Shown here: positions 1-53,977 of the stretch, piece by piece
How positions within the stretch are numbered: the first letter of the stretch is position 1
Layout of the letters: each line of letters starts with the position of its first letter
Assembly: GCA_015065215.1 (NCBI GenBank)
Contig: SVQT01000010.1
Span: 1 to 53,977 of the forward strand
Source: Oscillospiraceae bacterium
GTDB lineage: Bacteria > Bacillota > Clostridia > Oscillospirales > CAG-272
DNA length: 53,977 nucleotides
Direction of reading: 5' to 3'
The notes under the pieces: generated by a model
Told to the model about the DNA's origin: nothing
The model's database searches: none
Seen by the model: only the letters and a program-made list of their open reading frames with translations
Translations under genes and position numbers: made by a program

Positions 1-924
1 AAGGAGCTGCTTGAGAGTATCTTCCCCCCAAAATATGTGGCCGTGGTTACAGGGGGCAGAGCCGAAAATACCTGCCTGTTGGAGGAACATTTTGACTATA
101 TCTTTTTTACCGGTAGCAAAAATGTAGGCAAAGAGGTAATGGCAAAGGCAGCGGCGCATTTGACTCCCGTCACCTTGGAGCTGGGGGGAAAAAGCCCTTG
201 CGTTGTGGATGCTACCGCCGATCTTGCCCTGGCGGCAAGAAGGATTGTGTTTGGTAAATTTCTCAACTGCGGGCAAACCTGTGTAGCGCCCGATTATATC
301 CTTTGCGAGGCGGCGGTGAAGGACACGTTACTTTATTATATCAAGCGTGAAATCCTGCGGCAATTTGGCGCTTCTCCGTTGCATAATCCCGATTACGGTA
401 AAATCATCAACGAAAAGCATTTTGCCCGCCTTTGCGGTTTGATTGATGCGAAAAAAACGGTATACGGCGGCAAACGGGATGAGAAAACACTAAAAATTGA
501 GCCGACGGTGTTGGATGGCGTGACCCCGGATGACCCTGTCATGGGCGAGGAGATCTTTGGGCCGATTTTGCCGATTTTGACCTTTAAGCACCTTGCTGAC
601 GCCATCGACCACATCAACAGCTGGGATCGCCCCTTGGCACTTTATATCTTCTCTAATTCCAAAAAACGAATAGACCGTGTGCTAAACGGTACGCGCTTTG
701 GCGGTGGTTGCATCAATGACGTGATTGTGCATCTTGCCACCCCTTATATGGGCTTTGGCGGCGTTGGCGAGAGCGGTATGGGTGCTTACCATGGCAAAAC
801 GGGCTTTGATACCTTTTCGCATCAAAAGGCGATCTTACACAAGAAAAATTGGCTGGATCTGCCAATGCGCTATCAGCCTTACAATCGCTGGAAAGAGCTT
901 TTGATCCGCGCTTTTTTGAAATAG
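1..924 (+). CDS. Aldehyde dehydrogenase, 5' partial
   Basis: This is the C-terminal 307 residues of an NAD(P)-dependent aldehyde dehydrogenase; the reading frame is open from base 1, so the N-terminus lies outside the window. Visible family motifs are LELGGKSP, with the general-base Glu at fragment residue 60, and NCGQTC, with the catalytic thiol Cys at fragment residue 94. The later EEIFGPILP and GVGESGMGAYHG stretches resemble class-3 (fatty or aromatic aldehyde) enzymes, which end in a C-terminal hydrophobic or basic tail, as here (LLIRAFLK). It would oxidise aldehydes to carboxylates. The family is certain; the substrate is not known. It is separated from tmk by about 120 bp holding a sigma-A promoter, so it is probably not co-transcribed with it. 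Confidence 0.93.
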   Translation, partial: KELLESIFPPKYVAVVTGGRAENTCLLEEHFDYIFFTGSKNVGKEVMAKAAAHLTPVTLELGGKSPCVVDATADLALAARRIVFGKFLNCGQTCVAPDYILCEAAVKDTLLYYIKREILRQFGASPLHNPDYGKIINEKHFARLCGLIDAKKTVYGGKRDEKTLKIEPTVLDGVTPDDPVMGEEIFGPILPILTFKHLADAIDHINSWDRPLALYIFSNSKKRIDRVLNGTRFGGGCINDVIVHLATPYMGFGGVGESGMGAYHGKTGFDTFSHQKAILHKKNWLDLPMRYQPYNRWKELLIRAFLK

Positions 925-981
925 ACCGTAAGAGACGGTGGCAGGACGTTGCGCGTGGCCCGCTTTTACTGTGTGAAAATC

Positions 982-1010
982 TTGACAAAGTGCCATGATT
1001 GGTGTAAAAT
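982..1010 (+). promoter_or_regulatory. Sigma-A promoter for tmk-mtlD
   Basis: TTGACA at 982-987, a 17-bp spacer and TAAAAT at 1005-1010 lie about 35 bp before the tmk start. Only the second -10 base departs from consensus plus one internal A. Confidence 0.7.
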
Positions 1011-1043
1011 GGTACCAAATGATCTTTTGAAAGGGGAAGTACC

Positions 1044-1658
1044 TTGAATAAAGCGAAATTGATCGTCTTTGAGGGGATCGACGGTTGCGGCAAAAGCACG
1101 CAGATCGCCCGCCTTGCCGAAAGTATGAGGGCTATGGGGCGCAGCGTTTGTGTGAGCGCTGAGCCCACCGAAACCGAGACCGGGAAAATGCTGCGTGCGG
1201 CGCTTTCCGGTAACGTCAGGCGTACCGCCTGTGAGATGGCGGCGCTGTTCACACTGGATCGCATTGTACACAATACGGGGGAGAACGGTATTGAAAAAAA
1301 CCTGGAAAAGGGCGTGGATATGCTATCCGACCGTTACTACTACTCCTCGCTTGCCTATCAAGGCAGTCTGTGTGATTACGATTGGGTTAAGGAGATGAAT
1401 GTGAAATGTCCGGATATTCGCCGCCCGGACTTGTGCGTTTTTTTGGATATTCCCCCCAAGGAAGCGCTGGCGCGCATCGGCAAACGGGGAGAAGCGAAGG
1501 AAATTTATGAAAAGGAAGAGACGCTAACGCTTTTCCGCTCTACTTTCCTGCGCGTATTTGAGACTTTGGGCGACAGGGTCGCTATTGTGGATGCATCCGG
1601 TACACCGGATGAGGTGGCAGACCGGGTGCTTGCCGCCGTCAAAGAAATTTTGGATTGA
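1044..1658 (+). CDS. tmk: Thymidylate kinase
   Basis: dTMP kinase, 204 residues, the usual length; it phosphorylates dTMP to dTDP with ATP in dTTP synthesis in the cytoplasm. The N-terminal P-loop GIDGCGKST (about residues 11-19) and the SDRYYYSS segment with the family DRY-type motif are visible, followed by a lid region with KRGEAKEIYE. The start is TTG at 1044, chosen because an AAAGGGGA ribosome site sits 7 bp upstream and translation gives MNKAKLIVFEGIDG, which matches the family N-terminus. It is 13 bp upstream of mtlD and probably co-transcribed with it. In many Bacillota tmk sits beside recR or holB genes; here that neighbourhood is missing. Confidence 0.93.
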   Translation: MNKAKLIVFEGIDGCGKSTQIARLAESMRAMGRSVCVSAEPTETETGKMLRAALSGNVRRTACEMAALFTLDRIVHNTGENGIEKNLEKGVDMLSDRYYYSSLAYQGSLCDYDWVKEMNVKCPDIRRPDLCVFLDIPPKEALARIGKRGEAKEIYEKEETLTLFRSTFLRVFETLGDRVAIVDASGTPDEVADRVLAAVKEILD

Positions 1659-1671
1659 AAAAGGAGACAAA

Positions 1672-2895
1672 ATGATGAAAGCAGTGATGTACGGCGCCGG
1701 TAATATCGGCAGAGGTTTTATTGGACAGCGCTTTTTCCTTTCCGGCTATGAAACCACCTTTATCGACGTCAATGCCGATATGGTGGATGCTATCAACAAG
1801 GCAGGAAAGTACCCGATTTATGTGACCCGTGGTACTGAATATGTCCCAGAATGGGTAGAGAATGTCAAGGCTGTCAATGGCAAAGACGAGCGGGCGGTGA
1901 TTGATACCATTGCCGACGCGGATATACTGGCTACCGCTCTGGGTGTGAATGTTTTGCCCTTTGTAGCACCCCTGATCGCCAAGGCACTCCTTGCCCGCAA
2001 GGAGAAAAGCGGCCGCCCCTTGAACATTTTGATCTGCGAAAATATGATCGGCTCCAACGAATATCTGCACAGCTTGGTTGCCCCCCATATTCCCGCCGAG
2101 GCGAAAGCGTATTTTGAGGAAAGCGTTGGCTTTGTCTGTGTTTCGGTTGGTCGTACTGTGCCCCCCACCCCCGAGGAACTCAAGGAAAAATATCCGCTCG
2201 CGGTTTGCGCCGAGCCGTATAGTGAGCTGCCGGTAGACGCGGCGGGCTTCCGTCCTGTTGGCTGTGAGCTCCCCCCCATCAAGGAGCTGGTGCCTTTTTC
2301 GCCGTTTGCTTTCTTTATTGAGCGCAAGCTACTCATTCACAATATGGGGCACGCGCTGATGACCTATATGGCGTATCTGAAGGGCTACGGCTTTATTTTT
2401 GAAGCCGCTACCGACGGGGAAATCAAATATATTCTCACCCGTGCCCTGTTGGAATCGGCCAGAGCGCTTTGCAAGCGTCACGGCGCGCCGCTGGATGATA
2501 CCTTGCAGTTTGTGGAGGATCTGATGGTCCGTTTTGAAAACAAATTGCTTGTGGATTCGCTTGATCGTGTGGGTCGCGATCCCAAGCGCAAGCTCTCTTC
2601 AGGTGATCGCCTTGTAGGCGCCTTTAAGATGGTAAGAGAGCAGGGCGGTATTCCCGCTCACATTGCCGTGGGTATTGCCGCAGGGTATCTGTTTGATATG
2701 GCAAGCGATCCCGCCGCGGTGGAAATTACCGATTATGTCAAGGCAAACGGCTTGGAAAAGGCCCTTGCCAAATATAGTGAGATCACCGCTCCCGATGATG
2801 TGAAAATGATCCGTACCTTCTACGATATGCTGAAAAACAAGGCGCCTTTCGCTGATTTTGTTGAGGTGCTGGCAAGCATGAAGAATACGCACTAA
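1672..2895 (+). CDS. mtlD: Mannitol-1-phosphate 5-dehydrogenase
   Basis: Cytoplasmic NAD-dependent oxidation of mannitol 1-phosphate to fructose 6-phosphate, or the reverse. The 407 residues begin MMKAVMYGAGNIGRGF, a Rossmann nucleotide-binding motif, and a central KLLIHNMGHAL segment carries the Lys/Asn/His catalytic set typical of polyol-specific long-chain dehydrogenases. ATG at 1672 is preferred over upstream in-frame codons because an AAAGGAG site lies 7 bp before it and the upstream codons overlap tmk. mtlD usually sits with mannitol PTS genes; none is seen here and the gene follows tmk in what looks like one transcript. It might serve mannitol synthesis or redox balance rather than uptake. 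A closely related sugar-acid reductase such as altronate oxidoreductase is less likely, given the motif match. Confidence 0.88.
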   Translation: MMKAVMYGAGNIGRGFIGQRFFLSGYETTFIDVNADMVDAINKAGKYPIYVTRGTEYVPEWVENVKAVNGKDERAVIDTIADADILATALGVNVLPFVAPLIAKALLARKEKSGRPLNILICENMIGSNEYLHSLVAPHIPAEAKAYFEESVGFVCVSVGRTVPPTPEELKEKYPLAVCAEPYSELPVDAAGFRPVGCELPPIKELVPFSPFAFFIERKLLIHNMGHALMTYMAYLKGYGFIFEAATDGEIKYILTRALLESARALCKRHGAPLDDTLQFVEDLMVRFENKLLVDSLDRVGRDPKRKLSSGDRLVGAFKMVREQGGIPAHIAVGIAAGYLFDMASDPAAVEITDYVKANGLEKALAKYSEITAPDDVKMIRTFYDMLKNKAPFADFVEVLASMKNTH

Positions 2896-2948
2896 ACAAG
2901 AGGAGCGGCCGCATTTAGCGCAGAACAAAACATACGAAAAAGAAAAAA

Positions 2949-2989
2949 GAAGCCGCTTTCACTATCTTTTTGATAGCGAAAGCGGCTTC
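2949..2989. terminator. Bidirectional terminator, AGCCGCTTT family
   Basis: An inverted repeat with arms GAAGCCGCTTTC and GAAAGCGGCTTC surrounds a T-rich loop, with A/T runs on both sides. It lies between the convergent mtlD and the small minus-strand gene. Its arms resemble the hairpins at 9536-9575 and 15816-15855. Confidence 0.8.
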
Positions 2990-3045
2990 TTCGGCGCAAA
3001 CGATAACATCGAACACGCCTTTGGCATCTGAATACGACAGTCCCG

Positions 3046-3225
3046 TTAAGATTTCATTGCCTGCATGACGTTTTGCATTTTGTGCCCCACGGCATCCATT
3101 GCCTTGCTCGTCTTTTTTGCCATACGGCTGGGAGAGCTTTTCATGGCTGTCATGACAAGTCCTACAGTTCCGGCAACCGCGAGAGCGCTTAAAACGCTGG
3201 TAGCGGTGATTGCTTTTTTGTTCAT
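3046..3225 (-). CDS. Small membrane-anchored peptide, unknown function
   Basis: A 59-residue protein starting MNKKAITATSVLSAL. It has one hydrophobic N-terminal segment (about residues 7-27) followed by a basic, methionine- and lysine-rich tail with KKTSKAMDAVGHKM. The start is chosen by an AAGGAGGAAG ribosome site just upstream; longer in-frame readings have no such site. The pattern (membrane segment plus Lys/Ala amphipathic helix) is reminiscent of small YtxH-like envelope proteins, but there is no clear family motif. It is convergent with mtlD and divergent from the DUF6062 gene. Coding is supported by the ribosome site, the hydrophobic pattern and the terminator after the stop. Confidence 0.7.
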   Translation of the reverse strand: MNKKAITATSVLSALAVAGTVGLVMTAMKSSPSRMAKKTSKAMDAVGHKMQNVMQAMKS

Positions 3226-3334
3226 TTTTCTTCCTCCTTTGTTCTTTTTGGCTTTCACTATCAGTATGCCCGACAAAAGAGCGCGGCATACCAAAAAGCT
3301 GTGATATTTATTTATAAAAAATGTTGCTTTTTGC

Positions 3335-3363
3335 TTGCAATCTGCATATAAAACAGTTATAAT
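3335..3363 (+). promoter_or_regulatory. Sigma-A promoter for the DUF6062 operon
   Basis: TTGCAA at 3335-3340, a 17-bp spacer and TATAAT at 3358-3363, about 30 bp before the start at 3395. It may drive the whole plus-strand run to about 9.4 kb, since the following gaps are all short. Confidence 0.72.
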
Positions 3364-3394
3364 AAAGTTATCTATGATATAAAGGAGTCGAAGA

Positions 3395-4111
3395 ATGGAA
3401 CAAATTTATACCATACCCGTCAACGAGGCGTTTGAGAAGTCTGCCGCCGATTCCGCTTGCGGTTGCCCCATGTGCGCGCTTTACCGCAAGTTGGAAGAGG
3501 ATGAGTTGGATCTGATCCTTGGCGCCTCAATGATGGAGCCGGATGTGCGGATCAAAACCAATAAGCTGGGCTTTTGCCGCACGCATTATGATATGATGTT
3601 TGTGCGAAAAAACCGCCTTGGCATGGCCCTGACCTTGGAAAGCCATCTGCATGAGCTGCAAGAGGATTTACATAAAGGTCTGCTTTCGATGATTACCGGC
3701 CGCCCCGATCAAAAGCCCACCAAACGAATTGCCGCTCTGGAAAATTCCTGCTATGTTTGCGGCCGTATAGATTTTCATTTTCAACATATGGCCGAAACGG
3801 TCGTTTTGCTTTACGATACCGACGAGACCTTTGTGGAAAAGATGAAAAAGCAGCCGTACTTCTGTCTGCCTCACTATCGGATGCTTTTGGAAAAGGCGGC
3901 GGTTCGGCTACCCAAAAAGAAGCTGGGCGATTTTTGTGCCCTCACCGACCGGGTGGTGAAGGGGTATTTGGAAACGCTGACTGACGATGTGAGTTGGTTT
4001 TGCAAAAAGTTTGACTATCGCTATGACAAAGAGCCGTGGAAAAATTCTAAAGACAGTGTAGAGCGGGCCATCAAGTTTTTACGCTCGGATCTGCATCGCA
4101 ATGATAACTAA
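3395..4111 (+). CDS. DUF6062-type cysteine-rich protein
   Basis: A 238-residue cytoplasmic protein matching, from memory, the clostridial DUF6062 family, whose function is unknown. It carries paired Cys/His motifs: CGCPMCALY near residue 25, GFCRTHYDMM near 65, NSCYVCGR near 115 and YFCLPHY near 155. The first and third are CxxC pairs and the second and fourth are C-x2-H pairs, consistent with two metal sites. The rest is predicted helical. It has an AAAGGAG ribosome site and its own promoter, and lies 11 bp before the first SGNH hydrolase, so it is the leader of that run. Zinc or iron binding is inference from the ligand pattern. Confidence 0.72.
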   Translation: MEQIYTIPVNEAFEKSAADSACGCPMCALYRKLEEDELDLILGASMMEPDVRIKTNKLGFCRTHYDMMFVRKNRLGMALTLESHLHELQEDLHKGLLSMITGRPDQKPTKRIAALENSCYVCGRIDFHFQHMAETVVLLYDTDETFVEKMKKQPYFCLPHYRMLLEKAAVRLPKKKLGDFCALTDRVVKGYLETLTDDVSWFCKKFDYRYDKEPWKNSKDSVERAIKFLRSDLHRNDN

Positions 4112-4122
4112 AGGAGTGGATT

Positions 4123-5103
4123 ATGAAACTGACACTGCAAGATATTCGTGCCATAGTGCACGGCGCGTTGGATGTGCGTGAGGCAGACGGGAAATTTGTG
4201 TTTACCCGTTTTACAGATCGCCAGCAAGCTCACTATGACGAGATCAAGCCGGATTTCGGCGTCAAAGCACACGCTACCTCGGGCGTGCGGTTGGAATTTG
4301 TAACCGATGCTGAGAAGTTTTCTTTTGATTATCACACCAAGATCGCTTCCAGCCGCGTGTTCTATTATTTTGATGTATTTGTGGATGGCGTTATGATGCA
4401 GCACTTCGGCCACGATAAGATCAAAGAGGCCACAAGCACCGTAACTGTCAAGCTACCGGAGGGCAAGCACCGTGTGGCGGTCTATTTCCCTTGCCTTGCC
4501 GAGGCGCGCATCTATAACGTAACGCTGGACGACGGCGCGATCCTTGAGCCGGTGCAAAAGAGCCGTCGCATGCTCTGCTACGGTGACTCGATCACCCAGG
4601 GGTACGATGCCCAATATTCCTCCCAGACCTATGCTAATCTGATTGCGGATAAGCTGGATGCGGAAATGATCAATCAAGGCATTGGCGGCGAGATCTTTCG
4701 CCCAGAGCTAATCGACCCGGAGCTGGACTTTGAGCCTGACATCATCACCGTTGCCTACGGCACCAATGACTGGTCAGGGCAGGAGCGGGAGCGCACTGTC
4801 AACAACGCCAACGCTTTTTATGCTAAGCTGCGCGCCACCTATCCAAACGCTAAGATCTTTGCCATTACTCCCATCTGGCGCGCCGACGACGATCGGGTGA
4901 CCAAGGTCGGTACCTTTGCCCAGGGTGTGCAGATCGTGCGGGACGCAGCGGCCGCGCAAGATGGCGTTGTGATCGTGGACGGTGCCCGTATGATCCCCCA
5001 TTTGCGGGAGGTCTGCGCAGACAAGTATCTGCATCCCAACGACTACGGCTTTAAGTTTTATGCCAACGCGTTACATGACGCCATCAAGCCCCATCTTGAC
5101 TGA
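4123..5103 (+). CDS. SGNH/GDSL hydrolase, first of a tandem pair
   Basis: A 326-residue two-domain esterase. Residues 1 to about 140 look like a beta-sandwich similar to the N-terminal domain of CE2-type acetyl esterases. The SGNH domain follows, with CYGDSITQGYDA (nucleophile Ser near 155), GIGGE (Gly block), AYGTNDWSG (Asn block) and LHPNDYGF (catalytic Asp and His near 301-304). No signal peptide is seen, so it probably removes acyl or acetyl groups from imported sugars or oligosaccharides in the cytoplasm. It is a close paralog of the next gene, 14 bp downstream, indicating tandem duplication. GH2 and CE7 genes further along support a role in decorated glycans. The exact ester substrate is unknown. 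Confidence 0.85.
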   Translation: MKLTLQDIRAIVHGALDVREADGKFVFTRFTDRQQAHYDEIKPDFGVKAHATSGVRLEFVTDAEKFSFDYHTKIASSRVFYYFDVFVDGVMMQHFGHDKIKEATSTVTVKLPEGKHRVAVYFPCLAEARIYNVTLDDGAILEPVQKSRRMLCYGDSITQGYDAQYSSQTYANLIADKLDAEMINQGIGGEIFRPELIDPELDFEPDIITVAYGTNDWSGQERERTVNNANAFYAKLRATYPNAKIFAITPIWRADDDRVTKVGTFAQGVQIVRDAAAAQDGVVIVDGARMIPHLREVCADKYLHPNDYGFKFYANALHDAIKPHLD

Positions 5104-5117
5104 AAGGAGTGACCGAT

Positions 5118-6089
5118 ATGATACTGACCAACGAACAGCTACGCTCTACCATCAGTGGCGCGGCGGAAATCCGGGAACAGGACGGTAAGCTTGTGCTTTA
5201 CCGCTACGGTAAATATGTGCGCGAGCATGTGTATCCGGAGGGGGATCGCTTTCATGGCGCCATGTTTCATACCTCGGGTATCCTTTCCCGCTTTGTAACC
5301 GATAGCGAAACCCTATCCTTTCAGTGGGTGTCCACACCCGCTGGCGGCGGACACACCTTTGACGTCTGGGCGGATGGTGTGATGTATGCGCACACCGGAT
5401 GCGGCAAGGGGACGGATATACTGCTTGTGAAATTGCCCGCGGGCAAAAAGACGGTGGAGATCTATTTTCCTCACCACAGCGCGGGGCAGATTTTTGACGT
5501 AACACTTGACGACGGCGCGCTCTTTGAAAATGCCGCCCCCCGCAAGCACAAATTTTTGTTTATTGGTGATTCTATTACGCATGGCTCCACCTCCGCCTAT
5601 GCCTCGATGACCTATGCGCATCAGGTGGCCCGCATGCTGGATGCGGAGGTGATCAATCAGGGTATTGGCGGCGAGCGCTTCAATCCCCGTGCCGTGGACG
5701 ATCAAATGGATTTCTATCAGCCGGACCTGGTCTCGGTGGCCTATGGCACCAACGACTGGTCGGGAACCACCCGCGGCCGCCTTGTGGGTTGTTGCAACGG
5801 TCATTTTGCCCGTTTGCGTGATAAGTATCCAAATGTGCCGATCGTGGCCATTCTGCCCTTGTGGCGTGCCGATATGGGTCGCGTGACAGGTGTGGGTAGC
5901 TTTGAGGATATGCGCACCATCATCAAAGAGGCTGCCGCCCGCTTTGACGTGACAGTGGTAGACGGTATGACGTTGGTTCCCAATGTGGCCACCTTCTTTG
6001 CCGACGGCTATCTCCACCCCAATGTCCTCGGGTTCCAGTTCTATGCGGAAAATCTGGCGCCTTACTTTGAAAAGCTGTTGGAAAAATGA
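5118..6089 (+). CDS. SGNH/GDSL hydrolase, second of a tandem pair
   Basis: A 323-residue paralog of the preceding gene with the same two-domain plan. Motifs are FIGDSITHGSTS (nucleophile Ser near 151), GIGGERF, AYGTNDWSG and YLHPNVLGF (catalytic His in the last block). The catalytic Asp position reads HPNV here against HPND in the first copy; the usual Asp lies just upstream (FADGYLHP). ATG at 5118 is preferred to an in-frame GTG at 5109 because that GTG overlaps the AAAGGAG ribosome site. The divergence between copies suggests different acyl-sugar specificities rather than a recent duplication. The last codon overlaps the mnmM start, so translation is probably coupled. Confidence 0.85.
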   Translation: MILTNEQLRSTISGAAEIREQDGKLVLYRYGKYVREHVYPEGDRFHGAMFHTSGILSRFVTDSETLSFQWVSTPAGGGHTFDVWADGVMYAHTGCGKGTDILLVKLPAGKKTVEIYFPHHSAGQIFDVTLDDGALFENAAPRKHKFLFIGDSITHGSTSAYASMTYAHQVARMLDAEVINQGIGGERFNPRAVDDQMDFYQPDLVSVAYGTNDWSGTTRGRLVGCCNGHFARLRDKYPNVPIVAILPLWRADMGRVTGVGSFEDMRTIIKEAAARFDVTVVDGMTLVPNVATFFADGYLHPNVLGFQFYAENLAPYFEKLLEK

Positions 6090-6667
6090 GTGAGAATAAA
6101 AGCAAATACGGCAGTATGATCGATCTTTTGCAGCTGCAAAAGCAGTTTATCCTGAATCATTTGGGGGCAGGGGATACTGCCGTGGATTTCACCATGGGCA
6201 ACGGTCATGATACCGTATTCCTTTCCAAAACGGTAGGGGAAAGCGGCAAGGTCTTTGCGTTTGACGTGCAGGAAATGGCACTTGCCTCGACAGCCGAAAA
6301 TTTGGAGAGGGAGGGGTGCCCCCATAATTATACCTTGATTTTGGATTCCCATCACCATGTAAAAAAATATGTGCAGGAACCGATCCGGGCCGGCATGTTT
6401 AACCTTGGGTATCTGCCCGGGAGCGATAAGAAGATCACCACCATGCGCGAAACCACCATGCCGGCCATCGAGGCGGCGGTGGAGCTGTTGGATCACGGCG
6501 GTATTTTGCTGGTAGCCGTCTACCCCGGCCATGCCGAGGGCGATGCGGAGGGCAGGATGGTGCAGGATTATTTCGCTATGCTGGATCGCCACAAAATCTG
6601 CTGTACCCTCATTCGTATCGTCAATTCTCCCGCTTCCCCTTTCTTCTTTGTTGTAGAGAAGAAATAA
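6086..6667 (+). CDS. mnmM: tRNA wobble-uridine methyltransferase MnmM (YtqB-like)
   Basis: A 193-residue SAM-dependent methyltransferase resembling YtqB/MnmM, which methylates nm5s2U34 to mnm5s2U34 in tRNA in organisms lacking the MnmC methylase domain. The SAM-binding DFTMGNGHDTVFL (about 34-46), the acidic FAFDVQE strand end, FNLGYLPGSDKKITT and YPGHAEGDAEG are all characteristic of this family. ATG overlaps the upstream TGA as ATGA. It is a housekeeping RNA-modification gene embedded in a carbohydrate-esterase run, which probably reflects transcriptional hitch-hiking rather than function. No thiolation or MnmEG genes are nearby. Confidence 0.85.
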   Translation: MSENKSKYGSMIDLLQLQKQFILNHLGAGDTAVDFTMGNGHDTVFLSKTVGESGKVFAFDVQEMALASTAENLEREGCPHNYTLILDSHHHVKKYVQEPIRAGMFNLGYLPGSDKKITTMRETTMPAIEAAVELLDHGGILLVAVYPGHAEGDAEGRMVQDYFAMLDRHKICCTLIRIVNSPASPFFFVVEKK

Positions 6668-6711
6668 AGGCGGATGCGAAATCGAACAACAATACATATA
6701 TACGGAGGTAA

Positions 6712-8421
6712 ATGATGTTTCGTCCTGAATTTCCCAATCCTCAGTTTCGCCGTGATAACTGGGTGAACCTGAACGGCACTTGGTCTTTCTGCCTTGACAA
6801 AGAAGACAACGGTATAGAAAAGAAGTTCTTTGAAAAGACCGCCTTTGACGGCAAGATTGAGGTGCCCTTCTGCCCCGAATCCGCTCTTTCCGGCATCGGT
6901 CATACAGATTTTATCAACGCTTGCTGGTACGCCCGTGAGATCGACATTCCCGAAAGTGCCATGACGGGTCGTGTTTTACTGCATTTTGGCGCAGTTGACT
7001 ATGAGGCGACCATCTATGTTAATCAAAAAAAGGTGGGCAGTCATAAAGGTGGCTTTATCTCCTTTTGCATGGATATTACCGACTATGTGAGCGTCGGCAA
7101 GAATACGCTGGTGGTGCACGCCAGAGATAATACTAAGGATCGTATGATTCCCTCCGGCAAGCAGAGCATGGTCACCTTCTCCAAGGGCTGCTACTATACC
7201 CGCTCCACCGGTATCTGGCAGACCGTCTGGATGGAGTTTGTCCCCAAGAATTACATCAAGAATTTCCGCATTACCCCTGATATTGTCAATGGCTATATTA
7301 CGCTTGAGGCTGACGTGATAGGCGAAGGCGTGCTGAATGCGGTCGCGCTTTATAAGGGCAATTATATGGCACACGGGTCGAGATTTACCAAGGGCAACAC
7401 CGTGAGTTTTACAATAAAGCTCAAGGAGCTGCACCTGTGGGAGGTTGGTAACGGCCGCCTTTACGATCTGGAGCTGGAGTTTGCCGGGGATAAGGTACAT
7501 ACCTATTTTGGAATGCGCGAGGTGCGCATCGACGGCAGACGTGTTCTGATCAACGGCAAATCGGTGTACCAGCGCCTGGTCCTGGACCAGGGCCTTTATT
7601 CGGACGGCATCTATACCGCAAGGGATGAGCAAGCGCTGATCAACGATATTGAGATTTCCCTTGCCGCGGGCTTTAACGGCGCGCGGTTGCATCAGAAAAT
7701 CTTCGAGCCGCTGTTCCTGTACCACGCGGATCGCCTGGGCTATATCGTTTGGGGCGAGTTCCCCAACTGGGGGCTGGATCATACCGTGCCCGAAAGCGTC
7801 TTCCCCTTTATGACCGAGTGGGCCGAGGAGATTGCCCGCGACTACAATCATCCCGCTATCGTTGGCTGGTGTCCCTTCAACGAGACCTGGGATAATAAAT
7901 CCACGGGCAAGCATCAATGCAATGACGTGATCGCTACTGCTTACCATATGACCAAGGCGCTGGATAAAACCCGCCCCGTGATTGATTCCAGCGGCAACTA
8001 CCACGTGGTCACCGATATTTACGATCTGCACAACTACAAGCAGGATGCAACCCTCTTTAAGACTGAGCTGGATAAATTGGTGGATGGGGAGGTATGGGAC
8101 CCCAATGTGAAGCGCAAGCAGCCCCTGGAATGGGATGGACAGATTCCGATGTTCATGTCTGAATACGGCGGCATCCGCTGGTCAAGCAAGGAGGGCTGGG
8201 GCTATGGCAACGCGCCCACTACCGTACAAGAGTTCCTGGACCGCTATAAGGGTCTGACCGATGCCCTGTTGGATAACCCCACCATGTTCGCCTTCTGCTA
8301 TACCCAGCTGTATGACGTAGAGCAGGAGCAAAACGGTCTTTACACCTACGAGCGCGAAGCGAAATTTGATATGAAGTTTTTCCGTGATGTCAATACGCGC
8401 AAAGCCGCCATTGAGGATTAA
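6712..8421 (+). CDS. Glycoside hydrolase family 2
   Basis: A 569-residue retaining glycosidase of the beta-galactosidase/beta-glucuronidase family with no signal peptide, so intracellular. It begins FRPEFPNPQFRRDNWVNLNG, the usual start of the N-terminal sugar-binding jelly roll (to about 190). An Ig-like domain (about 190-290) and the TIM barrel follow. The acid/base Glu391 lies in CPFNETWDN and the nucleophile Glu484 in MSEYGGIRW. The length is near the family minimum: only the three core domains are present, with no C-terminal accessory domains. A GGAGG site precedes ATG at 6712; the ATG at 6715 is an alternative. It is 44 bp after mnmM and 42 bp before the CE7 esterase. Substrate could be a beta-galactoside, -mannoside or -glucuronide; this is not resolved. 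Confidence 0.9.
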   Translation: MMFRPEFPNPQFRRDNWVNLNGTWSFCLDKEDNGIEKKFFEKTAFDGKIEVPFCPESALSGIGHTDFINACWYAREIDIPESAMTGRVLLHFGAVDYEATIYVNQKKVGSHKGGFISFCMDITDYVSVGKNTLVVHARDNTKDRMIPSGKQSMVTFSKGCYYTRSTGIWQTVWMEFVPKNYIKNFRITPDIVNGYITLEADVIGEGVLNAVALYKGNYMAHGSRFTKGNTVSFTIKLKELHLWEVGNGRLYDLELEFAGDKVHTYFGMREVRIDGRRVLINGKSVYQRLVLDQGLYSDGIYTARDEQALINDIEISLAAGFNGARLHQKIFEPLFLYHADRLGYIVWGEFPNWGLDHTVPESVFPFMTEWAEEIARDYNHPAIVGWCPFNETWDNKSTGKHQCNDVIATAYHMTKALDKTRPVIDSSGNYHVVTDIYDLHNYKQDATLFKTELDKLVDGEVWDPNVKRKQPLEWDGQIPMFMSEYGGIRWSSKEGWGYGNAPTTVQEFLDRYKGLTDALLDNPTMFAFCYTQLYDVEQEQNGLYTYEREAKFDMKFFRDVNTRKAAIED

Positions 8422-8463
8422 CCCCGGGAACGTGCTTAAAAAACAGCCAAAAGGAGAAAGAAC

Positions 8464-9423
8464 ATGCCACAACTTGATATGCCTCTTGCGAAATTGCAAG
8501 AATACATGGGTCGCACCCCATGCCCTGCCGATTTTGATGAGTTTTGGGAGAGGTCGCTGGCCGAAATGAACGCCATCGATCCCAAGCCCGAATTTAAGCC
8601 CCACCCCTTTAAATCCAACTGCGCCGATTTTTACGAGCTGCGCTTTACCTCTACCAAGGGTGCCGTTATTTTTGGCAAGGTTGCCGTGCCCAAGAACGCG
8701 CAAGGCAAGCTTCCCGCCGTACTGCTCTTTCACGGACTTGGCGGCGACGGCGGCTCTTATAGCAAGCTCTTACCTTATGCTTCGCAAGGATATGTGGTGG
8801 CATCTATGGATTGCCGCGGTCAGGCCGGCCTTTCTCAGGACGTGGGCGTGCCCACTGTGGGCACCATGCTGACCCCCTTTGTGCGCGGCCTTGACGGCGA
8901 CCCCAACAACCTGCTTTGCCGCGATCTCTTTTTGGATACTGCCATGTTCGCCCGCATCATTATGGGGTTGGATCATGTGGATGAGACCCGCGTGGGTTGC
9001 ACCGGCGGCTCGCAGGGCGGCGCCCTGACGGTTGTCTGCGCCGCACTGGTGCCTTCGATCAAGCTGTGCGCGCCCATTCATCCGTATCTTTCCGATTACA
9101 AGCGCGTTTGGGAGATGGATCTTGCCAAGGATGCGTATGATGGTTTGCGCGGCTTCTTCCGCCATTACGATCCTCGCCATGAGCGCGAGGATGAGATCTT
9201 TACCAAGCTGGGTTATATCGACATCCAGAATTTAGCCCCGCGCATCCGCGCCAAGGTGCTGTGGGCGACCGGTCTGATGGATAACATCTGCCCGCCCTCC
9301 AGCCAATTTGCCGCCTATAACAAGCTGACCTGTGAGAAGGAGATGAAGATTTATCCCGACTACAAGCACGAAGCTCTGCGCGGTCATGACGACATCGTTT
9401 TTGATTTCATGGCTGAGCTTTAA
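8464..9423 (+). CDS. Acetyl xylan esterase / cephalosporin-C deacetylase, CE7 type
   Basis: A 319-residue alpha/beta hydrolase of carbohydrate esterase family 7, which deacetylates short xylo-oligosaccharides and similar acetylated sugars, usually intracellularly as a hexamer. Visible motifs are LLFHGLGGDGG (oxyanion loop), MDCRGQAG, the nucleophile elbow GGSQGG (Ser near 183), GLMDNICPPSSQFAAYN carrying the catalytic Asp, and YKHEALRG carrying the catalytic His. Length matches the family. An AAAGGAG site precedes ATG by 7 bp. It is the last gene of the plus-strand run and is followed directly by repeat element copy A with a terminator hairpin. With GH2 and two SGNH hydrolases it suggests processing of acetylated oligosaccharides. 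Confidence 0.9.
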   Translation: MPQLDMPLAKLQEYMGRTPCPADFDEFWERSLAEMNAIDPKPEFKPHPFKSNCADFYELRFTSTKGAVIFGKVAVPKNAQGKLPAVLLFHGLGGDGGSYSKLLPYASQGYVVASMDCRGQAGLSQDVGVPTVGTMLTPFVRGLDGDPNNLLCRDLFLDTAMFARIIMGLDHVDETRVGCTGGSQGGALTVVCAALVPSIKLCAPIHPYLSDYKRVWEMDLAKDAYDGLRGFFRHYDPRHEREDEIFTKLGYIDIQNLAPRIRAKVLWATGLMDNICPPSSQFAAYNKLTCEKEMKIYPDYKHEALRGHDDIVFDFMAEL

Positions 9424-9426
9424 AAA

Positions 9427-9612
9427 ATAGGGGCCAAGTCATCCGATGCAGAAGTTGCACGCTCGGCGCCACAGGCGTACAACGGTACGTCGGATGCTGA
9501 CAGCGCAACTAAAAAAGATAGAAATTCTACCCAAAAAGCCGCTTTACCATCACCTTTTTGATGGCAAAGCGGCTTTGTTCTATGCTTTTTGTGTGTTTTT
9601 TGTTTGGCGCTT
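9427..9612 (+). repeat. Dispersed element R1, copy A
   Basis: About 186 bp beginning 4 bp after the CE7 stop. It matches, base for base over most of its length, the reverse complement of 15767-15960 (copy B), which follows the ppa stop. Shared landmarks in order are GATGCAGAAGTTG, a short stem-loop CGTAC-AACG-GTACG (9476-9489), AAAAGATAGAA, TTCTACCC, a terminator hairpin (9536-9575), TTGTTCTAT and a T-rich end TTGTT-GGCGC-T-ATG. Outer arms GTTGC and GCAAC enclose the inner stem-loop. It could be a 3'-UTR RNA element, a small mobile repeat, or both. Confidence 0.75.
9536..9575. terminator. Terminator hairpin inside R1 copy A
   Basis: Arms AAGCCGCTTTACCATC and GATGGCAAAGCGGCTT pair with one mismatch around a T-rich loop. 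A/T runs on both sides make it suitable for both the CE7 gene (plus) and the MATE gene (minus). Confidence 0.78.
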
Positions 9613-9626
9613 ATGTGAAGCCCCTT

Positions 9627-11036
9627 CTATACCGTTTCGGGGCTTTTGAGGTGTTGCGCATCGTATTTGGCAAGCCACCCTCCGCTGAGAAAACGTATGA
9701 GAAAGAATACCGCACGGAAGAGCCAATCCACCGTCATGGCGATCCAGACGCCCATCACGCCAAGTCCCATCCCGGGGAAGGAGACGAGCTGGAATATCGA
9801 GACGGTTTCCAGCGCCAGTACATAGCCGAGTGCTACGCGGAATGCCCACATGGACACAGTAGAAATGATCATAGAAAACCGCACATCGCTTGCCGCGCGG
9901 AATGCGTTGGGCAAGCAGAACGCCACCGGCCAGATGACAACCGAAACGGCACCGTGATAAAGCAGTAGCTGTCGCGCGAGGGCGGCAGTTTCACCGGAGA
10001 GGCCGTAAAGTCGGAGAAGCGGTGCCGAAAACAGACTCATCAATCCGACCACAACGAAGAGTGCCGCATAGCCAATCCCCAGTAAGGAGCGGGCATAATG
10101 CTTGGCCTGATCCCGTTTTTCGGCGCCGATACATCTGCCCACCACAGCAACCATGGTGCTTTGTATGGCGTTGCCCGTGGTGTATTGCAGATTGGCAAGC
10201 GAGAGCGCGGCGGCATTGGCGGCAATCGCCACCGTACCAAGCGAGGAAACCAGGCTGGAGGTCATCAACCGGCCAAATTGAAACATGCTGTTTTCCACGC
10301 CGTTGGGTATGCCAATGCGCAGGATCTCCTTGATGATCGCAAAATCGGGACGATAGTGAAAGAGGTTTTCCAGATAGATAAAGCGTGTTTTTCTGTGGGC
10401 GATCACGGTCATCAGCAGCGCGCCGATAACGCGCGAGATCAGCGTTGCGATGGCGGCGCCTGCTGCACCCAGATTCATGCCGTAAATCAGGATTGCGTTG
10501 CCACCGATGTTCAGCAGATTCATGAACAGAGAAATTTTCAACGCAATCATACTGTCTCCCTGGGCGCGAAAGGTGGCGGAAACACTGTTTTCAATTGCCA
10601 AAAAGGGGAAGGAGAGCGCCACAAAGGAGAAATAGGCGATGGCGTTTTGCATAACGCTTTCCTCAACCTCTCCAAAAAGCAGATGTAACAGCGGTATGCG
10701 TAGGAGCAGGACTGTTGCGGTGATGACAGTCGCCACAATGGTGGCGGCGTACCAAAGCTGTTTGGCAGCGTCACAGGCGCGTTTTTGATCATCGCGCCCC
10801 ACCGCTTGCGCCAGAACCACGGCGCCGCCGCTGGTCAGAGAGGAAAAAAGCGTGATCAGAAGGGTATCCAGCGACCCTACCAGAGAAACGCCTGCGAAGG
10901 CCGCTTCTCCCTTGTTGGATACCATCATAGAATCCACCATGCCAATGGCAATGGACAGGATGCCCTGTAGGATCATCGGCGCAATGATCTTGGCGATGGC
11001 TTTGCGCGAAAACAGCATCTGATTACGGTTTTCCAT
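9627..11036 (-). CDS. MATE family multidrug/organic-cation exporter
   Basis: A 469-residue inner-membrane antiporter of the MATE (NorM/DinF-like) family, expected to export cationic drugs or metabolites using Na+ or H+ gradients. About 12 hydrophobic segments are seen, with the family pattern MILQGILSIAIGMVDSMMV near the N-terminus and a pseudo-repeat in the second half (GNAIQSTMVAVVGRCIGAEK). The start MENRNQMLFSR at 11036 is chosen because GGAGAGAG lies about 12 bp upstream and the longer in-frame reading would run through the divergent promoter region. It is divergent from the AraC gene at 11174, with a 22-bp palindrome between them. Substrate unknown. Confidence 0.9.
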   Translation of the reverse strand: MENRNQMLFSRKAIAKIIAPMILQGILSIAIGMVDSMMVSNKGEAAFAGVSLVGSLDTLLITLFSSLTSGGAVVLAQAVGRDDQKRACDAAKQLWYAATIVATVITATVLLLRIPLLHLLFGEVEESVMQNAIAYFSFVALSFPFLAIENSVSATFRAQGDSMIALKISLFMNLLNIGGNAILIYGMNLGAAGAAIATLISRVIGALLMTVIAHRKTRFIYLENLFHYRPDFAIIKEILRIGIPNGVENSMFQFGRLMTSSLVSSLGTVAIAANAAALSLANLQYTTGNAIQSTMVAVVGRCIGAEKRDQAKHYARSLLGIGYAALFVVVGLMSLFSAPLLRLYGLSGETAALARQLLLYHGAVSVVIWPVAFCLPNAFRAASDVRFSMIISTVSMWAFRVALGYVLALETVSIFQLVSFPGMGLGVMGVWIAMTVDWLFRAVFFLIRFLSGGWLAKYDAQHLKSPETV

Positions 11037-11076
11037 AGTAAAGCAACTCTCTCCGATTCGGATTTTGGCGGGCATC

Positions 11077-11105
11077 TTGACATTTGCTTTCCGCCCATTT
11101 ATAAT
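11077..11105 (+). promoter_or_regulatory. Sigma-A promoter for the AraC-family gene
   Basis: Perfect TTGACA at 11077-11082, 17-bp spacer, perfect TATAAT at 11100-11105. Transcription would start near 11112, just before the palindrome at 11121-11142. Confidence 0.78.
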
Positions 11106-11120
11106 GAGTATAACATATTT

Positions 11121-11142
11121 ATTTGGCAAGTTCTTGTCAAAT
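11121..11142. promoter_or_regulatory. Operator-like palindrome between MATE and AraC genes
   Basis: A 22-bp interrupted palindrome, ATTTGGCAAG followed by TTCTTGTCAAAT, with nine of eleven positions complementary. It lies in the divergent intergenic region, downstream of the AraC promoter's expected start, a good place for a repressor. Which regulator binds is inference. Confidence 0.5.
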
Positions 11143-11173
11143 AACAAGTAATTTGTGTCATTTTGGGGGATAT

Positions 11174-11959
11174 ATGCAGGCGACTTTTCATATCAAGCGT
11201 GAGCGGATCTGTCATTTTCATATTGAAAACTATCAACGGCTCAATGGCGATTCTTTTCATTTCCACTCACACATTGAACTTCTTTTAGTGCGCGGTGGCG
11301 AGGCGGAGGTTTGGATCAACGACGAAAGAGCGACCGTTTGCCAAAACGAGCTTGCGGTCGTACTTGGCTACGAAGCGCATCATTTCCGCTCAGTGAGGGA
11401 GGGGGAATACACAATTTTATTTATTCCTGCCTTTCTTTGCCCGGATTTTGTAGATGCCGTTCGGAACAAAAAGGCGTATCGCCCGGTGATTCGCGACAAA
11501 AATGCGATGATGCGGATTTGTGAAGCGGTACGGATGCTGTCAGAGGGGGCATTGAATGCGGTGGAGCGCACGGGATATATCCATGTGATTTTGGGTACTG
11601 TCTTAAGGCAGATTGAGCTGGGGGCGCTCGGCAAACCACAGGATACCGATCTGCCTGCCAAACTGCTTTTTTACATCAATGAGCATTATAAAGAAAATAT
11701 TTCAACAGCCACAGTGGCCCGTGCGTTGGGGTACAGTCAGAATTATATTTCCAAGTGCTTTCGCGCTTGCTTTCAGATTGGCATCAACCGCTATATCAAT
11801 ACGATGCGGCTGAAAAATGCTGTGACGCTACTGCGCGAGAAAAAAACCAGCATCACCGATTGCGCGCTGGAGAGCGGATTTGCATCTCTGCGTACCTTTT
11901 ACCGTGCGTTCGCAGAGGAATTCGGTTGCGCGCCACGGGATTATCTCAAGCAAGGATAA
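11174..11959 (+). CDS. AraC family transcriptional regulator
   Basis: A 261-residue regulator. The N-terminal half is a cupin-like sensor beginning MQATFHIKRERICHF, with FHFHSHIELLLVRGGEAEVW (about 27-50). The C-terminal double helix-turn-helix (about 160-261) shows NISTATVARALGYSQNYISKCF and TDCALESGFASLRTFYRAF and ends CAPRDYLK, as in the family. ATG at 11174 is chosen by a GGGGGA site and the fact that earlier in-frame codons lie in the leader containing the palindrome. It is divergent from the MATE gene, so it may control that exporter and itself. The effector is unknown. Confidence 0.88.
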   Translation: MQATFHIKRERICHFHIENYQRLNGDSFHFHSHIELLLVRGGEAEVWINDERATVCQNELAVVLGYEAHHFRSVREGEYTILFIPAFLCPDFVDAVRNKKAYRPVIRDKNAMMRICEAVRMLSEGALNAVERTGYIHVILGTVLRQIELGALGKPQDTDLPAKLLFYINEHYKENISTATVARALGYSQNYISKCFRACFQIGINRYINTMRLKNAVTLLREKKTSITDCALESGFASLRTFYRAFAEEFGCAPRDYLKQG

Positions 11960-12232
11960 ACACGTTTTTCAATAGCAACAAGCACACTGCTGCCGAAGGC
12001 CCGGCAAAGTCTACCCCTTCGAACGAAAGTTGCCCTCGCTTTGCGAGCGTGCCGACAGCTTCACGGTGGTCGCGGTGGCACGCACATCTCTACATCGGCG
12101 ATGTGGGGCGATGGAGGGCCCCCTCTCACCCGCCGCGCGGGAGTATACCCTCAGGGAGAGCCTATCGCTAAAGTGTTTCCTTTTCTCCTGCATAGACAGA
12201 TGGTTTACCTGCGCTAAAGCTACAATAAAACA
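11960..12232. other. Gap between AraC and metallophosphoesterase genes
   Basis: About 270 bp without a convincing gene. It contains a CTCGC-TTT-GCGAG hairpin near 12032-12045 and repeat R2 copy 1 at 12088-12178. Short open frames on both strands have no ribosome site and conflict with the repeat match. Confidence 0.6.
12088..12178 (+). repeat. Dispersed element R2, copy 1
   Basis: About 90 bp similar to the reverse complement of 33678-33760. Shared blocks in order are CTCT-(AC/GT)-ATCGGCG, CCCTCTCA-CCGC, GCGC-GGAG, CCC-T-GGG-GAGCCTAT and GCTAAAG-GTTT. The GC-rich core can form a hairpin (CCCTCAGGG-type arms). It is probably a common intergenic repeat of the genome. Confidence 0.65.
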
Positions 12233-12264
12233 AAAAATCCGGATGGCTGTCATCCGGATTTTTT
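12233..12264. terminator. Bidirectional terminator
   Basis: Arms AAAAATCCGGATG and CATCCGGATTTTT surround a 4-5 nt loop. It lies 10 bp past the stop of the minus-strand metallophosphoesterase gene. Confidence 0.85.
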
Positions 12265-12274
12265 GAAAATATCA

Positions 12275-15200
12275 TCAAGTTTTACGCTTTTTGATCACAA
12301 ACCAGTAAACGGCAAAGCCCGCGCCGCCAAGCACGGCAACGGCACCGAGCACGATGCCGATCACAAGACCGATATTGCCATCCTTTTGATCAGTGGCACC
12401 CGTTTGAGTGCCATTGTTGGCGTTGGGCGTATCGGTGGTATTCTCGCTGATGGGAGGCAGTGTTTCCTTTTCTACCTTATGGCAAACGGCACAGGTGTGC
12501 TTTTGCTCACCGCTTGTGGTCGCAGTGGGCAGCTTTACAGATTCCCATGCTCCGTAATCATGCTCAGAAGTGGGTGTCACGACCCCGCCGCAACCATATT
12601 TGCAAACAGTAGAGCAGGCGTACGCGCCAACGTGGGGCAACGGATTGACCGTAGCGCCACATAGATAGCAGGCAGTATCCCGACAGTACACATTGATGCT
12701 ATGGGCACTTTCCGGTAGCTTGGGCTCGCCGCAATTCTTACACACAACTGAGCAATCGTGCAGTCCGATGTGGTTTTGCGTGGGTATCAGGGGGATTTCA
12801 CAGCCATAAATGCAGATGGTGGAGCAAGCCTTCTTGCCTGTATGGGCAACCGGTATGACCATTTCGTTGCAAACGGGGCATACGGTATCGGTACAAGGCG
12901 TTGCTATGTTGTGGGCGGGGGTATTGGAAAGCACCGTGCCGCAGTTGTATTTACAGGTGGTGGAGCAGATCTTCTCACCGGTATGCGCGGCGTGCTCAAC
13001 TGCCTCGCCGCAGTTTTTGCAATGGGTATCGCACGCATAGTTGGTGTCGTGGTCTTCAGAGGGCGTGAGCGTGTCGCCGCAATCCTTGCAAACACAGGCG
13101 CAATCGGCAGTATTCGCATGATCGCAGGACGACAGATCCAGACCAATGCGGTACATGGCATTGGGCACCCATTGGGCGGTGGAGAAATCTCTGCCCCAGA
13201 TCTCAATGCAATTTTCGTACACGCGAATGTAATAGCCCTTGCTGCTACTCCAATTGGAGTAACTGAGGCCCGCCTCATCATTCACGCCACTGACCAGATA
13301 TGCAACAGAAGCGGTGTTGAACACGTAGTTGGGCAGAAGCTCGGTATAAAGGAGATTGCCCTGGCCATCCCTGGGGTTGTCGTTGATGTCGGTGGGATTG
13401 TCGGGATCATAAATGTTGTGTCTGTCGGTCATATCCCAGTGGCTGTGACCGCTGAACAGCATTGCCTCCGGGAAATCCGACAGGATCTCGCGGAAGGGCC
13501 CCTCGTAAAGGCCCCTGGTCTTCCAAACCCCTGATGACTTCCAGGCGGCGTAGTTAGCATCGCCCGCAATAACACCGTCCCAATCCTGGATCGGCATGGC
13601 GCCGTCCACCACGTTATACAACTGCTGGTGGAGCAGGATAAAGGAGGGGCGATTCTGGTCCCGATCCTCGGCCAGCTTTTCCCGCAGCCACGAAAGCTGT
13701 GCATCACTGAAATAGGCGTGGGTAATGGGGGCCTCGCTGGCAAGGAAGATGTAGTGGAAGCCGTTGACCCACAGATCATAATAGGGCTTTCCGTTGGTAA
13801 TGACATTCTCCTCATAGCCGCCCGCGATCAAAAATTTGTTGGCGTAGGTGATAAAGCGGTCCTTTTCTCGTTCGTAATCCGAGGTATAGGAGTTGTCGAT
13901 GTCACCGATCTTCCATTCGTGGTTACCGGTTGCCATAAAGAACGGAGCGGACAACCCGGATTGCTCCCATAGTGCGTAGAGGTTTTCGTATTCCTCCACC
14001 CAACCGTCATTCACCGAGTCACCGGCGGCGAAAATGCCGACTGAGTTGGGATCGACCATCTTAATATCCGCCAGCATCTGGGCAATTCTTTGATTGTACT
14101 TGTGCGTTTGCGTTTCCTGCGAGTGCACGTCACTCACGATCTGGAAGGAGGTGATCAGATCACCCTTATCCGGTACTTTGGTACGGTCGGCGGGCAGATT
14201 CACTGAAATCAGTCCTTCGGAAACGCCGGCACCGTTGTAGCAGCACGCCATCAACCGGGTCGCCTCCTCAGGGATCACCATTACATCCGCCAGGTCGATC
14301 TCTACGGTCGCACCCGTCACCTTATAGAGCGAGATGTAGGTGTAATCCGCCAGCTTGCCGTTTTCATCTCCCCAGTAAAGGATCACGTGAGTGGGCAGAT
14401 TATAAACGTCATTCACCTCGTTGGGGTCGATGCTGACGGTGACCCTACCGCCCGCAGAGCCGGTTGTTTTGTCTTTTAGCGTATAGGTAATGCCGATGGG
14501 TGCGTCGGGAATATCGCCGCTGATGGTAATATCCACACGGGTGCCGTGGTTCTTTTTGGGCGCGGTGCCGTCCGGTGCGTAGGTGACAAAAAGGCTATAT
14601 TCTCCGGGAGGCAGATTCCACAGATCGGGATAGTTGCTGGTGGTTTTGCTTTCTGCGATATTAAAGCTGCCGGCAGAAAGGTTTGCCGCCGTCAGCGTCT
14701 GCCAACGGATCGAATTGTAGGTCACCTCCAGATCCGGATCCTTTGGCGCGATAAAGATATGGTCACCCACCTCAAGTCCCGCGCCTATGTTGACGTTGAT
14801 CGCCTCACCGTAGGAATAAACGGACTTGTTGGTGGTGAACGCAGCTTTGATCTTGATCTGGATCTTATGCGTGACCGATGCACCGCCGTTCACGGTTTGG
14901 GAGTCCTCGCAATACACCAGCCAATAGGTGCCGGCAGGCAGACAAAGCAGCTGCTTTTTGCTGATGCCGAAGTACTCTGCCCATTTCGTGGTGTTATTGT
15001 TAACGGTGCCGCTCAGGGCATCCGAATAATCACGCAGATCGTCCTCGGTTCCGTCAGCGGTACGGTTGATAATGGTACCGTGGCTGTATTTTGGCGCTCC
15101 ACTCACATCCGGCACGATGCCGTACCAGGATTTATAGGTGGGGTTCTCCTTTGCCTTGGCTGTGATCAGGATCGGCTCGCCGTAATCAAACTCAGTCTTA

Positions 15201-15673
15201 TTGACCGTCATGGGGCCCTTGGTAACGGTAATATCAATGGTGGAGGTGGTGTCGTAATCTTTTGCTACACCGCCGCCCTTGCACCAGAAAATGGTCCAAT
15301 CACCGGGATAAATATCCGCATACTGGGCAAAGCGAGTCTCTACCGCCGCACCCGTGCGAAGATCAAACGGCACGTTCAGGCCCAGGCCATTTCCACCGGG
15401 GCGGCTATCCTTAGAACCCGCGGCGATACGCTTATGGCGTACCGAGCCGTAGCTGACTCTACCCTTCGGGGCAATACCGATCCAGTCGGCACCCTCACCC
15501 ACCAGGGGTGTGATCATAATGGGTTCGCCGTAAACAAATGTCGTGGTGGCGTTGCCGTTTTTGTCTGCGACGGTGAATTTAACCGTTGATTGCGCGGCAG
15601 CCTCAAAGGGTAGCAACGCGATCAGCGGTGTTAGCATCAGCAGGCACAGTAGAGCGGAAAATAATCGTTTCAT
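12275..15673 (-). CDS. Large secreted, membrane-anchored metallophosphoesterase with Cys-rich repeats
   Basis: An 1132-residue exported protein. Residues 1-28 are a signal peptide (KRLFSALLCLLMLTPLIALL). Residues about 30-390 hold three beta-sandwich-like repeats, each with a YGE-I motif (FVYGEPIMITP, FDYGEPILITA, YSYGEAINVNI) and a later GI-P or I-AP motif. The calcineurin-like phosphoesterase domain (about 505-760) shows all metal motifs: IVSDVHSQ, AAGDSVNDG, ATGNHEW, LLHQQ and FSGHSHWD. Residues about 848-1080 carry repeated Cys/His units of the form C-x3-C-x2-CG (CVCKDCG, THCKNCG, TTCKYNCG). A C-terminal hydrophobic helix followed by KKRKT anchors it; no LPXTG motif is seen. It is a single-gene transcript with its own promoter and terminator. 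Substrate is unknown: phosphate esters, nucleotides or phospho-glycans are possible. Confidence 0.85.
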   Translation of the reverse strand: MKRLFSALLCLLMLTPLIALLPFEAAAQSTVKFTVADKNGNATTTFVYGEPIMITPLVGEGADWIGIAPKGRVSYGSVRHKRIAAGSKDSRPGGNGLGLNVPFDLRTGAAVETRFAQYADIYPGDWTIFWCKGGGVAKDYDTTSTIDITVTKGPMTVNKTEFDYGEPILITAKAKENPTYKSWYGIVPDVSGAPKYSHGTIINRTADGTEDDLRDYSDALSGTVNNNTTKWAEYFGISKKQLLCLPAGTYWLVYCEDSQTVNGGASVTHKIQIKIKAAFTTNKSVYSYGEAINVNIGAGLEVGDHIFIAPKDPDLEVTYNSIRWQTLTAANLSAGSFNIAESKTTSNYPDLWNLPPGEYSLFVTYAPDGTAPKKNHGTRVDITISGDIPDAPIGITYTLKDKTTGSAGGRVTVSIDPNEVNDVYNLPTHVILYWGDENGKLADYTYISLYKVTGATVEIDLADVMVIPEEATRLMACCYNGAGVSEGLISVNLPADRTKVPDKGDLITSFQIVSDVHSQETQTHKYNQRIAQMLADIKMVDPNSVGIFAAGDSVNDGWVEEYENLYALWEQSGLSAPFFMATGNHEWKIGDIDNSYTSDYEREKDRFITYANKFLIAGGYEENVITNGKPYYDLWVNGFHYIFLASEAPITHAYFSDAQLSWLREKLAEDRDQNRPSFILLHQQLYNVVDGAMPIQDWDGVIAGDANYAAWKSSGVWKTRGLYEGPFREILSDFPEAMLFSGHSHWDMTDRHNIYDPDNPTDINDNPRDGQGNLLYTELLPNYVFNTASVAYLVSGVNDEAGLSYSNWSSSKGYYIRVYENCIEIWGRDFSTAQWVPNAMYRIGLDLSSCDHANTADCACVCKDCGDTLTPSEDHDTNYACDTHCKNCGEAVEHAAHTGEKICSTTCKYNCGTVLSNTPAHNIATPCTDTVCPVCNEMVIPVAHTGKKACSTICIYGCEIPLIPTQNHIGLHDCSVVCKNCGEPKLPESAHSINVYCRDTACYLCGATVNPLPHVGAYACSTVCKYGCGGVVTPTSEHDYGAWESVKLPTATTSGEQKHTCAVCHKVEKETLPPISENTTDTPNANNGTQTGATDQKDGNIGLVIGIVLGAVAVLGGAGFAVYWFVIKKRKT

Positions 15674-15707
15674 ACAGAACCCTCCTTATTTATAGGGCAC
15701 TATGGTC

Positions 15708-15736
15708 ATTATACACGATATTTCCGGAATGCGCAA
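15708..15736 (-). promoter_or_regulatory. Sigma-A promoter for the metallophosphoesterase gene
   Basis: Read on the minus strand: TTGCGC (15736-15731), 17-bp spacer, TATAAT (15713-15708), about 35 bp before the start codon, which has an AAGGAGGG ribosome site. Confidence 0.7.
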
Positions 15737-15766
15737 GTCAAAAAGGAAACAAAATGACCAAAAAGG

Positions 15767-15960
15767 TGCTTTGCATGAGCGCCGAACAAAAAAATACACG
15801 AAAAAGTATAGAACAAAGCCGCTTTGCCATCACTTTTTTGATGGCAAAGCGGCTTTTAGGGTAGAAGTTCTATCTTTTTTGCACGCTCGGCACTCGACGT
15901 ACCGTTGTACGCCTGCGGTGCCAAGATCACAACTTCTGCATCGAATGTCTCAGCCCCTTT
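15767..15960 (-). repeat. Dispersed element R1, copy B
   Basis: Inverted copy of 9427-9612, lying about 55 bp past the ppa stop on the ppa strand. It carries the same landmarks: GATGCAGAAGTTG, the CGTAC-AACG-GTACG stem-loop (15898-15911), AAAAGATAGAA, TTCTACCC, hairpin (15816-15855), TTGTTCTAT and the GGCGC-CATG end. In this copy the arms around the stem-loop (CTTGGCAC and GTGCCGAG) pair over eight positions; in copy A the same arms differ but still mostly pair through G-U or G-C changes. Confidence 0.75.
15816..15855. terminator. Terminator hairpin inside R1 copy B
   Basis: Perfect 16-bp arms AAGCCGCTTTGCCATC and GATGGCAAAGCGGCTT around a CACTTTTTT-type loop. It would end the DUF512-der-obgE-ppa transcript on the minus strand. 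Confidence 0.78.
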
Positions 15961-16016
15961 GGCGCAAAAAATTTCGGTTTACTTGATGTAGATTACCCTT
16001 TTTGTGCAAAAGAGAC

Positions 16017-16550
16017 TTAGCCGCGGCAGAATTTCTCTACGTAGCCGTCGATGGCCTCTCGGACGATTTTTTCCGCTTCCTCGCGGCTGTATAGCTCTTT
16101 GATGTCGGTCTGTTTGTTTTCCAGCTGCTTGTAGACCTTGAAGAAGTGCATGATTTCATCAAAGATGTGGGCGGGCAGCTCGTCGATCGAACGGTAGTTG
16201 TTATAGTTGGGATCGGTGAAAGGAACAGCAATGATTTTGTCGTCAATATGTCCGTCATCCAACATACGCATGACACCGATGGGATAAACGCGCACCAGGG
16301 TCAGGGGCTGGATGGGCTCATTGCAAAGCACCAACACGTCCAGCGGGTCTCCGTCATCCGCAAAGGTGCGGGGAATAAAGCCGTAGCTGGCGGGGTAGTG
16401 GGTAGAGGTGTAGAGCACACGGTCCAGTCGCAAGAGACCGGTATGCTTATCCAGCTCATACTTACAACGGCTGCCCTTGGAGATCTCGATAACAGCGGAA
16501 AAATCAGTAGGGGTGATTTCTTTGGGGTTCATATCATGCCAAATATTCAT
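16017..16550 (-). CDS. ppa: Inorganic pyrophosphatase
   Basis: A 177-residue soluble family I pyrophosphatase hydrolysing PPi to two phosphates in the cytoplasm, driving biosynthetic reactions. The signature DGDPLDVLVL (metal-binding Asp residues) is near residues 63-72, preceded by YPASYGFIPRTFADDGD and followed by KIIAVPF. The length matches the bacterial family. Clostridia often use the family II (manganese) enzyme or a membrane pump instead, so the type I enzyme is worth noting but not unusual. It is 13 bp after obgE, with AAGGAGGAGC upstream, and is the last gene of the minus-strand operon, which ends in repeat R1 copy B. Confidence 0.93.
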   Translation of the reverse strand: MNIWHDMNPKEITPTDFSAVIEISKGSRCKYELDKHTGLLRLDRVLYTSTHYPASYGFIPRTFADDGDPLDVLVLCNEPIQPLTLVRVYPIGVMRMLDDGHIDDKIIAVPFTDPNYNNYRSIDELPAHIFDEIMHFFKVYKQLENKQTDIKELYSREEAEKIVREAIDGYVEKFCRG

Positions 16551-16563
16551 GATGCTCCTCCTT

Positions 16564-17856
16564 TTATTTTACAAATTCAAATTCAAAGTCATAAATGTGG
16601 ACAGTGTGGCCGTCGGTACAGCCCTTTTCCTCCAGCAGCTTGATGATGCCGCGGCGGATCAGCGTTTTTTCAAAGTAAGCAAGCGATTCATAGTCGGTGA
16701 AGTTGACGCTTTCTACCAGCTCGGTCAGCCACTTGCCCTCTACATAGAAATCGTTATTCACGCGGCGAACGGTAACCTCGTTCTCGTCAACCTCCTCAAT
16801 TTCTTCCTCCAGCGAAAGCTCACTTTCGAATACCGTTACCGGGGGTAATTGGGTCAAACGCTTGGCTACACGGCTTACAAGCTCATCCAAATTTTTGCCG
16901 GTGGCGGCGGAAACGTAAAGCAACTCCCAGCCGTTTTTTTGCACGAAGGCCTCGAAGGCTTTTAGATCTACCCGCTCTTCGTCCAGCGCGTCACACTTGT
17001 TGGCAACGATCATTTGGGGGAGTGCCGCCAGCTTGTCGCTGTAACGGGCCAGCTCTTCGTTGATCTTGCGAATGTCCTCCACGGGATCACGGTATTCCTC
17101 ACAGGAGATGTCTACCACATGAAGCAGCAGTCGGCAACGCTCGATATGACGCAGGAAGGCATGGCCCAGTCCCGCGCCGTCGGCGGCTCCCTCGATGAGC
17201 CCCGGGATGTCGGCGGCGACAAAGCCGGCTTCCCCCTTAGTGCGCACAACGCCCAGATTGGGGGAAAGGGTGGTGAAATGGTAGGCGGCGATCTTGGGTC
17301 TGGCCGAGCTGATGCGAGAAAGAATAGAGGATTTGCCAACGCTTGGCATACCGATCAGACCCACGTCGGCAAGCATTTTCAATTCTAATATCAGCTCGCG
17401 TTCCTCACCGGCGGTTCCGGGCTTGGCGAACATGGGCAGCTGCCTTGTGGGGGTGGCAAAGCGCCGGTTCCCCCAGCCACCTCTGCCGCCCTTGCAGCAA
17501 ATGAACGGTTCTTCGTCAGACATGTCTTTGATGATCTTGCCTGTTTCAGCGTCCCGAATTAGGGTCCCTAACGGTACAAGAATTTCCACGTTTTCGCCGT
17601 TGGCGCCATGGAATTTCTCGCCCTTACCGTCACCGCCGTTCTTGGCGATGAACTTGCGGTGATCCCGGAAGAAGAGCAGGGTGGTGGCACCGGGATCCAC
17701 CCGAAAGACCACATTGCCGCCCTTGCCGCCGTCACCGCCTGAGGGGCCGCCTCTGGCTACATATTTTTCTCTGTGAAAGGCAACCGCACCATTACCGCCA
17801 TTGCCCGCCTTGACATAAATTTTAACCTTATCAATGATTCTTTCCGCGTCACGCAT
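16564..17856 (-). CDS. obgE: GTPase ObgE/CgtA
   Basis: A 430-residue essential GTPase that binds the large ribosomal subunit and links ribosome assembly with stress and replication control. The glycine-rich Obg fold (about 8-165) shows VKAGNGGNGAVAFHREKYV and GGPSGGDGGKGG. The G domain has GMPSVGKSS (G1), DIPGLIEGA (G3) and ANKCDA (G4). The C-terminal 75 residues form the OCT domain found in many Gram-positive Obg proteins. The start ATG overlaps the end of der by 8 bp (ATGCGTGA), indicating translational coupling. It lies between der and ppa in one operon. Confidence 0.95.
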   Translation of the reverse strand: MRDAERIIDKVKIYVKAGNGGNGAVAFHREKYVARGGPSGGDGGKGGNVVFRVDPGATTLLFFRDHRKFIAKNGGDGKGEKFHGANGENVEILVPLGTLIRDAETGKIIKDMSDEEPFICCKGGRGGWGNRRFATPTRQLPMFAKPGTAGEERELILELKMLADVGLIGMPSVGKSSILSRISSARPKIAAYHFTTLSPNLGVVRTKGEAGFVAADIPGLIEGAADGAGLGHAFLRHIERCRLLLHVVDISCEEYRDPVEDIRKINEELARYSDKLAALPQMIVANKCDALDEERVDLKAFEAFVQKNGWELLYVSAATGKNLDELVSRVAKRLTQLPPVTVFESELSLEEEIEEVDENEVTVRRVNNDFYVEGKWLTELVESVNFTDYESLAYFEKTLIRRGIIKLLEEKGCTDGHTVHIYDFEFEFVK

Positions 17857-19186
17857 GGGGGGCCTCCTCTCCGCGCTCGCGCACGATCAGCTTGATGGGC
17901 GTACCGCGAAAGCCAAAGGTGTCACGTAAGCAGTTCTCCAGATACCGCTGATAAGAGAAATGGAAAAGCGGTGCGCTGTTGCAAAAGATGACAAAGGTGG
18001 GGGGGGCTACGCTGATTTGCGTCATATAGTAGATTTTTAAGCGGCGGCCTTTGTCTGAGGGCGGCTGCACACGGGTAGTGGCGTCTCCCAGCACGTCATT
18101 GAGCATGCCGGTGGAGATGCGGGTATTGGCTTGATTGTGAACGTAGCAAATATGCTCAAAGATATTGGTCACACGCTGCCCGGTTTTCGCCGAAACGAAC
18201 AGCAGGGGAGCGTATTGCATATAGCCAAGCGCCTCATAAACTTGCGTGGTGAACTGCTTGACCGTGCTGTTATCCTTTTCGATGCTATCCCATTTATTCA
18301 CCAGGATAATGCAGGCCTTACCTGCCTCGTGCGCGATGCCGGCAATCTTTTCGTCCTGCTCGGTGACACCCTCATTCGCGTCTACCATGATCAGGCATAC
18401 GTCGGCGCGTTCCACCGCCATATGGGCACGCAGTACGCTGTATTTTTCGATTTTGTCATTGATCTTGGATTGACGGCGGATGCCGGCCGTGTCAATAAAG
18501 GTGAACTTGCCGTGTTCGTTTTCCACCACGGTATCTACCGCGTCACGGGTGGTACCCGCAATATCCGACACAATCAGGCGGTTGCTGCCCACCAAGCGGT
18601 TGATCATGGAGGATTTCCCCGCGTTGGGCTTGCCGATGACCGCTACCTTGATGCTGTCATCCTCCTCATCCTCCTCCCACGCGTCGGGGAGAGCTTCCAT
18701 TACCGCGTCCAGCACGTCGCCGGTGCCGGTGCCGTGAATAGAGGAAACGGCAATCGGTTCGGTGCCAAAGCCAAGCTCGTAGAATTCATAAAATTCGTAT
18801 GGGAGATGGCCGACGCTGTCGCATTTGTTAATGGCAGGAACGATCGGCTTGCCACTTTTCTTTAGCATGATCGCCACATCCCGATCGGCGGCGGTGAGGC
18901 CGGTGCGCACATCACAAAGAAAGATGATCACATCGGCGCTCTCTACCGCAAGTTCAGCCTGTAGCTTCATTTGCGACAGGATAACGTCATCGGTTTTTGG
19001 CTCGATGCCGCCGGTATCAATCAAGGTGAGCTTGCGCCCGCGCCATTCTGTTTCACCGTAGATGCGATCACGGGTTACACCCGGGGTATCCTCTACGATC
19101 GAGCGGCGTTCACCGATCAACTTGTTAAAAAAAGTGCTTTTGCCCACATTTGGGCGGCCCACGACGGCCACAACAGGTTTTGCCAT
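17849..19186 (-). CDS. der: Ribosome-assembly GTPase Der (EngA)
   Basis: A 445-residue protein with two consecutive GTPase domains, required for 50S ribosome maturation. Domain 1 has GRPNVGKSTFFN, DTGGIE and NKCD; domain 2 has GKPNAGKSSMINRL, DTAGIRRQ and NKWD. The C-terminal KH-like domain ends with FRGTPIKLIVRERGEE, a characteristic family end. The start is MAKPVVAVVGRPN at 19186 with GAGGTG upstream; an extra three residues are possible from an upstream in-frame codon. It is 46 bp downstream of the DUF512 gene, an arrangement common in Clostridia, and overlaps obgE. Confidence 0.95.
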   Translation of the reverse strand: MAKPVVAVVGRPNVGKSTFFNKLIGERRSIVEDTPGVTRDRIYGETEWRGRKLTLIDTGGIEPKTDDVILSQMKLQAELAVESADVIIFLCDVRTGLTAADRDVAIMLKKSGKPIVPAINKCDSVGHLPYEFYEFYELGFGTEPIAVSSIHGTGTGDVLDAVMEALPDAWEEDEEDDSIKVAVIGKPNAGKSSMINRLVGSNRLIVSDIAGTTRDAVDTVVENEHGKFTFIDTAGIRRQSKINDKIEKYSVLRAHMAVERADVCLIMVDANEGVTEQDEKIAGIAHEAGKACIILVNKWDSIEKDNSTVKQFTTQVYEALGYMQYAPLLFVSAKTGQRVTNIFEHICYVHNQANTRISTGMLNDVLGDATTRVQPPSDKGRRLKIYYMTQISVAPPTFVIFCNSAPLFHFSYQRYLENCLRDTFGFRGTPIKLIVRERGEEAPHA

Positions 19187-19232
19187 TATCAACACCTCGT
19201 TCCTATAGGGTGGTTATAAAAGTTTTGCCAAA

Positions 19233-20558
19233 TCAGTAAGGACATTTTACGCCCAGCATGGCGGCTAACAATTCGCCCCCGTCTCCCCTTACAGGGCGAA
19301 GCGGGACGTCTAAGATTTCAGAGAGTTCCTTTGGTGTCATGCCGCAAAGGAACAGATCCCCTTCGGCACGTAGCATGGTTGCCGGAAACAGGAGCTCGTC
19401 GCCAAGATCCTTGCCTGAAAGCTGGTCGGCAACATCTTTGCCGGTAAGCAGACCGGCGACCGTGATCTCAGGGCCGAAAAATTTGTTTTCTACCTCAAAA
19501 ATCCGCACCGTTATGCCACTTATCTTGCGCATCAGGGTGTCTGCCAGCAAGCGCATGGTGGGTGCGGCGGCTTTTCCGGTCACCATAGATACTCTGCGGC
19601 CATTGACGCCTTTTGGGGGGAGATAGTCCTCTAAAAATGTCAGCTCCCGACCAAATTCCGCCATCAGGGAGCGGAGCATGCCAACGCCGTTTTCAATTTG
19701 CTCATAGTCGCCGTAATACGCTTCCTCCGGCAAGGGTAGCTCGCCCTTGAGATAAAATTCATCGGCGCAACAAAAGATGCGGTTGCCAAGTTCTCGCTCG
19801 CAGGTATCACCGAAAGCGTTAACCGCGGCGATCACCGCCCGGCATTCGGCGGGGGTAAAGGGCTTCAAGGGGTAAAGTCCCTCTCTGTATCGGGTCAGAC
19901 CGGCAGGCACAATCGAAACACTGCTCACGGCAGGATGGAGCTTTGCCAGATCCCGCATAGAGCGCAGTAATTCCTCGCCGTCATTGATGCCGCGGCAGAG
20001 CACGATCTGGCCGCAGATGCGAATGCCGGCGTTCGCAAGCCTGGTCAGGTAGGAGAGAACCTCCCCCGCCCGCTTGTTTTTCATCATTTCACAGCGCAAC
20101 CGGGGATTGGTGGTATGTACCGAAACATTGACCGGAGAAATACGCATCTTGATGATGCGGTCAATATCGGCCTCCCGCATGTTGGTCAGGGTCACATAGT
20201 TGCCGTGGAGAAACGAGAGGCGCGCGTCGTCATCTTTGAAATATAGCGAGGGGCGCAGTCCTTTTGGCAACTGGTCAATAAAACAGAAGATGCAGCGGTT
20301 GGCGCAGCATTGCTTTTTATCCATCAGTGGGGTTTCAAAACCCAGGCCGATGTCGTCGTAGGTATCCTTACGGATGCTGACCGAGAACGCCTTTTGGCCG
20401 CGCAAAAGAGAAAGAACAATGGTTTTTTCGGCAAGATAAAAGCGGTAGTCCAGAACATCCGCGATGCTGTTGCCGTTGATTGACACCAAGGTGTCGCCAG
20501 ACAAAATGCCCGCCTTGGCGGCGCGGCCGTTTGGGTCAATGTCGGTAATGCGCACCAT
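19233..20558 (-). CDS. PDZ-DUF512 radical-SAM-like protein
   Basis: A 441-residue cytoplasmic protein of a family common in Clostridia and sited beside der. An N-terminal PDZ-like segment (MVRITDIDPNGRAAKAGILSGD, about 1-60) is followed by a radical-SAM-like core with the iron-sulfur motif CANRCIFCFIDQ near residue 75 (Cys-x3-Cys-x2-Cys) and then the DUF512 region with TGKAAAPTMRLL and VAGLLTGKDVADQL. The biochemical function is unknown. The start at 20558 is chosen by an AAAGGAGG site and family-like N-terminus. It has its own perfect promoter at 20602-20630 and is the first gene of the operon leading to der, obgE and ppa. Confidence 0.88.
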   Translation of the reverse strand: MVRITDIDPNGRAAKAGILSGDTLVSINGNSIADVLDYRFYLAEKTIVLSLLRGQKAFSVSIRKDTYDDIGLGFETPLMDKKQCCANRCIFCFIDQLPKGLRPSLYFKDDDARLSFLHGNYVTLTNMREADIDRIIKMRISPVNVSVHTTNPRLRCEMMKNKRAGEVLSYLTRLANAGIRICGQIVLCRGINDGEELLRSMRDLAKLHPAVSSVSIVPAGLTRYREGLYPLKPFTPAECRAVIAAVNAFGDTCERELGNRIFCCADEFYLKGELPLPEEAYYGDYEQIENGVGMLRSLMAEFGRELTFLEDYLPPKGVNGRRVSMVTGKAAAPTMRLLADTLMRKISGITVRIFEVENKFFGPEITVAGLLTGKDVADQLSGKDLGDELLFPATMLRAEGDLFLCGMTPKELSEILDVPLRPVRGDGGELLAAMLGVKCPY

Positions 20559-20601
20559 AGCTTTTCCTCCTTTTTGCATACTACTCCATTATATCTTTGT
20601 T

Positions 20602-20630
20602 ATTATAACATAAAATTTTTGTTTTGTCAA
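20602..20630 (-). promoter_or_regulatory. Sigma-A promoter for the DUF512-der-obgE-ppa operon
   Basis: On the minus strand, TTGACA (20630-20625), 17-bp spacer and TATAAT (20607-20602), both perfect. A GGAGTAGTAT sequence in the leader resembles one in the divergent CNNM leader. Confidence 0.8.
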
Positions 20631-20761
20631 AGGATATTATTCTTTCGGCTACAAATCCTGGCCAACGTGTTTGCAGACAGGGGGAGAAAGCGCCCCCCTT
20701 ATGGCGCTTGCCTTGCGCTTTTTTAGGGCACCGGAAAAGCACCGGAAAAGTAGTGTACCGC

Positions 20762-20790
20762 TTGACAGGGGGAGGCAAGTGTGTTATAAT
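20762..20790 (+). promoter_or_regulatory. Sigma-A promoter for the CNNM-CNNM-DtxR operon
   Basis: Perfect TTGACA at 20762-20767, 17-bp spacer, perfect TATAAT at 20785-20790. An 11-bp direct repeat, CACCGGAAAAG twice in a row, lies just upstream at 20729-20750. Confidence 0.8.
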
Positions 20791-20849
20791 AACAATTAAT
20801 ACTATTATGGGGTAGTATAAAAAATAGGCAAGGAGTTGGTTTTTTTCTC

Positions 20850-22193
20850 ATGTCACCTGACAGTATACCCTTATGGATCGTGTTTATCATTTGCGTGATC
20901 GGTGGTGCGTATTTTGCCGCTACCGAAAGCTCTTTTTCCGCAGTCAATAAGATTAAGATAAAAACCTTAGCGGATGATGGCAACAAACGGGCCAAAGGTG
21001 TGATGTACATCGTCAACAAATTTGACAAAGCTTTAACCACCCTGCTGATTGGTAATAATGTGACCAAGATTGCGGGTGCCTCTGTCTTTACCATTCTGGC
21101 GACCGATATTTTCCGAAACGCGTTTAACAAAGATGATGATTTTTTGGATTCCTTCGCGTTTTCGATGATCTGTTCGGTGGCCAGCACAGTGATCATTTTC
21201 CTCTTTAGCGAAATGATTCCGAAAAGCTTTGCCAATGACCGTAGCGAGTCGGTATCTCTCTTTTTTCAGTCCTCGCTACGCTTTTTGATGAAGGTGCTGA
21301 CCCCCGTTTCTGCGCTTTTCGGTTTGATTTCTACCGGTGTTTCCAAGCTGTTCGCCAAAAAAGAGGCGGAGCCTTCTATTACCGAAGATGAGCTGACCGA
21401 GATCTTTGACACCGCTGAGGAAGAAGGCGTTGTGGATGAGGAGCAGGGGGATATGCTCAAATCCGCTTTGGAATTTGCCGAAACCACGGTTGCCGACATC
21501 ATGACCATGGAAAAGGATATTGATTTCATCCATGTCAATGCGACCACACAGGAGATATTGGAGGCGATTCGCAATACCAACTACTCCCGTATGCCTGTGA
21601 GGGCAAGCAATTCCGAACGTGTGATCGGTACGGTGCGCGCCCGCGCGTTTTTGACTGAGTACCGCAAAAATCCAAAGGTAAAACTGCGTTCTGTGATGGT
21701 TCCGCCCTTTATTGTGCGGAGCGATGCGAAAATTGATGATCTGCTTACCGAAATGCGTCAGCACAAGCGTCATATGGCCATTGTGCAGGATGAGCGGAAA
21801 AAGGTGGTAGGTCTGGTGACGATTGAGGATATTCTGGAAGAGCTTGTCGGCGAGATCTTTGACGAAGAAGATGTGGTCGACCAGAATTTCCAGACACTGG
21901 GCGGCAATAAATATATGGTGAACACCCATATGTTGATGGGTAATGCCTTTGAGCGGATGGGGTATGAGAAACCCGCTCCCCGCAATATTGCCGCAAAGCC
22001 GATCCTCTCCTTTGTTTTAGAAACCTTTGGGCGTTTGCCAAAGGAAGAGGAAAGCTTTCTTTATGACGATTTGGAGATCACGGCAAAAACGGTAGAAGGT
22101 GACCGTTTGACTGAAGTGATCATCCACATTCTTGACCCAGAGGATCTTGCCGAGCGCATGGCCGCCAAGTCGGAAGAGGAGGTGGAAGCATGA
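20850..22193 (+). CDS. CNNM/CBS/CorC-domain transporter, first of a tandem pair
   Basis: A 447-residue membrane protein of the hemolysin-like UPF0053 family, linked in other bacteria to magnesium, manganese or cobalt transport. The N-terminal DUF21 membrane domain (about 1-190) has GGAYFAATESSFSAVN and FLFSEMIPKSFA. Two CBS domains (about 205-330) include TEDELTEIFDTAEEEGVVDEEQ before them and LVTIEDILEELVGEIFDEED at their end. A CorC_HlyC domain (about 350-430) follows. An AAGGAG site precedes ATG by about 14 bp. It overlaps the next gene by 4 bp (ATGA). The downstream metal regulator suggests metal-ion efflux or uptake, which is inference. Confidence 0.88.
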   Translation: MSPDSIPLWIVFIICVIGGAYFAATESSFSAVNKIKIKTLADDGNKRAKGVMYIVNKFDKALTTLLIGNNVTKIAGASVFTILATDIFRNAFNKDDDFLDSFAFSMICSVASTVIIFLFSEMIPKSFANDRSESVSLFFQSSLRFLMKVLTPVSALFGLISTGVSKLFAKKEAEPSITEDELTEIFDTAEEEGVVDEEQGDMLKSALEFAETTVADIMTMEKDIDFIHVNATTQEILEAIRNTNYSRMPVRASNSERVIGTVRARAFLTEYRKNPKVKLRSVMVPPFIVRSDAKIDDLLTEMRQHKRHMAIVQDERKKVVGLVTIEDILEELVGEIFDEEDVVDQNFQTLGGNKYMVNTHMLMGNAFERMGYEKPAPRNIAAKPILSFVLETFGRLPKEEESFLYDDLEITAKTVEGDRLTEVIIHILDPEDLAERMAAKSEEEVEA

Positions 22194-23503
22194 CGTTCCA
22201 AGAGCATTTTTCGCACATGTGGTGGGCTTATCTGGTTATTTTTGTTATGATCTGCCTATCCGCTTATTTCTCGGCTTCCGAGATTGCCTTTAACTCCGCC
22301 AACAAGATGCGCTTGCGCCGCGCCGCCGAGGGCGGCAGTGCCACCGCAAAGGTGGCGTATCACATCACGGAAAAGTTTACCACGGCGCTTTCTACCATTT
22401 TGATCGGCAACAACCTTGCCAACATTGCCGTTTCTACCTGCACCACCTTGATCGTGATGAATTTGTTCGCGAACAATGTGGGCCTGGCATCTACCATTGC
22501 CACAATTCTGGTGACTGTCGTCATTCTGATTTTTGGTGAGATTGTGCCCAAGGTGCTTGCCAAGCAGCATGCCGATACGGTGGTTCGCATTGTTGCGATT
22601 CCCACCCGTGTTTTGACCGTTATTCTCATACCGTTTGTGGGTATTGTGATGGCGCTACTCTTTGTTTTGCGCAAAATTTGGGGCAGCGATCACAAAAACG
22701 ATGACCCCACCGTAACAGAAGAGGAGCTGGTCTCGATCATCGACACCGTTGAGGAAGAAGGTGTTATTGATGAAGAGCAGGGAGAGCTGTTGCAGTCCAC
22801 TTTGGATTTTCATGATACCACCATTGAAAAGATCATGACCCCCCGCATTGATATGACCGCTTTGGATATTGATGACGAGGAAGAAAAGATCGCCGCGTTG
22901 CTGTCGGATGCCACCCAGTTCTCCCGCCTGCCGGTTTATGAGGAAAGCATTGACAATATCATCGGCATTCTGTCATTGAACCGTTACTATAAGGCGACGC
23001 TGGATCAGGAAAAGCCGGATATCCGCGCTTTGATGATGAAGCCCTGTAAGCTCCATAAAACCATGAAGCTGCCCGCTGCCCTGGCTAAGCTTCGCGAGGC
23101 CAAGATGCATCTTGCTATTGTGATTGACGAATTTGGCGGCACGTTGGGTGTTGTTACTATGGAAGATATTCTGGAGGAGCTGGTTGGCGATATTTGGGAC
23201 GATACCGATGTGATTGTGACCGAGTGCTATGCTACCGGTGAGAATACATATGAAGTCATCGGTGATATGAGTATTGACGATTTCTTTGAGGAAATTGATT
23301 TTGTCAAGCCCGAGGACTTTACTTGCGAATATTCCACAATGGGCGGCTGGGCCATTGAGATGTTGGAGGCGGATCCCCATATTGGCGATAGCTTCCGCTA
23401 TGAAAATCTGTTTGTCATTGTAACGCAAATGGAAGAGGAGCGCGTCACCAAGCTGACCATTTTGGTAGAGCCAAAAGAAGACGAGGAAGAAGAACTGAAA
23501 TAA
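22190..23503 (+). CDS. CNNM/CBS/CorC-domain transporter, second of a tandem pair
   Basis: A 437-residue paralog of the preceding gene with the same DUF21, double CBS and CorC_HlyC plan. It begins with a hydrophobic segment then SAYFSASEIAFNSANKMRL, followed by ILIFGEIVPKVLAKQHAD. The linker has TEEELVSIIDTVEEEGVIDEEQGELL and the CBS end VVTMEDILEELVGDIWDD. The tail is acidic (PKEDEEEELK). The two copies differ enough to be an old duplication and may act as a heteromeric pair. The start is fixed by the ATGA overlap. It lies 22 bp before the DtxR-type gene. Confidence 0.88.
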   Translation: MTFQEHFSHMWWAYLVIFVMICLSAYFSASEIAFNSANKMRLRRAAEGGSATAKVAYHITEKFTTALSTILIGNNLANIAVSTCTTLIVMNLFANNVGLASTIATILVTVVILIFGEIVPKVLAKQHADTVVRIVAIPTRVLTVILIPFVGIVMALLFVLRKIWGSDHKNDDPTVTEEELVSIIDTVEEEGVIDEEQGELLQSTLDFHDTTIEKIMTPRIDMTALDIDDEEEKIAALLSDATQFSRLPVYEESIDNIIGILSLNRYYKATLDQEKPDIRALMMKPCKLHKTMKLPAALAKLREAKMHLAIVIDEFGGTLGVVTMEDILEELVGDIWDDTDVIVTECYATGENTYEVIGDMSIDDFFEEIDFVKPEDFTCEYSTMGGWAIEMLEADPHIGDSFRYENLFVIVTQMEEERVTKLTILVEPKEDEEEELK

Positions 23504-23525
23504 AAAAGAAGGGGGGCGTGCTGCT

Positions 23526-23891
23526 TTGTCGATCCACGAATCGGGCGAGAATTATCTGGAACAGATATTTATTCTAAGTCGCCAAAAAGAAAAAGTGAGG
23601 GCAGTGGATCTTTGCGCGGCGCTGGGTTTTTCCCGCCCCACTGTCAGTGTGATGCTGCGGGAGCTGCGCGCTGACGGCTTTGTGACTGTCGCCCCCAATG
23701 GCGGTCTTGCGCTGACCGAAAAGGGGGAAGCGGTAGCAAAGCGAATGTATGAACGCCATTGCATTATTGCCGAGGTTTTGATGTCGTTGGGCGTTTCTCA
23801 TGATGTGGCGTTAGAGGATGCCTGTAAAATCGAGCATGATATTAGCGATGAGACCTTTGCGAGAATTTGCGAATACTTAAAAAAGAATTAA
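23526..23891 (+). CDS. DtxR/MntR-type metal-dependent regulator, short form
   Basis: A 121-residue regulator with a winged-helix DNA-binding half (residues about 5-65, AVDLCAALGFSRPTVSVMLREL) and the dimerisation/metal half. Aligned to MntR and DtxR, the His of YERHCI and the Cys-x2-Glu-His of CKIEHD match metal ligands, giving a DtxR-like Cys/Glu/His set; the N-terminal ligand position (Asp in MntR, Met in DtxR) reads Asn in ESGENYLEQ. The SH3-like third domain of DtxR is absent, as in MntR. Start is TTG at 23526, behind a purine-rich AAGGGGGG; this is the only reasonable start. As the last gene of a CNNM operon it probably senses the metal that the transporters move. Confidence 0.82.
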   Translation: MSIHESGENYLEQIFILSRQKEKVRAVDLCAALGFSRPTVSVMLRELRADGFVTVAPNGGLALTEKGEAVAKRMYERHCIIAEVLMSLGVSHDVALEDACKIEHDISDETFARICEYLKKN

Positions 23892-23942
23892 AAAAACCGC
23901 GCTTTCCGTTAGCGGATACTCTAACGGAAAGCGCGGTTTTTT
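23891..23942. terminator. Bidirectional terminator
   Basis: Perfect long arms AAAAAACCGCGCTTTCCGTT and AACGGAAAGCGCGGTTTTTT plus AG/CT, around an 8-nt loop. It separates the DtxR-type gene from the convergent AraC gene. Confidence 0.88.
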
Positions 23943-23957
23943 CAATACGTATTGAGG

Positions 23958-24788
23958 CTATTGTTCACAAGGGTGAGAAATAGCTGGGATGGAGAGGGGA
24001 TCGCACGCTGGCTTTTGAGCGGATGGCGGCGGATTCTTTTTTTGGCTGGAACGACGGATCTCGCCGGGGGTCTTTTTTACTGTTTTGGTAAAAACACGGC
24101 AAAAGTAATTGGCCGAGGAAAAACCGAGCCTGGCGGCGATGGCGTCAATACCGTCATTAGTCTCCAGCAGTTCTCGCATGGCCCGTTCAACCAACAAATT
24201 GGTTTTATAGGTCATGGGTGACACCTGCATCAGAGCTTGAAAAAGCGTGTAAAAATGCGCTTCGCTATAACCGCAAAGGGCGGCCAGTTTGGCGGTTTTG
24301 ATCGGTTCTGCATAATGCTCTCGCAAATATTCTACCGCGGGGCGGATCTTGCCATACTTGGGGGTATAGTCGCTTTGTTCCATGCGGGTGTACAGGTCCG
24401 AGAGCAGAGCGTAGAACTCAGAAATTGAGAGCAGTGGACTTTCATCGAAGTGCTTGCACATCGCATTTAGCCGCTCAACGGGGTAGTTTTTTAGAATTTG
24501 AAAGCGAAATTTCGAAAAGGCCAGCGGATCGGCGAAGGAAAAATCCACCGAGTACCATTGTACTTGTGGATCGCCGATCCAAAGCGAATAATATTCGGTT
24601 TCAGCGGCGATGTAGATCAAGTCGCCCTCACACGCGGTATAGCTTTGGCCGTTTATCCAAAACTCTGCGGTGCCGCGCAAAAGATAACCGATGCAAGGTC
24701 TTGCGAAGGAGATGAATTTTTTTGCGCGCATTTTATCATAAACCAGCCGCTTTATTTTATAGCTTGACAGAAGAGGGATGGCGTTCAT
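23958..24788 (-). CDS. AraC family transcriptional regulator
   Basis: A 276-residue regulator with an N-terminal cupin sensor (GYLLRGTAEFWINGQSY, about 35-51) and a C-terminal AraC domain. The helix-turn-helix segments are IKTAKLAALCGYSEAHFYTLF and DGIDAIAARLGFSSANYFCRVF, and KKTPGEIRR is the usual end of the domain. The start at 24788 is preferred because GGAGG lies 7 bp upstream; an in-frame TTG at 24800 would overlap that site. It is divergent from a four-gene oxidoreductase operon, and the inverted repeat at 24812-24836 lies between them, so it most likely controls that operon. Confidence 0.87.
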   Translation of the reverse strand: MNAIPLLSSYKIKRLVYDKMRAKKFISFARPCIGYLLRGTAEFWINGQSYTACEGDLIYIAAETEYYSLWIGDPQVQWYSVDFSFADPLAFSKFRFQILKNYPVERLNAMCKHFDESPLLSISEFYALLSDLYTRMEQSDYTPKYGKIRPAVEYLREHYAEPIKTAKLAALCGYSEAHFYTLFQALMQVSPMTYKTNLLVERAMRELLETNDGIDAIAARLGFSSANYFCRVFTKTVKKTPGEIRRSSQKKNPPPSAQKPACDPLSIPAISHPCEQ

Positions 24789-24811
24789 GAAAGCCTCCAA
24801 ATCATAGAATT

Positions 24812-24836
24812 GTGCTATTTTATATCAGTATAGCAC
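24812..24836. promoter_or_regulatory. Operator-like inverted repeat in a divergent promoter
   Basis: Perfect 7-bp arms GTGCTAT and ATAGCAC separated by 11 bp. It lies just upstream of the -35 of the oxidoreductase operon and about 25 bp upstream of the AraC start codon, so one bound regulator could act in both directions. Confidence 0.6.
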
Positions 24837-24837
24837 C

Positions 24838-24866
24838 TTGATTTTATGCTGTCAATAGAGTATAAT
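24838..24866 (+). promoter_or_regulatory. Sigma-A promoter for the oxidoreductase operon
   Basis: TTGATT at 24838-24843, 17-bp spacer, perfect TATAAT at 24861-24866; an AAAAGGAG ribosome site and ATG at 24897 follow. Confidence 0.78.
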
Positions 24867-24896
24867 GAAATTAATGTCAAAAAAGGAGATTGTTTC

Positions 24897-25910
24897 ATGA
24901 AGGTTAGGCAGATTATTTTTCCGCAACCGAACTGCGCGGAGCTGATTGAAAAGGATATTGAGTTGAAAGGCCCCCATGATGTGGTGGTCAAAACAGAAGT
25001 CAGCACCATCAGCCCCGGTACCGAGCGCGCGAACATCATCGGTGACGCCAACGTGGCCGGCAGACACGCTCCCGACACCTCTTTTCCCCGCTCCAGCGGC
25101 TACAACTCCGCCGGCGTGGTTGTCCGTGTGGGTGAGGCGGTCACAAGCGTTAAACCCGGTGACCGTGTGGTGGTCTATTGGGGTAAGCATCAGGACTATA
25201 ATATCGTGCCGGAAGAGCAGGTGGTCAAGATGCCTGACGACATTTCATTTGAAGAGGGGGCCCTTTCCTTTATTGCCACCTTTTCGCTTGCCGCGATTCG
25301 CAAGACAAAGCTGGAGATCGGAGAGCCCGCGATGGTTATGGGCCTTGGACTGCTCGGCCAGCTGGCGATTCGCCTTTTGCGTGCCGCTGGTGCTTATCCT
25401 GTGATTGGCGTGGACCCGGTCGCTACCCGTCGTGAGGAGGCAGTACAAGGCGGTGCTGACTATGTGTTCGATCCTTTTGAGGAGGGCTTTGCCGATCGGG
25501 TCAAAGCGGTCACCGACGGCGGCGCTAAAGTCTGTATCGAGGTCACAGGCGTGGGCGCCGGCCTTGACGGCGCACTGGACTGTATGGCGAAGTTTGGCAG
25601 AGTAGCCTTGCTTGGTTGCACACGCAGCAAGGAGTTTCAGATCGACTATTATCGCAAAGTCCACTGTCCTGGCATCACCATGATTGGCGCCCATACCAAC
25701 GCTCGCCCCAAAGCGGAATCCTCCCCCGGTTATTTTACTCATCGGGACGATATTACCGCCGTACTGCGGCTACAGGCGGCCGGGCGCCTGGATTTCAAGC
25801 CGATGCTGACCGCGAAGTACAGTCCCACGGAATGCGCGCCTGTTTATGATCGTATCATTCATGATCGCTCCTTCCCCACCGTGGCGCAATTTGACTGGCG
25901 CCAAATATAA
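24897..25910 (+). CDS. Medium-chain dehydrogenase, zinc-less type
   Basis: A 337-residue oxidoreductase of the MDR (alcohol-dehydrogenase-like) superfamily. The catalytic N-terminal part has TEVSTISPGTERANIIGD and PRSSGYNSAGVVVRVGEAV; the Rossmann part has VMGLGLLGQLAIRLLRAAGA and ends with the family's C-terminal fold. The catalytic-zinc Cys that normally sits near residue 38 reads Ser (EVSTISPG), the GHE motif reads SGYNSAG, and the four-Cys structural-zinc loop is absent, so it is unlikely to use zinc. Such enzymes often act on sugar or quinone-type substrates. The ATG at 24897 is set by AAAAGGAG; a longer frame would run into the -10 box. It is the first gene of the four-gene operon. Confidence 0.85.
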   Translation: MKVRQIIFPQPNCAELIEKDIELKGPHDVVVKTEVSTISPGTERANIIGDANVAGRHAPDTSFPRSSGYNSAGVVVRVGEAVTSVKPGDRVVVYWGKHQDYNIVPEEQVVKMPDDISFEEGALSFIATFSLAAIRKTKLEIGEPAMVMGLGLLGQLAIRLLRAAGAYPVIGVDPVATRREEAVQGGADYVFDPFEEGFADRVKAVTDGGAKVCIEVTGVGAGLDGALDCMAKFGRVALLGCTRSKEFQIDYYRKVHCPGITMIGAHTNARPKAESSPGYFTHRDDITAVLRLQAAGRLDFKPMLTAKYSPTECAPVYDRIIHDRSFPTVAQFDWRQI

Positions 25911-25927
25911 GAAAGGCGACAAACGGT

Positions 25928-26923
25928 ATGAAAAAGCTGCGTGTTGTGCAGATTGGCGTCAATCACGATCACGCTTCTGCCATCTTCAAAACAATGACGG
26001 AAATGCCCGACGTTTTTGAAATAGTCGGCTATTGCGTTCCCGAGGACGAGCCGCCCCGCGAAAAGGAGCTTTCGCAGGTCTACGCACCCTATCCACGCCT
26101 GACTTTGGCGCAGATTGCCGCTGATAAGACGATCGATTGCGCAACCATTGAAACCTTTGAGCGCAACCTCACCAAATATGCCACCTTTGCCCTGGAGCTT
26201 GGCCTCCCCATCCATATGGATAAGCCGGGCGGCGTGGAACACGAGGATTTCAAAAAAATGATTGCGCTGGTCAAGGAAAGGGATATTCCGTTCCATACCG
26301 GCTATATGTATCGTTATAATCCCGCCATTCAAAGGATGTATGAGCTGGTGAAAGCCGGTGAGCTTGGCGAAATCCTGCACGTAGAGGCGCAGATGAACTG
26401 CTGGCACAAGGATAAGAAACGTCGTTGGATGGGAAATTTTCCTGGCGGCATGCTCTTTTTCCTCGGTTGCCACATGATCGATTTTATTTATCGCTTGCAG
26501 GGTGAGCCGTTGGAGGTGTTGCCAATGAGCATGTCCGCTACGGTTGAGGATGGCGAGGATTTCGGTATGGCGGTATACAAATATCCCAAGGGGGTCTCCT
26601 TTGCCAAGGCCACCGACGACGAGTGCGGCGGCTTTCAGCGCCGTCAGCTGGTGGTGGTGGGCAGTAAAGGGACGGTTGAGATTTGCCCTCTGGAATCCGG
26701 CGGCGACAGCGGCCTGATGTTCTCGGATTTTACTTTTACCAATGATATTGCCTGGGCTGCAAGGGGTGAAACAATCCGCATGGACGGTTTCCATCGTTAC
26801 CGCGCCATGATGGAAGGCTTTGCCGCCATAGCACGCGGCGAGAAAAAGAACCCCTACACCCCCGATTATGAGCTGGCACTCAATAGCTTCGTCATGCGCT
26901 CTTGCGGCGTGGAGGTCAAATGA
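25928..26923 (+). CDS. Gfo/Idh/MocA family oxidoreductase
   Basis: A 331-residue NAD(P)-dependent oxidoreductase of the glucose-fructose/inositol dehydrogenase family. The N-terminal Rossmann segment begins LRVVQIGVNHDHASAIF, a variant of the usual GxGxxG, reading GVNHDH. The EKP motif reads HMDKPGG. A YMYRYNPAIQRM segment and MGNFPGGMLFFLGCHMIDF follow, with the His expected for catalysis. It would act on a cyclitol or sugar-derived substrate. It is 17 bp after the MDR gene and overlaps the next gene (ATGA), so it belongs to the operon under the AraC gene. The altered nucleotide loop may change cofactor preference. Confidence 0.88.
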   Translation: MKKLRVVQIGVNHDHASAIFKTMTEMPDVFEIVGYCVPEDEPPREKELSQVYAPYPRLTLAQIAADKTIDCATIETFERNLTKYATFALELGLPIHMDKPGGVEHEDFKKMIALVKERDIPFHTGYMYRYNPAIQRMYELVKAGELGEILHVEAQMNCWHKDKKRRWMGNFPGGMLFFLGCHMIDFIYRLQGEPLEVLPMSMSATVEDGEDFGMAVYKYPKGVSFAKATDDECGGFQRRQLVVVGSKGTVEICPLESGGDSGLMFSDFTFTNDIAWAARGETIRMDGFHRYRAMMEGFAAIARGEKKNPYTPDYELALNSFVMRSCGVEVK

Positions 26924-27936
26924 GCAAAAAAGTGTTTGTGATGGGCGGTACGGGTGCTATGGGGCGCTATCTGATCCCACAACTGCGCGCGGACGGTTGG
27001 ACGGTGGATGTGCTATCGCTGGATGCTTGGGAAAGTACCGATCCCTGCTTGAAATATTACGTGGGAGATGCAAAAGACCCCGAAACGGTATCAAAATTTC
27101 TTGAAAACGGCTATGATGCCATCGTGGATTTTATGACCTATCATACCGACCGCTTTGCGGCGTGGCATGAGATGCTGCTCTCCTCAACCAAGCATTATAT
27201 CTATCTCTCCTCCTATCGCGTTTACGCAAACGAGGAGCATCCGGTGCGCGAGACCTCGCCAAGGCTTTTGGAGGCATCGCATGACGCAAAATTTTTAGCC
27301 TCCGATGATTATAGCCTTTACAAGGCGCGCGGCGAGGATATTTTGAAAAAATCCGCTTTTCGCAATTGGACGGCGGTCCGCCCTGCTATTACCTATTCTT
27401 CCCGCCGGTTTCAGTTGGTGACCTTGGAAATGCCCATGGTGGTAGGCCGGGCGCTAATGGGCAAAAAGGTGGTTTTGCCGCGCGCGGCCAAAGATGTGCA
27501 GGCGACCATGAGCTGGGCCGGGGATGTGGCGAGCATGATCGCGGGACTGCTTTTGCGCGAGGATGCATTCGGTGAGATTTTTTCAACTTGTACCGCCGAG
27601 CACCACACCTGGGGTGAGATCGCCGATTATTATCACGAGCTGGTCGGCCTGGAGGCGGTTTGGGTGGATACAGAGGATTTTATCAAGGCCATTGACGGTG
27701 AATTGCCCAATCTTTGGCAGCTTTGCTATGACCGTTTGTTTGACCGCGTTATGGACAACAGTAAAATACTGCGTTTTCTTGGTTGGGATCAAGGTGATCT
27801 GATGCCTCTGTATGAGGGGTTGAAGCGAGAGCTTGATGGGCTTCCAAGGGATAATATGGTGGCAGACGGTATCTATGATCCCGAAAATCACAGACAGATT
27901 GCAATGGATCGTTATCTTGGGATAAATGGTCTTTGA
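26920..27936 (+). CDS. NAD-dependent epimerase/dehydratase-like protein
   Basis: A 338-residue extended short-chain dehydrogenase. The Rossmann loop is VMGGTGAMGRYLIPQL (about 5-20). A YLSSYRVYANEEHPV segment provides the catalytic Ser, and DYSLYKARGE provides the Tyr-x3-Lys pair. The family includes NDP-sugar and free-sugar epimerases, dehydratases and reductases. Start ATG at 26920 overlaps the preceding stop. It lies 11 bp before the second MDR gene. With Gfo/Idh and two MDR enzymes it suggests a linear oxidation/epimerisation route for an unusual sugar or cyclitol; substrate unknown. Confidence 0.86.
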   Translation: MSKKVFVMGGTGAMGRYLIPQLRADGWTVDVLSLDAWESTDPCLKYYVGDAKDPETVSKFLENGYDAIVDFMTYHTDRFAAWHEMLLSSTKHYIYLSSYRVYANEEHPVRETSPRLLEASHDAKFLASDDYSLYKARGEDILKKSAFRNWTAVRPAITYSSRRFQLVTLEMPMVVGRALMGKKVVLPRAAKDVQATMSWAGDVASMIAGLLLREDAFGEIFSTCTAEHHTWGEIADYYHELVGLEAVWVDTEDFIKAIDGELPNLWQLCYDRLFDRVMDNSKILRFLGWDQGDLMPLYEGLKRELDGLPRDNMVADGIYDPENHRQIAMDRYLGINGL

Positions 27937-27947
27937 AAGGAGAAAAA

Positions 27948-28943
27948 ATGAAAGCAGTACTGATTCAAAACGACGAAAGAAAAACCCTGACCTGGAGCGA
28001 TGTGCCGGATCCCGTCGCCAAGACTGACGAGGTGGTGATCAAGGTTGCCTACGCGGCGCTCAACCGTGCCGACCTGATGCAAAGAGCGGGAGATTACCCG
28101 CCCCCTCCCGGTTGCCCTGAGTGGATGGGACTGGAGGTTTCGGGAGAGATTGTCTCGCTGGGGGCCGAGGCGGCGGCCGCAGGCCGTTTCAAGGTGGGCG
28201 ACAAGGTTTGCGCTCTGCTTGGTGGTGGCGGCTACGCCCAATATGTTGCTGTGCCTTGGGGAATGTGCATGCCCGTACCGAAGAATACGAGCATGATCGA
28301 GGCGGCCGCCATCCCCGAGGCGTTTGCCACCGCTTACCTTAATATGTTCATCGAGGGCGGTATAAAAGAGGGAAATACGCTGTTGGTCACGGCCGGCGCC
28401 AGCGGACTTGCCAGTGTGATCATACCCATGGCCAAATCCTTTGGTATCCGTGTGATCACCACGGTGCGTTCGGATGAAAAAGCAAAGGCGATTGCCCCGT
28501 TGGGCGCCGATCTGATCGTCAACACCAAAAAGGAAAAGCTGGCCGATGTTTTAAAGGGCGAGCTGGAGGCGGGCCGGCCGGTGGATGTTGCCATCGACTG
28601 CGTTGGCGGCGAGGAGATGGGCGAATGCCTGCGCTATCTTGCTCACGGGGCTCGTTGGATCATGATTGCCGCGCTGGGTGGTACGCATACCGATCTGGAT
28701 CTGAAAAATGTGTATGTGCGCAACGTGCGTGTCATTGGCTCCACCCTCCGCTCCCGCACACCCGCCATGAAAGCGGAAATCCTCGGCAAATTGGTGAAGG
28801 ACGTTTGGACAAAAGTGGAAAACGGCGAATTGCGTCCCACCATCTTCCGCGTGTTACCCGTGACCGAGGCCGAGACGGCACATGCGTTGCTTGCCAACAG
28901 TGAGAGTGTTGGCAAGGTGGTGTTGGAGGTTGCCGGCCACTGA
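27948..28943 (+). CDS. Quinone oxidoreductase-like MDR (PIG3-like)
   Basis: A 331-residue NAD(P)H-dependent medium-chain reductase resembling the quinone oxidoreductase/PIG3 group. Motifs include NRADLMQRAGDYPPPPG, GLEVSGEIVSLG, VTAGASGLASVIIPMAKSFG (NADPH-binding loop) and the C-terminal NSESVGKVVLEV typical of the group. No zinc ligands are seen. It begins at ATG 27948, behind AAAGGAG. It ends the operon, 8 bp before a terminator stem. The pairing of a zinc-less MDR with Gfo/Idh and SDR enzymes is the reason for assigning it to a sugar pathway rather than to detoxification. Confidence 0.87.
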   Translation: MKAVLIQNDERKTLTWSDVPDPVAKTDEVVIKVAYAALNRADLMQRAGDYPPPPGCPEWMGLEVSGEIVSLGAEAAAAGRFKVGDKVCALLGGGGYAQYVAVPWGMCMPVPKNTSMIEAAAIPEAFATAYLNMFIEGGIKEGNTLLVTAGASGLASVIIPMAKSFGIRVITTVRSDEKAKAIAPLGADLIVNTKKEKLADVLKGELEAGRPVDVAIDCVGGEEMGECLRYLAHGARWIMIAALGGTHTDLDLKNVYVRNVRVIGSTLRSRTPAMKAEILGKLVKDVWTKVENGELRPTIFRVLPVTEAETAHALLANSESVGKVVLEVAGH

Positions 28944-28950
28944 TTCTCCG

Positions 28951-28987
28951 CGCAAAAAAGTCGCTCTGCTGGGCGGCTTTTTTTGCG
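28951..28987 (+). terminator. Terminator of the oxidoreductase operon
   Basis: CGCAAAAAAGTCGC pairs with GCGGCTTTTTTTGCG around an 8-nt loop, with a long T run. Confidence 0.8.
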
Positions 28988-29069
28988 TAAAAGCGCCGCA
29001 TATGGGCAAAACTGTTTTTGAAGCGAAAAGTCAGACCGTATCGGTCGTGCTAACGAAGGAGGAGATCAA

Positions 29070-29804
29070 ATGCAAAAAGGCAAGGATTTTGAGGGTAAAA
29101 TTGAGCTGTTGGAAAATGTGAACGATTTTGGACAAGATTCGCGAATGATGCGGGAGTTCTGCGAAAAAGAAGCGGAGCGGTGCGCCCCTGATGCGATAGA
29201 TCCACAAGCGCTTTCCCGCATTGATTATGGGTTGTATCTGGTGACGGCGCGGCAGGGGGAGCGTGACAACGGATTGATCGTGAACGCGGTGATGCAGGTG
29301 GCGAATACGCCGGATCGAATTGCGGTTGCCATTCACAAAAACAGCTTGACGCATGATATGATTTGCGCGACCGGAACGATGAATGTGTGCTGCCTTTCTG
29401 CCGATACCCCTTATACAATTTTTCAGCGTTTTGGCATGGAAAGTGGCAAAACGGTATCGAAATTCGATGATTTTACAGCAGAGCGTACAGCCAATGGCCT
29501 CCCTTTGCTGATGCCGTATACCAATGCTTTTTTCTCGTTGTCGGTAGCGCAAACAGTGGATCTGAAGACCCACACGCTGTTTCTTTGTACGGTTACTGAA
29601 GGGCGGATATTGACCGATGCGTCGACCATGACCTATGAGGAGTATCAAAAAAACATGAAGCCCCAAGCGAAGCCCCCAAAAACAACAGGATATATCTGCC
29701 GTGTCTGCGGATATGTTTATGAGGGAGATCCGCTACCAGAGAATTTTGTTTGTCCGCTCTGCCTTCACGGCGCGGCGGATTTTGAGCCGATTTCGGCCGA
29801 CTAA
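29070..29804 (+). CDS. Flavin reductase-rubredoxin fusion (Hrb type)
   Basis: A 244-residue protein with an N-terminal leader of about 45 residues, an FMN-binding flavin-reductase domain (about 48-200) and a C-terminal rubredoxin (about 205-244). The rubredoxin carries CRVCGYVYEGDP and FVCPLCLHGAADF, giving the two CxxC pairs. High-molecular-weight rubredoxins of this design pass electrons from NAD(P)H to flavodiiron proteins that remove O2 or NO in anaerobes such as Moorella. No flavodiiron gene is nearby. A GGAGGAG site precedes ATG by 6 bp. It lies between two terminators and looks monocistronic. Confidence 0.88.
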   Translation: MQKGKDFEGKIELLENVNDFGQDSRMMREFCEKEAERCAPDAIDPQALSRIDYGLYLVTARQGERDNGLIVNAVMQVANTPDRIAVAIHKNSLTHDMICATGTMNVCCLSADTPYTIFQRFGMESGKTVSKFDDFTAERTANGLPLLMPYTNAFFSLSVAQTVDLKTHTLFLCTVTEGRILTDASTMTYEEYQKNMKPQAKPPKTTGYICRVCGYVYEGDPLPENFVCPLCLHGAADFEPISAD

Positions 29805-29826
29805 GGCGATTGCTTGGATGAGAAAG

Positions 29827-29870
29827 CCTCGTTTTTACCTTTGCCGCAACAAGGGGAAACGAGGTTTTTT
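29827..29870 (+). terminator. Terminator of the Hrb-type gene
   Basis: Arms CCTCGTTT and AAACGAGG, extended by shorter internal pairing, followed by T6. Confidence 0.78.
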
Positions 29871-29957
29871 GCATATTATATATATTTTTTAATTATTTTT
29901 GTGTAAAAAGGCTATTTACTTTTGTTTCCTTGTGTGTTAAAATGTTTATGTGACCAC

Positions 29958-29963
29958 TATAAT
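29958..29963 (+). promoter_or_regulatory. Probable -10 box for the 1153-residue secreted protein
   Basis: TATAAT, with a weak TGTTAA at the -35 position (29935-29940). A perfect hairpin GGCACG-AACG-CGTGCC follows at 29979-29994 in the leader, before a GGAGG ribosome site. Confidence 0.45.
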
Positions 29964-30021
29964 TGGGTCTGTTGTACGGGCACGAACGCGTGCCGCAAAT
30001 TTGCTTATGGAGGTTCCATTC

Positions 30022-33000
30022 ATGAAGCACACGAAAAGAAGACTCCTGGCCGTTCTCCTCGTCCTGGCGATGACGTTGGGGATGGTGCCGATGCTGGTAC
30101 TGACAGCAGGAGCTGAGATCCCCGTTCTTGACGATGCGGTCATCGGCGAGGACGGTGCCATTGCGGATCTTAACTGGGCGAACGGTTATATCGGTTCGCC
30201 GGCACATGATAATGGTAATCATTGGAAAACGGTTGCCACCGGTGCCAATGCATCCTACCGTTACTCCGATGTGGTCAAGATTCCAAAGGCCGGCACTACG
30301 CTGGTGTGGTCTGAATCCACAGTGAAGGGTTCGATGAGTCAGAACGCCATGTTGCTGACCAGCTGGAAGGCGACTGAGGACGGTTGGGTGATCGATACGG
30401 CGGGCGCCAATGTTGTTGCGCAGCCCAGAACCAGCAATCAAAATCAGCATTATGACGCGACCAACGAGGTCATCACTTACTTTTATACGACCACGCGGGA
30501 TAACGAGTATCTGCGCTTCTCCTGCTATGGCGGACTTGCGGACAACACCTATGCCACCACTGCTGAGGCTTGCCCGAAGGTATATGCCTACACCCCCGCT
30601 TTTATGGAAGGGGAGACAGCAGGTGAGGGCACTGTTGACGTCGAGTGGATCAAAGGCTTCGTCGGCTCCTATACCAACGATTACGGCTACATCAACAGCG
30701 TGAAGATAGAAGGCTTTGTTCCCGCTAACGACTATAATCTTTCGATGCCGATTATCGTACCCAAGGCGGGCACCACGCTTTATATAACCGAGGCGGCTGA
30801 CAGCCCCGCGTTCAGCACCGATCAGGCATATGCCTTTTCTACCTGGACGGTAGGTGCCGACGGCAGATTGGATCTGTTTTATGGCTTGTCCGCGGGTGCT
30901 ACCGATAGCGTTTGCCTGACTGTTGACGGTGAGGGCAATCGCCATTACGCCTACACGACCTCTTACGATAACGAGATCGTTCGCGTCACTACGCGCGGAA
31001 CGGCTACGCCGGCGCTCACCTATAAGGAAAACAACGCCGAAGCGTGGGCTCCCGCCCTGATCGCCGCCGGCTTTGATGCCACACAGGCTGGCAAGCCTTA
31101 CATGCTCGGTTGGTACAGCGGTCTGATTGGTGTGGGAAGTGGCAGCCTGGTGTCGGGTAGCCCGGTGTACTCCTTTAGCGATGTCATTCCTGTTTACGGT
31201 AAGGGCACGACCATTACCTTTACCGATCTTGTTCATGACGCGGAGGCAGGCGCTTCTAACTTTGCTTCGGATACTGTCTATACGGTCGCTCGGTTTGACG
31301 GTAGTGATTATACCGGTGTTTCGGGTGCCGCTGTCGCAATGGAGATGATCGGGGGCGGATGTGTTGGCGACGGTGCCACTGCTCGTGATGAGGCATTTTA
31401 TGCCGGCAAGCGCGTTTACACCTACACGACCACCGAAGATATTGAGTATATTCGTCTTTGCTACTCTAATGTTGGTAATGAGGTGAATGGCGCGACCCTT
31501 GCTCCTATGGTTTATATCACCGCTCCTGGTGAGGGTACCTGTTATAATGAATTAGAAGGTTTGAAAATGGTCGCTATCGGTGACAGCTATTTGTACGGTG
31601 GTGGCGCTCATGTTGATGCTACCTGGCTCGCAAAGCTGGGCGGTCTCTACAACATGGATTATTATAATTATGGTAAGGATGGCAGCACTGTTTCCAACTA
31701 TGTGACCACCAATAATCCTATGGTTGACCGTTACACCTCTATGGTTGATGGTGCCGACCTCGTGATCTTTGAGGGTGGTCGAAACGACTATAATCAGAAT
31801 GTGCCGCTCGGTGAGATCGGAGAGCTGAACTCCGCTACCTTCCTTGGTGCCGTGCAGATCGTACTGAACGGCTTGATTGAAAAAAATCCCGACGCTTTGA
31901 TCGTTTGTGTAACGCCTTGGAATTTGGTTGATCTGGATGCGACCGGTTTGACCTCTAACAAGGTCAACGAAGCAGGTCTTCGCACCGAGGACTATGCCAA
32001 CGCGTTCGCTTCTTACGTAGAATCGCTGAACAGCGACCGCGTAATCGCCCTTCGCGCTTGCGATAATGATGTTATGCCTGTCTTTATGACCAATGCCACC
32101 TTCCGCAAGTTATACTGCGTGGGCGCCAATGACATCAGCCATTTGAACGATGCGGGCCATGACATGGTGCTTAGCTGGTTTGAGCAGATCATCGGAAAGG
32201 CGTTCCAGAACTTTGGCGGCATTTCCGCTGAGGGTGGCGCTGGTGTTCGGTTTGTGAATGATAGCAATGAGGTTGCGGTATTTGGCACTGTGTCGGGCGC
32301 TCGTAATGTCACTGTTCCCGCGGCACCTGCCGGTATTGCGGCCGAGAATGTTTTCGGTTGGGCGGGCGTGTTGACCAACGGGAATACCAGCCAGTTCAAG
32401 ATTTTCCGTGCCGGTGAAAAGGTAACCTTCCAGCAAGGTGATGCCGGCGTGTTTGAGCCTTTGATCCTTGAGATGGAACAAATCGCGGAACCTGAATTCC
32501 GCTTGAACGGTACTGTTGGCCTGCGCTTCCTGGCAGCTGTTTCGGATGCCCAGTACAAAGCGCTTCTCGGCCAAATCGGTGCGGGAGAGATGGGTACTGC
32601 CAGCATTACCGTTGGTATGCTGATCGTTCCCGCTCAGTATGTGGCGGATATGGACGGCGAGCTGACCCATGCTTCGTTGGATGCTGCCGAGAAAAAGCGT
32701 GTAGACGTTGTTTCGGATATTGAGTGGAACGACGATGATACGTTGAATTGGTATAAATATGAAGACGGATACGGTTATGTGGCAGGTACGGTGAACGACA
32801 TTTTGCAACAGAACCATGCTAGAAAGTACACCGCCAGAGGTTATGTTAAACTGACCGTGAACGGCGAGGAATTCTATGTCTATGCTGAGAATGGCGGACT
32901 GGGTGGCGGCACCATTTACGATGCGGCTATCGCGGCGCTGAACGATTGCCGTCCCGGCCCGAACGAAACCTACTGCTACACTGTCCAAGGCGAGAGCGGT

Positions 33001-33483
33001 ACAGTTTATTCTCGCTACACGGCAGAGCAGAGAGAGACCTTTGCCGAGTATGTGGACGACGTTATCGCATTGGAAACTGTGACCAACCAGCAGCTTGGTT
33101 GCACTTCTGCCGATCTGGTTCACTATGATCACTACGATCCCAACAAGAACCGTTATCACGTGGCTACTGTTGTTAGTGGCGGCACCGATGGCTTGTCTGA
33201 TATTTTCTATCCCTATGCCGGCGCTCCTGTTGACACACTAGCTGTAAAAGATGAGGCGTGGGATGAATTGATCGCAACTCTTGGCAATGATGTCGAGATC
33301 ACGTCGATCTGCGCGATTGTAGTAGAAGAGGGCCATGAGATCACTATTGACGGCGGCGTTATGCTGGACGGCTTCATTTGCGATTTGAATGATGCAAACT
33401 CTTCTGTCAAGTGTGCCGAGTTTATGTATGACGGTTATGTTTACTATCTCCTCGGCTTCTCTGATTACGGTGTGTTCTATTAA
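30022..33483 (+). CDS. 1153-residue secreted SGNH-domain protein
   Basis: An exported protein. The signal peptide is about residues 1-32 (RRLLAVLLVLAMTLGMV). Residues about 50-500 hold three repeats of roughly 130 residues, each with a PKAGTT-L or GKGTTI-F segment and ending in YTT-DNE-R or TTEDIEYIRL. The SGNH/GDSL domain (about 510-720) has VAIGDSYLYGGG (Ser), YNYGKDGST (Gly block), EGGRNDYNQN (Asn block) and DISHLNDAGHD (Asp/His). Residues about 820-960 are a module also present in the 1625-residue protein downstream. No LPXTG or membrane anchor is seen at the C-terminus. ATG at 30022 is behind TGGAGG; upstream in-frame codons lie in the leader and -10 region. It probably cleaves acyl esters on external glycans; substrate unknown. 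Confidence 0.82.
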   Translation: MKHTKRRLLAVLLVLAMTLGMVPMLVLTAGAEIPVLDDAVIGEDGAIADLNWANGYIGSPAHDNGNHWKTVATGANASYRYSDVVKIPKAGTTLVWSESTVKGSMSQNAMLLTSWKATEDGWVIDTAGANVVAQPRTSNQNQHYDATNEVITYFYTTTRDNEYLRFSCYGGLADNTYATTAEACPKVYAYTPAFMEGETAGEGTVDVEWIKGFVGSYTNDYGYINSVKIEGFVPANDYNLSMPIIVPKAGTTLYITEAADSPAFSTDQAYAFSTWTVGADGRLDLFYGLSAGATDSVCLTVDGEGNRHYAYTTSYDNEIVRVTTRGTATPALTYKENNAEAWAPALIAAGFDATQAGKPYMLGWYSGLIGVGSGSLVSGSPVYSFSDVIPVYGKGTTITFTDLVHDAEAGASNFASDTVYTVARFDGSDYTGVSGAAVAMEMIGGGCVGDGATARDEAFYAGKRVYTYTTTEDIEYIRLCYSNVGNEVNGATLAPMVYITAPGEGTCYNELEGLKMVAIGDSYLYGGGAHVDATWLAKLGGLYNMDYYNYGKDGSTVSNYVTTNNPMVDRYTSMVDGADLVIFEGGRNDYNQNVPLGEIGELNSATFLGAVQIVLNGLIEKNPDALIVCVTPWNLVDLDATGLTSNKVNEAGLRTEDYANAFASYVESLNSDRVIALRACDNDVMPVFMTNATFRKLYCVGANDISHLNDAGHDMVLSWFEQIIGKAFQNFGGISAEGGAGVRFVNDSNEVAVFGTVSGARNVTVPAAPAGIAAENVFGWAGVLTNGNTSQFKIFRAGEKVTFQQGDAGVFEPLILEMEQIAEPEFRLNGTVGLRFLAAVSDAQYKALLGQIGAGEMGTASITVGMLIVPAQYVADMDGELTHASLDAAEKKRVDVVSDIEWNDDDTLNWYKYEDGYGYVAGTVNDILQQNHARKYTARGYVKLTVNGEEFYVYAENGGLGGGTIYDAAIAALNDCRPGPNETYCYTVQGESGTVYSRYTAEQRETFAEYVDDVIALETVTNQQLGCTSADLVHYDHYDPNKNRYHVATVVSGGTDGLSDIFYPYAGAPVDTLAVKDEAWDELIATLGNDVEITSICAIVVEEGHEITIDGGVMLDGFICDLNDANSSVKCAEFMYDGYVYYLLGFSDYGVFY

Positions 33484-33496
33484 TCCACAAATAGAC

Positions 33497-33535
33497 AAAA
33501 ACAAGGCACCCCCGGCATCGGGGGCGCCTTGTTTT
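33497..33535 (+). terminator. Terminator of the 1153-residue protein gene
   Basis: AAAACAAGGC-CCCCCG pairs with CGGGGGC-GCCTTGTTTT around a GCAT loop, 13 bp past the stop codon. Confidence 0.85.
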
Positions 33536-33539
33536 GATG

Positions 33540-33932
33540 GTAGGAAAATATAAATAAAGGAATAAAAAAGAAAACCGCCCCAAACGGTCATCCGCTTTAA
33601 TGGGTACGGCTGATACAAGACTTTTGATTGATTGTGCCTTTAGGGCACATAAACTACCATTTGAAGTGGTGGAGATAAAACGCTTTAGCCATAGGCTCCC
33701 CCCAAGGGGGAGCTCCTGCGCAAGCGGATGAGAGGGCAAATAGGAGCGCCGATACAGAGCGCCCCTTACCCCCTGCTCTCTCTTGGGGGCTACGTTTTTT
33801 GTTGTTTGCTTGATATGAAAAGGCCTGTGTCGCACTCACTTAAAACAAATTGCTGTTCGGGCGGTTTTGCGTCTTTTCAGCGCTGAACGCCATTCCTGTC
33901 CGGCGTTCGCGTTTTTGGTTGTTGTTTCACAA
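33540..33932. other. Gap between the secreted SGNH gene and rnhA
   Basis: About 390 bp with no supported gene. It holds repeat R2 copy 2 at 33678-33760 and a hairpin with arms GAACGCC (33885-33891) and GGCGTTC (33902-33908) just past the rnhA stop. The rest shows no recognised signal. Confidence 0.6.
33678..33760 (-). repeat. Dispersed element R2, copy 2
   Basis: Reverse complement of this stretch matches 12088-12178: ATCGGCG, CCCTCTCA-CCGC, GCGC-GGAG, CCC-T-GGG-GAGCCTAT and GCTAAAG-GTTT occur in the same order. The CTCCCCC-AA-GGGGGAG core is a strong hairpin here. Confidence 0.65.
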
Positions 33933-34376
33933 TCAGGGGGCAGAAAAGGTATCAGCAAAGGCGGTGGCCAAGGCATCGCAACGCTCATTATAGGGGTGCC
34001 CCGCATGGCCTTTTACCCATACAAAAGTGACTTTATGCCGCTCTAATAACTGTAGCAGCTCTTCCCAAAGGTCGGGGTTCAGCGCAGGAGATCTGTCGGC
34101 TTTTTTCCATCCTCTCGCGCGCCAGCCGATGGCCCAACCGTTGATAACGGCATCAGCTACATACTTCGAGTCGGTGGTTAGCGTGACCTCACAGGGCTCT
34201 TTTAGGGCGCGAAGGGAGGCAATGACACCGGATAACTCCATGCGGTTGTTGGTGGTGTGCGCCTCGCCGCCGGATAACTCCTTTTCTTTATTGCCGTAAA
34301 CCAAGATCGCTCCCCAGCCGCCGGGGCCGGGATTGCCGCGGCAGGCGCCGTCGGTATAGATGTCCACGTGTTTCAT
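33933..34376 (-). CDS. rnhA: Ribonuclease HI
   Basis: A 147-residue cytoplasmic nuclease that removes RNA from RNA-DNA hybrids. Motifs are [19 protein letters not shown] (first catalytic Asp), [10 protein letters not shown] (Glu), [15 protein letters not shown] (Asp) and ERCDALATA (last Asp), plus the [11 protein letters not shown] loop. All four catalytic acids are present. The start [10 protein letters not shown] at 34376 is chosen by an AAGGAAGGA site and family-like N-terminus; the long upstream extension in the same frame crosses the promoter. It has its own promoter, and its transcript should begin with a stable hairpin (34402-34416). Confidence 0.93.
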
Positions 34377-34401
34377 TGGCAGTCCTTCCTTTGGTTTTCT
34401 T

Positions 34402-34416
34402 GCCCCGTTACGGGGC
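34402..34416 (-). promoter_or_regulatory. Hairpin at the predicted 5' end of rnhA mRNA
   Basis: Perfect arms GCCCCG and CGGGGC with a 3-nt loop, starting at the predicted transcription start (about 7 bp past the -10 box). It could protect the mRNA 5' end. On the plus strand it is followed by T6 and mimics a terminator, but no plus-strand gene ends here. Confidence 0.5.
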
Positions 34417-34422
34417 TTTTTT

Positions 34423-34451
34423 ATTATACACTTTTCAAATGGCGGTGTCAA
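34423..34451 (-). promoter_or_regulatory. Sigma-A promoter for rnhA
   Basis: On the minus strand: TTGACA (34451-34446), 17-bp spacer, TATAAT (34428-34423), both perfect. Confidence 0.78.
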
Positions 34452-34694
34452 GAGGGAGATGCTAAGACACGTTTTGCCGATTTTGCGGGAAAAGAAGGAG
34501 ATTTGTCTAAAAAGGCGCAAGAGAGGGCGGCGCGGAAATTGACACTGCCCTGAAAATATGAATTTGTGCAAATTTACAAAGAGAAAAAGGCGGCAGACGG
34601 TATGGGATTTCCGCGTTTTTTTGCCTTGCGCACGCTTGCGCGTTTGTGCGTGATTGTTCAAAAGCGAGAAAGTGTAAAAATACAGCTGATAACC
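34452..34694. other. Gap between rnhA and the giant beta-helix gene
   Basis: About 240 bp upstream of the two divergent promoters with no gene seen. It has AT-rich stretches and short GCGC-rich inverted repeats near 34625-34655; I could not assign a function. Confidence 0.5.
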
Positions 34695-34723
34695 TTGACC
34701 TGTGAAGTTAATTATTATATAAT
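34695..34723 (+). promoter_or_regulatory. Sigma-A promoter for the giant beta-helix gene
   Basis: TTGACC at 34695-34700, 17-bp spacer, perfect TATAAT at 34718-34723. The leader holds a hairpin with arms GAGAGAT and ATCTCTC (about 34751-34778) before an AAAAGGAG ribosome site. Confidence 0.75.
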
Positions 34724-34808
34724 ATAATCGTGTAAACCCTATTCCTTTGCGAGAGATGGGTGCAGGAGCCAATCTCTCACGATACTACAGCGAAAAGGAG
34801 AAGCAAAC

Positions 34809-37800
34809 ATGAAGAAACTGCTTGCGTTACTTATCGCGGTCATGATGGTTGTGGTATTGGTACCCGCCACCATGCTCTCCGCTATGGTGCCCGAGACCAG
34901 CTCGGAAGTTGGCGGCGAGGAGGGAGGCAACAACCCTTCCGAGTCCGTAACTTCCCCTTCAGATCCCTTGCCGGGCGAGCCTGGCGATAACGAGGAGGGA
35001 TCCGAGGCAGAAAACGAGCGCACCGAAGAGGATGTCGCCGCGCTTGACAAAGAGTTCACCGAGGGCGAGGATGTCCTTGCGCTTTTTGATAACAACGGTG
35101 AGCTGGTCGGCTATTTTGCCGATTTCGTTTCGGCTGCCGTTTGGGTGAGAAGCGGCGATACAGTTGCGTTGCTTGCCGATCTTACGGTGAGTGAGCAGAT
35201 CGTTATCAATCGCGACCTGACGCTGAAGGGCAATGGCTTTGCTATTTATGATGCCACCGGCAACGACTATCAGCCTGTGATCTGGATCAAGGATCATGGT
35301 ACTGATGTGTCTGTCAGCGACCTGACTGTGGTGACCCCCAATACAGGCTTGCTTGTCTCTACAACAGCGATCAGTGCCTTGTTTGACGAAAATTACGAAA
35401 TTACCGGAGAGCCCTTCCTTTCCGCCAATCACAATAGCAGTGACAGCTGTCGCATCAATGTGGTGTTGGATAACTGCCAGATCCTGACCAATGTGAATGA
35501 CCGTCACGCCTACGATAACATCGATAGCGCGCAGGCCATGGCGGATTTTCAAGCGAGTAGCGACTCTAGCGTAGCGGCCTTGATCCTGCACGGCCAAAAC
35601 GTCTATGTCAAAATCACCGGTGAGGACAGCGTATACGCTTCCAACGCTCCTCAGCATACCGTTGCGAATCTGGGTGGTTTTCTGGATATTTATGACGGTT
35701 TGATCTACGGCCACGACGCGTATAATGTTCTGGGTCTGTACGGCAGAACCAACATTTCCGCCGAGGCCGACAACCAGATGCGCTCTGCCACCACTGCCAT
35801 CTATGGCGGCCGCTTTATCGCGGGCCCTGAGGTAGGTGCTTCTTTGATCCGCTCCTTGCGCGGTCACACCCTGGTGATCGCGGGCGGTGAGTTTGTGCAG
35901 ACCACCTCCGGCACACAGCTGATCCGTGTTTCTGACTCGGACCGTGCCGGCTATGCCTACATTTTGGGCGGTGATTTCTATAACGACAACGGCAGCACCA
36001 TCTTTGGCGCCGGTAACGTTGATTTGAGCTATGTTCGTATTTATGGCGGTAACTTCTTTGCTCAAAACAATCCTGGCATCGCTACCACCAAGCGCCCCAC
36101 CTACTCCTTCCGTTACAACGGTTATGAAACCACAGACCGCTTGGGTGTGGATGCCGCGTACGGCATGTATATTGATGCGGGATATAAAATCAGCACCTTT
36201 GGCTATCCAGAGTCTCCTGTCTATAACGCCAATACTAAGATTGACTATGTGAAGTCCGGCTTCCACTATCTCCAGTCTGTCACTTATGATGAGACATGGT
36301 TGATAACCAACGGCTATATCGAACAGGGCTTTGCTTACCTGGTCACCAACGGTGAGGACGCGGCGCCTACTGGCTTCTATGGCTTTGAGCTGGAGCGCGC
36401 TCTATTCTATCTGGGCAATGGCGGCACCTTTACCCTTGCTCGTGATATTACTTGGGAGCAGCCCGCAAAGGCTACCAAGGGTGAGGATGACTACGACTAC
36501 GGTGTGCATGTTCGTTGCAGACCCGCCACGGCCGAGATGACCTTTAATAGCGCCGCGAAGAACGGTTACTACACGCTGACCGCGTCGGTGACCAACATGT
36601 CCTTCTTTACCTTGCAGGGCGGCACCTTCCGCTTTGATAATATCGGTATCGTCAATCAGAAGGGCGGCATCATCGGTACCCGCAGTGCCGGCAATAATAC
36701 CGTTTACTTTACCGGCGGTTACTATGAGGCCAATACCACCGGCGCTGCCGCTTGTGACGGTATTGTGCTCAATGGCGCAACCACAGCGTATATTCTTGGC
36801 GGCACCTTTACTTCTGACCGCGCTTCCATTACCATCGGTGACGGTGCCAACGTCTATTTTGGCATCGAGGGCACGCAGCAGGGCCCCACTCTCATCCAGA
36901 AGAACGCTCAAGCGATCTGGGCCGGCGGCGGCAGTGGCATGAAGATGACCTTCTACTACGCTACCTTCCGGGATACCGGCACCACCGGCAATAATATCTA
37001 TATTGACGCGGGTGCCAAGAATTTTGAGCTGACCATTTATGACGGTTACTTCTATGTCAATAATAAAGGAAATAATCAGGTGCTTTCCGCCGCAAAAGAC
37101 GCAACCGGTACGGTCAATATCTACGGCGGTACCTTCCTGCGTGGCAACACCGGCCCCGGTACCAACGCATACGGTAAGGTTCTGATCTTCGAGCATAACG
37201 GCGAGGTCAATCTGTACGGCGGTCATTTCCGCACCCTGGTTGCTGATAACACCATCATGACGATCCGCCAGAACACCGTCACGGTCACCGTGGGCGATGA
37301 AGAGACCGGTGAGGGCCCCACCTTCCAGACCAACGGCGGTCATGCGATTCAGATCGATAGCAATTACAACACAAACGCTACCGTGAATATTTACGGCGGC
37401 GTCTTCAAGGGCTCTAACAGCAAGAGTACCATTCTAATGGGTCAAAATAATAGTGACGGTACCGTAACAGCTACCTTGAACATTTACAACGGTGACTTTA
37501 CCGCGGTCAAGACCATTCTGACGGTGGGTGATGACGACATCGCTAACATCTATAACGGTATTTTCAATTCCACCAACGGTGGCAATATGTTTGTGACCAA
37601 CACCAACAGTAAGCTGTATATCCATGACGGCGTGTATACAAAGACCTCCGGCAATGTCTATACACCCGGTAACAATTCGGTTCTGTGGGTTTATGGCGGT
37701 TCCTTCAACTCCACCGGCGGCTTCTCCGTCTATAAGGGTACCAACGATCATACCATCAACCTGGGTGCGCCCGGTAGCAAGGAAGGTCCTGATGTTTATG

Positions 37801-39686
37801 CCAAGACCTGCTTGTTTGGCACCAGTGACGGTAATGACTCAGCTGTGTACTATACCGTTTACGGCGGCAACTATGTGGTTGAGACCACCGGTAATACCAT
37901 TTACCTGTATGGCGCAACCAGGGGTGCCATCAAGATCTATGACGGTAACTTCCTTGAGTTCGGCGGCACCAGCCGTATGTTCCGTATCGGCGGTACCTTT
38001 GACGGTATCGTGGATATCTACGGCGGTACCTTTGAGCATAACTCTACCTCTGACCTGCTTTGCATCGTGGATACCGCACGCGCCGATGTGACCATTGGCC
38101 GCGAAGACGGCACCGGCCCTGTAATGACGGCGATCGGTCAGGCCATTTTGGAGGTCACCACCAATGCGACCGAGCCGATGCATGTTAAAGTGTTGGGCGG
38201 TAACCTTACCACCAATGGCGGTGTGGAGAGTGTGTTCAACTTCAATAAGCTGCCTGCCGGCTCTACTGTGTTGTTTGATAATAACCCCACCATTACCGCC
38301 ACCGAAAATACCGCTGAGAATACTGCTGCAACCGCCAAGAACACCGGCTCGTATGCTGTGAATTTCAACGCCGCGGGTTCGACTCTGACCATCAACGGCG
38401 GCAGCTACTACACCTACGGTAATGTCGATACCACCATTAATATTAAGGAAGGCACCGCGACGATCAATGCCGGTTACTTCTATAGCAACGGTATGTCTGT
38501 AGCGCGCGTAACCGGTGGCGCGACGGCCACCACCAATGGCACAACCGAGGTTACAACCACAACCACGGCACAGTTGATCATCAAGGGCGGTTTGTACGTG
38601 CTTGCCGCCAACTGGGAACGTAATGATTCCAATAACGCCACCAAGGACTCGGTGATCATGGCAGGTGAGGATGATGACTACGGCACGATCATCATTGATG
38701 GCGGTACCTTTGTTTCGGGTAGCGACATTGGCCGATATGTAATCAACAAATACAATGCCGCCTCTACCATTACGCTCAACGATGGCATCTTTATGGCGAG
38801 CGATGTCCAGCAGTATTACTATTACACCGGTAAGACTGCCGAGAATATCGCGGTCGATCGCCAGAACAATATGCAGATCGTTTATGCGGGCAAAAGCTAC
38901 TTTACCTATATTATGAGTGGCGAAGAAGCTGTGACTGAGTATCACAAGGTCACCGGTAAGGGTGAGATCCGCTTGATGAAGATTGAGCTGGGTGATCAGG
39001 ATCAGTATATCAGCGGTATCCGCTTTACTACTGTTATCGACGAGGATGCCCTTGATTTGATGGGTGAGCAGTTGCCTGCCGAATTGATGAGCCAGGTGAC
39101 TGGTGTACAATGGGGTACTCTCATTGTCCCCGCGGACTTCTTGGCCACCACCAACGGCTTCCTGACGCACGCGGCACTCATTGAAGCGGGCCTGGAGTAT
39201 CAGGATATTCCCGCTGACAGAAGCTATGAGGAAACCGAGGACGGTATTACCTTTACTGCTGCTCTTACCAACATCAAGGAAGAGAACTACGGCCGCAGAT
39301 TTGTGGCTGTGGGCTATGCCAAGCTGACGGTTAACAATACCGAGCCCGATGGGGCAACAGAGTATTATCTCTACGCCGAGTTTGACGAAAAGGGTGTTTC
39401 GCTGGCTGAACTGGCGGCAATCCTGCTGGAAAACGAGGTCAACGCGATCAATCCCTACTCTGCGGAACTGAAAGCCCTGCTCCAAACCTTTGCGGCAGCC
39501 CTGCCCGAGGACGAGATCCCTGAGATTAAGCCCTCTGAGCCCGGTGATGACGACGTGATCAACGATCCCTTCGGTACCGACGAGTCCGAAGACGAAGAGA
39601 ACGGTGATGGCGGCGACGATGACAGCGACGGCGCCGGTGATGACAACGGTGGCACCGGCGATGACAACGGTGGCACTGACGAGTAA
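34809..39686 (+). CDS. 1625-residue secreted beta-helix-like repeat protein
   Basis: The largest gene in the window. A signal peptide (KKLLALLIAVMMVVVLVPA, residues 1 to about 28) is followed by a Ser/Glu/Gly-rich linker (about 29-80). Residues about 80-1370 form a long array of short strands with recurring NIYGGTF, KIYDGNF, NLYGGHF and LNIYNGDF motifs at irregular 25-40-residue intervals, typical of right-handed parallel beta-helix surface proteins. Residues about 1379-1530 are a module also found in the secreted SGNH protein upstream (GIRFTTVIDEDA, GTLIVPADFL, FLTHAALIEAG, GYAKLTVN). The last 60 residues are acidic with a repeated GDDNGGT unit. No LPXTG, membrane helix or S-layer domain is seen, so how it is retained is unclear. 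Ligand binding or glycan cleavage are both possible; no catalytic motif was recognised. Confidence 0.8.
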   Translation: MKKLLALLIAVMMVVVLVPATMLSAMVPETSSEVGGEEGGNNPSESVTSPSDPLPGEPGDNEEGSEAENERTEEDVAALDKEFTEGEDVLALFDNNGELVGYFADFVSAAVWVRSGDTVALLADLTVSEQIVINRDLTLKGNGFAIYDATGNDYQPVIWIKDHGTDVSVSDLTVVTPNTGLLVSTTAISALFDENYEITGEPFLSANHNSSDSCRINVVLDNCQILTNVNDRHAYDNIDSAQAMADFQASSDSSVAALILHGQNVYVKITGEDSVYASNAPQHTVANLGGFLDIYDGLIYGHDAYNVLGLYGRTNISAEADNQMRSATTAIYGGRFIAGPEVGASLIRSLRGHTLVIAGGEFVQTTSGTQLIRVSDSDRAGYAYILGGDFYNDNGSTIFGAGNVDLSYVRIYGGNFFAQNNPGIATTKRPTYSFRYNGYETTDRLGVDAAYGMYIDAGYKISTFGYPESPVYNANTKIDYVKSGFHYLQSVTYDETWLITNGYIEQGFAYLVTNGEDAAPTGFYGFELERALFYLGNGGTFTLARDITWEQPAKATKGEDDYDYGVHVRCRPATAEMTFNSAAKNGYYTLTASVTNMSFFTLQGGTFRFDNIGIVNQKGGIIGTRSAGNNTVYFTGGYYEANTTGAAACDGIVLNGATTAYILGGTFTSDRASITIGDGANVYFGIEGTQQGPTLIQKNAQAIWAGGGSGMKMTFYYATFRDTGTTGNNIYIDAGAKNFELTIYDGYFYVNNKGNNQVLSAAKDATGTVNIYGGTFLRGNTGPGTNAYGKVLIFEHNGEVNLYGGHFRTLVADNTIMTIRQNTVTVTVGDEETGEGPTFQTNGGHAIQIDSNYNTNATVNIYGGVFKGSNSKSTILMGQNNSDGTVTATLNIYNGDFTAVKTILTVGDDDIANIYNGIFNSTNGGNMFVTNTNSKLYIHDGVYTKTSGNVYTPGNNSVLWVYGGSFNSTGGFSVYKGTNDHTINLGAPGSKEGPDVYAKTCLFGTSDGNDSAVYYTVYGGNYVVETTGNTIYLYGATRGAIKIYDGNFLEFGGTSRMFRIGGTFDGIVDIYGGTFEHNSTSDLLCIVDTARADVTIGREDGTGPVMTAIGQAILEVTTNATEPMHVKVLGGNLTTNGGVESVFNFNKLPAGSTVLFDNNPTITATENTAENTAATAKNTGSYAVNFNAAGSTLTINGGSYYTYGNVDTTINIKEGTATINAGYFYSNGMSVARVTGGATATTNGTTEVTTTTTAQLIIKGGLYVLAANWERNDSNNATKDSVIMAGEDDDYGTIIIDGGTFVSGSDIGRYVINKYNAASTITLNDGIFMASDVQQYYYYTGKTAENIAVDRQNNMQIVYAGKSYFTYIMSGEEAVTEYHKVTGKGEIRLMKIELGDQDQYISGIRFTTVIDEDALDLMGEQLPAELMSQVTGVQWGTLIVPADFLATTNGFLTHAALIEAGLEYQDIPADRSYEETEDGITFTAALTNIKEENYGRRFVAVGYAKLTVNNTEPDGATEYYLYAEFDEKGVSLAELAAILLENEVNAINPYSAELKALLQTFAAALPEDEIPEIKPSEPGDDDVINDPFGTDESEDEENGDGGDDDSDGAGDDNGGTGDDNGGTDE

Positions 39687-39702
39687 TCGATTGCGTTTTC
39701 TC

Positions 39703-39738
39703 AAATCGCCACATCCCCCAGGGGATGTGGCGATTTTT
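39703..39738 (+). terminator. Terminator of the giant beta-helix gene
   Basis: Perfect 16-bp arms AAATCGCCACATCCCC and GGGGATGTGGCGATTT with a 2-nt loop and a following T run. Confidence 0.88.
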
Positions 39739-39772
39739 CAATACCGTATCGCGGTTTTAGATAAAAATGCGC

Positions 39773-39801
39773 TTGACAGCTTGAAACGCGTGTGCTATAC
39801 T
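39773..39801 (+). promoter_or_regulatory. Sigma-A promoter for the EEP gene pair
   Basis: Perfect TTGACA at 39773-39778, 17-bp spacer, TATACT at 39796-39801, about 48 bp before the start at 39850. Confidence 0.8.
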
Positions 39802-39849
39802 TTTTTTGAAAGGGCGACCTTTATTTTTCTTTGAAAGGATGAAGCGAAA

Positions 39850-40695
39850 ATGACAAAACTCCGTTTGATGAGTACCAATCAGTGGGCTTGTGACAAAAAC
39901 AATGCCAAATGGGAAGAGATGGGTGCTGATTGCTCCTATTCTGCCCGCATGCCCGGCTTTTTGAAGTATTATATCGAAACCAAGCCGGATATTCTCGGCT
40001 TGCAGGAGGTTACCGCAAAGATGGCGGATAAGCTGATGCGCCTGTTCTCTGAGGAGGGCTTGCCCTATGCGTTACTGTGGGGAAAGGATACCCCCATCAT
40101 CTATCGTACCGACCTTTTTGAGCTGGTAGATTCGACTTTTCTTGTCTATCCCGAGGAGCTCCCGGGCCACGAGGGTGTTTTCAACAACGGCAAGACCAAA
40201 TCCTATAATGCGGGTGTTTTTCGCGTCAAGGAAAGCGGAAAGCTCTTTGTTTTGATGACGACCCATCTGTGGTACCGTAGTAGCGACCCAGCCTCCAAAA
40301 GCTATCAGCCTTATTCTGACGAAGCGCGCACCTACCAAATCGGGCTGGCGATTGACTGCCTGGATCAGTTGCAGGCCAAATATGACTGCCCCGCGGTTAT
40401 TATGGGTGATATGAATGCGCAACGTAGCAAGCCTTGCATTCAGCATGCTTTTTCCCGCGGCTTTGCGCATTGCTACGATCTTGCGACAGAGCACCGTGAC
40501 GAGGGCAACGGACATCATTACTGCTTCCCGGATGGCTACAAAGGCTACACGCCCGGCCCCGCCGCCAATGCCATCGATCACATTCTGGTGCGCGGCTTTG
40601 ACGAGGGTACGATCCGTACCTATGACCGCTACGCGCCGGATTATTATATGTGCCTTTCGGATCATATCCCTGTCTGGATCGACGTGGAAATCTAA
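39850..40695 (+). CDS. Endonuclease/exonuclease/phosphatase-fold protein, first of a pair
   Basis: A 281-residue protein of the EEP superfamily, which includes DNase I-like nucleases, sphingomyelinases and sugar or inositol phosphatases. It begins TKLRLMSTNQWACDKN (first Asn motif) and has PDILGLQEVTAKM (metal-binding Glu), MGDMNAQRS (Asp-x-Asn) and LSDHIPVW (Asp-His catalytic pair) at its end. No signal peptide is seen, so it acts inside the cell. It has its own promoter, and a paralog follows after 16 bp. Substrate is unknown; a nucleic-acid, phospholipid or phospho-sugar phosphodiester is possible. Confidence 0.85.
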   Translation: MTKLRLMSTNQWACDKNNAKWEEMGADCSYSARMPGFLKYYIETKPDILGLQEVTAKMADKLMRLFSEEGLPYALLWGKDTPIIYRTDLFELVDSTFLVYPEELPGHEGVFNNGKTKSYNAGVFRVKESGKLFVLMTTHLWYRSSDPASKSYQPYSDEARTYQIGLAIDCLDQLQAKYDCPAVIMGDMNAQRSKPCIQHAFSRGFAHCYDLATEHRDEGNGHHYCFPDGYKGYTPGPAANAIDHILVRGFDEGTIRTYDRYAPDYYMCLSDHIPVWIDVEI

Positions 40696-40711
40696 TACGG
40701 AGGGGAACGGC

Positions 40712-41560
40712 ATGGCTAATCTCCGTTTGATGTCGAACAATATTTGGAATTGCGATAGCAACAAGCCCGCATGGGAGGCACAGGGGCTGGATTGCTCGGC
40801 GCAGGCAAGAATGCCCGGCATTGCCCGCGTCTATGCCGAGACACGGCCGGACGTGATCGGGCTACAGGAGGCCTCGCATACCATGGTGGATCTGCTGGCT
40901 CACGAGCTATACAAGCTGGGACTGAAATATACCGTCATATGGACGCGCTTTACCAGTATTCTGTACCGTTCGGATCGGTTCGAGCTGGTGGATGCGGATT
41001 ATCTCTGCTATCCGGAGACTTTTGAGGGGTATGAGGGCTGCTTTAATGATGTGCGCAGCAAATCCTGCAATCTGGCGGTGCTGCGCGTGAAGGAAAACGG
41101 CAAATGCTTCGTTTTTGCCAATACGCATCTGTGGTGGAAAAACCGCGATCCTGCCGCGAAAAGCTATCAGGCGGGTTCGGGTGAATGCCGTGCCTATCAG
41201 CTTGGCCTCGCGACTGATCTGATCAATCAATATCGTGCCAAGCATGGCGGCTGCCCTGCTGTTTTGCTGGGTGACCTGAATGACAATTACAGCTCGCCCA
41301 TGATGGAGGAAGCGTTCCGCCGCGGATATGTGCATGCCCACGACGTAGCGACCGAGTACGCCAATCCTTTCAATGGGTATCATTACTGCTTTCCCGACGG
41401 GTATCGCCACTATCAGCCGCAACCCTTTGAGCGTGGTATTGATCATATTCTGGTGCTGGGAAACGATCAGCTGGCGGTGCGCCGCTTTGACCGGTACACA
41501 CCGGAATATTATGATCCGCTCTCAGATCATTATCCCGCTTTTGCTGATGTAGAACTCTGA
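40712..41560 (+). CDS. Endonuclease/exonuclease/phosphatase-fold protein, second of a pair
   Basis: A 282-residue paralog of the preceding gene. It begins ANLRLMSNNIWNCDSN and keeps VIGLQEASHT (Glu), LGDLNDNYS (Asp-x-Asn), PFNGYHYCFPDGY (shared with the first copy as GNGHHYCFPDGY) and LSDHYPAFADVEL at the C-terminus. The ATG at 40712 is set by GGAGGGG upstream. A longer frame in the same phase overlaps the first gene and is rejected. Both copies keep all catalytic residues, so they are probably active on related but distinct substrates. It is followed by a terminator shared with the convergent nadE gene. Confidence 0.85.
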   Translation: MANLRLMSNNIWNCDSNKPAWEAQGLDCSAQARMPGIARVYAETRPDVIGLQEASHTMVDLLAHELYKLGLKYTVIWTRFTSILYRSDRFELVDADYLCYPETFEGYEGCFNDVRSKSCNLAVLRVKENGKCFVFANTHLWWKNRDPAAKSYQAGSGECRAYQLGLATDLINQYRAKHGGCPAVLLGDLNDNYSSPMMEEAFRRGYVHAHDVATEYANPFNGYHYCFPDGYRHYQPQPFERGIDHILVLGNDQLAVRRFDRYTPEYYDPLSDHYPAFADVEL

Positions 41561-41569
41561 TAAAAAAAG

Positions 41570-41606
41570 AACCCTCGAAACGGTTTTTAATACCGTTTCG
41601 GGGGTT
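41570..41606. terminator. Bidirectional terminator between EEP pair and nadE
   Basis: Arms AACCCTCGAAACGGT and ACCGTTTCGGGGGTT around a T-rich loop, with a T run on the plus side and an A run on the other side. Confidence 0.75.
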
Positions 41607-41618
41607 TTGGCATGTTTT

Positions 41619-43490
41619 TTATACCTCAATGGCTTCGATCTCGGCAAGCCAAAGCGCAGAAGAAGCATCTGATGGCATTTGCCAGTCGCCACGGGGAGAA
41701 AGTCCTACCGAGCCGATCTTCACGCCGTCGGGAACGCAGTTGCGCTTGAACTGTTGATTGAAAAATCTGCGCCAGAATACCGTGAGCCACTTTTTGATGG
41801 TGGCGCCGTCAAAAACGCCGTTAAAGGCAAGCTTTGCCAATGCATAGATCTTGGCGGGCGTGTATTGATAGCGCACTGCCCAGTACAAAAAGAAATCGTG
41901 AAGGGCGTAAGGGCCGACCAGATCCTCGGTTTTTTGCGCGATCTTGCCCACCGCGTCCGGGGGCAAGAGCTCGGGGCTGATGGGGGTGTCTACTACGCGT
42001 AGAAGCACCTCGCTGGCTTTGGGGAACACATTTTCCTCGGCAATGGAGGTCACGATCCAGCGGACCAGGGTTTTGGGTACATCGCCGTTCACGCTGTACA
42101 TGCTCATATGGTCACCATTGTAGGTGCACCAGCCAAGCGCCATCTCCGAAAGATCGCCGGTACCCAGCACAATGCCGCCAATTTGGTTGGCAATGTCCAT
42201 CAGCACCTGGGTGCGCTCACGGGCTTGGGCGTTCTCATAAGTGACAGAATAATCCTTGGGATCGTGGCCGATGTCCTTGAAGTGTTGCAAAACCGCTTCC
42301 TTGATCGAAACGGTGCGGGAGGTCACGCCAAGTGCCGTCATCAACGCAAGGGCGTTTTGCAGCGTTTCGTCTGAGGTGCCGAAGCAAGGCATCGTCACCG
42401 CTGTAATGTTGGTGTTGGGTAACCCCAGCTTTTCCATGGCACGTGCGGCAACCAAAACAGCCAGTGTGGAATCCAGACCGCCGGAAATGCCGATGGTCAG
42501 CTTACCGCCGGTGATCGAAAGACGGCGGGCGAGGGCGGCGGCCTGCATTTCGTAAATTTCCAGACAGCGCGCCACACGCGCGGCTCTGTCATCCGGAATG
42601 AAGGGCAGGCGGCTGATCTGCAAAAGTGAGCCGTCGGAGGCGGCAAGAGATACGGGCAGAGAGAATCTATTGCCAGTGGTAGGGGCAGTGGTGGCGCGAC
42701 AGCGGTCGTAACGGATCTTGCCCAGATCAATATCTGCCACCAACAGATAGTTGCTGTCGACGATGTTTTTGTTTTCTGCCACCGTCTTGCCATTCAATGC
42801 CATGATACCGTGACCCGAATAAAGCAGATCCGCAGTAGATTCCTCCGCGCCCGCGTGAACAGAAATGCAAGCGGCAATCTCCTGGGCGGATGTTTCCAAT
42901 ACCGTGCGCTGGCGGCGTTGACGCGCCCCCACCAAGGCGTTATCTGCCGCAAGATGTAAAATGACCTCGGCAGTGGCGGTGTCGGAAAGAAGATCGTTGC
43001 CGATCACAATTTTAAAGGTGGTACCGTCATTGGTTTCAAATAGGCAAGTATCGCTTACCGTGCCAAGCAGGCTTCCGTCTGTATCAAAAAGATCGCAGTC
43101 CGCATGCAGTCGCGAGGAGAAATAGCGGCGTTCGCCAATACTCAAATTGGATTTGACAACAATGGTGTTGAGCATAGCGCCGCTGATCACGGCGGCACCG
43201 TTATAGACGCGTCCTCCAGCCTTGATAGGTGTACCGATTACAACCAGCATATCCTCAGGTGTTGCGGTCGCAAGCTCCTGTAAAGCAAGTAGACATTGGT
43301 CTAACAGCACATCTGAGAAAAACAGATCGCCGCAGCTGGCGCCGGTCAGCGAAAGCTCCGGTGTAACCAGTACGGTTGCGCCTAGCTCGTGTGCTTCTTT
43401 GATACGTGCCAAAATGGCGTTTTTGTTATAGGTGACATCTGCCACCTTCAATGCGGGGACGGCCAATGCCAAACGCAAAATATCTTTCAT
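41619..43490 (-). CDS. nadE: NAD+ synthetase, glutamine-type with altered glutaminase site
   Basis: A 623-residue two-domain protein: an N-terminal nitrilase-like domain (about 1-290) and a C-terminal NAD synthetase (about 310-600), which amidates deamido-NAD with ATP and ammonia. The synthetase motif GISGGLDSTLAVLVAA is intact, as is GTGDLSEMALGW. In the nitrilase part, the Glu (TPELSLTG) and Lys (VVKSNLS) are seen, but the position of the catalytic Cys, usually in an ICEDLW motif, reads IGNDLL, with Gly at about residue 164 (codon at 43001-42999). Intact downstream frames argue against a sequencing frameshift. It probably uses free ammonia, or ammonia from another source. It has its own promoter and GGAGG site. 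Confidence 0.88.
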   Translation of the reverse strand: MKDILRLALAVPALKVADVTYNKNAILARIKEAHELGATVLVTPELSLTGASCGDLFFSDVLLDQCLLALQELATATPEDMLVVIGTPIKAGGRVYNGAAVISGAMLNTIVVKSNLSIGERRYFSSRLHADCDLFDTDGSLLGTVSDTCLFETNDGTTFKIVIGNDLLSDTATAEVILHLAADNALVGARQRRQRTVLETSAQEIAACISVHAGAEESTADLLYSGHGIMALNGKTVAENKNIVDSNYLLVADIDLGKIRYDRCRATTAPTTGNRFSLPVSLAASDGSLLQISRLPFIPDDRAARVARCLEIYEMQAAALARRLSITGGKLTIGISGGLDSTLAVLVAARAMEKLGLPNTNITAVTMPCFGTSDETLQNALALMTALGVTSRTVSIKEAVLQHFKDIGHDPKDYSVTYENAQARERTQVLMDIANQIGGIVLGTGDLSEMALGWCTYNGDHMSMYSVNGDVPKTLVRWIVTSIAEENVFPKASEVLLRVVDTPISPELLPPDAVGKIAQKTEDLVGPYALHDFFLYWAVRYQYTPAKIYALAKLAFNGVFDGATIKKWLTVFWRRFFNQQFKRNCVPDGVKIGSVGLSPRGDWQMPSDASSALWLAEIEAIEV

Positions 43491-43529
43491 TTATAACACC
43501 TCCGTTTGGTGTGATCTGCTTACCTTATT

Positions 43530-43558
43530 ATTATAACACCCTTTTGGCCAAAAAGCAA
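43530..43558 (-). promoter_or_regulatory. Sigma-A promoter for nadE
   Basis: On the minus strand: TTGCTT (43558-43553), 17-bp spacer, TATAAT (43535-43530), about 40 bp before the start. Confidence 0.72.
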
Positions 43559-43690
43559 GTGCGGGGCTAAAAAGAAGCTGCAAACACGCGCTTTTTAAAA
43601 ATATTAAAAACACGCTTCAAAAAATTAGAATAAAAATCGAGATTACAATTCAATATTAGAAAGTATTATACATAAATTGGAAAATTAATA

Positions 43691-43720
43691 AAAAGAAAGC
43701 GGCAACAGCCGCTTTCTTTT
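43691..43720 (-). terminator. Terminator of the mgl operon
   Basis: Arms AAAAGAAAGCGGC and GCCGCTTTCTTTT around a 4-nt loop, just past the mglC stop, with T runs on both strands. Confidence 0.8.
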
Positions 43721-44775
43721 TATCTGCGTACCAAATACTTGCGCATATCAATGGCACAGGCGATCAGAATGATCAGACCCTTGATGATATACTGCATGTT
43801 AGCGTCGATGCCCAAAAAGGTCAGACCCACAAAGATCAAACGCAACAATACCACGCCCAAAATCACACCGCTGATTTTACCGGTGCCGCCAACAAAGGAG
43901 ACACCGCCGATGACGCAGGCCGCAATGGCATCCAGCTCGTAGTTTAGCCCCGTGTTGGCGGAATTCGAGCCAATGCGTGCTGCCTCAATAAAACCGGTGA
44001 CAGCGTAGAGGACGCCTGCCAGCATAAAGACCAAAATGATGATTTTTTTAACATTAACACCCGACACGTTCGCGGCATCCGGATTAGACCCCACCGCAAA
44101 CATGTTTTTGCCGAAGGTGGTTTTATTCCAAACCACCCACATAATAGCGGTGATGACAAGTACATACCATACATAGTTGGGGATGGGAGTGCCGCCAAGT
44201 GAGATGATACTGCCTTTGATGAAATTGGTGTATCCGGTCGATAAACCGGAAAGCGACTGTCCGTTGTTATTGCCGATCATCAGGAAAAGCAAGAGCCCGC
44301 CGTAGACGATCAGCTGTGTGGAAAGTGTTACGATAAAAGGGTGAAGATGAAAGGTGGCGGTGCAAAAGCCGTTGATCAGACCGATCAGGGCACCGATGGC
44401 GATCACGATCAAAAAGACGACGAAAATCGGCATCGTGGAAAGCCCCGGAAACATTTTGCCAAGATAGTCGTTACTTTGGAGCAGTGCGGCGGCAACGCAG
44501 GAAACAAGTCCCACGATGCGGCCGGCAGAAAGGTCGGTGCCGGTCAAAATAATGGCACCGGCAATGCCCAACGCGATGGGCAGATTGGCGGCGGAAAGCG
44601 AGATGATATTGATAATAGAGGGCCAGGAAAGAAAGCGGGGATTGGCAAACTGAATCACAATGATTGCCGCCACCAGGAAAATATAAAGGGAATTGTTGAT
44701 CAGCAGCTCCCGCACATAGATGCCTCGCTCCCGCTTGTCCATGTTTTTGAATTTTTCGATCACTTTGATTTTCAT
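43720..44775 (-). CDS. mglC: Galactose/methylgalactoside ABC transporter permease
   Basis: A 351-residue inner-membrane permease with about nine or ten hydrophobic segments. The EAA-like stretch GSNPDAANVSGVNVKKIIILVFMLAG and the end NMQYIIKGLIILIACAIDMRKY are typical of MglC. LSLSAANLPIALGIAGAII and GTDLSAGRIVGL match the family N-terminal half. It forms the channel of the sugar importer together with MglA and MglB. It is the last gene, 43 bp after mglA, and is followed by a terminator. Ribose- or xylose-type permeases of the same superfamily are possible alternatives, but the match to MglC is better. Confidence 0.9.
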   Translation of the reverse strand: MKIKVIEKFKNMDKRERGIYVRELLINNSLYIFLVAAIIVIQFANPRFLSWPSIINIISLSAANLPIALGIAGAIILTGTDLSAGRIVGLVSCVAAALLQSNDYLGKMFPGLSTMPIFVVFLIVIAIGALIGLINGFCTATFHLHPFIVTLSTQLIVYGGLLLFLMIGNNNGQSLSGLSTGYTNFIKGSIISLGGTPIPNYVWYVLVITAIMWVVWNKTTFGKNMFAVGSNPDAANVSGVNVKKIIILVFMLAGVLYAVTGFIEAARIGSNSANTGLNYELDAIAACVIGGVSFVGGTGKISGVILGVVLLRLIFVGLTFLGIDANMQYIIKGLIILIACAIDMRKYLVRR

Positions 44776-44818
44776 GAAAAGTGTCCCTTCCTAAAGGCTT
44801 GCGCATCCTTTGCCAAGC

Positions 44819-46342
44819 CTATACGTTTTTTGCCGCTAATGTCATAATTTCCTCTTGGGTGGTGGTGGCGGCATCCACCTCGCCGGTGATCTCGCCCCCC
44901 GACATGACATAGATCCTGTGGCAAACGCCCATGAGCTCAGGCAATTCGCTGGAAACCATCAAAATGGATTTTCCCGACTCTGCCAGTTCCTGCATTAGCT
45001 GATAAATTTCGTATTTGGCGCCCACATCAATCCCGCGGGTGGGTTCATCTAAAAGCAGGATCTCGGGGGTGGTGAGCAACCAGCGTGCCAGAATAACCTT
45101 TTGCTGATTGCCACCTGACAGCGTGCGAATTTGTGTCTCTTTTGAGGCGGTTTTCACGCTGAGTCGCTCGATCATACGATCGGTATCGGCACGTCGCTCA
45201 CGGTCAGACAGGAGAATACGCCACCTGAGATATTTTCTCAATGCGGTGACGGTGGTATTTTCGGTAATATCCAAAATGCTGAAAATGCCGGTGGCACGTC
45301 GCTCCTCGGTCAGTAGGGCAAATCCGTTCGCGATGGCTTCGCGCGCGGTGCGGTTACGGATTTCTTTGCCGTGGAGATAAAGAGTGCCGCGTTCTCTTGT
45401 GGAAATGCCGAAGATGTTTTCTAAAAATTCACTTCGCCCGGCACCCGCCAGGCCGGCCAGACCCACGATCTCGCCCTTTTTGAGCGAGATCGAGACGTCC
45501 TTTACTTTGGTATAGCGAGAGGAGATCCCTTTTGTTTCAAATACCGTTTCGCCGATGCTTTTATTTTTTTGCGGAAAGCGATTGGAAAGCTCGCGTCCCA
45601 CCATCAAATGAATGATTTTTTCCATTGTCATCTCACTGGCGGATTCAGTCGCCACGTGCGCACCGTCGCGCATGACAGTGATCTCGTCTGAAATTTGCAG
45701 GATTTCCTCCATTTTGTGGGAGATATAGATGATGCCGCATCCCCGCTCCTTTAAGGTGCGGATAATGCGAAAGAGGTGCCCGACCTCCTCATCGGCAAGC
45801 GAGGAGGTGGGCTCATCCAGTACAATGATTTTGGCGTGATAGGAAACCGCTTTGGCAATCTCCGCCATTTGCCGTTCAGCCACAGACATGGTGGACATCA
45901 TGCGGGTGGGATCAATGGATAGGCCCAGATCCTCAAAAATGGCACGGGTTTTTTGGGCCATTTCCTTTTCTGAGGTCAGCCCGAAGCGGGTCGGGTAGCG
46001 CCCCAGCCAGATGTTGTCCATGACATTGCGTTGCAGAGCTTGATTCAATTCCTGATGCACCATGGCAACACCCTTATCCAAAGCATGTCGGGGATTTTTA
46101 AACTCGACCCGTTCCCCCTCTAAATAGATTTCGCCCCCATCCTTTTCATAGATGCCGAAAAGGCACTTCATCAGGGTGGATTTGCCGGCACCGTTCTCTC
46201 CCATTAAGGCGTGAACGGTACCGGCTTTGACCGTCAGGTGCACATGGTCCAGCGCACGTACACCGGGGAAATTTTTTACAATGTCCCGCATTTCCAGCAA
46301 GACAGGGTCAAAGGCCTGCTCTTTAACCGAGATATTTTGCAT
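44819..46342 (-). CDS. mglA: Galactose/methylgalactoside ABC transporter ATPase
   Basis: A 507-residue double ATP-binding protein. The first half has MGENGAGKST (Walker A), the QMAEIAKAVSYHAKIIVLDEPTSSL segment with a variant signature (VAERQ) and Walker B; the second has the degenerate GLAGAGRSEFLE, a good LSGGNQQKVILARWL signature and LLLDEPTRGIDVG. This arrangement is normal for sugar ABC ATPases. The start MQNISVKEQAF at 46342 overlaps the end of mglB by 20 bp, which suggests translational coupling. An upstream in-frame Met would extend the overlap; the family-like start LLEMRDIVKNFPGVRALD begins about 27 residues in. Confidence 0.9.
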   Translation of the reverse strand: MQNISVKEQAFDPVLLEMRDIVKNFPGVRALDHVHLTVKAGTVHALMGENGAGKSTLMKCLFGIYEKDGGEIYLEGERVEFKNPRHALDKGVAMVHQELNQALQRNVMDNIWLGRYPTRFGLTSEKEMAQKTRAIFEDLGLSIDPTRMMSTMSVAERQMAEIAKAVSYHAKIIVLDEPTSSLADEEVGHLFRIIRTLKERGCGIIYISHKMEEILQISDEITVMRDGAHVATESASEMTMEKIIHLMVGRELSNRFPQKNKSIGETVFETKGISSRYTKVKDVSISLKKGEIVGLAGLAGAGRSEFLENIFGISTRERGTLYLHGKEIRNRTAREAIANGFALLTEERRATGIFSILDITENTTVTALRKYLRWRILLSDRERRADTDRMIERLSVKTASKETQIRTLSGGNQQKVILARWLLTTPEILLLDEPTRGIDVGAKYEIYQLMQELAESGKSILMVSSELPELMGVCHRIYVMSGGEITGEVDAATTTQEEIMTLAAKNV

Positions 46343-47390
46343 ACGGAATACGAATCTTTCTGACAGCTTCATCAACGGGGAGGTTTTCTGTGCCGCTCAT
46401 CAATTCTTTGTTTTCATCCAAAGCGTTTGCAGTCAGTAACGAGAGGGTGCTGGACATGCCGGCGGCATCTTGTTGAATGGTGCCCACCATCTTGCCGTCT
46501 TTGATCAAGGTTTTTGCCGCCTCAGTGGCATCTACACCAAAGACCGGGATAGTAGGCGAGCTCCCCCCCTTGTTGAACCCGGCAGCGTCCAATGCCGAGA
46601 TGGCCCCTTCTGCCATACTGTCGTTATTGCAGATCACCAGTTCGATCATATTACCGTTGGCGGCGTTATAGGAGGCGAGAGCGGTGTTCATATAGTTGTT
46701 TGCCGCCGCGGAGGACCATTGACCGTTCTGGTCAACATGATAGCCGTTTTGATTGGCTGGATCATAGAAGCGGAGCGCTGGCTTTCCTGCCGCCAAAAGC
46801 ATTTCGTTTGCTTTTTCAACGCTGTATTTGGTGCGGTAGATCGCTTCATTATTGCCTTCTTCGCCCTTGAATAGAATATAAGAGATCACGCCGTCATTGT
46901 TCAGATCGATCTGATCATAGTTGTTTACAAGATACTCTCCGATCATTTCGCCTTGCAAGATACCGGCTTCCTCAGCACGTGTGCCGACATAAGCGCAATT
47001 TTCATAAGAGGAAATGATCGTATCACTGACCTCACGGTTAAAGAAGATCAGGGGAATACCGGCATCCTTGGCAAGGTTAACAATTTCCTGTGCCGCATCG
47101 TCTGAGCCGGTGTTGACAATATTGACCAGCAACGCCTTTGCGCCTTTGGTGATGGCCGTACGGATTTGCTCGGTTTGGGTTGTCTGGTTGCCGTTGCCGT
47201 CATAATCCTGATAGGAAAAACCTGCTCTGCCGAGCTCTGCGCCCAACGTACCGCGCACAGAAGAAACATAGGTGTCGCTGAAGGTGTAATAAAAGACATG
47301 AACATCGGCATCCCTGTTGCCGCCGCAGGCGGTAAGCACACCAACCGACAAAAGGAGCGCCAGTAGAATGGCAAGAATACGGGTCTTCAT
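46323..47390 (-). CDS. mglB: Galactose-type ABC transporter substrate-binding lipoprotein
   Basis: A 355-residue lipoprotein binding a monosaccharide outside the membrane. The signal peptide ends at a lipobox, LTAC (Cys near residue 22), for lipid attachment. The calcium-binding loop DLNNDGVISY, as in E. coli galactose-binding protein, is near residue 165, and CNNDSMAEGAISAL and VFGVDATEAAK are family motifs. The usual aromatic ligand residues could not be checked in detail. It is the first gene of the mglBAC operon, with a GGAGG site. It may bind galactose, glucose or a methyl-glycoside; the glycosidases in the window make galactose-type release plausible. Confidence 0.9.
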   Translation of the reverse strand: MKTRILAILLALLLSVGVLTACGGNRDADVHVFYYTFSDTYVSSVRGTLGAELGRAGFSYQDYDGNGNQTTQTEQIRTAITKGAKALLVNIVNTGSDDAAQEIVNLAKDAGIPLIFFNREVSDTIISSYENCAYVGTRAEEAGILQGEMIGEYLVNNYDQIDLNNDGVISYILFKGEEGNNEAIYRTKYSVEKANEMLLAAGKPALRFYDPANQNGYHVDQNGQWSSAAANNYMNTALASYNAANGNMIELVICNNDSMAEGAISALDAAGFNKGGSSPTIPVFGVDATEAAKTLIKDGKMVGTIQQDAAGMSSTLSLLTANALDENKELMSGTENLPVDEAVRKIRIPYAKYLG

Positions 47391-47510
47391 AAAAAACCTC
47401 CTGTTTTTTGATTAAAGTGGAAAACGTGATAGAAATTCACGCTCTTTGCGGATAGTATGTCACGCTTTTTCGCGCTTTATGAGGGTAAGAGTGCAAAATT
47501 TGTTTGTTTG
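47391..47510. other. mglB upstream region
   Basis: 120 bp between mglB and a terminator. It must hold the mgl promoter, but I see no good -35/-10 pair. Short inverted sequences (GCGTGA...TCACGC type) near 47428-47466 may be regulator sites. Confidence 0.4.
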
Positions 47511-47559
47511 AAAAAAAGCAGATCACAAAGGAAATTTCTTCCTTGTGATCTGCTTTTTT
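47511..47559. terminator. Bidirectional terminator
   Basis: AAAAAGCAGATCACAA pairs with TTGTGATCTGCTTTTT, with additional pairing inside. It lies past the minus-strand TIM-barrel gene at 47655-48569, and also insulates mglB. Confidence 0.85.
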
Positions 47560-47654
47560 GCTGTTTTTTGCTGGCGCAATTGCTTTCCTTGCCCCCAAGG
47601 GCGGATTGGACGAGTGAATGTCCTTGAAGGTCATCACGTCAGCAGGCTTTTTTC

Positions 47655-48569
47655 TTATTCCTCAAAGATGTTGTAAGCGGAGAGGATATATTTGGCGGTT
47701 TCATACATCAGCGCCTCGGCTTGCTGCTGTAAATGCAAGGGGGGCGCCAGCAGTCGGGTGTCCTTTTCAAAGCTACGTCGCTTGTGGGGCCAGCTGCCCG
47801 CGTCACGCAGAAGCGAGCCGCATTCCAGGGTAAAATAGCCCTTGAAATCGGCATCGATCAAGGCGTGCATCAGCTCGTCGTTGTTCAGCGTGCCGCAATA
47901 GGGCATGGTGTGCGCATCCGAAAGGCCGTAGTTGTCATTGTAATGGATGGCGTAAAGCTCCTTGCCAAGTTTTACAATCTCATCATATTGCGCTCCTTCG
48001 CAATTGGCGTGGCCGGTATCCCAGCAAACGTGAACTTGCGGGTGGTCGATATAGGAGAGAAATTCCAGTATGTCCGCGGCACTGTTGGGATAATACATAT
48101 CTCCCATATTGATCTGACAGGAGTTTTCGACCAGAATATTCACGCCGCACGCCTCCGCAGTGGGCAGAAATTTGCGACAGTAGGCTCTGTTTTTCTCAAA
48201 GGATTCCTCCTTGGAGAGATTCTTTGCCCAGCCGAAATGTAACACGTTGTTGGGGATGCCCAGTGCCCCGCAGACCTCAATCGAGCGCAGAACAGACTTT
48301 TGCAAAAAGGCGTGATCCGTGACCTTGGGGGAAAGATAATTGGTGCCGGGCGCGTGTGCCTGCACAAATTGCATCCCCAGCTCATCGGCGGTGTTTTTCA
48401 GCCGTTTGACCTCGTTTTTCCAGTCGTCGCTCATGAGAGGAGAAGCGGGAGAGAGCGAATACATGCTCAGGTCAATATAGCGAAAGCCTGTGCGGTGTAG
48501 CTCGCGGATGCGGTCGGTATCGGTGGAACAGTAGCGACCGAAATCGCTGGTGGTGGTAGCGATCTTCAT
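47655..48569 (-). CDS. Sugar phosphate isomerase/epimerase-like TIM barrel
   Basis: A 304-residue protein of the xylose-isomerase-like TIM-barrel family (AP endonuclease 2 fold). It starts MKIATTTSDFGRYCSTD and shows NVLHFGWAKNLS, ILVENSCQINMG (a metal-binding Glu), VCWDTGHANCEG (Asp/His), YAIHYNDN (His) and FTLECGSLL (Glu), the usual metal ligands of this family. Members act on ketoses, inosose or tagatose-type sugars. The ATG at 48569 is set by AAAGGAG, rejecting a longer frame that would run into the promoter. It is transcribed alone from 48602-48630. Confidence 0.85.
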   Translation of the reverse strand: MKIATTTSDFGRYCSTDTDRIRELHRTGFRYIDLSMYSLSPASPLMSDDWKNEVKRLKNTADELGMQFVQAHAPGTNYLSPKVTDHAFLQKSVLRSIEVCGALGIPNNVLHFGWAKNLSKEESFEKNRAYCRKFLPTAEACGVNILVENSCQINMGDMYYPNSAADILEFLSYIDHPQVHVCWDTGHANCEGAQYDEIVKLGKELYAIHYNDNYGLSDAHTMPYCGTLNNDELMHALIDADFKGYFTLECGSLLRDAGSWPHKRRSFEKDTRLLAPPLHLQQQAEALMYETAKYILSAYNIFEE

Positions 48570-48601
48570 AGTGGTTGCTCCTTTCGGTGGATCTTGATTG
48601 C

Positions 48602-48630
48602 ATTGTAGCATAAAACACGGCAAAAAGCAA
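48602..48630 (-). promoter_or_regulatory. Sigma-A promoter for the TIM-barrel gene
   Basis: On the minus strand: TTGCTT (48630-48625), 17-bp spacer, TACAAT (48607-48602). Confidence 0.68.
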
Positions 48631-48631
48631 G

Positions 48632-48660
48632 AAAAATCCCCCCATTTGGGGGGATTTTTT
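48632..48660 (-). terminator. Terminator of the Gfo/Idh pair
   Basis: AAAAATCCCCCCA pairs with TGGGGGGATTTTT around a 2-3 nt loop, just past the stop of the minus-strand Gfo/Idh gene. Confidence 0.85.
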
Positions 48661-48667
48661 CTGCGTT

Positions 48668-49615
48668 TTAAGCCCGATAAGCCATTTCCATCATACGCGT
48701 CAGCGCCTTCGCCTCCTCAATGCCGCAGCCGGGCAGAGGCTTGCCGTCGAGAAACTGCTGGATGGGGGAGGGGAGCGCATCGCCGAGCTCCACCTCAACC
48801 GACTTGCCGTCGGTCGCCTTACTGCGCTTGTAGACGCGCTCGTTTTCCATACGAACCGAGCCAAGCTCGCCGTGTGCCTCGAATACAACCGGGGAGCCAC
48901 CGGAAACAAAGCCAGTCTCGTTGATGGCGATCGCACCGTCCTCAAAGTTCATTACGGTGACAGCATTATCCTCCACCATGTCCTTGTTTGTTGCTACCGT
49001 GTCGGGATTTTGACAGCAAACGGTGAAGGTTGAGGCGGCGGAAACGGGCATTCCGAGCAGCCAATGGATGAGATACATACCGTGGGCGCCCAGATCGATC
49101 ATGGCACCGCCGCCACATTCCCGCTGATTATAAAAGTGGGGCGGAAGCCATCCCGCAGTGCTGCCGGAGTGGCAGTTGCGGAAGCGCACATAATTGATCC
49201 TGCCAAGCTCCCCGCTGTCCGCGATCTGCTTGACCGCCATACGTGCGGCTCTGTACTTGTGCACCAGCGAGATGGTGAAGCGCACGCCGTTTTCCGCAAT
49301 CGCGCGCTCAATGCGTGCGCAGTCATCGGAGGTGAGCGCCAGTACCTTTTCGGTGAAGATGTGCTTTTTGGCGTTGGCGATGCGGATGATATCCTCGGCG
49401 TGGTCGCAGGTGGCAGAGCAGACGATCACGCCCTCTGCCTCGCTTGCCAGCAGATCCTCGGGGGTGGAGAAGCGGGGAATGGCGTGCTTTTCCAAAAAGG
49501 CGGCGGCAAGCGCATCATCCCGCTCGTAAAAGCCGATGACCTCGTTTTCCTTCATAGCAGCCTTGGTGTAGTCTGTGGCGTGGACGTGCCAAACGCCGAA
49601 AATTGCTACCTTCAT
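48668..49615 (-). CDS. Gfo/Idh/MocA family oxidoreductase, second in pair
   Basis: A 315-residue NAD(P)-dependent oxidoreductase. The N-terminus MKVAIFGVWHVHATDYT replaces the classic GxGxxG with GVWHVH, a deviation also seen in the Gfo/Idh gene at 25928. The EKP-like motif reads HIFTEKVLAL and GGGAMIDLGAHGMYLIHWL carries the Asp/His expected for catalysis. The C-terminal half is the mixed beta-sheet domain. It overlaps the upstream paralog by 4 bp (ATGA). Substrate unknown; an unusual sugar or inositol is likely given the isomerase, AraC and GH20 neighbours. Confidence 0.86.
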   Translation of the reverse strand: MKVAIFGVWHVHATDYTKAAMKENEVIGFYERDDALAAAFLEKHAIPRFSTPEDLLASEAEGVIVCSATCDHAEDIIRIANAKKHIFTEKVLALTSDDCARIERAIAENGVRFTISLVHKYRAARMAVKQIADSGELGRINYVRFRNCHSGSTAGWLPPHFYNQRECGGGAMIDLGAHGMYLIHWLLGMPVSAASTFTVCCQNPDTVATNKDMVEDNAVTVMNFEDGAIAINETGFVSGGSPVVFEAHGELGSVRMENERVYKRSKATDGKSVEVELGDALPSPIQQFLDGKPLPGCGIEEAKALTRMMEMAYRA

Positions 49616-50697
49616 GCGAAATACACCGGCTTTCCGGTTTTGGAGGATTCATAGATCGCCTCCAGGATTTTCGAGACCACCAGTGCCTGCTCGGGCAGTA
49701 CCACGGGGTCAGTGTCTTCGACAATGGCCTTGATCCAGTTTGCCGCCTCTACCTCTGCAGGCGAACTTGCCGCGCCGCTGTAGAAGGCAACGCCGCCCTT
49801 CTTGGTGTTGACCAGCGTTTCGGTCTGTCGGTCAAATTCGATCTTGTTCAGCTTCAGCTCGTCGTTCTTGATCTGCAAGCCCGCCTTGCTGCCGCAAAGC
49901 ACACAGCTGCCCTCTGCCACGGGCTCGGCGGTGTTCAGTGCCCAGCTGGTCTCCAGCATAATGGTGGCACCGTTCTTCATACGGATGAACGCACACGCTG
50001 CCTCCTCCAGAGCGGTCGTGCTGACGCCGTTGTCCCCCCAGATGTTGCCTGCCTCGGGGTGCTCCAGCTTTTTGTGGGTCTTGCCCACCACCATTTCCGG
50101 CTCGTAGTTGTTCATCAGGTAAAGGGTCAGATCAAGGGAGTGAGTGGCAATATCGATGATGGGACCGCCACCCTGTGCCTCCTCATCCAGAAATACGCCC
50201 CAGTTGGGGGTGCCGCGGCGGCGGATCGCCAGACAGTTGGCGTAATAGATCTCGCCCAGAGCGCCGGAGTCGATGTACTTCTTGGCATAAATGCTCTGGG
50301 GTTTTTGTCTGTGCTGATAACCGATGGTCAGCTTTTTGCCGGTTGCCTTGGCTGCCTCATACATTCTTCTGGCATCTGCCGCAGTCTTTGCCATAGGCTT
50401 TTCGCACATAACGTGCTTGCCTGCATACAGGGCATCCACCGTGATGTCCGCGTGCTCGCGGTTGGGGGTCAGCACGTGTACGACCTCGATCTGTGCATCC
50501 TGCAAAAGCTCCTTATAATCGGTATAGACAATGGCATCAGGCGTACCGTACTGCGCCTTTGCCTTTTCCGCACGCTCGGGAATAATATCACAAAACGCTA
50601 CCATTCTGACGTTCGGAACCTTGGCGAGAGAGGGCATATGCTTGCCGTTGGCAATGCCGCCGCATCCGATGATACCGATTTTTACAATTCTGCCCAT
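49612..50697 (-). CDS. Gfo/Idh/MocA family oxidoreductase, first in pair
   Basis: A 361-residue NAD(P)-dependent oxidoreductase with a standard VKIGIIGCGGIANGKHM Rossmann loop, the HVMCEKPMAKTAADA (EKP) catalytic motif and GGGPIIDIATHSLDLTLYLM with the Asp/His pair. An AAAAAGGAG site precedes ATG at 50697. It is the first gene of a two-gene transcript divergent from the AraC gene at 50826. The two paralogs in this pair differ clearly in the nucleotide loop, which suggests complementary oxidation and reduction steps rather than redundancy. Confidence 0.9.
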   Translation of the reverse strand: MGRIVKIGIIGCGGIANGKHMPSLAKVPNVRMVAFCDIIPERAEKAKAQYGTPDAIVYTDYKELLQDAQIEVVHVLTPNREHADITVDALYAGKHVMCEKPMAKTAADARRMYEAAKATGKKLTIGYQHRQKPQSIYAKKYIDSGALGEIYYANCLAIRRRGTPNWGVFLDEEAQGGGPIIDIATHSLDLTLYLMNNYEPEMVVGKTHKKLEHPEAGNIWGDNGVSTTALEEAACAFIRMKNGATIMLETSWALNTAEPVAEGSCVLCGSKAGLQIKNDELKLNKIEFDRQTETLVNTKKGGVAFYSGAASSPAEVEAANWIKAIVEDTDPVVLPEQALVVSKILEAIYESSKTGKPVYFA

Positions 50698-50746
50698 TTG
50701 TAAGATCTCCTTTTTGTTAAATTTTGAAAGGGGGGGCTACGATTTT

Positions 50747-50752
50747 ATTATA
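50747..50752 (-). promoter_or_regulatory. Probable -10 for the Gfo/Idh pair
   Basis: TATAAT on the minus strand, 50 bp before the start at 50697. It mirrors the plus-strand -10 at 50774-50779, and the two form ATTATAG-N19-CTATAAT. The -35 is weak (TAGCAT). Confidence 0.5.
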
Positions 50753-50779
50753 GACTTTTGCTGTGGAAAATGCTATAAT
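50751..50779 (+). promoter_or_regulatory. Sigma-A promoter for the AraC gene
   Basis: TAGACT at 50751-50756, 17-bp spacer, TATAAT at 50774-50779; it overlaps the opposite promoter. Confidence 0.62.
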
Positions 50780-50825
50780 AGAATTGCTCAAAAATATCAA
50801 AAATTTGTCCTGTGGAGAAATAAAA

Positions 50826-51701
50826 ATGAATGAGATGATAGGCAAGATATATGTAGAAAGTCCCCGCCGTGCCGGTGAGGAGGCAGAATTTTTTCTGCAA
50901 TCCAACGGAGCGGCGGATGTGGCTTGTGCCGCGCATGTGCACCATGCGGTGGAGCTGCTTTATATTAAAGAGGGGAGCTATCGCGTTGTGCTTGACGGGG
51001 AGGAGCATCGGGTGGAGAAGGGGGATCTGATACTGTTTTGCTCCAATTCCATTCACTACGTATTTTCCGGCGATCAGCTGGTCAACCAATATTACGTGAT
51101 GAAGATCCCGCCCTCCTTTTTACTGGAGTTTACCCGTCGCGAGATCGGCGCGGAGTATATTTTGCGTTTCGCTCTGCATCGCAAGGGACAAAAAAGCGTA
51201 TGGAAGCACTCCGAGTTGGAGGCGTGCGGCATGACAGACATTTTGCGCCAACTGATCGCAGAGCACGAAACGCAAAAATATGCGGTGGAGATTGCCATTC
51301 GATTGAAGATCATGGAGCTGCTGCTTGCCATATTGCGCGGGAGCGCATATGAAGCAGATCGCCCCAACGACCAGACCGTTTCGCTGATCTATAGTGCAAT
51401 GGTGTATGTGACGGATCACTATGCGCAGGACGTGGATGAAAGAGAGCTTGCCAAGCGGCTTGGTATGAGCTACAGTTATTTCTCGCGTAGCTTCAAGCGT
51501 GTTTTGGGTATGCCCTTTCGCAAATATCTGAACATAACCAGAGTACGAAAGGCAGAGCAGTTCCTGTGCACAGGTTCCGAAAGCATTACCGAGGTGGCAC
51601 AAAGGTGCGGGTACAACAGTACGTCCTATTTTATTAACGTGTACCGCCGTATGACGGGCAAAACGCCTTATCGCGTGCATCGGCAGGCGGGGAACAGATG
51701 A
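50826..51701 (+). CDS. AraC family transcriptional regulator
   Basis: A 291-residue regulator. The N-terminal cupin includes HHAVELLYIKEGSYRVVLDG (about 41-60) and the AraC domain (about 190-291) has DVDERELAKRLGMSYSYFSRSF and ESITEVAQRCGYNSTSYFINVY, then TGKTPYRVHR. ATG at 50826 is preferred over the in-frame GTG at 50763 because that codon lies in the promoter and GGAG precedes the ATG by 8 bp. It is divergent from the Gfo/Idh pair and upstream of the convergent TIM-barrel gene. It probably controls this sugar-conversion cluster, perhaps including GH20. Confidence 0.87.
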   Translation: MNEMIGKIYVESPRRAGEEAEFFLQSNGAADVACAAHVHHAVELLYIKEGSYRVVLDGEEHRVEKGDLILFCSNSIHYVFSGDQLVNQYYVMKIPPSFLLEFTRREIGAEYILRFALHRKGQKSVWKHSELEACGMTDILRQLIAEHETQKYAVEIAIRLKIMELLLAILRGSAYEADRPNDQTVSLIYSAMVYVTDHYAQDVDERELAKRLGMSYSYFSRSFKRVLGMPFRKYLNITRVRKAEQFLCTGSESITEVAQRCGYNSTSYFINVYRRMTGKTPYRVHRQAGNR

Positions 51702-51711
51702 TACAAAAGTG

Positions 51712-51744
51712 GCGGCAAGGAGCAATTGCTCCTTGCCGCTCTTT
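51712..51744. terminator. Terminator, perfect palindrome
   Basis: A 28-bp perfect palindrome (arms GCGGCAAGGAGCAA and TTGCTCCTTGCCGC) followed by CTTTTC, between convergent AraC and TIM-barrel genes. Confidence 0.82.
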
Positions 51745-51747
51745 TCG

Positions 51748-52575
51748 TTATTTGTTTGCGTTTTCCTGCATACGTTCTTCAAAAACCGAGATCAGATAGC
51801 GGCCCATGGCCACCGAGAATTTTTCATATTCCTCTCTTGCCTCGGCTGGGATCTTGCCGGGCTGTAGCTCAAAGTTGAAGGCCCCCTCGTAGTCCGCGTC
51901 GGCCAGTGCATGCATCACGCTTTTCCACTTGATGCTACCCATGGAGGGGACGAAATGGCTGTCGGCGTTTCGGGTGTTGTCGTGCACGTGCAGCATTTTG
52001 ATCCGCTTGCCCAGCACGCGGATCGCCTCTGCCACGTCATAGGAAAAGTACTTGTTGATATGGCAATGCCCGGTGTCCAGACAAACACCGACACGGTAGC
52101 CCTCTTGCTCCAGGATGTCATGGGCACTGATCACCTCGGATATAGAATACTTGACCATGTTTTCAATGGCGATGCCGATGTGTTTTACCCCGGCATCGGC
52201 CACAAGACGCTTGACAAAGGCTACCGTTTCCGCCGCCTCGCGGACGTGGACCACCGTCCACTCGGCACCCATATATTCCGACGCACGCAGGGCACGAACC
52301 GTCATATTGTAATAGTAGTCGTAATTTTCAATGGTAGGGTCGGCATAGTTGAAGCGATAGGGAATGTGTGTGGTCAGGATCTTTAGCCCAAGCTCCTTGC
52401 ATTTGGCAATGTGCGGATCCAGAACAGTCTCGTAATCCTCGGTATCCAGGATGGGGTTGTGGGGAAGGGGATCGTCATGATAGATCACGCCGGTCAGTCC
52501 GACATCAATGGCGTCGTATCCAAGCTCGACCAGCTTTTCTGCCTTTTCAATGCTTGCGTTTGCTGAAAGTAACAT
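51748..52575 (-). CDS. Sugar phosphate isomerase/epimerase-like TIM barrel
   Basis: A 275-residue TIM-barrel protein of the xylose-isomerase-like family, starting MLLSANASIEKAEKLVELGYD. The metal-ligand pattern is visible as GIAIENMVKYS (Glu), VCLDTGHCHINK (Asp/His), KMLHVHDN (His) and FNFELQPG (Glu). It is only distantly similar to the gene at 47655-48569. ATG at 52575 follows GGAGG by about 7 bp; the extra 43 codons upstream in frame cross the promoter and are rejected. It may isomerise or epimerise a ketose or inosose produced by the Gfo/Idh pair. Confidence 0.85.
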   Translation of the reverse strand: MLLSANASIEKAEKLVELGYDAIDVGLTGVIYHDDPLPHNPILDTEDYETVLDPHIAKCKELGLKILTTHIPYRFNYADPTIENYDYYYNMTVRALRASEYMGAEWTVVHVREAAETVAFVKRLVADAGVKHIGIAIENMVKYSISEVISAHDILEQEGYRVGVCLDTGHCHINKYFSYDVAEAIRVLGKRIKMLHVHDNTRNADSHFVPSMGSIKWKSVMHALADADYEGAFNFELQPGKIPAEAREEYEKFSVAMGRYLISVFEERMQENANK

Positions 52576-52603
52576 CAGGCGTAGCCTCCTTGCTTTTTTC
52601 TTC

Positions 52604-52632
52604 ATTATACACCACATTTTTGCAGAACGCAA
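52604..52632 (-). promoter_or_regulatory. Sigma-A promoter for the second TIM-barrel gene
   Basis: On the minus strand: TTGCGT (52632-52627), 17-bp spacer, TATAAT (52609-52604). Confidence 0.7.
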
Positions 52633-52661
52633 GAGGAAAAACGGGGGTTCTTTTCGTATTT

Positions 52662-53977
52662 TTAGATCGTATTCTTCGAAGCGTAGAAGCGGTACCGTTT
52701 CCACAGAAAATAGTAGGCGGGGATAGGGTCTCCGTCGCCGTCCTCGCCGTACAGGCGCAAACGTTCCTCCTCCAGCTCTTCCAGTTGTGCGACGCGCCCC
52801 TCCAGATAGTCGGCGAGGCGGCGTTTGACCGTGTCAAAGCGTTGAATGAGACCGCCGTAGCGGATGTCGTGGACCTCCCAGCCGTGGGGCTTGTTATAGT
52901 ACATCCAAACGTTGTAATGACAGTCGCGCAGGGCGTGCAGGCGCTGGAGAACGACGTCGCATTCCGCAAGAAACGCGGTCAGCGCGGCGCGATCCTTTGC
53001 ATCATAGGCGCGCTTGAGTCGCACGCCGAAGTCCGCCTTGTATTCCAGCAAAGCGGAAAGCTTTAAGATCAGCTTATAGGCAGGGGCGAACAGGGGATTG
53101 CTCGGTCTGTTTGCCTCCAGCTTGGCGGTGGTCGCGGCATAAAAATCCTTCATGGGCAGATGCTCGAAATGCTTGTCGGCAAGTCCCAGCAGCGGATCGT
53201 TGTAGAGCAGGCCGCGGGTGAGGGAGCTTTTTTGACCGTCGGGATGCTCTGGCAACTCGCAGAGCATCAGGGTGTCGTAGTCCACGTGGCAGGCGTAGCG
53301 CAGGCAGCGCTTCATCGAGGCCTCGTCATAGCCGCCCACGTAATCGTAGTCGGCAAACCACGCAAGACCCGGCATTGCCAGTATCAGGTGGCTGTCATCG
53401 CCGCCCCAGACCGTTGCATGGATCTCCTGAACGCCGGTTTCGCGACAGGCGTCCAACGCAGGAAAGGTGAAATCAAAGGAACGGGAGTAAAGGGGGCCCT
53501 GACTGCTCCACAGCCAGATGCCGCCCGCGAAGACGAGCTCGCGGTCAAAGAGGTAACGGTGCTTTTCAATGTTCGCGGTGTAGAAATTCTTGTCCGCATT
53601 ATAGTAATCCCAGAAGATGGGGCGTACGCCCTGCGGAATGCTGTTTCGGAATTCCTCGGTAAACTGCACCCGTGTATCGTAATCGATGTAGCCCTTCAGC
53701 CCTTTGCCCGCCAGGCGGAAGAACATATCGCTGAACATCATGGGGTCAAGACCGCGTGCCTCTGCCATCTTTTTCACCTTTTCCAGGTGTTCAAAGTAGA
53801 TGGTGTGGCGCTCGCGGTAGCCGTTTTTATCCAGATACTTGCCTGTGCCAAGGCCAAAGGTCTCGTCCATACCGATGTGAATACGCTTGCTGGTGAAGCA
53901 CTCGCACACGGTGGAGAACATCCCGTCGATCAGGGCGTAGGTCTCCTCCGAGCCCACCAGCAGCACGCTTTCGGTAT
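52662..53977 (-). CDS. Glycoside hydrolase family 20, 5' partial
   Basis: The C-terminal 438 or so residues of a beta-N-acetylhexosaminidase-like glycosidase whose start lies beyond the right edge. The catalytic pair is visible in HIGMDETFGLG (Asp-Glu, the substrate-assisted mechanism of family 20), followed by MFSDMFFRL, IFWDYYN, GIWLWSSQG and ATVWGGDDSH, which are barrel-strand ends. No signal peptide can be judged. The fragment is long after the catalytic pair, which suggests extra C-terminal helices as in the GH20 subgroup related to lacto-N-biosidases or hexosaminidases with open sites. It is 86 bp upstream of the TIM-barrel gene and has no clear terminator, so the two may be linked. Confidence 0.85.
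   Translation of the reverse strand, partial: TESVLLVGSEETYALIDGMFSTVCECFTSKRIHIGMDETFGLGTGKYLDKNGYRERHTIYFEHLEKVKKMAEARGLDPMMFSDMFFRLAGKGLKGYIDYDTRVQFTEEFRNSIPQGVRPIFWDYYNADKNFYTANIEKHRYLFDRELVFAGGIWLWSSQGPLYSRSFDFTFPALDACRETGVQEIHATVWGGDDSHLILAMPGLAWFADYDYVGGYDEASMKRCLRYACHVDYDTLMLCELPEHPDGQKSSLTRGLLYNDPLLGLADKHFEHLPMKDFYAATTAKLEANRPSNPLFAPAYKLILKLSALLEYKADFGVRLKRAYDAKDRAALTAFLAECDVVLQRLHALRDCHYNVWMYYNKPHGWEVHDIRYGGLIQRFDTVKRRLADYLEGRVAQLEELEEERLRLYGEDGDGDPIPAYYFLWKRYRFYASKNTI

Follow-up and report, generated by a model that had tools for sequence, protein, structure and literature searches.

Dispersed repeats of three families have been described in Streptococcus pneumoniae. The terminal inverted repeats of BOX and RUP pair into a fold; both families are over-represented between convergent genes, and both cause target duplications (PMC3049150). 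SPRITE is a terminator-like repeat with AAAA/TTTT ends that forms one 18-bp duplex followed by a U-rich tract. It is the most enriched of the three between convergent genes, near 3' ends; co-option of its copies as terminators has been suggested, and a target duplication could not be established (PMC3049150). In S. mitis all three families are less frequent, and other streptococci have almost none of them (PMC3049150). GTAG-tagged REPs with RAYT transposases are 20-40 bp long, carry a tetranucleotide tag, and are extragenic, folded and non-autonomous, lying mainly between convergent or unidirectional genes (PMC3733652). Prokaryotic MITEs, according to a review, are short, have inverted-repeat ends, insert at AT-rich sites and give transcripts predicted to fold; they derive from known IS and carry target duplications that wane with age (PMC10969869).

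The window analyzed here, a stretch of 53,977 nucleotides from a draft Oscillospiraceae genome (G000; 2.14 Mb in 85 contigs), carries copies of a real, family-wide structured dispersed element that is apparently undescribed. Set against these families, it resembles SPRITE in having a terminator-like hairpin near gene 3' ends and in being enriched between convergent genes – though, compared with SPRITE by description, it is larger, branched and closed by its own ends, has a conserved side hairpin, spans many genera and occurs inside RNase P RNA. With BOX and RUP it shares dispersal, folding, paired ends and an excess between convergent genes, but no target duplication was seen and its fold extends across 24 genera of one family. 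Like the GTAG-tagged REPs it is extragenic, placed between convergent or unidirectional genes, folded and non-autonomous, but it is ~200 bp long, the tag was not seen, and no Y1 transposase was detected in G000 or in a second genome with many copies (G018). It is short like a MITE, with inverted-repeat ends, AT-rich sites and predicted folding, but neither a target duplication (near-identical G018 copies included) nor, in searches for PF01797 and PF13751, a parent IS was found. The element therefore lacks what defines each of these known kinds: the target duplication of MITEs, the tag of REPs and the architecture of SPRITE.

The original prediction paired two sequences of the window, one after a CE7 gene and one after ppa (both names are taken from it), as copies of one dispersed element. 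These copies, A and B, do align from end to end, and each has the features that it described: a core reading CGTAC-AACG-GTACG, arms that pair, and a hairpin on the 3' side. A covariance model matches copy A at 9421-9625 (+; 134.9 bits) and copy B at 15966-15765 (-; 130.7 bits); because these spans carry 9 flanking bases, the element proper begins at GGGG, at 9430 in copy A and at 15957 in copy B. Copy A (9430..9625, +; also a member of the BLAST family of the genome) lies between the CE7 gene (8464-9423, +) and a convergent gene (9627-11147, -) that looks MATE-like by eye; its right end is 1-7 bases, depending on the end definition, from the 3' end of that gene at 9627. The names MATE, der, DUF512 and rimO, as used here, likewise rest on the original prediction or on inspection of the sequence, the exception being domains assigned by Pfam. 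By model alignment, the arms of its closing helix P1 occupy 9430..9444 and 9611..9625 (+), with several pairs broken. Its P2 domain (P2a, P2 and the CGTAC-AACG-GTACG tip) spans 9454..9509 (+), on the basis of model alignment and of covariation in the genus and family sets, and its P5 hairpin, terminator-like on both strands, spans 9535..9576 (+), on the basis of repeat family D11 and a terminator scan (L001). Copy B (15765..15957, -; covariance model match) lies downstream of ppa (16017-16550, -) and upstream of an 1132-aa gene (12275-15673, -), with a P5 hairpin at 15815..15856 (-) that is likewise terminator-like on both strands (D11 and terminator scan, L002).

Both copies beat 200 dinucleotide shuffles of themselves in folding (z -5.3 for A and -7.1 for B), and both have lost most of the P3 arm and the P4 hairpin, which most relatives in the genus alignment keep. 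The window also holds a third, degenerate copy absent from the original prediction: copy C (2902..3053, -; 40 bits, E 4.6e-9 over the window) lies 6 bases past the stop of a called gene (1558-2895, +), antisense to it, and by sequence reading its P2 is shortened and the left arm of P3 and P4 are deleted. Separately, a short recurring ATACCGTTTCGG(GG) motif is found at window positions 9622-9658, 27068-27096, 41583-41619 and 45534-45570, and in the terminator after ppa in another genome of the genus (G001).

The element is dispersed, as had been proposed. BLAST of the own genome gave 70 matches, from which 28 places (L001-L028) were accepted as forward copies, ten of them partial; the remainder are short pieces or the palindromic hairpin matching itself. 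Aligned in one orientation, the unit measures ~200-215 bases and has inverted ends, AAAAGGGGCTGMGTCATNAGATGCAGAA on the left and TTCKGCGCTNATGAMKCAGCCCCTTTT on the right, with variation. BLAST (E <= 1e-5) found it in 17 of 21 genus genomes, counting the own one, and in none of 38 others. A 25-base core pattern, searched as an exact match, hit 47 stretches in the GTDB genome collection, from which the own genome is possibly excluded; each of the 47 is titled as a MAG of a 'Clostridia bacterium' or an 'Oscillospiraceae bacterium', and many come from the gut of deer, sheep and goats. The idea of a genus-bound element was overturned by a covariance model (R1) built from 62 genus copies with 73 pairs: at E <= 1e-4, and with rough E-values, it located the element in 63 of 295 evenly drawn family genomes and in 24 of 71 genera, 23 of them outside the own genus. 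Most of the matches listed cover the whole model, and copy numbers are lower bounds since 7 candidates were scored per genome. The further copies that the original prediction had proposed to look for are thus present in the genome, the genus and the family. Carriage by phages or plasmids was rejected as an explanation, as three exact patterns of the element matched no viral contig and one element used as query matched no phage or plasmid.

Two alignments underlie the following comparisons. The genus alignment (A2) comprises 62 copies, those left of the 74 full-length copies of the genus after removal of 12 that were near-identical. For the family, 60 places were fetched from among the R1 matches listed, mostly the best per genome and thus non-randomly, and one (L311, G002) belongs to the own genus. 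The family alignment (A3) has 62 rows, namely these 60 main copies, a tandem neighbor (L309) and a reverse partial match (L319:1275-1449); the last enters the count of two-sided changes only, and later family counts refer to 61 rows. Rfam yielded no acceptable match over the element in the window, in six loci searched at a loose threshold or in 40 of the 60 family loci. The loose search returned 17 matches up to E 5, and the two that overlap an element (in L094) were rejected as far below cut-off: PyrG_leader at 28.2 bits (gathering 65) and MIR6024 at 24.9 bits (gathering 72). No description of the element was found among the titles and abstract openings searched, and it may be present, unnamed, in a large motif screen such as PMC8040213.

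Constraint on the top strand maintains a single branched fold of eight helices, in which the closing helix P1 pairs the ends of the element. A second helix, P1b (GCAGAA/TTCTGC), also joins the two ends; a side hairpin consists of P2a, P2 and a GCGTAC/GTACG tip, strongly conserved as GNCGTAC..GTACG; and a long arm, P3 (AAAAACACAC/GTGTGTTTTT), bears P4 (GAAATTC-NNNN-GAATTTC) and often P5 as well. The covariation test suggested by the original prediction gave values well above shuffled controls. In the genus set, 43 of 73 pairs have changed on both sides, amounting to 280 cells (100.6 +/- 7.8 when shuffled, 39-68 when slid); in the family set the figures are 69 of 73 pairs and 927 cells (270.2 +/- 14.6 shuffled, 155-199 slid), where cells count sequences rather than independent events. 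In the terminal inverted repeat, P1, two-sided change affects 14 of 15 pairs in A2 and all 15 in A3. Because A3 was fitted to the model, 34 copies were aligned by MAFFT alone (A4, naive to structure). From this alignment RNAalifold recovered the P1-P4 architecture with an energy of -106.5 kcal/mol; 50 column shuffles gave -8.5 +/- 2.9, and the opposite strand gave -94.2. The result answers the model-fitting objection only. With a conserved fold and no Rfam match to the element in the loci scanned, the earlier suggestion of a structured RNA class holds up to the extent of a conserved structured family.

The coding origin that the original prediction had kept in reserve, on the strength of a shared DAEV..APQAYNGTS frame, does not. 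The frame is open for 31-38 codons in the own-genome copies L003, L010 and L001 and for longer in a few others, but a stop falls within 10 codons in 46 of the 62 genus copies and the substitution pattern in this set is compensatory. We therefore rejected decayed coding sequence as an explanation; a coding origin for the family is refuted, and what probability we leave it is negligible. Two structural variants were seen along the way. In one own-genome copy (L008:1496-1701) the P2 tip resembles the reverse complement of the usual tip, as though flipped between its arms. One genus genome (G003; contigs 66, 67, 28, 19 and 43, L228-L231 and L234) has a longer version, 343 bp where complete, with an insert of ~130 bases in the P2 tip; several contigs of that genome end within it.

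Where one strand forms a G-U pair, its complement has an A-C mismatch, and the balance of the two indicates which strand is folded. Across the 61 family rows, the core helices (P1b, P2a, P2 and the P2 tip) contain 110 G-U and 22 A-C cells, with 18 of the 110 cells from a single tip pair whose commonest form is G-U; among 38 representatives of <75% identity the counts are 64 and 18. Elsewhere in the 61 rows the ratio is near even in P1 (42:35) and there are few of either in P3 (6:3) and P4 (7:4), and in P5 it is reversed (35:54; 25:28 among representatives). Among 22 genus representatives, with the commonest-G-U tip pair excluded, the counts are 17:2 in P2, 3:2 in the tip and 12:47 in P5. The G-U excess in the core helices identifies the top strand as the folded one, and we read the core as being under selection as a single-stranded top strand and P5, in the genus, as being under selection on the bottom strand. 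Palindrome correction at the DNA level should leave a strand-symmetric pattern, and the bias thus speaks against it as the origin of the covariation.

Copies sit at gene 3' ends, often ~10 bases past the stop codon, and those in tandem settings are mostly antisense. Among the 73 of 79 genus copies with both neighbors called, 40 are convergent, 25 tandem antisense, 8 tandem sense and none divergent; 122 element-free intergenic regions of at least 20 bases, drawn from the 47 loci of the GTDB core-pattern search, comprise 14 convergent, 78 tandem and 30 divergent ones (Fisher p 2e-7 for the depletion of divergent and 1.5e-10 for the enrichment of convergent settings). The family set gives 23 convergent, 22 tandem antisense, 5 tandem sense and 2 divergent (n=52, both genes called). 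These counts omit 6 of 79 genus and 9 of 61 family copies that have no gene call on one flank. Among the 73 and 52 are a few dependent pairs, both orthologous (L058/L098, L112/L114, L287/L318) and tandem (in L108, L110 and L309). Genes were called by simple scripts that score codons or amino acids and differ slightly between the two sets. From the stop of the facing gene to the element end, the median distance is 6 bases on the left and 12 on the right in the genus, and 32 and 8 in the family set.

Copies A and B both run in the sense direction of the gene they follow, as the original prediction stated, but sense placement fails as a rule: tandem copies are antisense rather than sense by 24 to 8 among full genus copies and by 46 to 13 in both sets pooled (p 2e-5). 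The designation as a 3'-UTR element stands as regards position at gene 3' ends, but since the strand with the conserved fold is mostly antisense in tandem settings, the mRNA of the abutted gene would carry the other strand.

That other strand is predicted to supply an intrinsic terminator when read from the abutted gene. A scan for a simple hairpin followed by a T tract, with Markov shuffling as control, found candidate terminators on the bottom strand of 56 of 62 copies in the genus and 52 of 61 in the family (shuffled, 8 and 5), and on the top strand of 46 of 62 and 33 of 61 (shuffled, 10 and 5). Terminator-like hairpins of the kind proposed earlier are therefore carried by most copies, their activity being predicted. 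The hairpin that the original prediction had in mind, P5, is missing from 21 of 61 family copies (scored as missing if >8 of 17 left-side columns are gapped), so P5 is not the constant part, and we dropped the notion that it represents the conserved function; of these 21 copies, 15 still have a predicted bottom-strand and 10 a predicted top-strand terminator (shuffled, 1 and 4). A predicted terminator stands between stop codon and element at only 3 of 92 gene ends. Element-free gene ends themselves yield a terminator in the same scan in only 12 of 38 convergent and 15 of 34 tandem cases (next gene at least 20 bases away), which makes absence beside an element weak evidence alone. Terminator-like hairpins do occur within ~110 bases of 24 of 74 copies (either side or strand, with gene interiors and tandem neighbors included), and L046, L054, L057 and L103 appear to retain a native terminator; replacement of terminators as a strict rule was rejected accordingly.

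Orthologous sites were compared for four own-genome copies, a non-random choice (A, B, L009 and L013). The site of copy A after CE7 has a plain terminator in the syntenic G004, and that of L013 has plain terminators in G001, G004 and G007. At the L009 site there is a plain terminator in G001, with both flanks shared, and in G004, with one flank shared; G007, with one flank shared, has neither element nor evident terminator there. The copy B site is uninformative, as no relative has the same right neighbor. These comparisons bear on whether the element is instead a class of structured 3' regulatory RNAs or terminators that does not move and is retained at orthologous sites. Orthologous copies do exist (L058/L098, L112/L114 and a pair in RNase P RNA described below), but three of the four own-genome sites have a plain terminator in a relative with shared flanks and, in G018, near-identical copies occupy 11 sites with differing flanks; we regard a non-mobile class as very improbable. 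The element is instead predicted to work like a mobile terminator module. Shortened derivatives in G016 (contig 102) and G003 (contig 37) resemble simple terminators. After ppa in G005 (L063) we also observed an array of short hairpins separated by ATGAAATG units.

We infer movement from copy number, near-identity and differing neighbors. The 11 near-identical bodies in G018 have differing flanks, and the small differences between them are concentrated in the outermost four bases. In addition, G012 holds a second family of ~170 bp (L118-L121 and L136-L153, with L242-L243 in G013; ends GGGGCTGCGTCATTT ... CATTTGACTCACCCCC), whose ends are common with those of the first family and whose interior is unrelated. 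Its 22 fetched places in G012 are mostly near-identical, with L151 divergent and L145 cut by a contig end. After ppa, a member of it is found in G012 where G013 has a plain terminator; at one site the second family adjoins a remnant right end of the first, and G017 has a first-family copy beside the same gene.

Shared ends around unrelated interiors speak for an ordinary MITE, a deleted DNA transposon whose terminal inverted repeats are served by a cut-and-paste DDE transposase, and the inverted-repeat ends (P1 and P1b), the nearly strand-symmetric wobble of P1 (42:35) and the multi-copy, intergenic occurrence all fit such an origin. Against it, the 74 full copies, the 11 near-identical ones included, showed no target duplication clearly beyond permuted flanks (offsets near both ends, lengths 2-10), and the interior fold is conserved far beyond the need of terminal repeats. 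The flanks of these copies are A-rich on the left and T-rich on the right. IS1182-type elements can be without target duplications; the IS1182-type transposase (PF13751, the only DDE family searched) was found in 0 of 21 genus genomes and was rejected as mover. An ordinary MITE is, in our assessment, distinctly unlikely.

Lack of a target duplication, a folded strand and an extragenic position at 3' ends are also what a REP-like element would present if a Y1 tyrosine transposase of RAYT type moved it in the form of a folded DNA single strand; genes for Y1 or RAYT-like transposases (PF01797) occur in 10 of 21 genus genomes. PF01797 had no match at E <= 0.001, however, in G000 or in G018 with its near-identical copies (drafts, 85% and 93% complete), the flanks of the 74 full copies share no GTAG tag, and separate GTAG-bearing repeats occur in G018: at L069, after ppa, GTAGGGGTCGGCGCC... 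repeats resemble GTAG-tagged REPs. Y1/RAYT was set aside as mover on its distribution, and a REP-type origin seems to us as doubtful as a MITE. The search for a mover or an autonomous partner covered PF01797 and PF13751 in the 21 genus genomes and brought neither to light, although draft MAGs may lose multicopy IS; nor does a recurrent neighboring gene suggest itself, the largest cluster among called neighbors in the family set having only 4 proteins.

Some further observations concern these genes and hairpins. L161-L163 and L165 hold RAYT-like Y1 transposase genes. A Y1 gene adjoins der in several genus genomes, and in two or three also a PDZ/DUF512-type gene; in the window, a mere 37-base gap separates der from the PDZ/DUF512-type gene. 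Lone hairpins of 30-51 bases, perfect or near-perfect, with P1-like arms (many GGGGCTGNCTCAAATG) and without the element interior, occur in 9 of 21 genus genomes.

STRR repeats, which are short tandem heptanucleotides, lie in the RNase P RNA of heterocystous cyanobacteria. The element is similarly a repeat family within RNase P RNA, but here a whole unit of ~200 nt with its own conserved fold has been accommodated. Two of the 60 fetched family places, in G187 and G318, which belong to one genus, lie inside this RNA (L287:1075-1639 and L318:1075-1627, insert included), with the element on the strand of the ribozyme. RF00010 is matched over its full model length at 214.9 bits in L287 and 211.5 bits in L318 (gathering 100). 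The insert follows model position 136 and occupies the loop of what we take to be helix P12, and P1 of the element merges with this host helix. With its two ends paired to each other, a copy in a hairpin loop need not disrupt the fold of its host. The two RNase P genes are orthologous by their neighbors yet diverged, which makes an old insertion in that genus probable. Relative to its neighbors, genes for a histidine kinase and a radical-SAM (rimO-like) protein, the RNase P gene has opposite orientations in G187 and G318.

Two copies in sense inside RNase P RNA might suggest that the element is RNA-borne, the folded top-strand RNA being a mobile intermediate that is reverse-transcribed or spliced in, as in a SINE or an intron. 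The conserved fold with its strand-specific wobble, the strongly conserved loop motifs and the missing target duplication fit such a route, as do eight own-genome copies that match in the 3' part only (L023 among them ambiguous). These 3'-only matches may, however, be decayed copies in which the terminator hairpin survived, and the query of the first BLAST search was biased toward the 3' part; an Rfam intron match is likewise absent from the loci scanned. We consider an RNA-borne element unlikely. The boldest form of the idea is a self-folding mobile RNA, resembling a SINE or an intron, that inserts as a closed domain into hairpin loops, such as those of terminators or of RNase P helix P12, which would make it tolerable to host RNAs, and that in antisense replaces native terminators across a whole family of gut Clostridia; we hold that to be unlikely too, a shade more so.

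The explanation we favor, and think reasonably probable, is that of non-autonomous dispersed elements of ~200-240 bases with a folded top strand, a terminator-supplying bottom strand and a mover acting in trans. Such an element would insert at the 3' end of a gene, often ~10 bases after the stop codon, between A-rich and T-rich flanks and with no detectable target duplication. Its bottom strand would give an intrinsic terminator, made up of P4 or P5 and a subsequent T tract, that could take over from the native one, which appears to be absent at some sites. The top-strand fold, as single-stranded DNA or as RNA, would be recognized by the trans-acting mobility factor, and the self-closing ends would let a copy occupy a hairpin loop, as in the RNase P RNA of two genomes.

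If this reading is right, a large class of structured elements without an Rfam match in the loci scanned has been found, maintained by compensatory change across at least 24 genera. Its members would provide genes with terminators, thereby altering their ends, and could reside within an essential ribozyme. The family would then offer a natural experiment on the origin of terminators, some deletion derivatives of the element resembling plain ones, and on the means by which a folded element moves when no target duplications are made.
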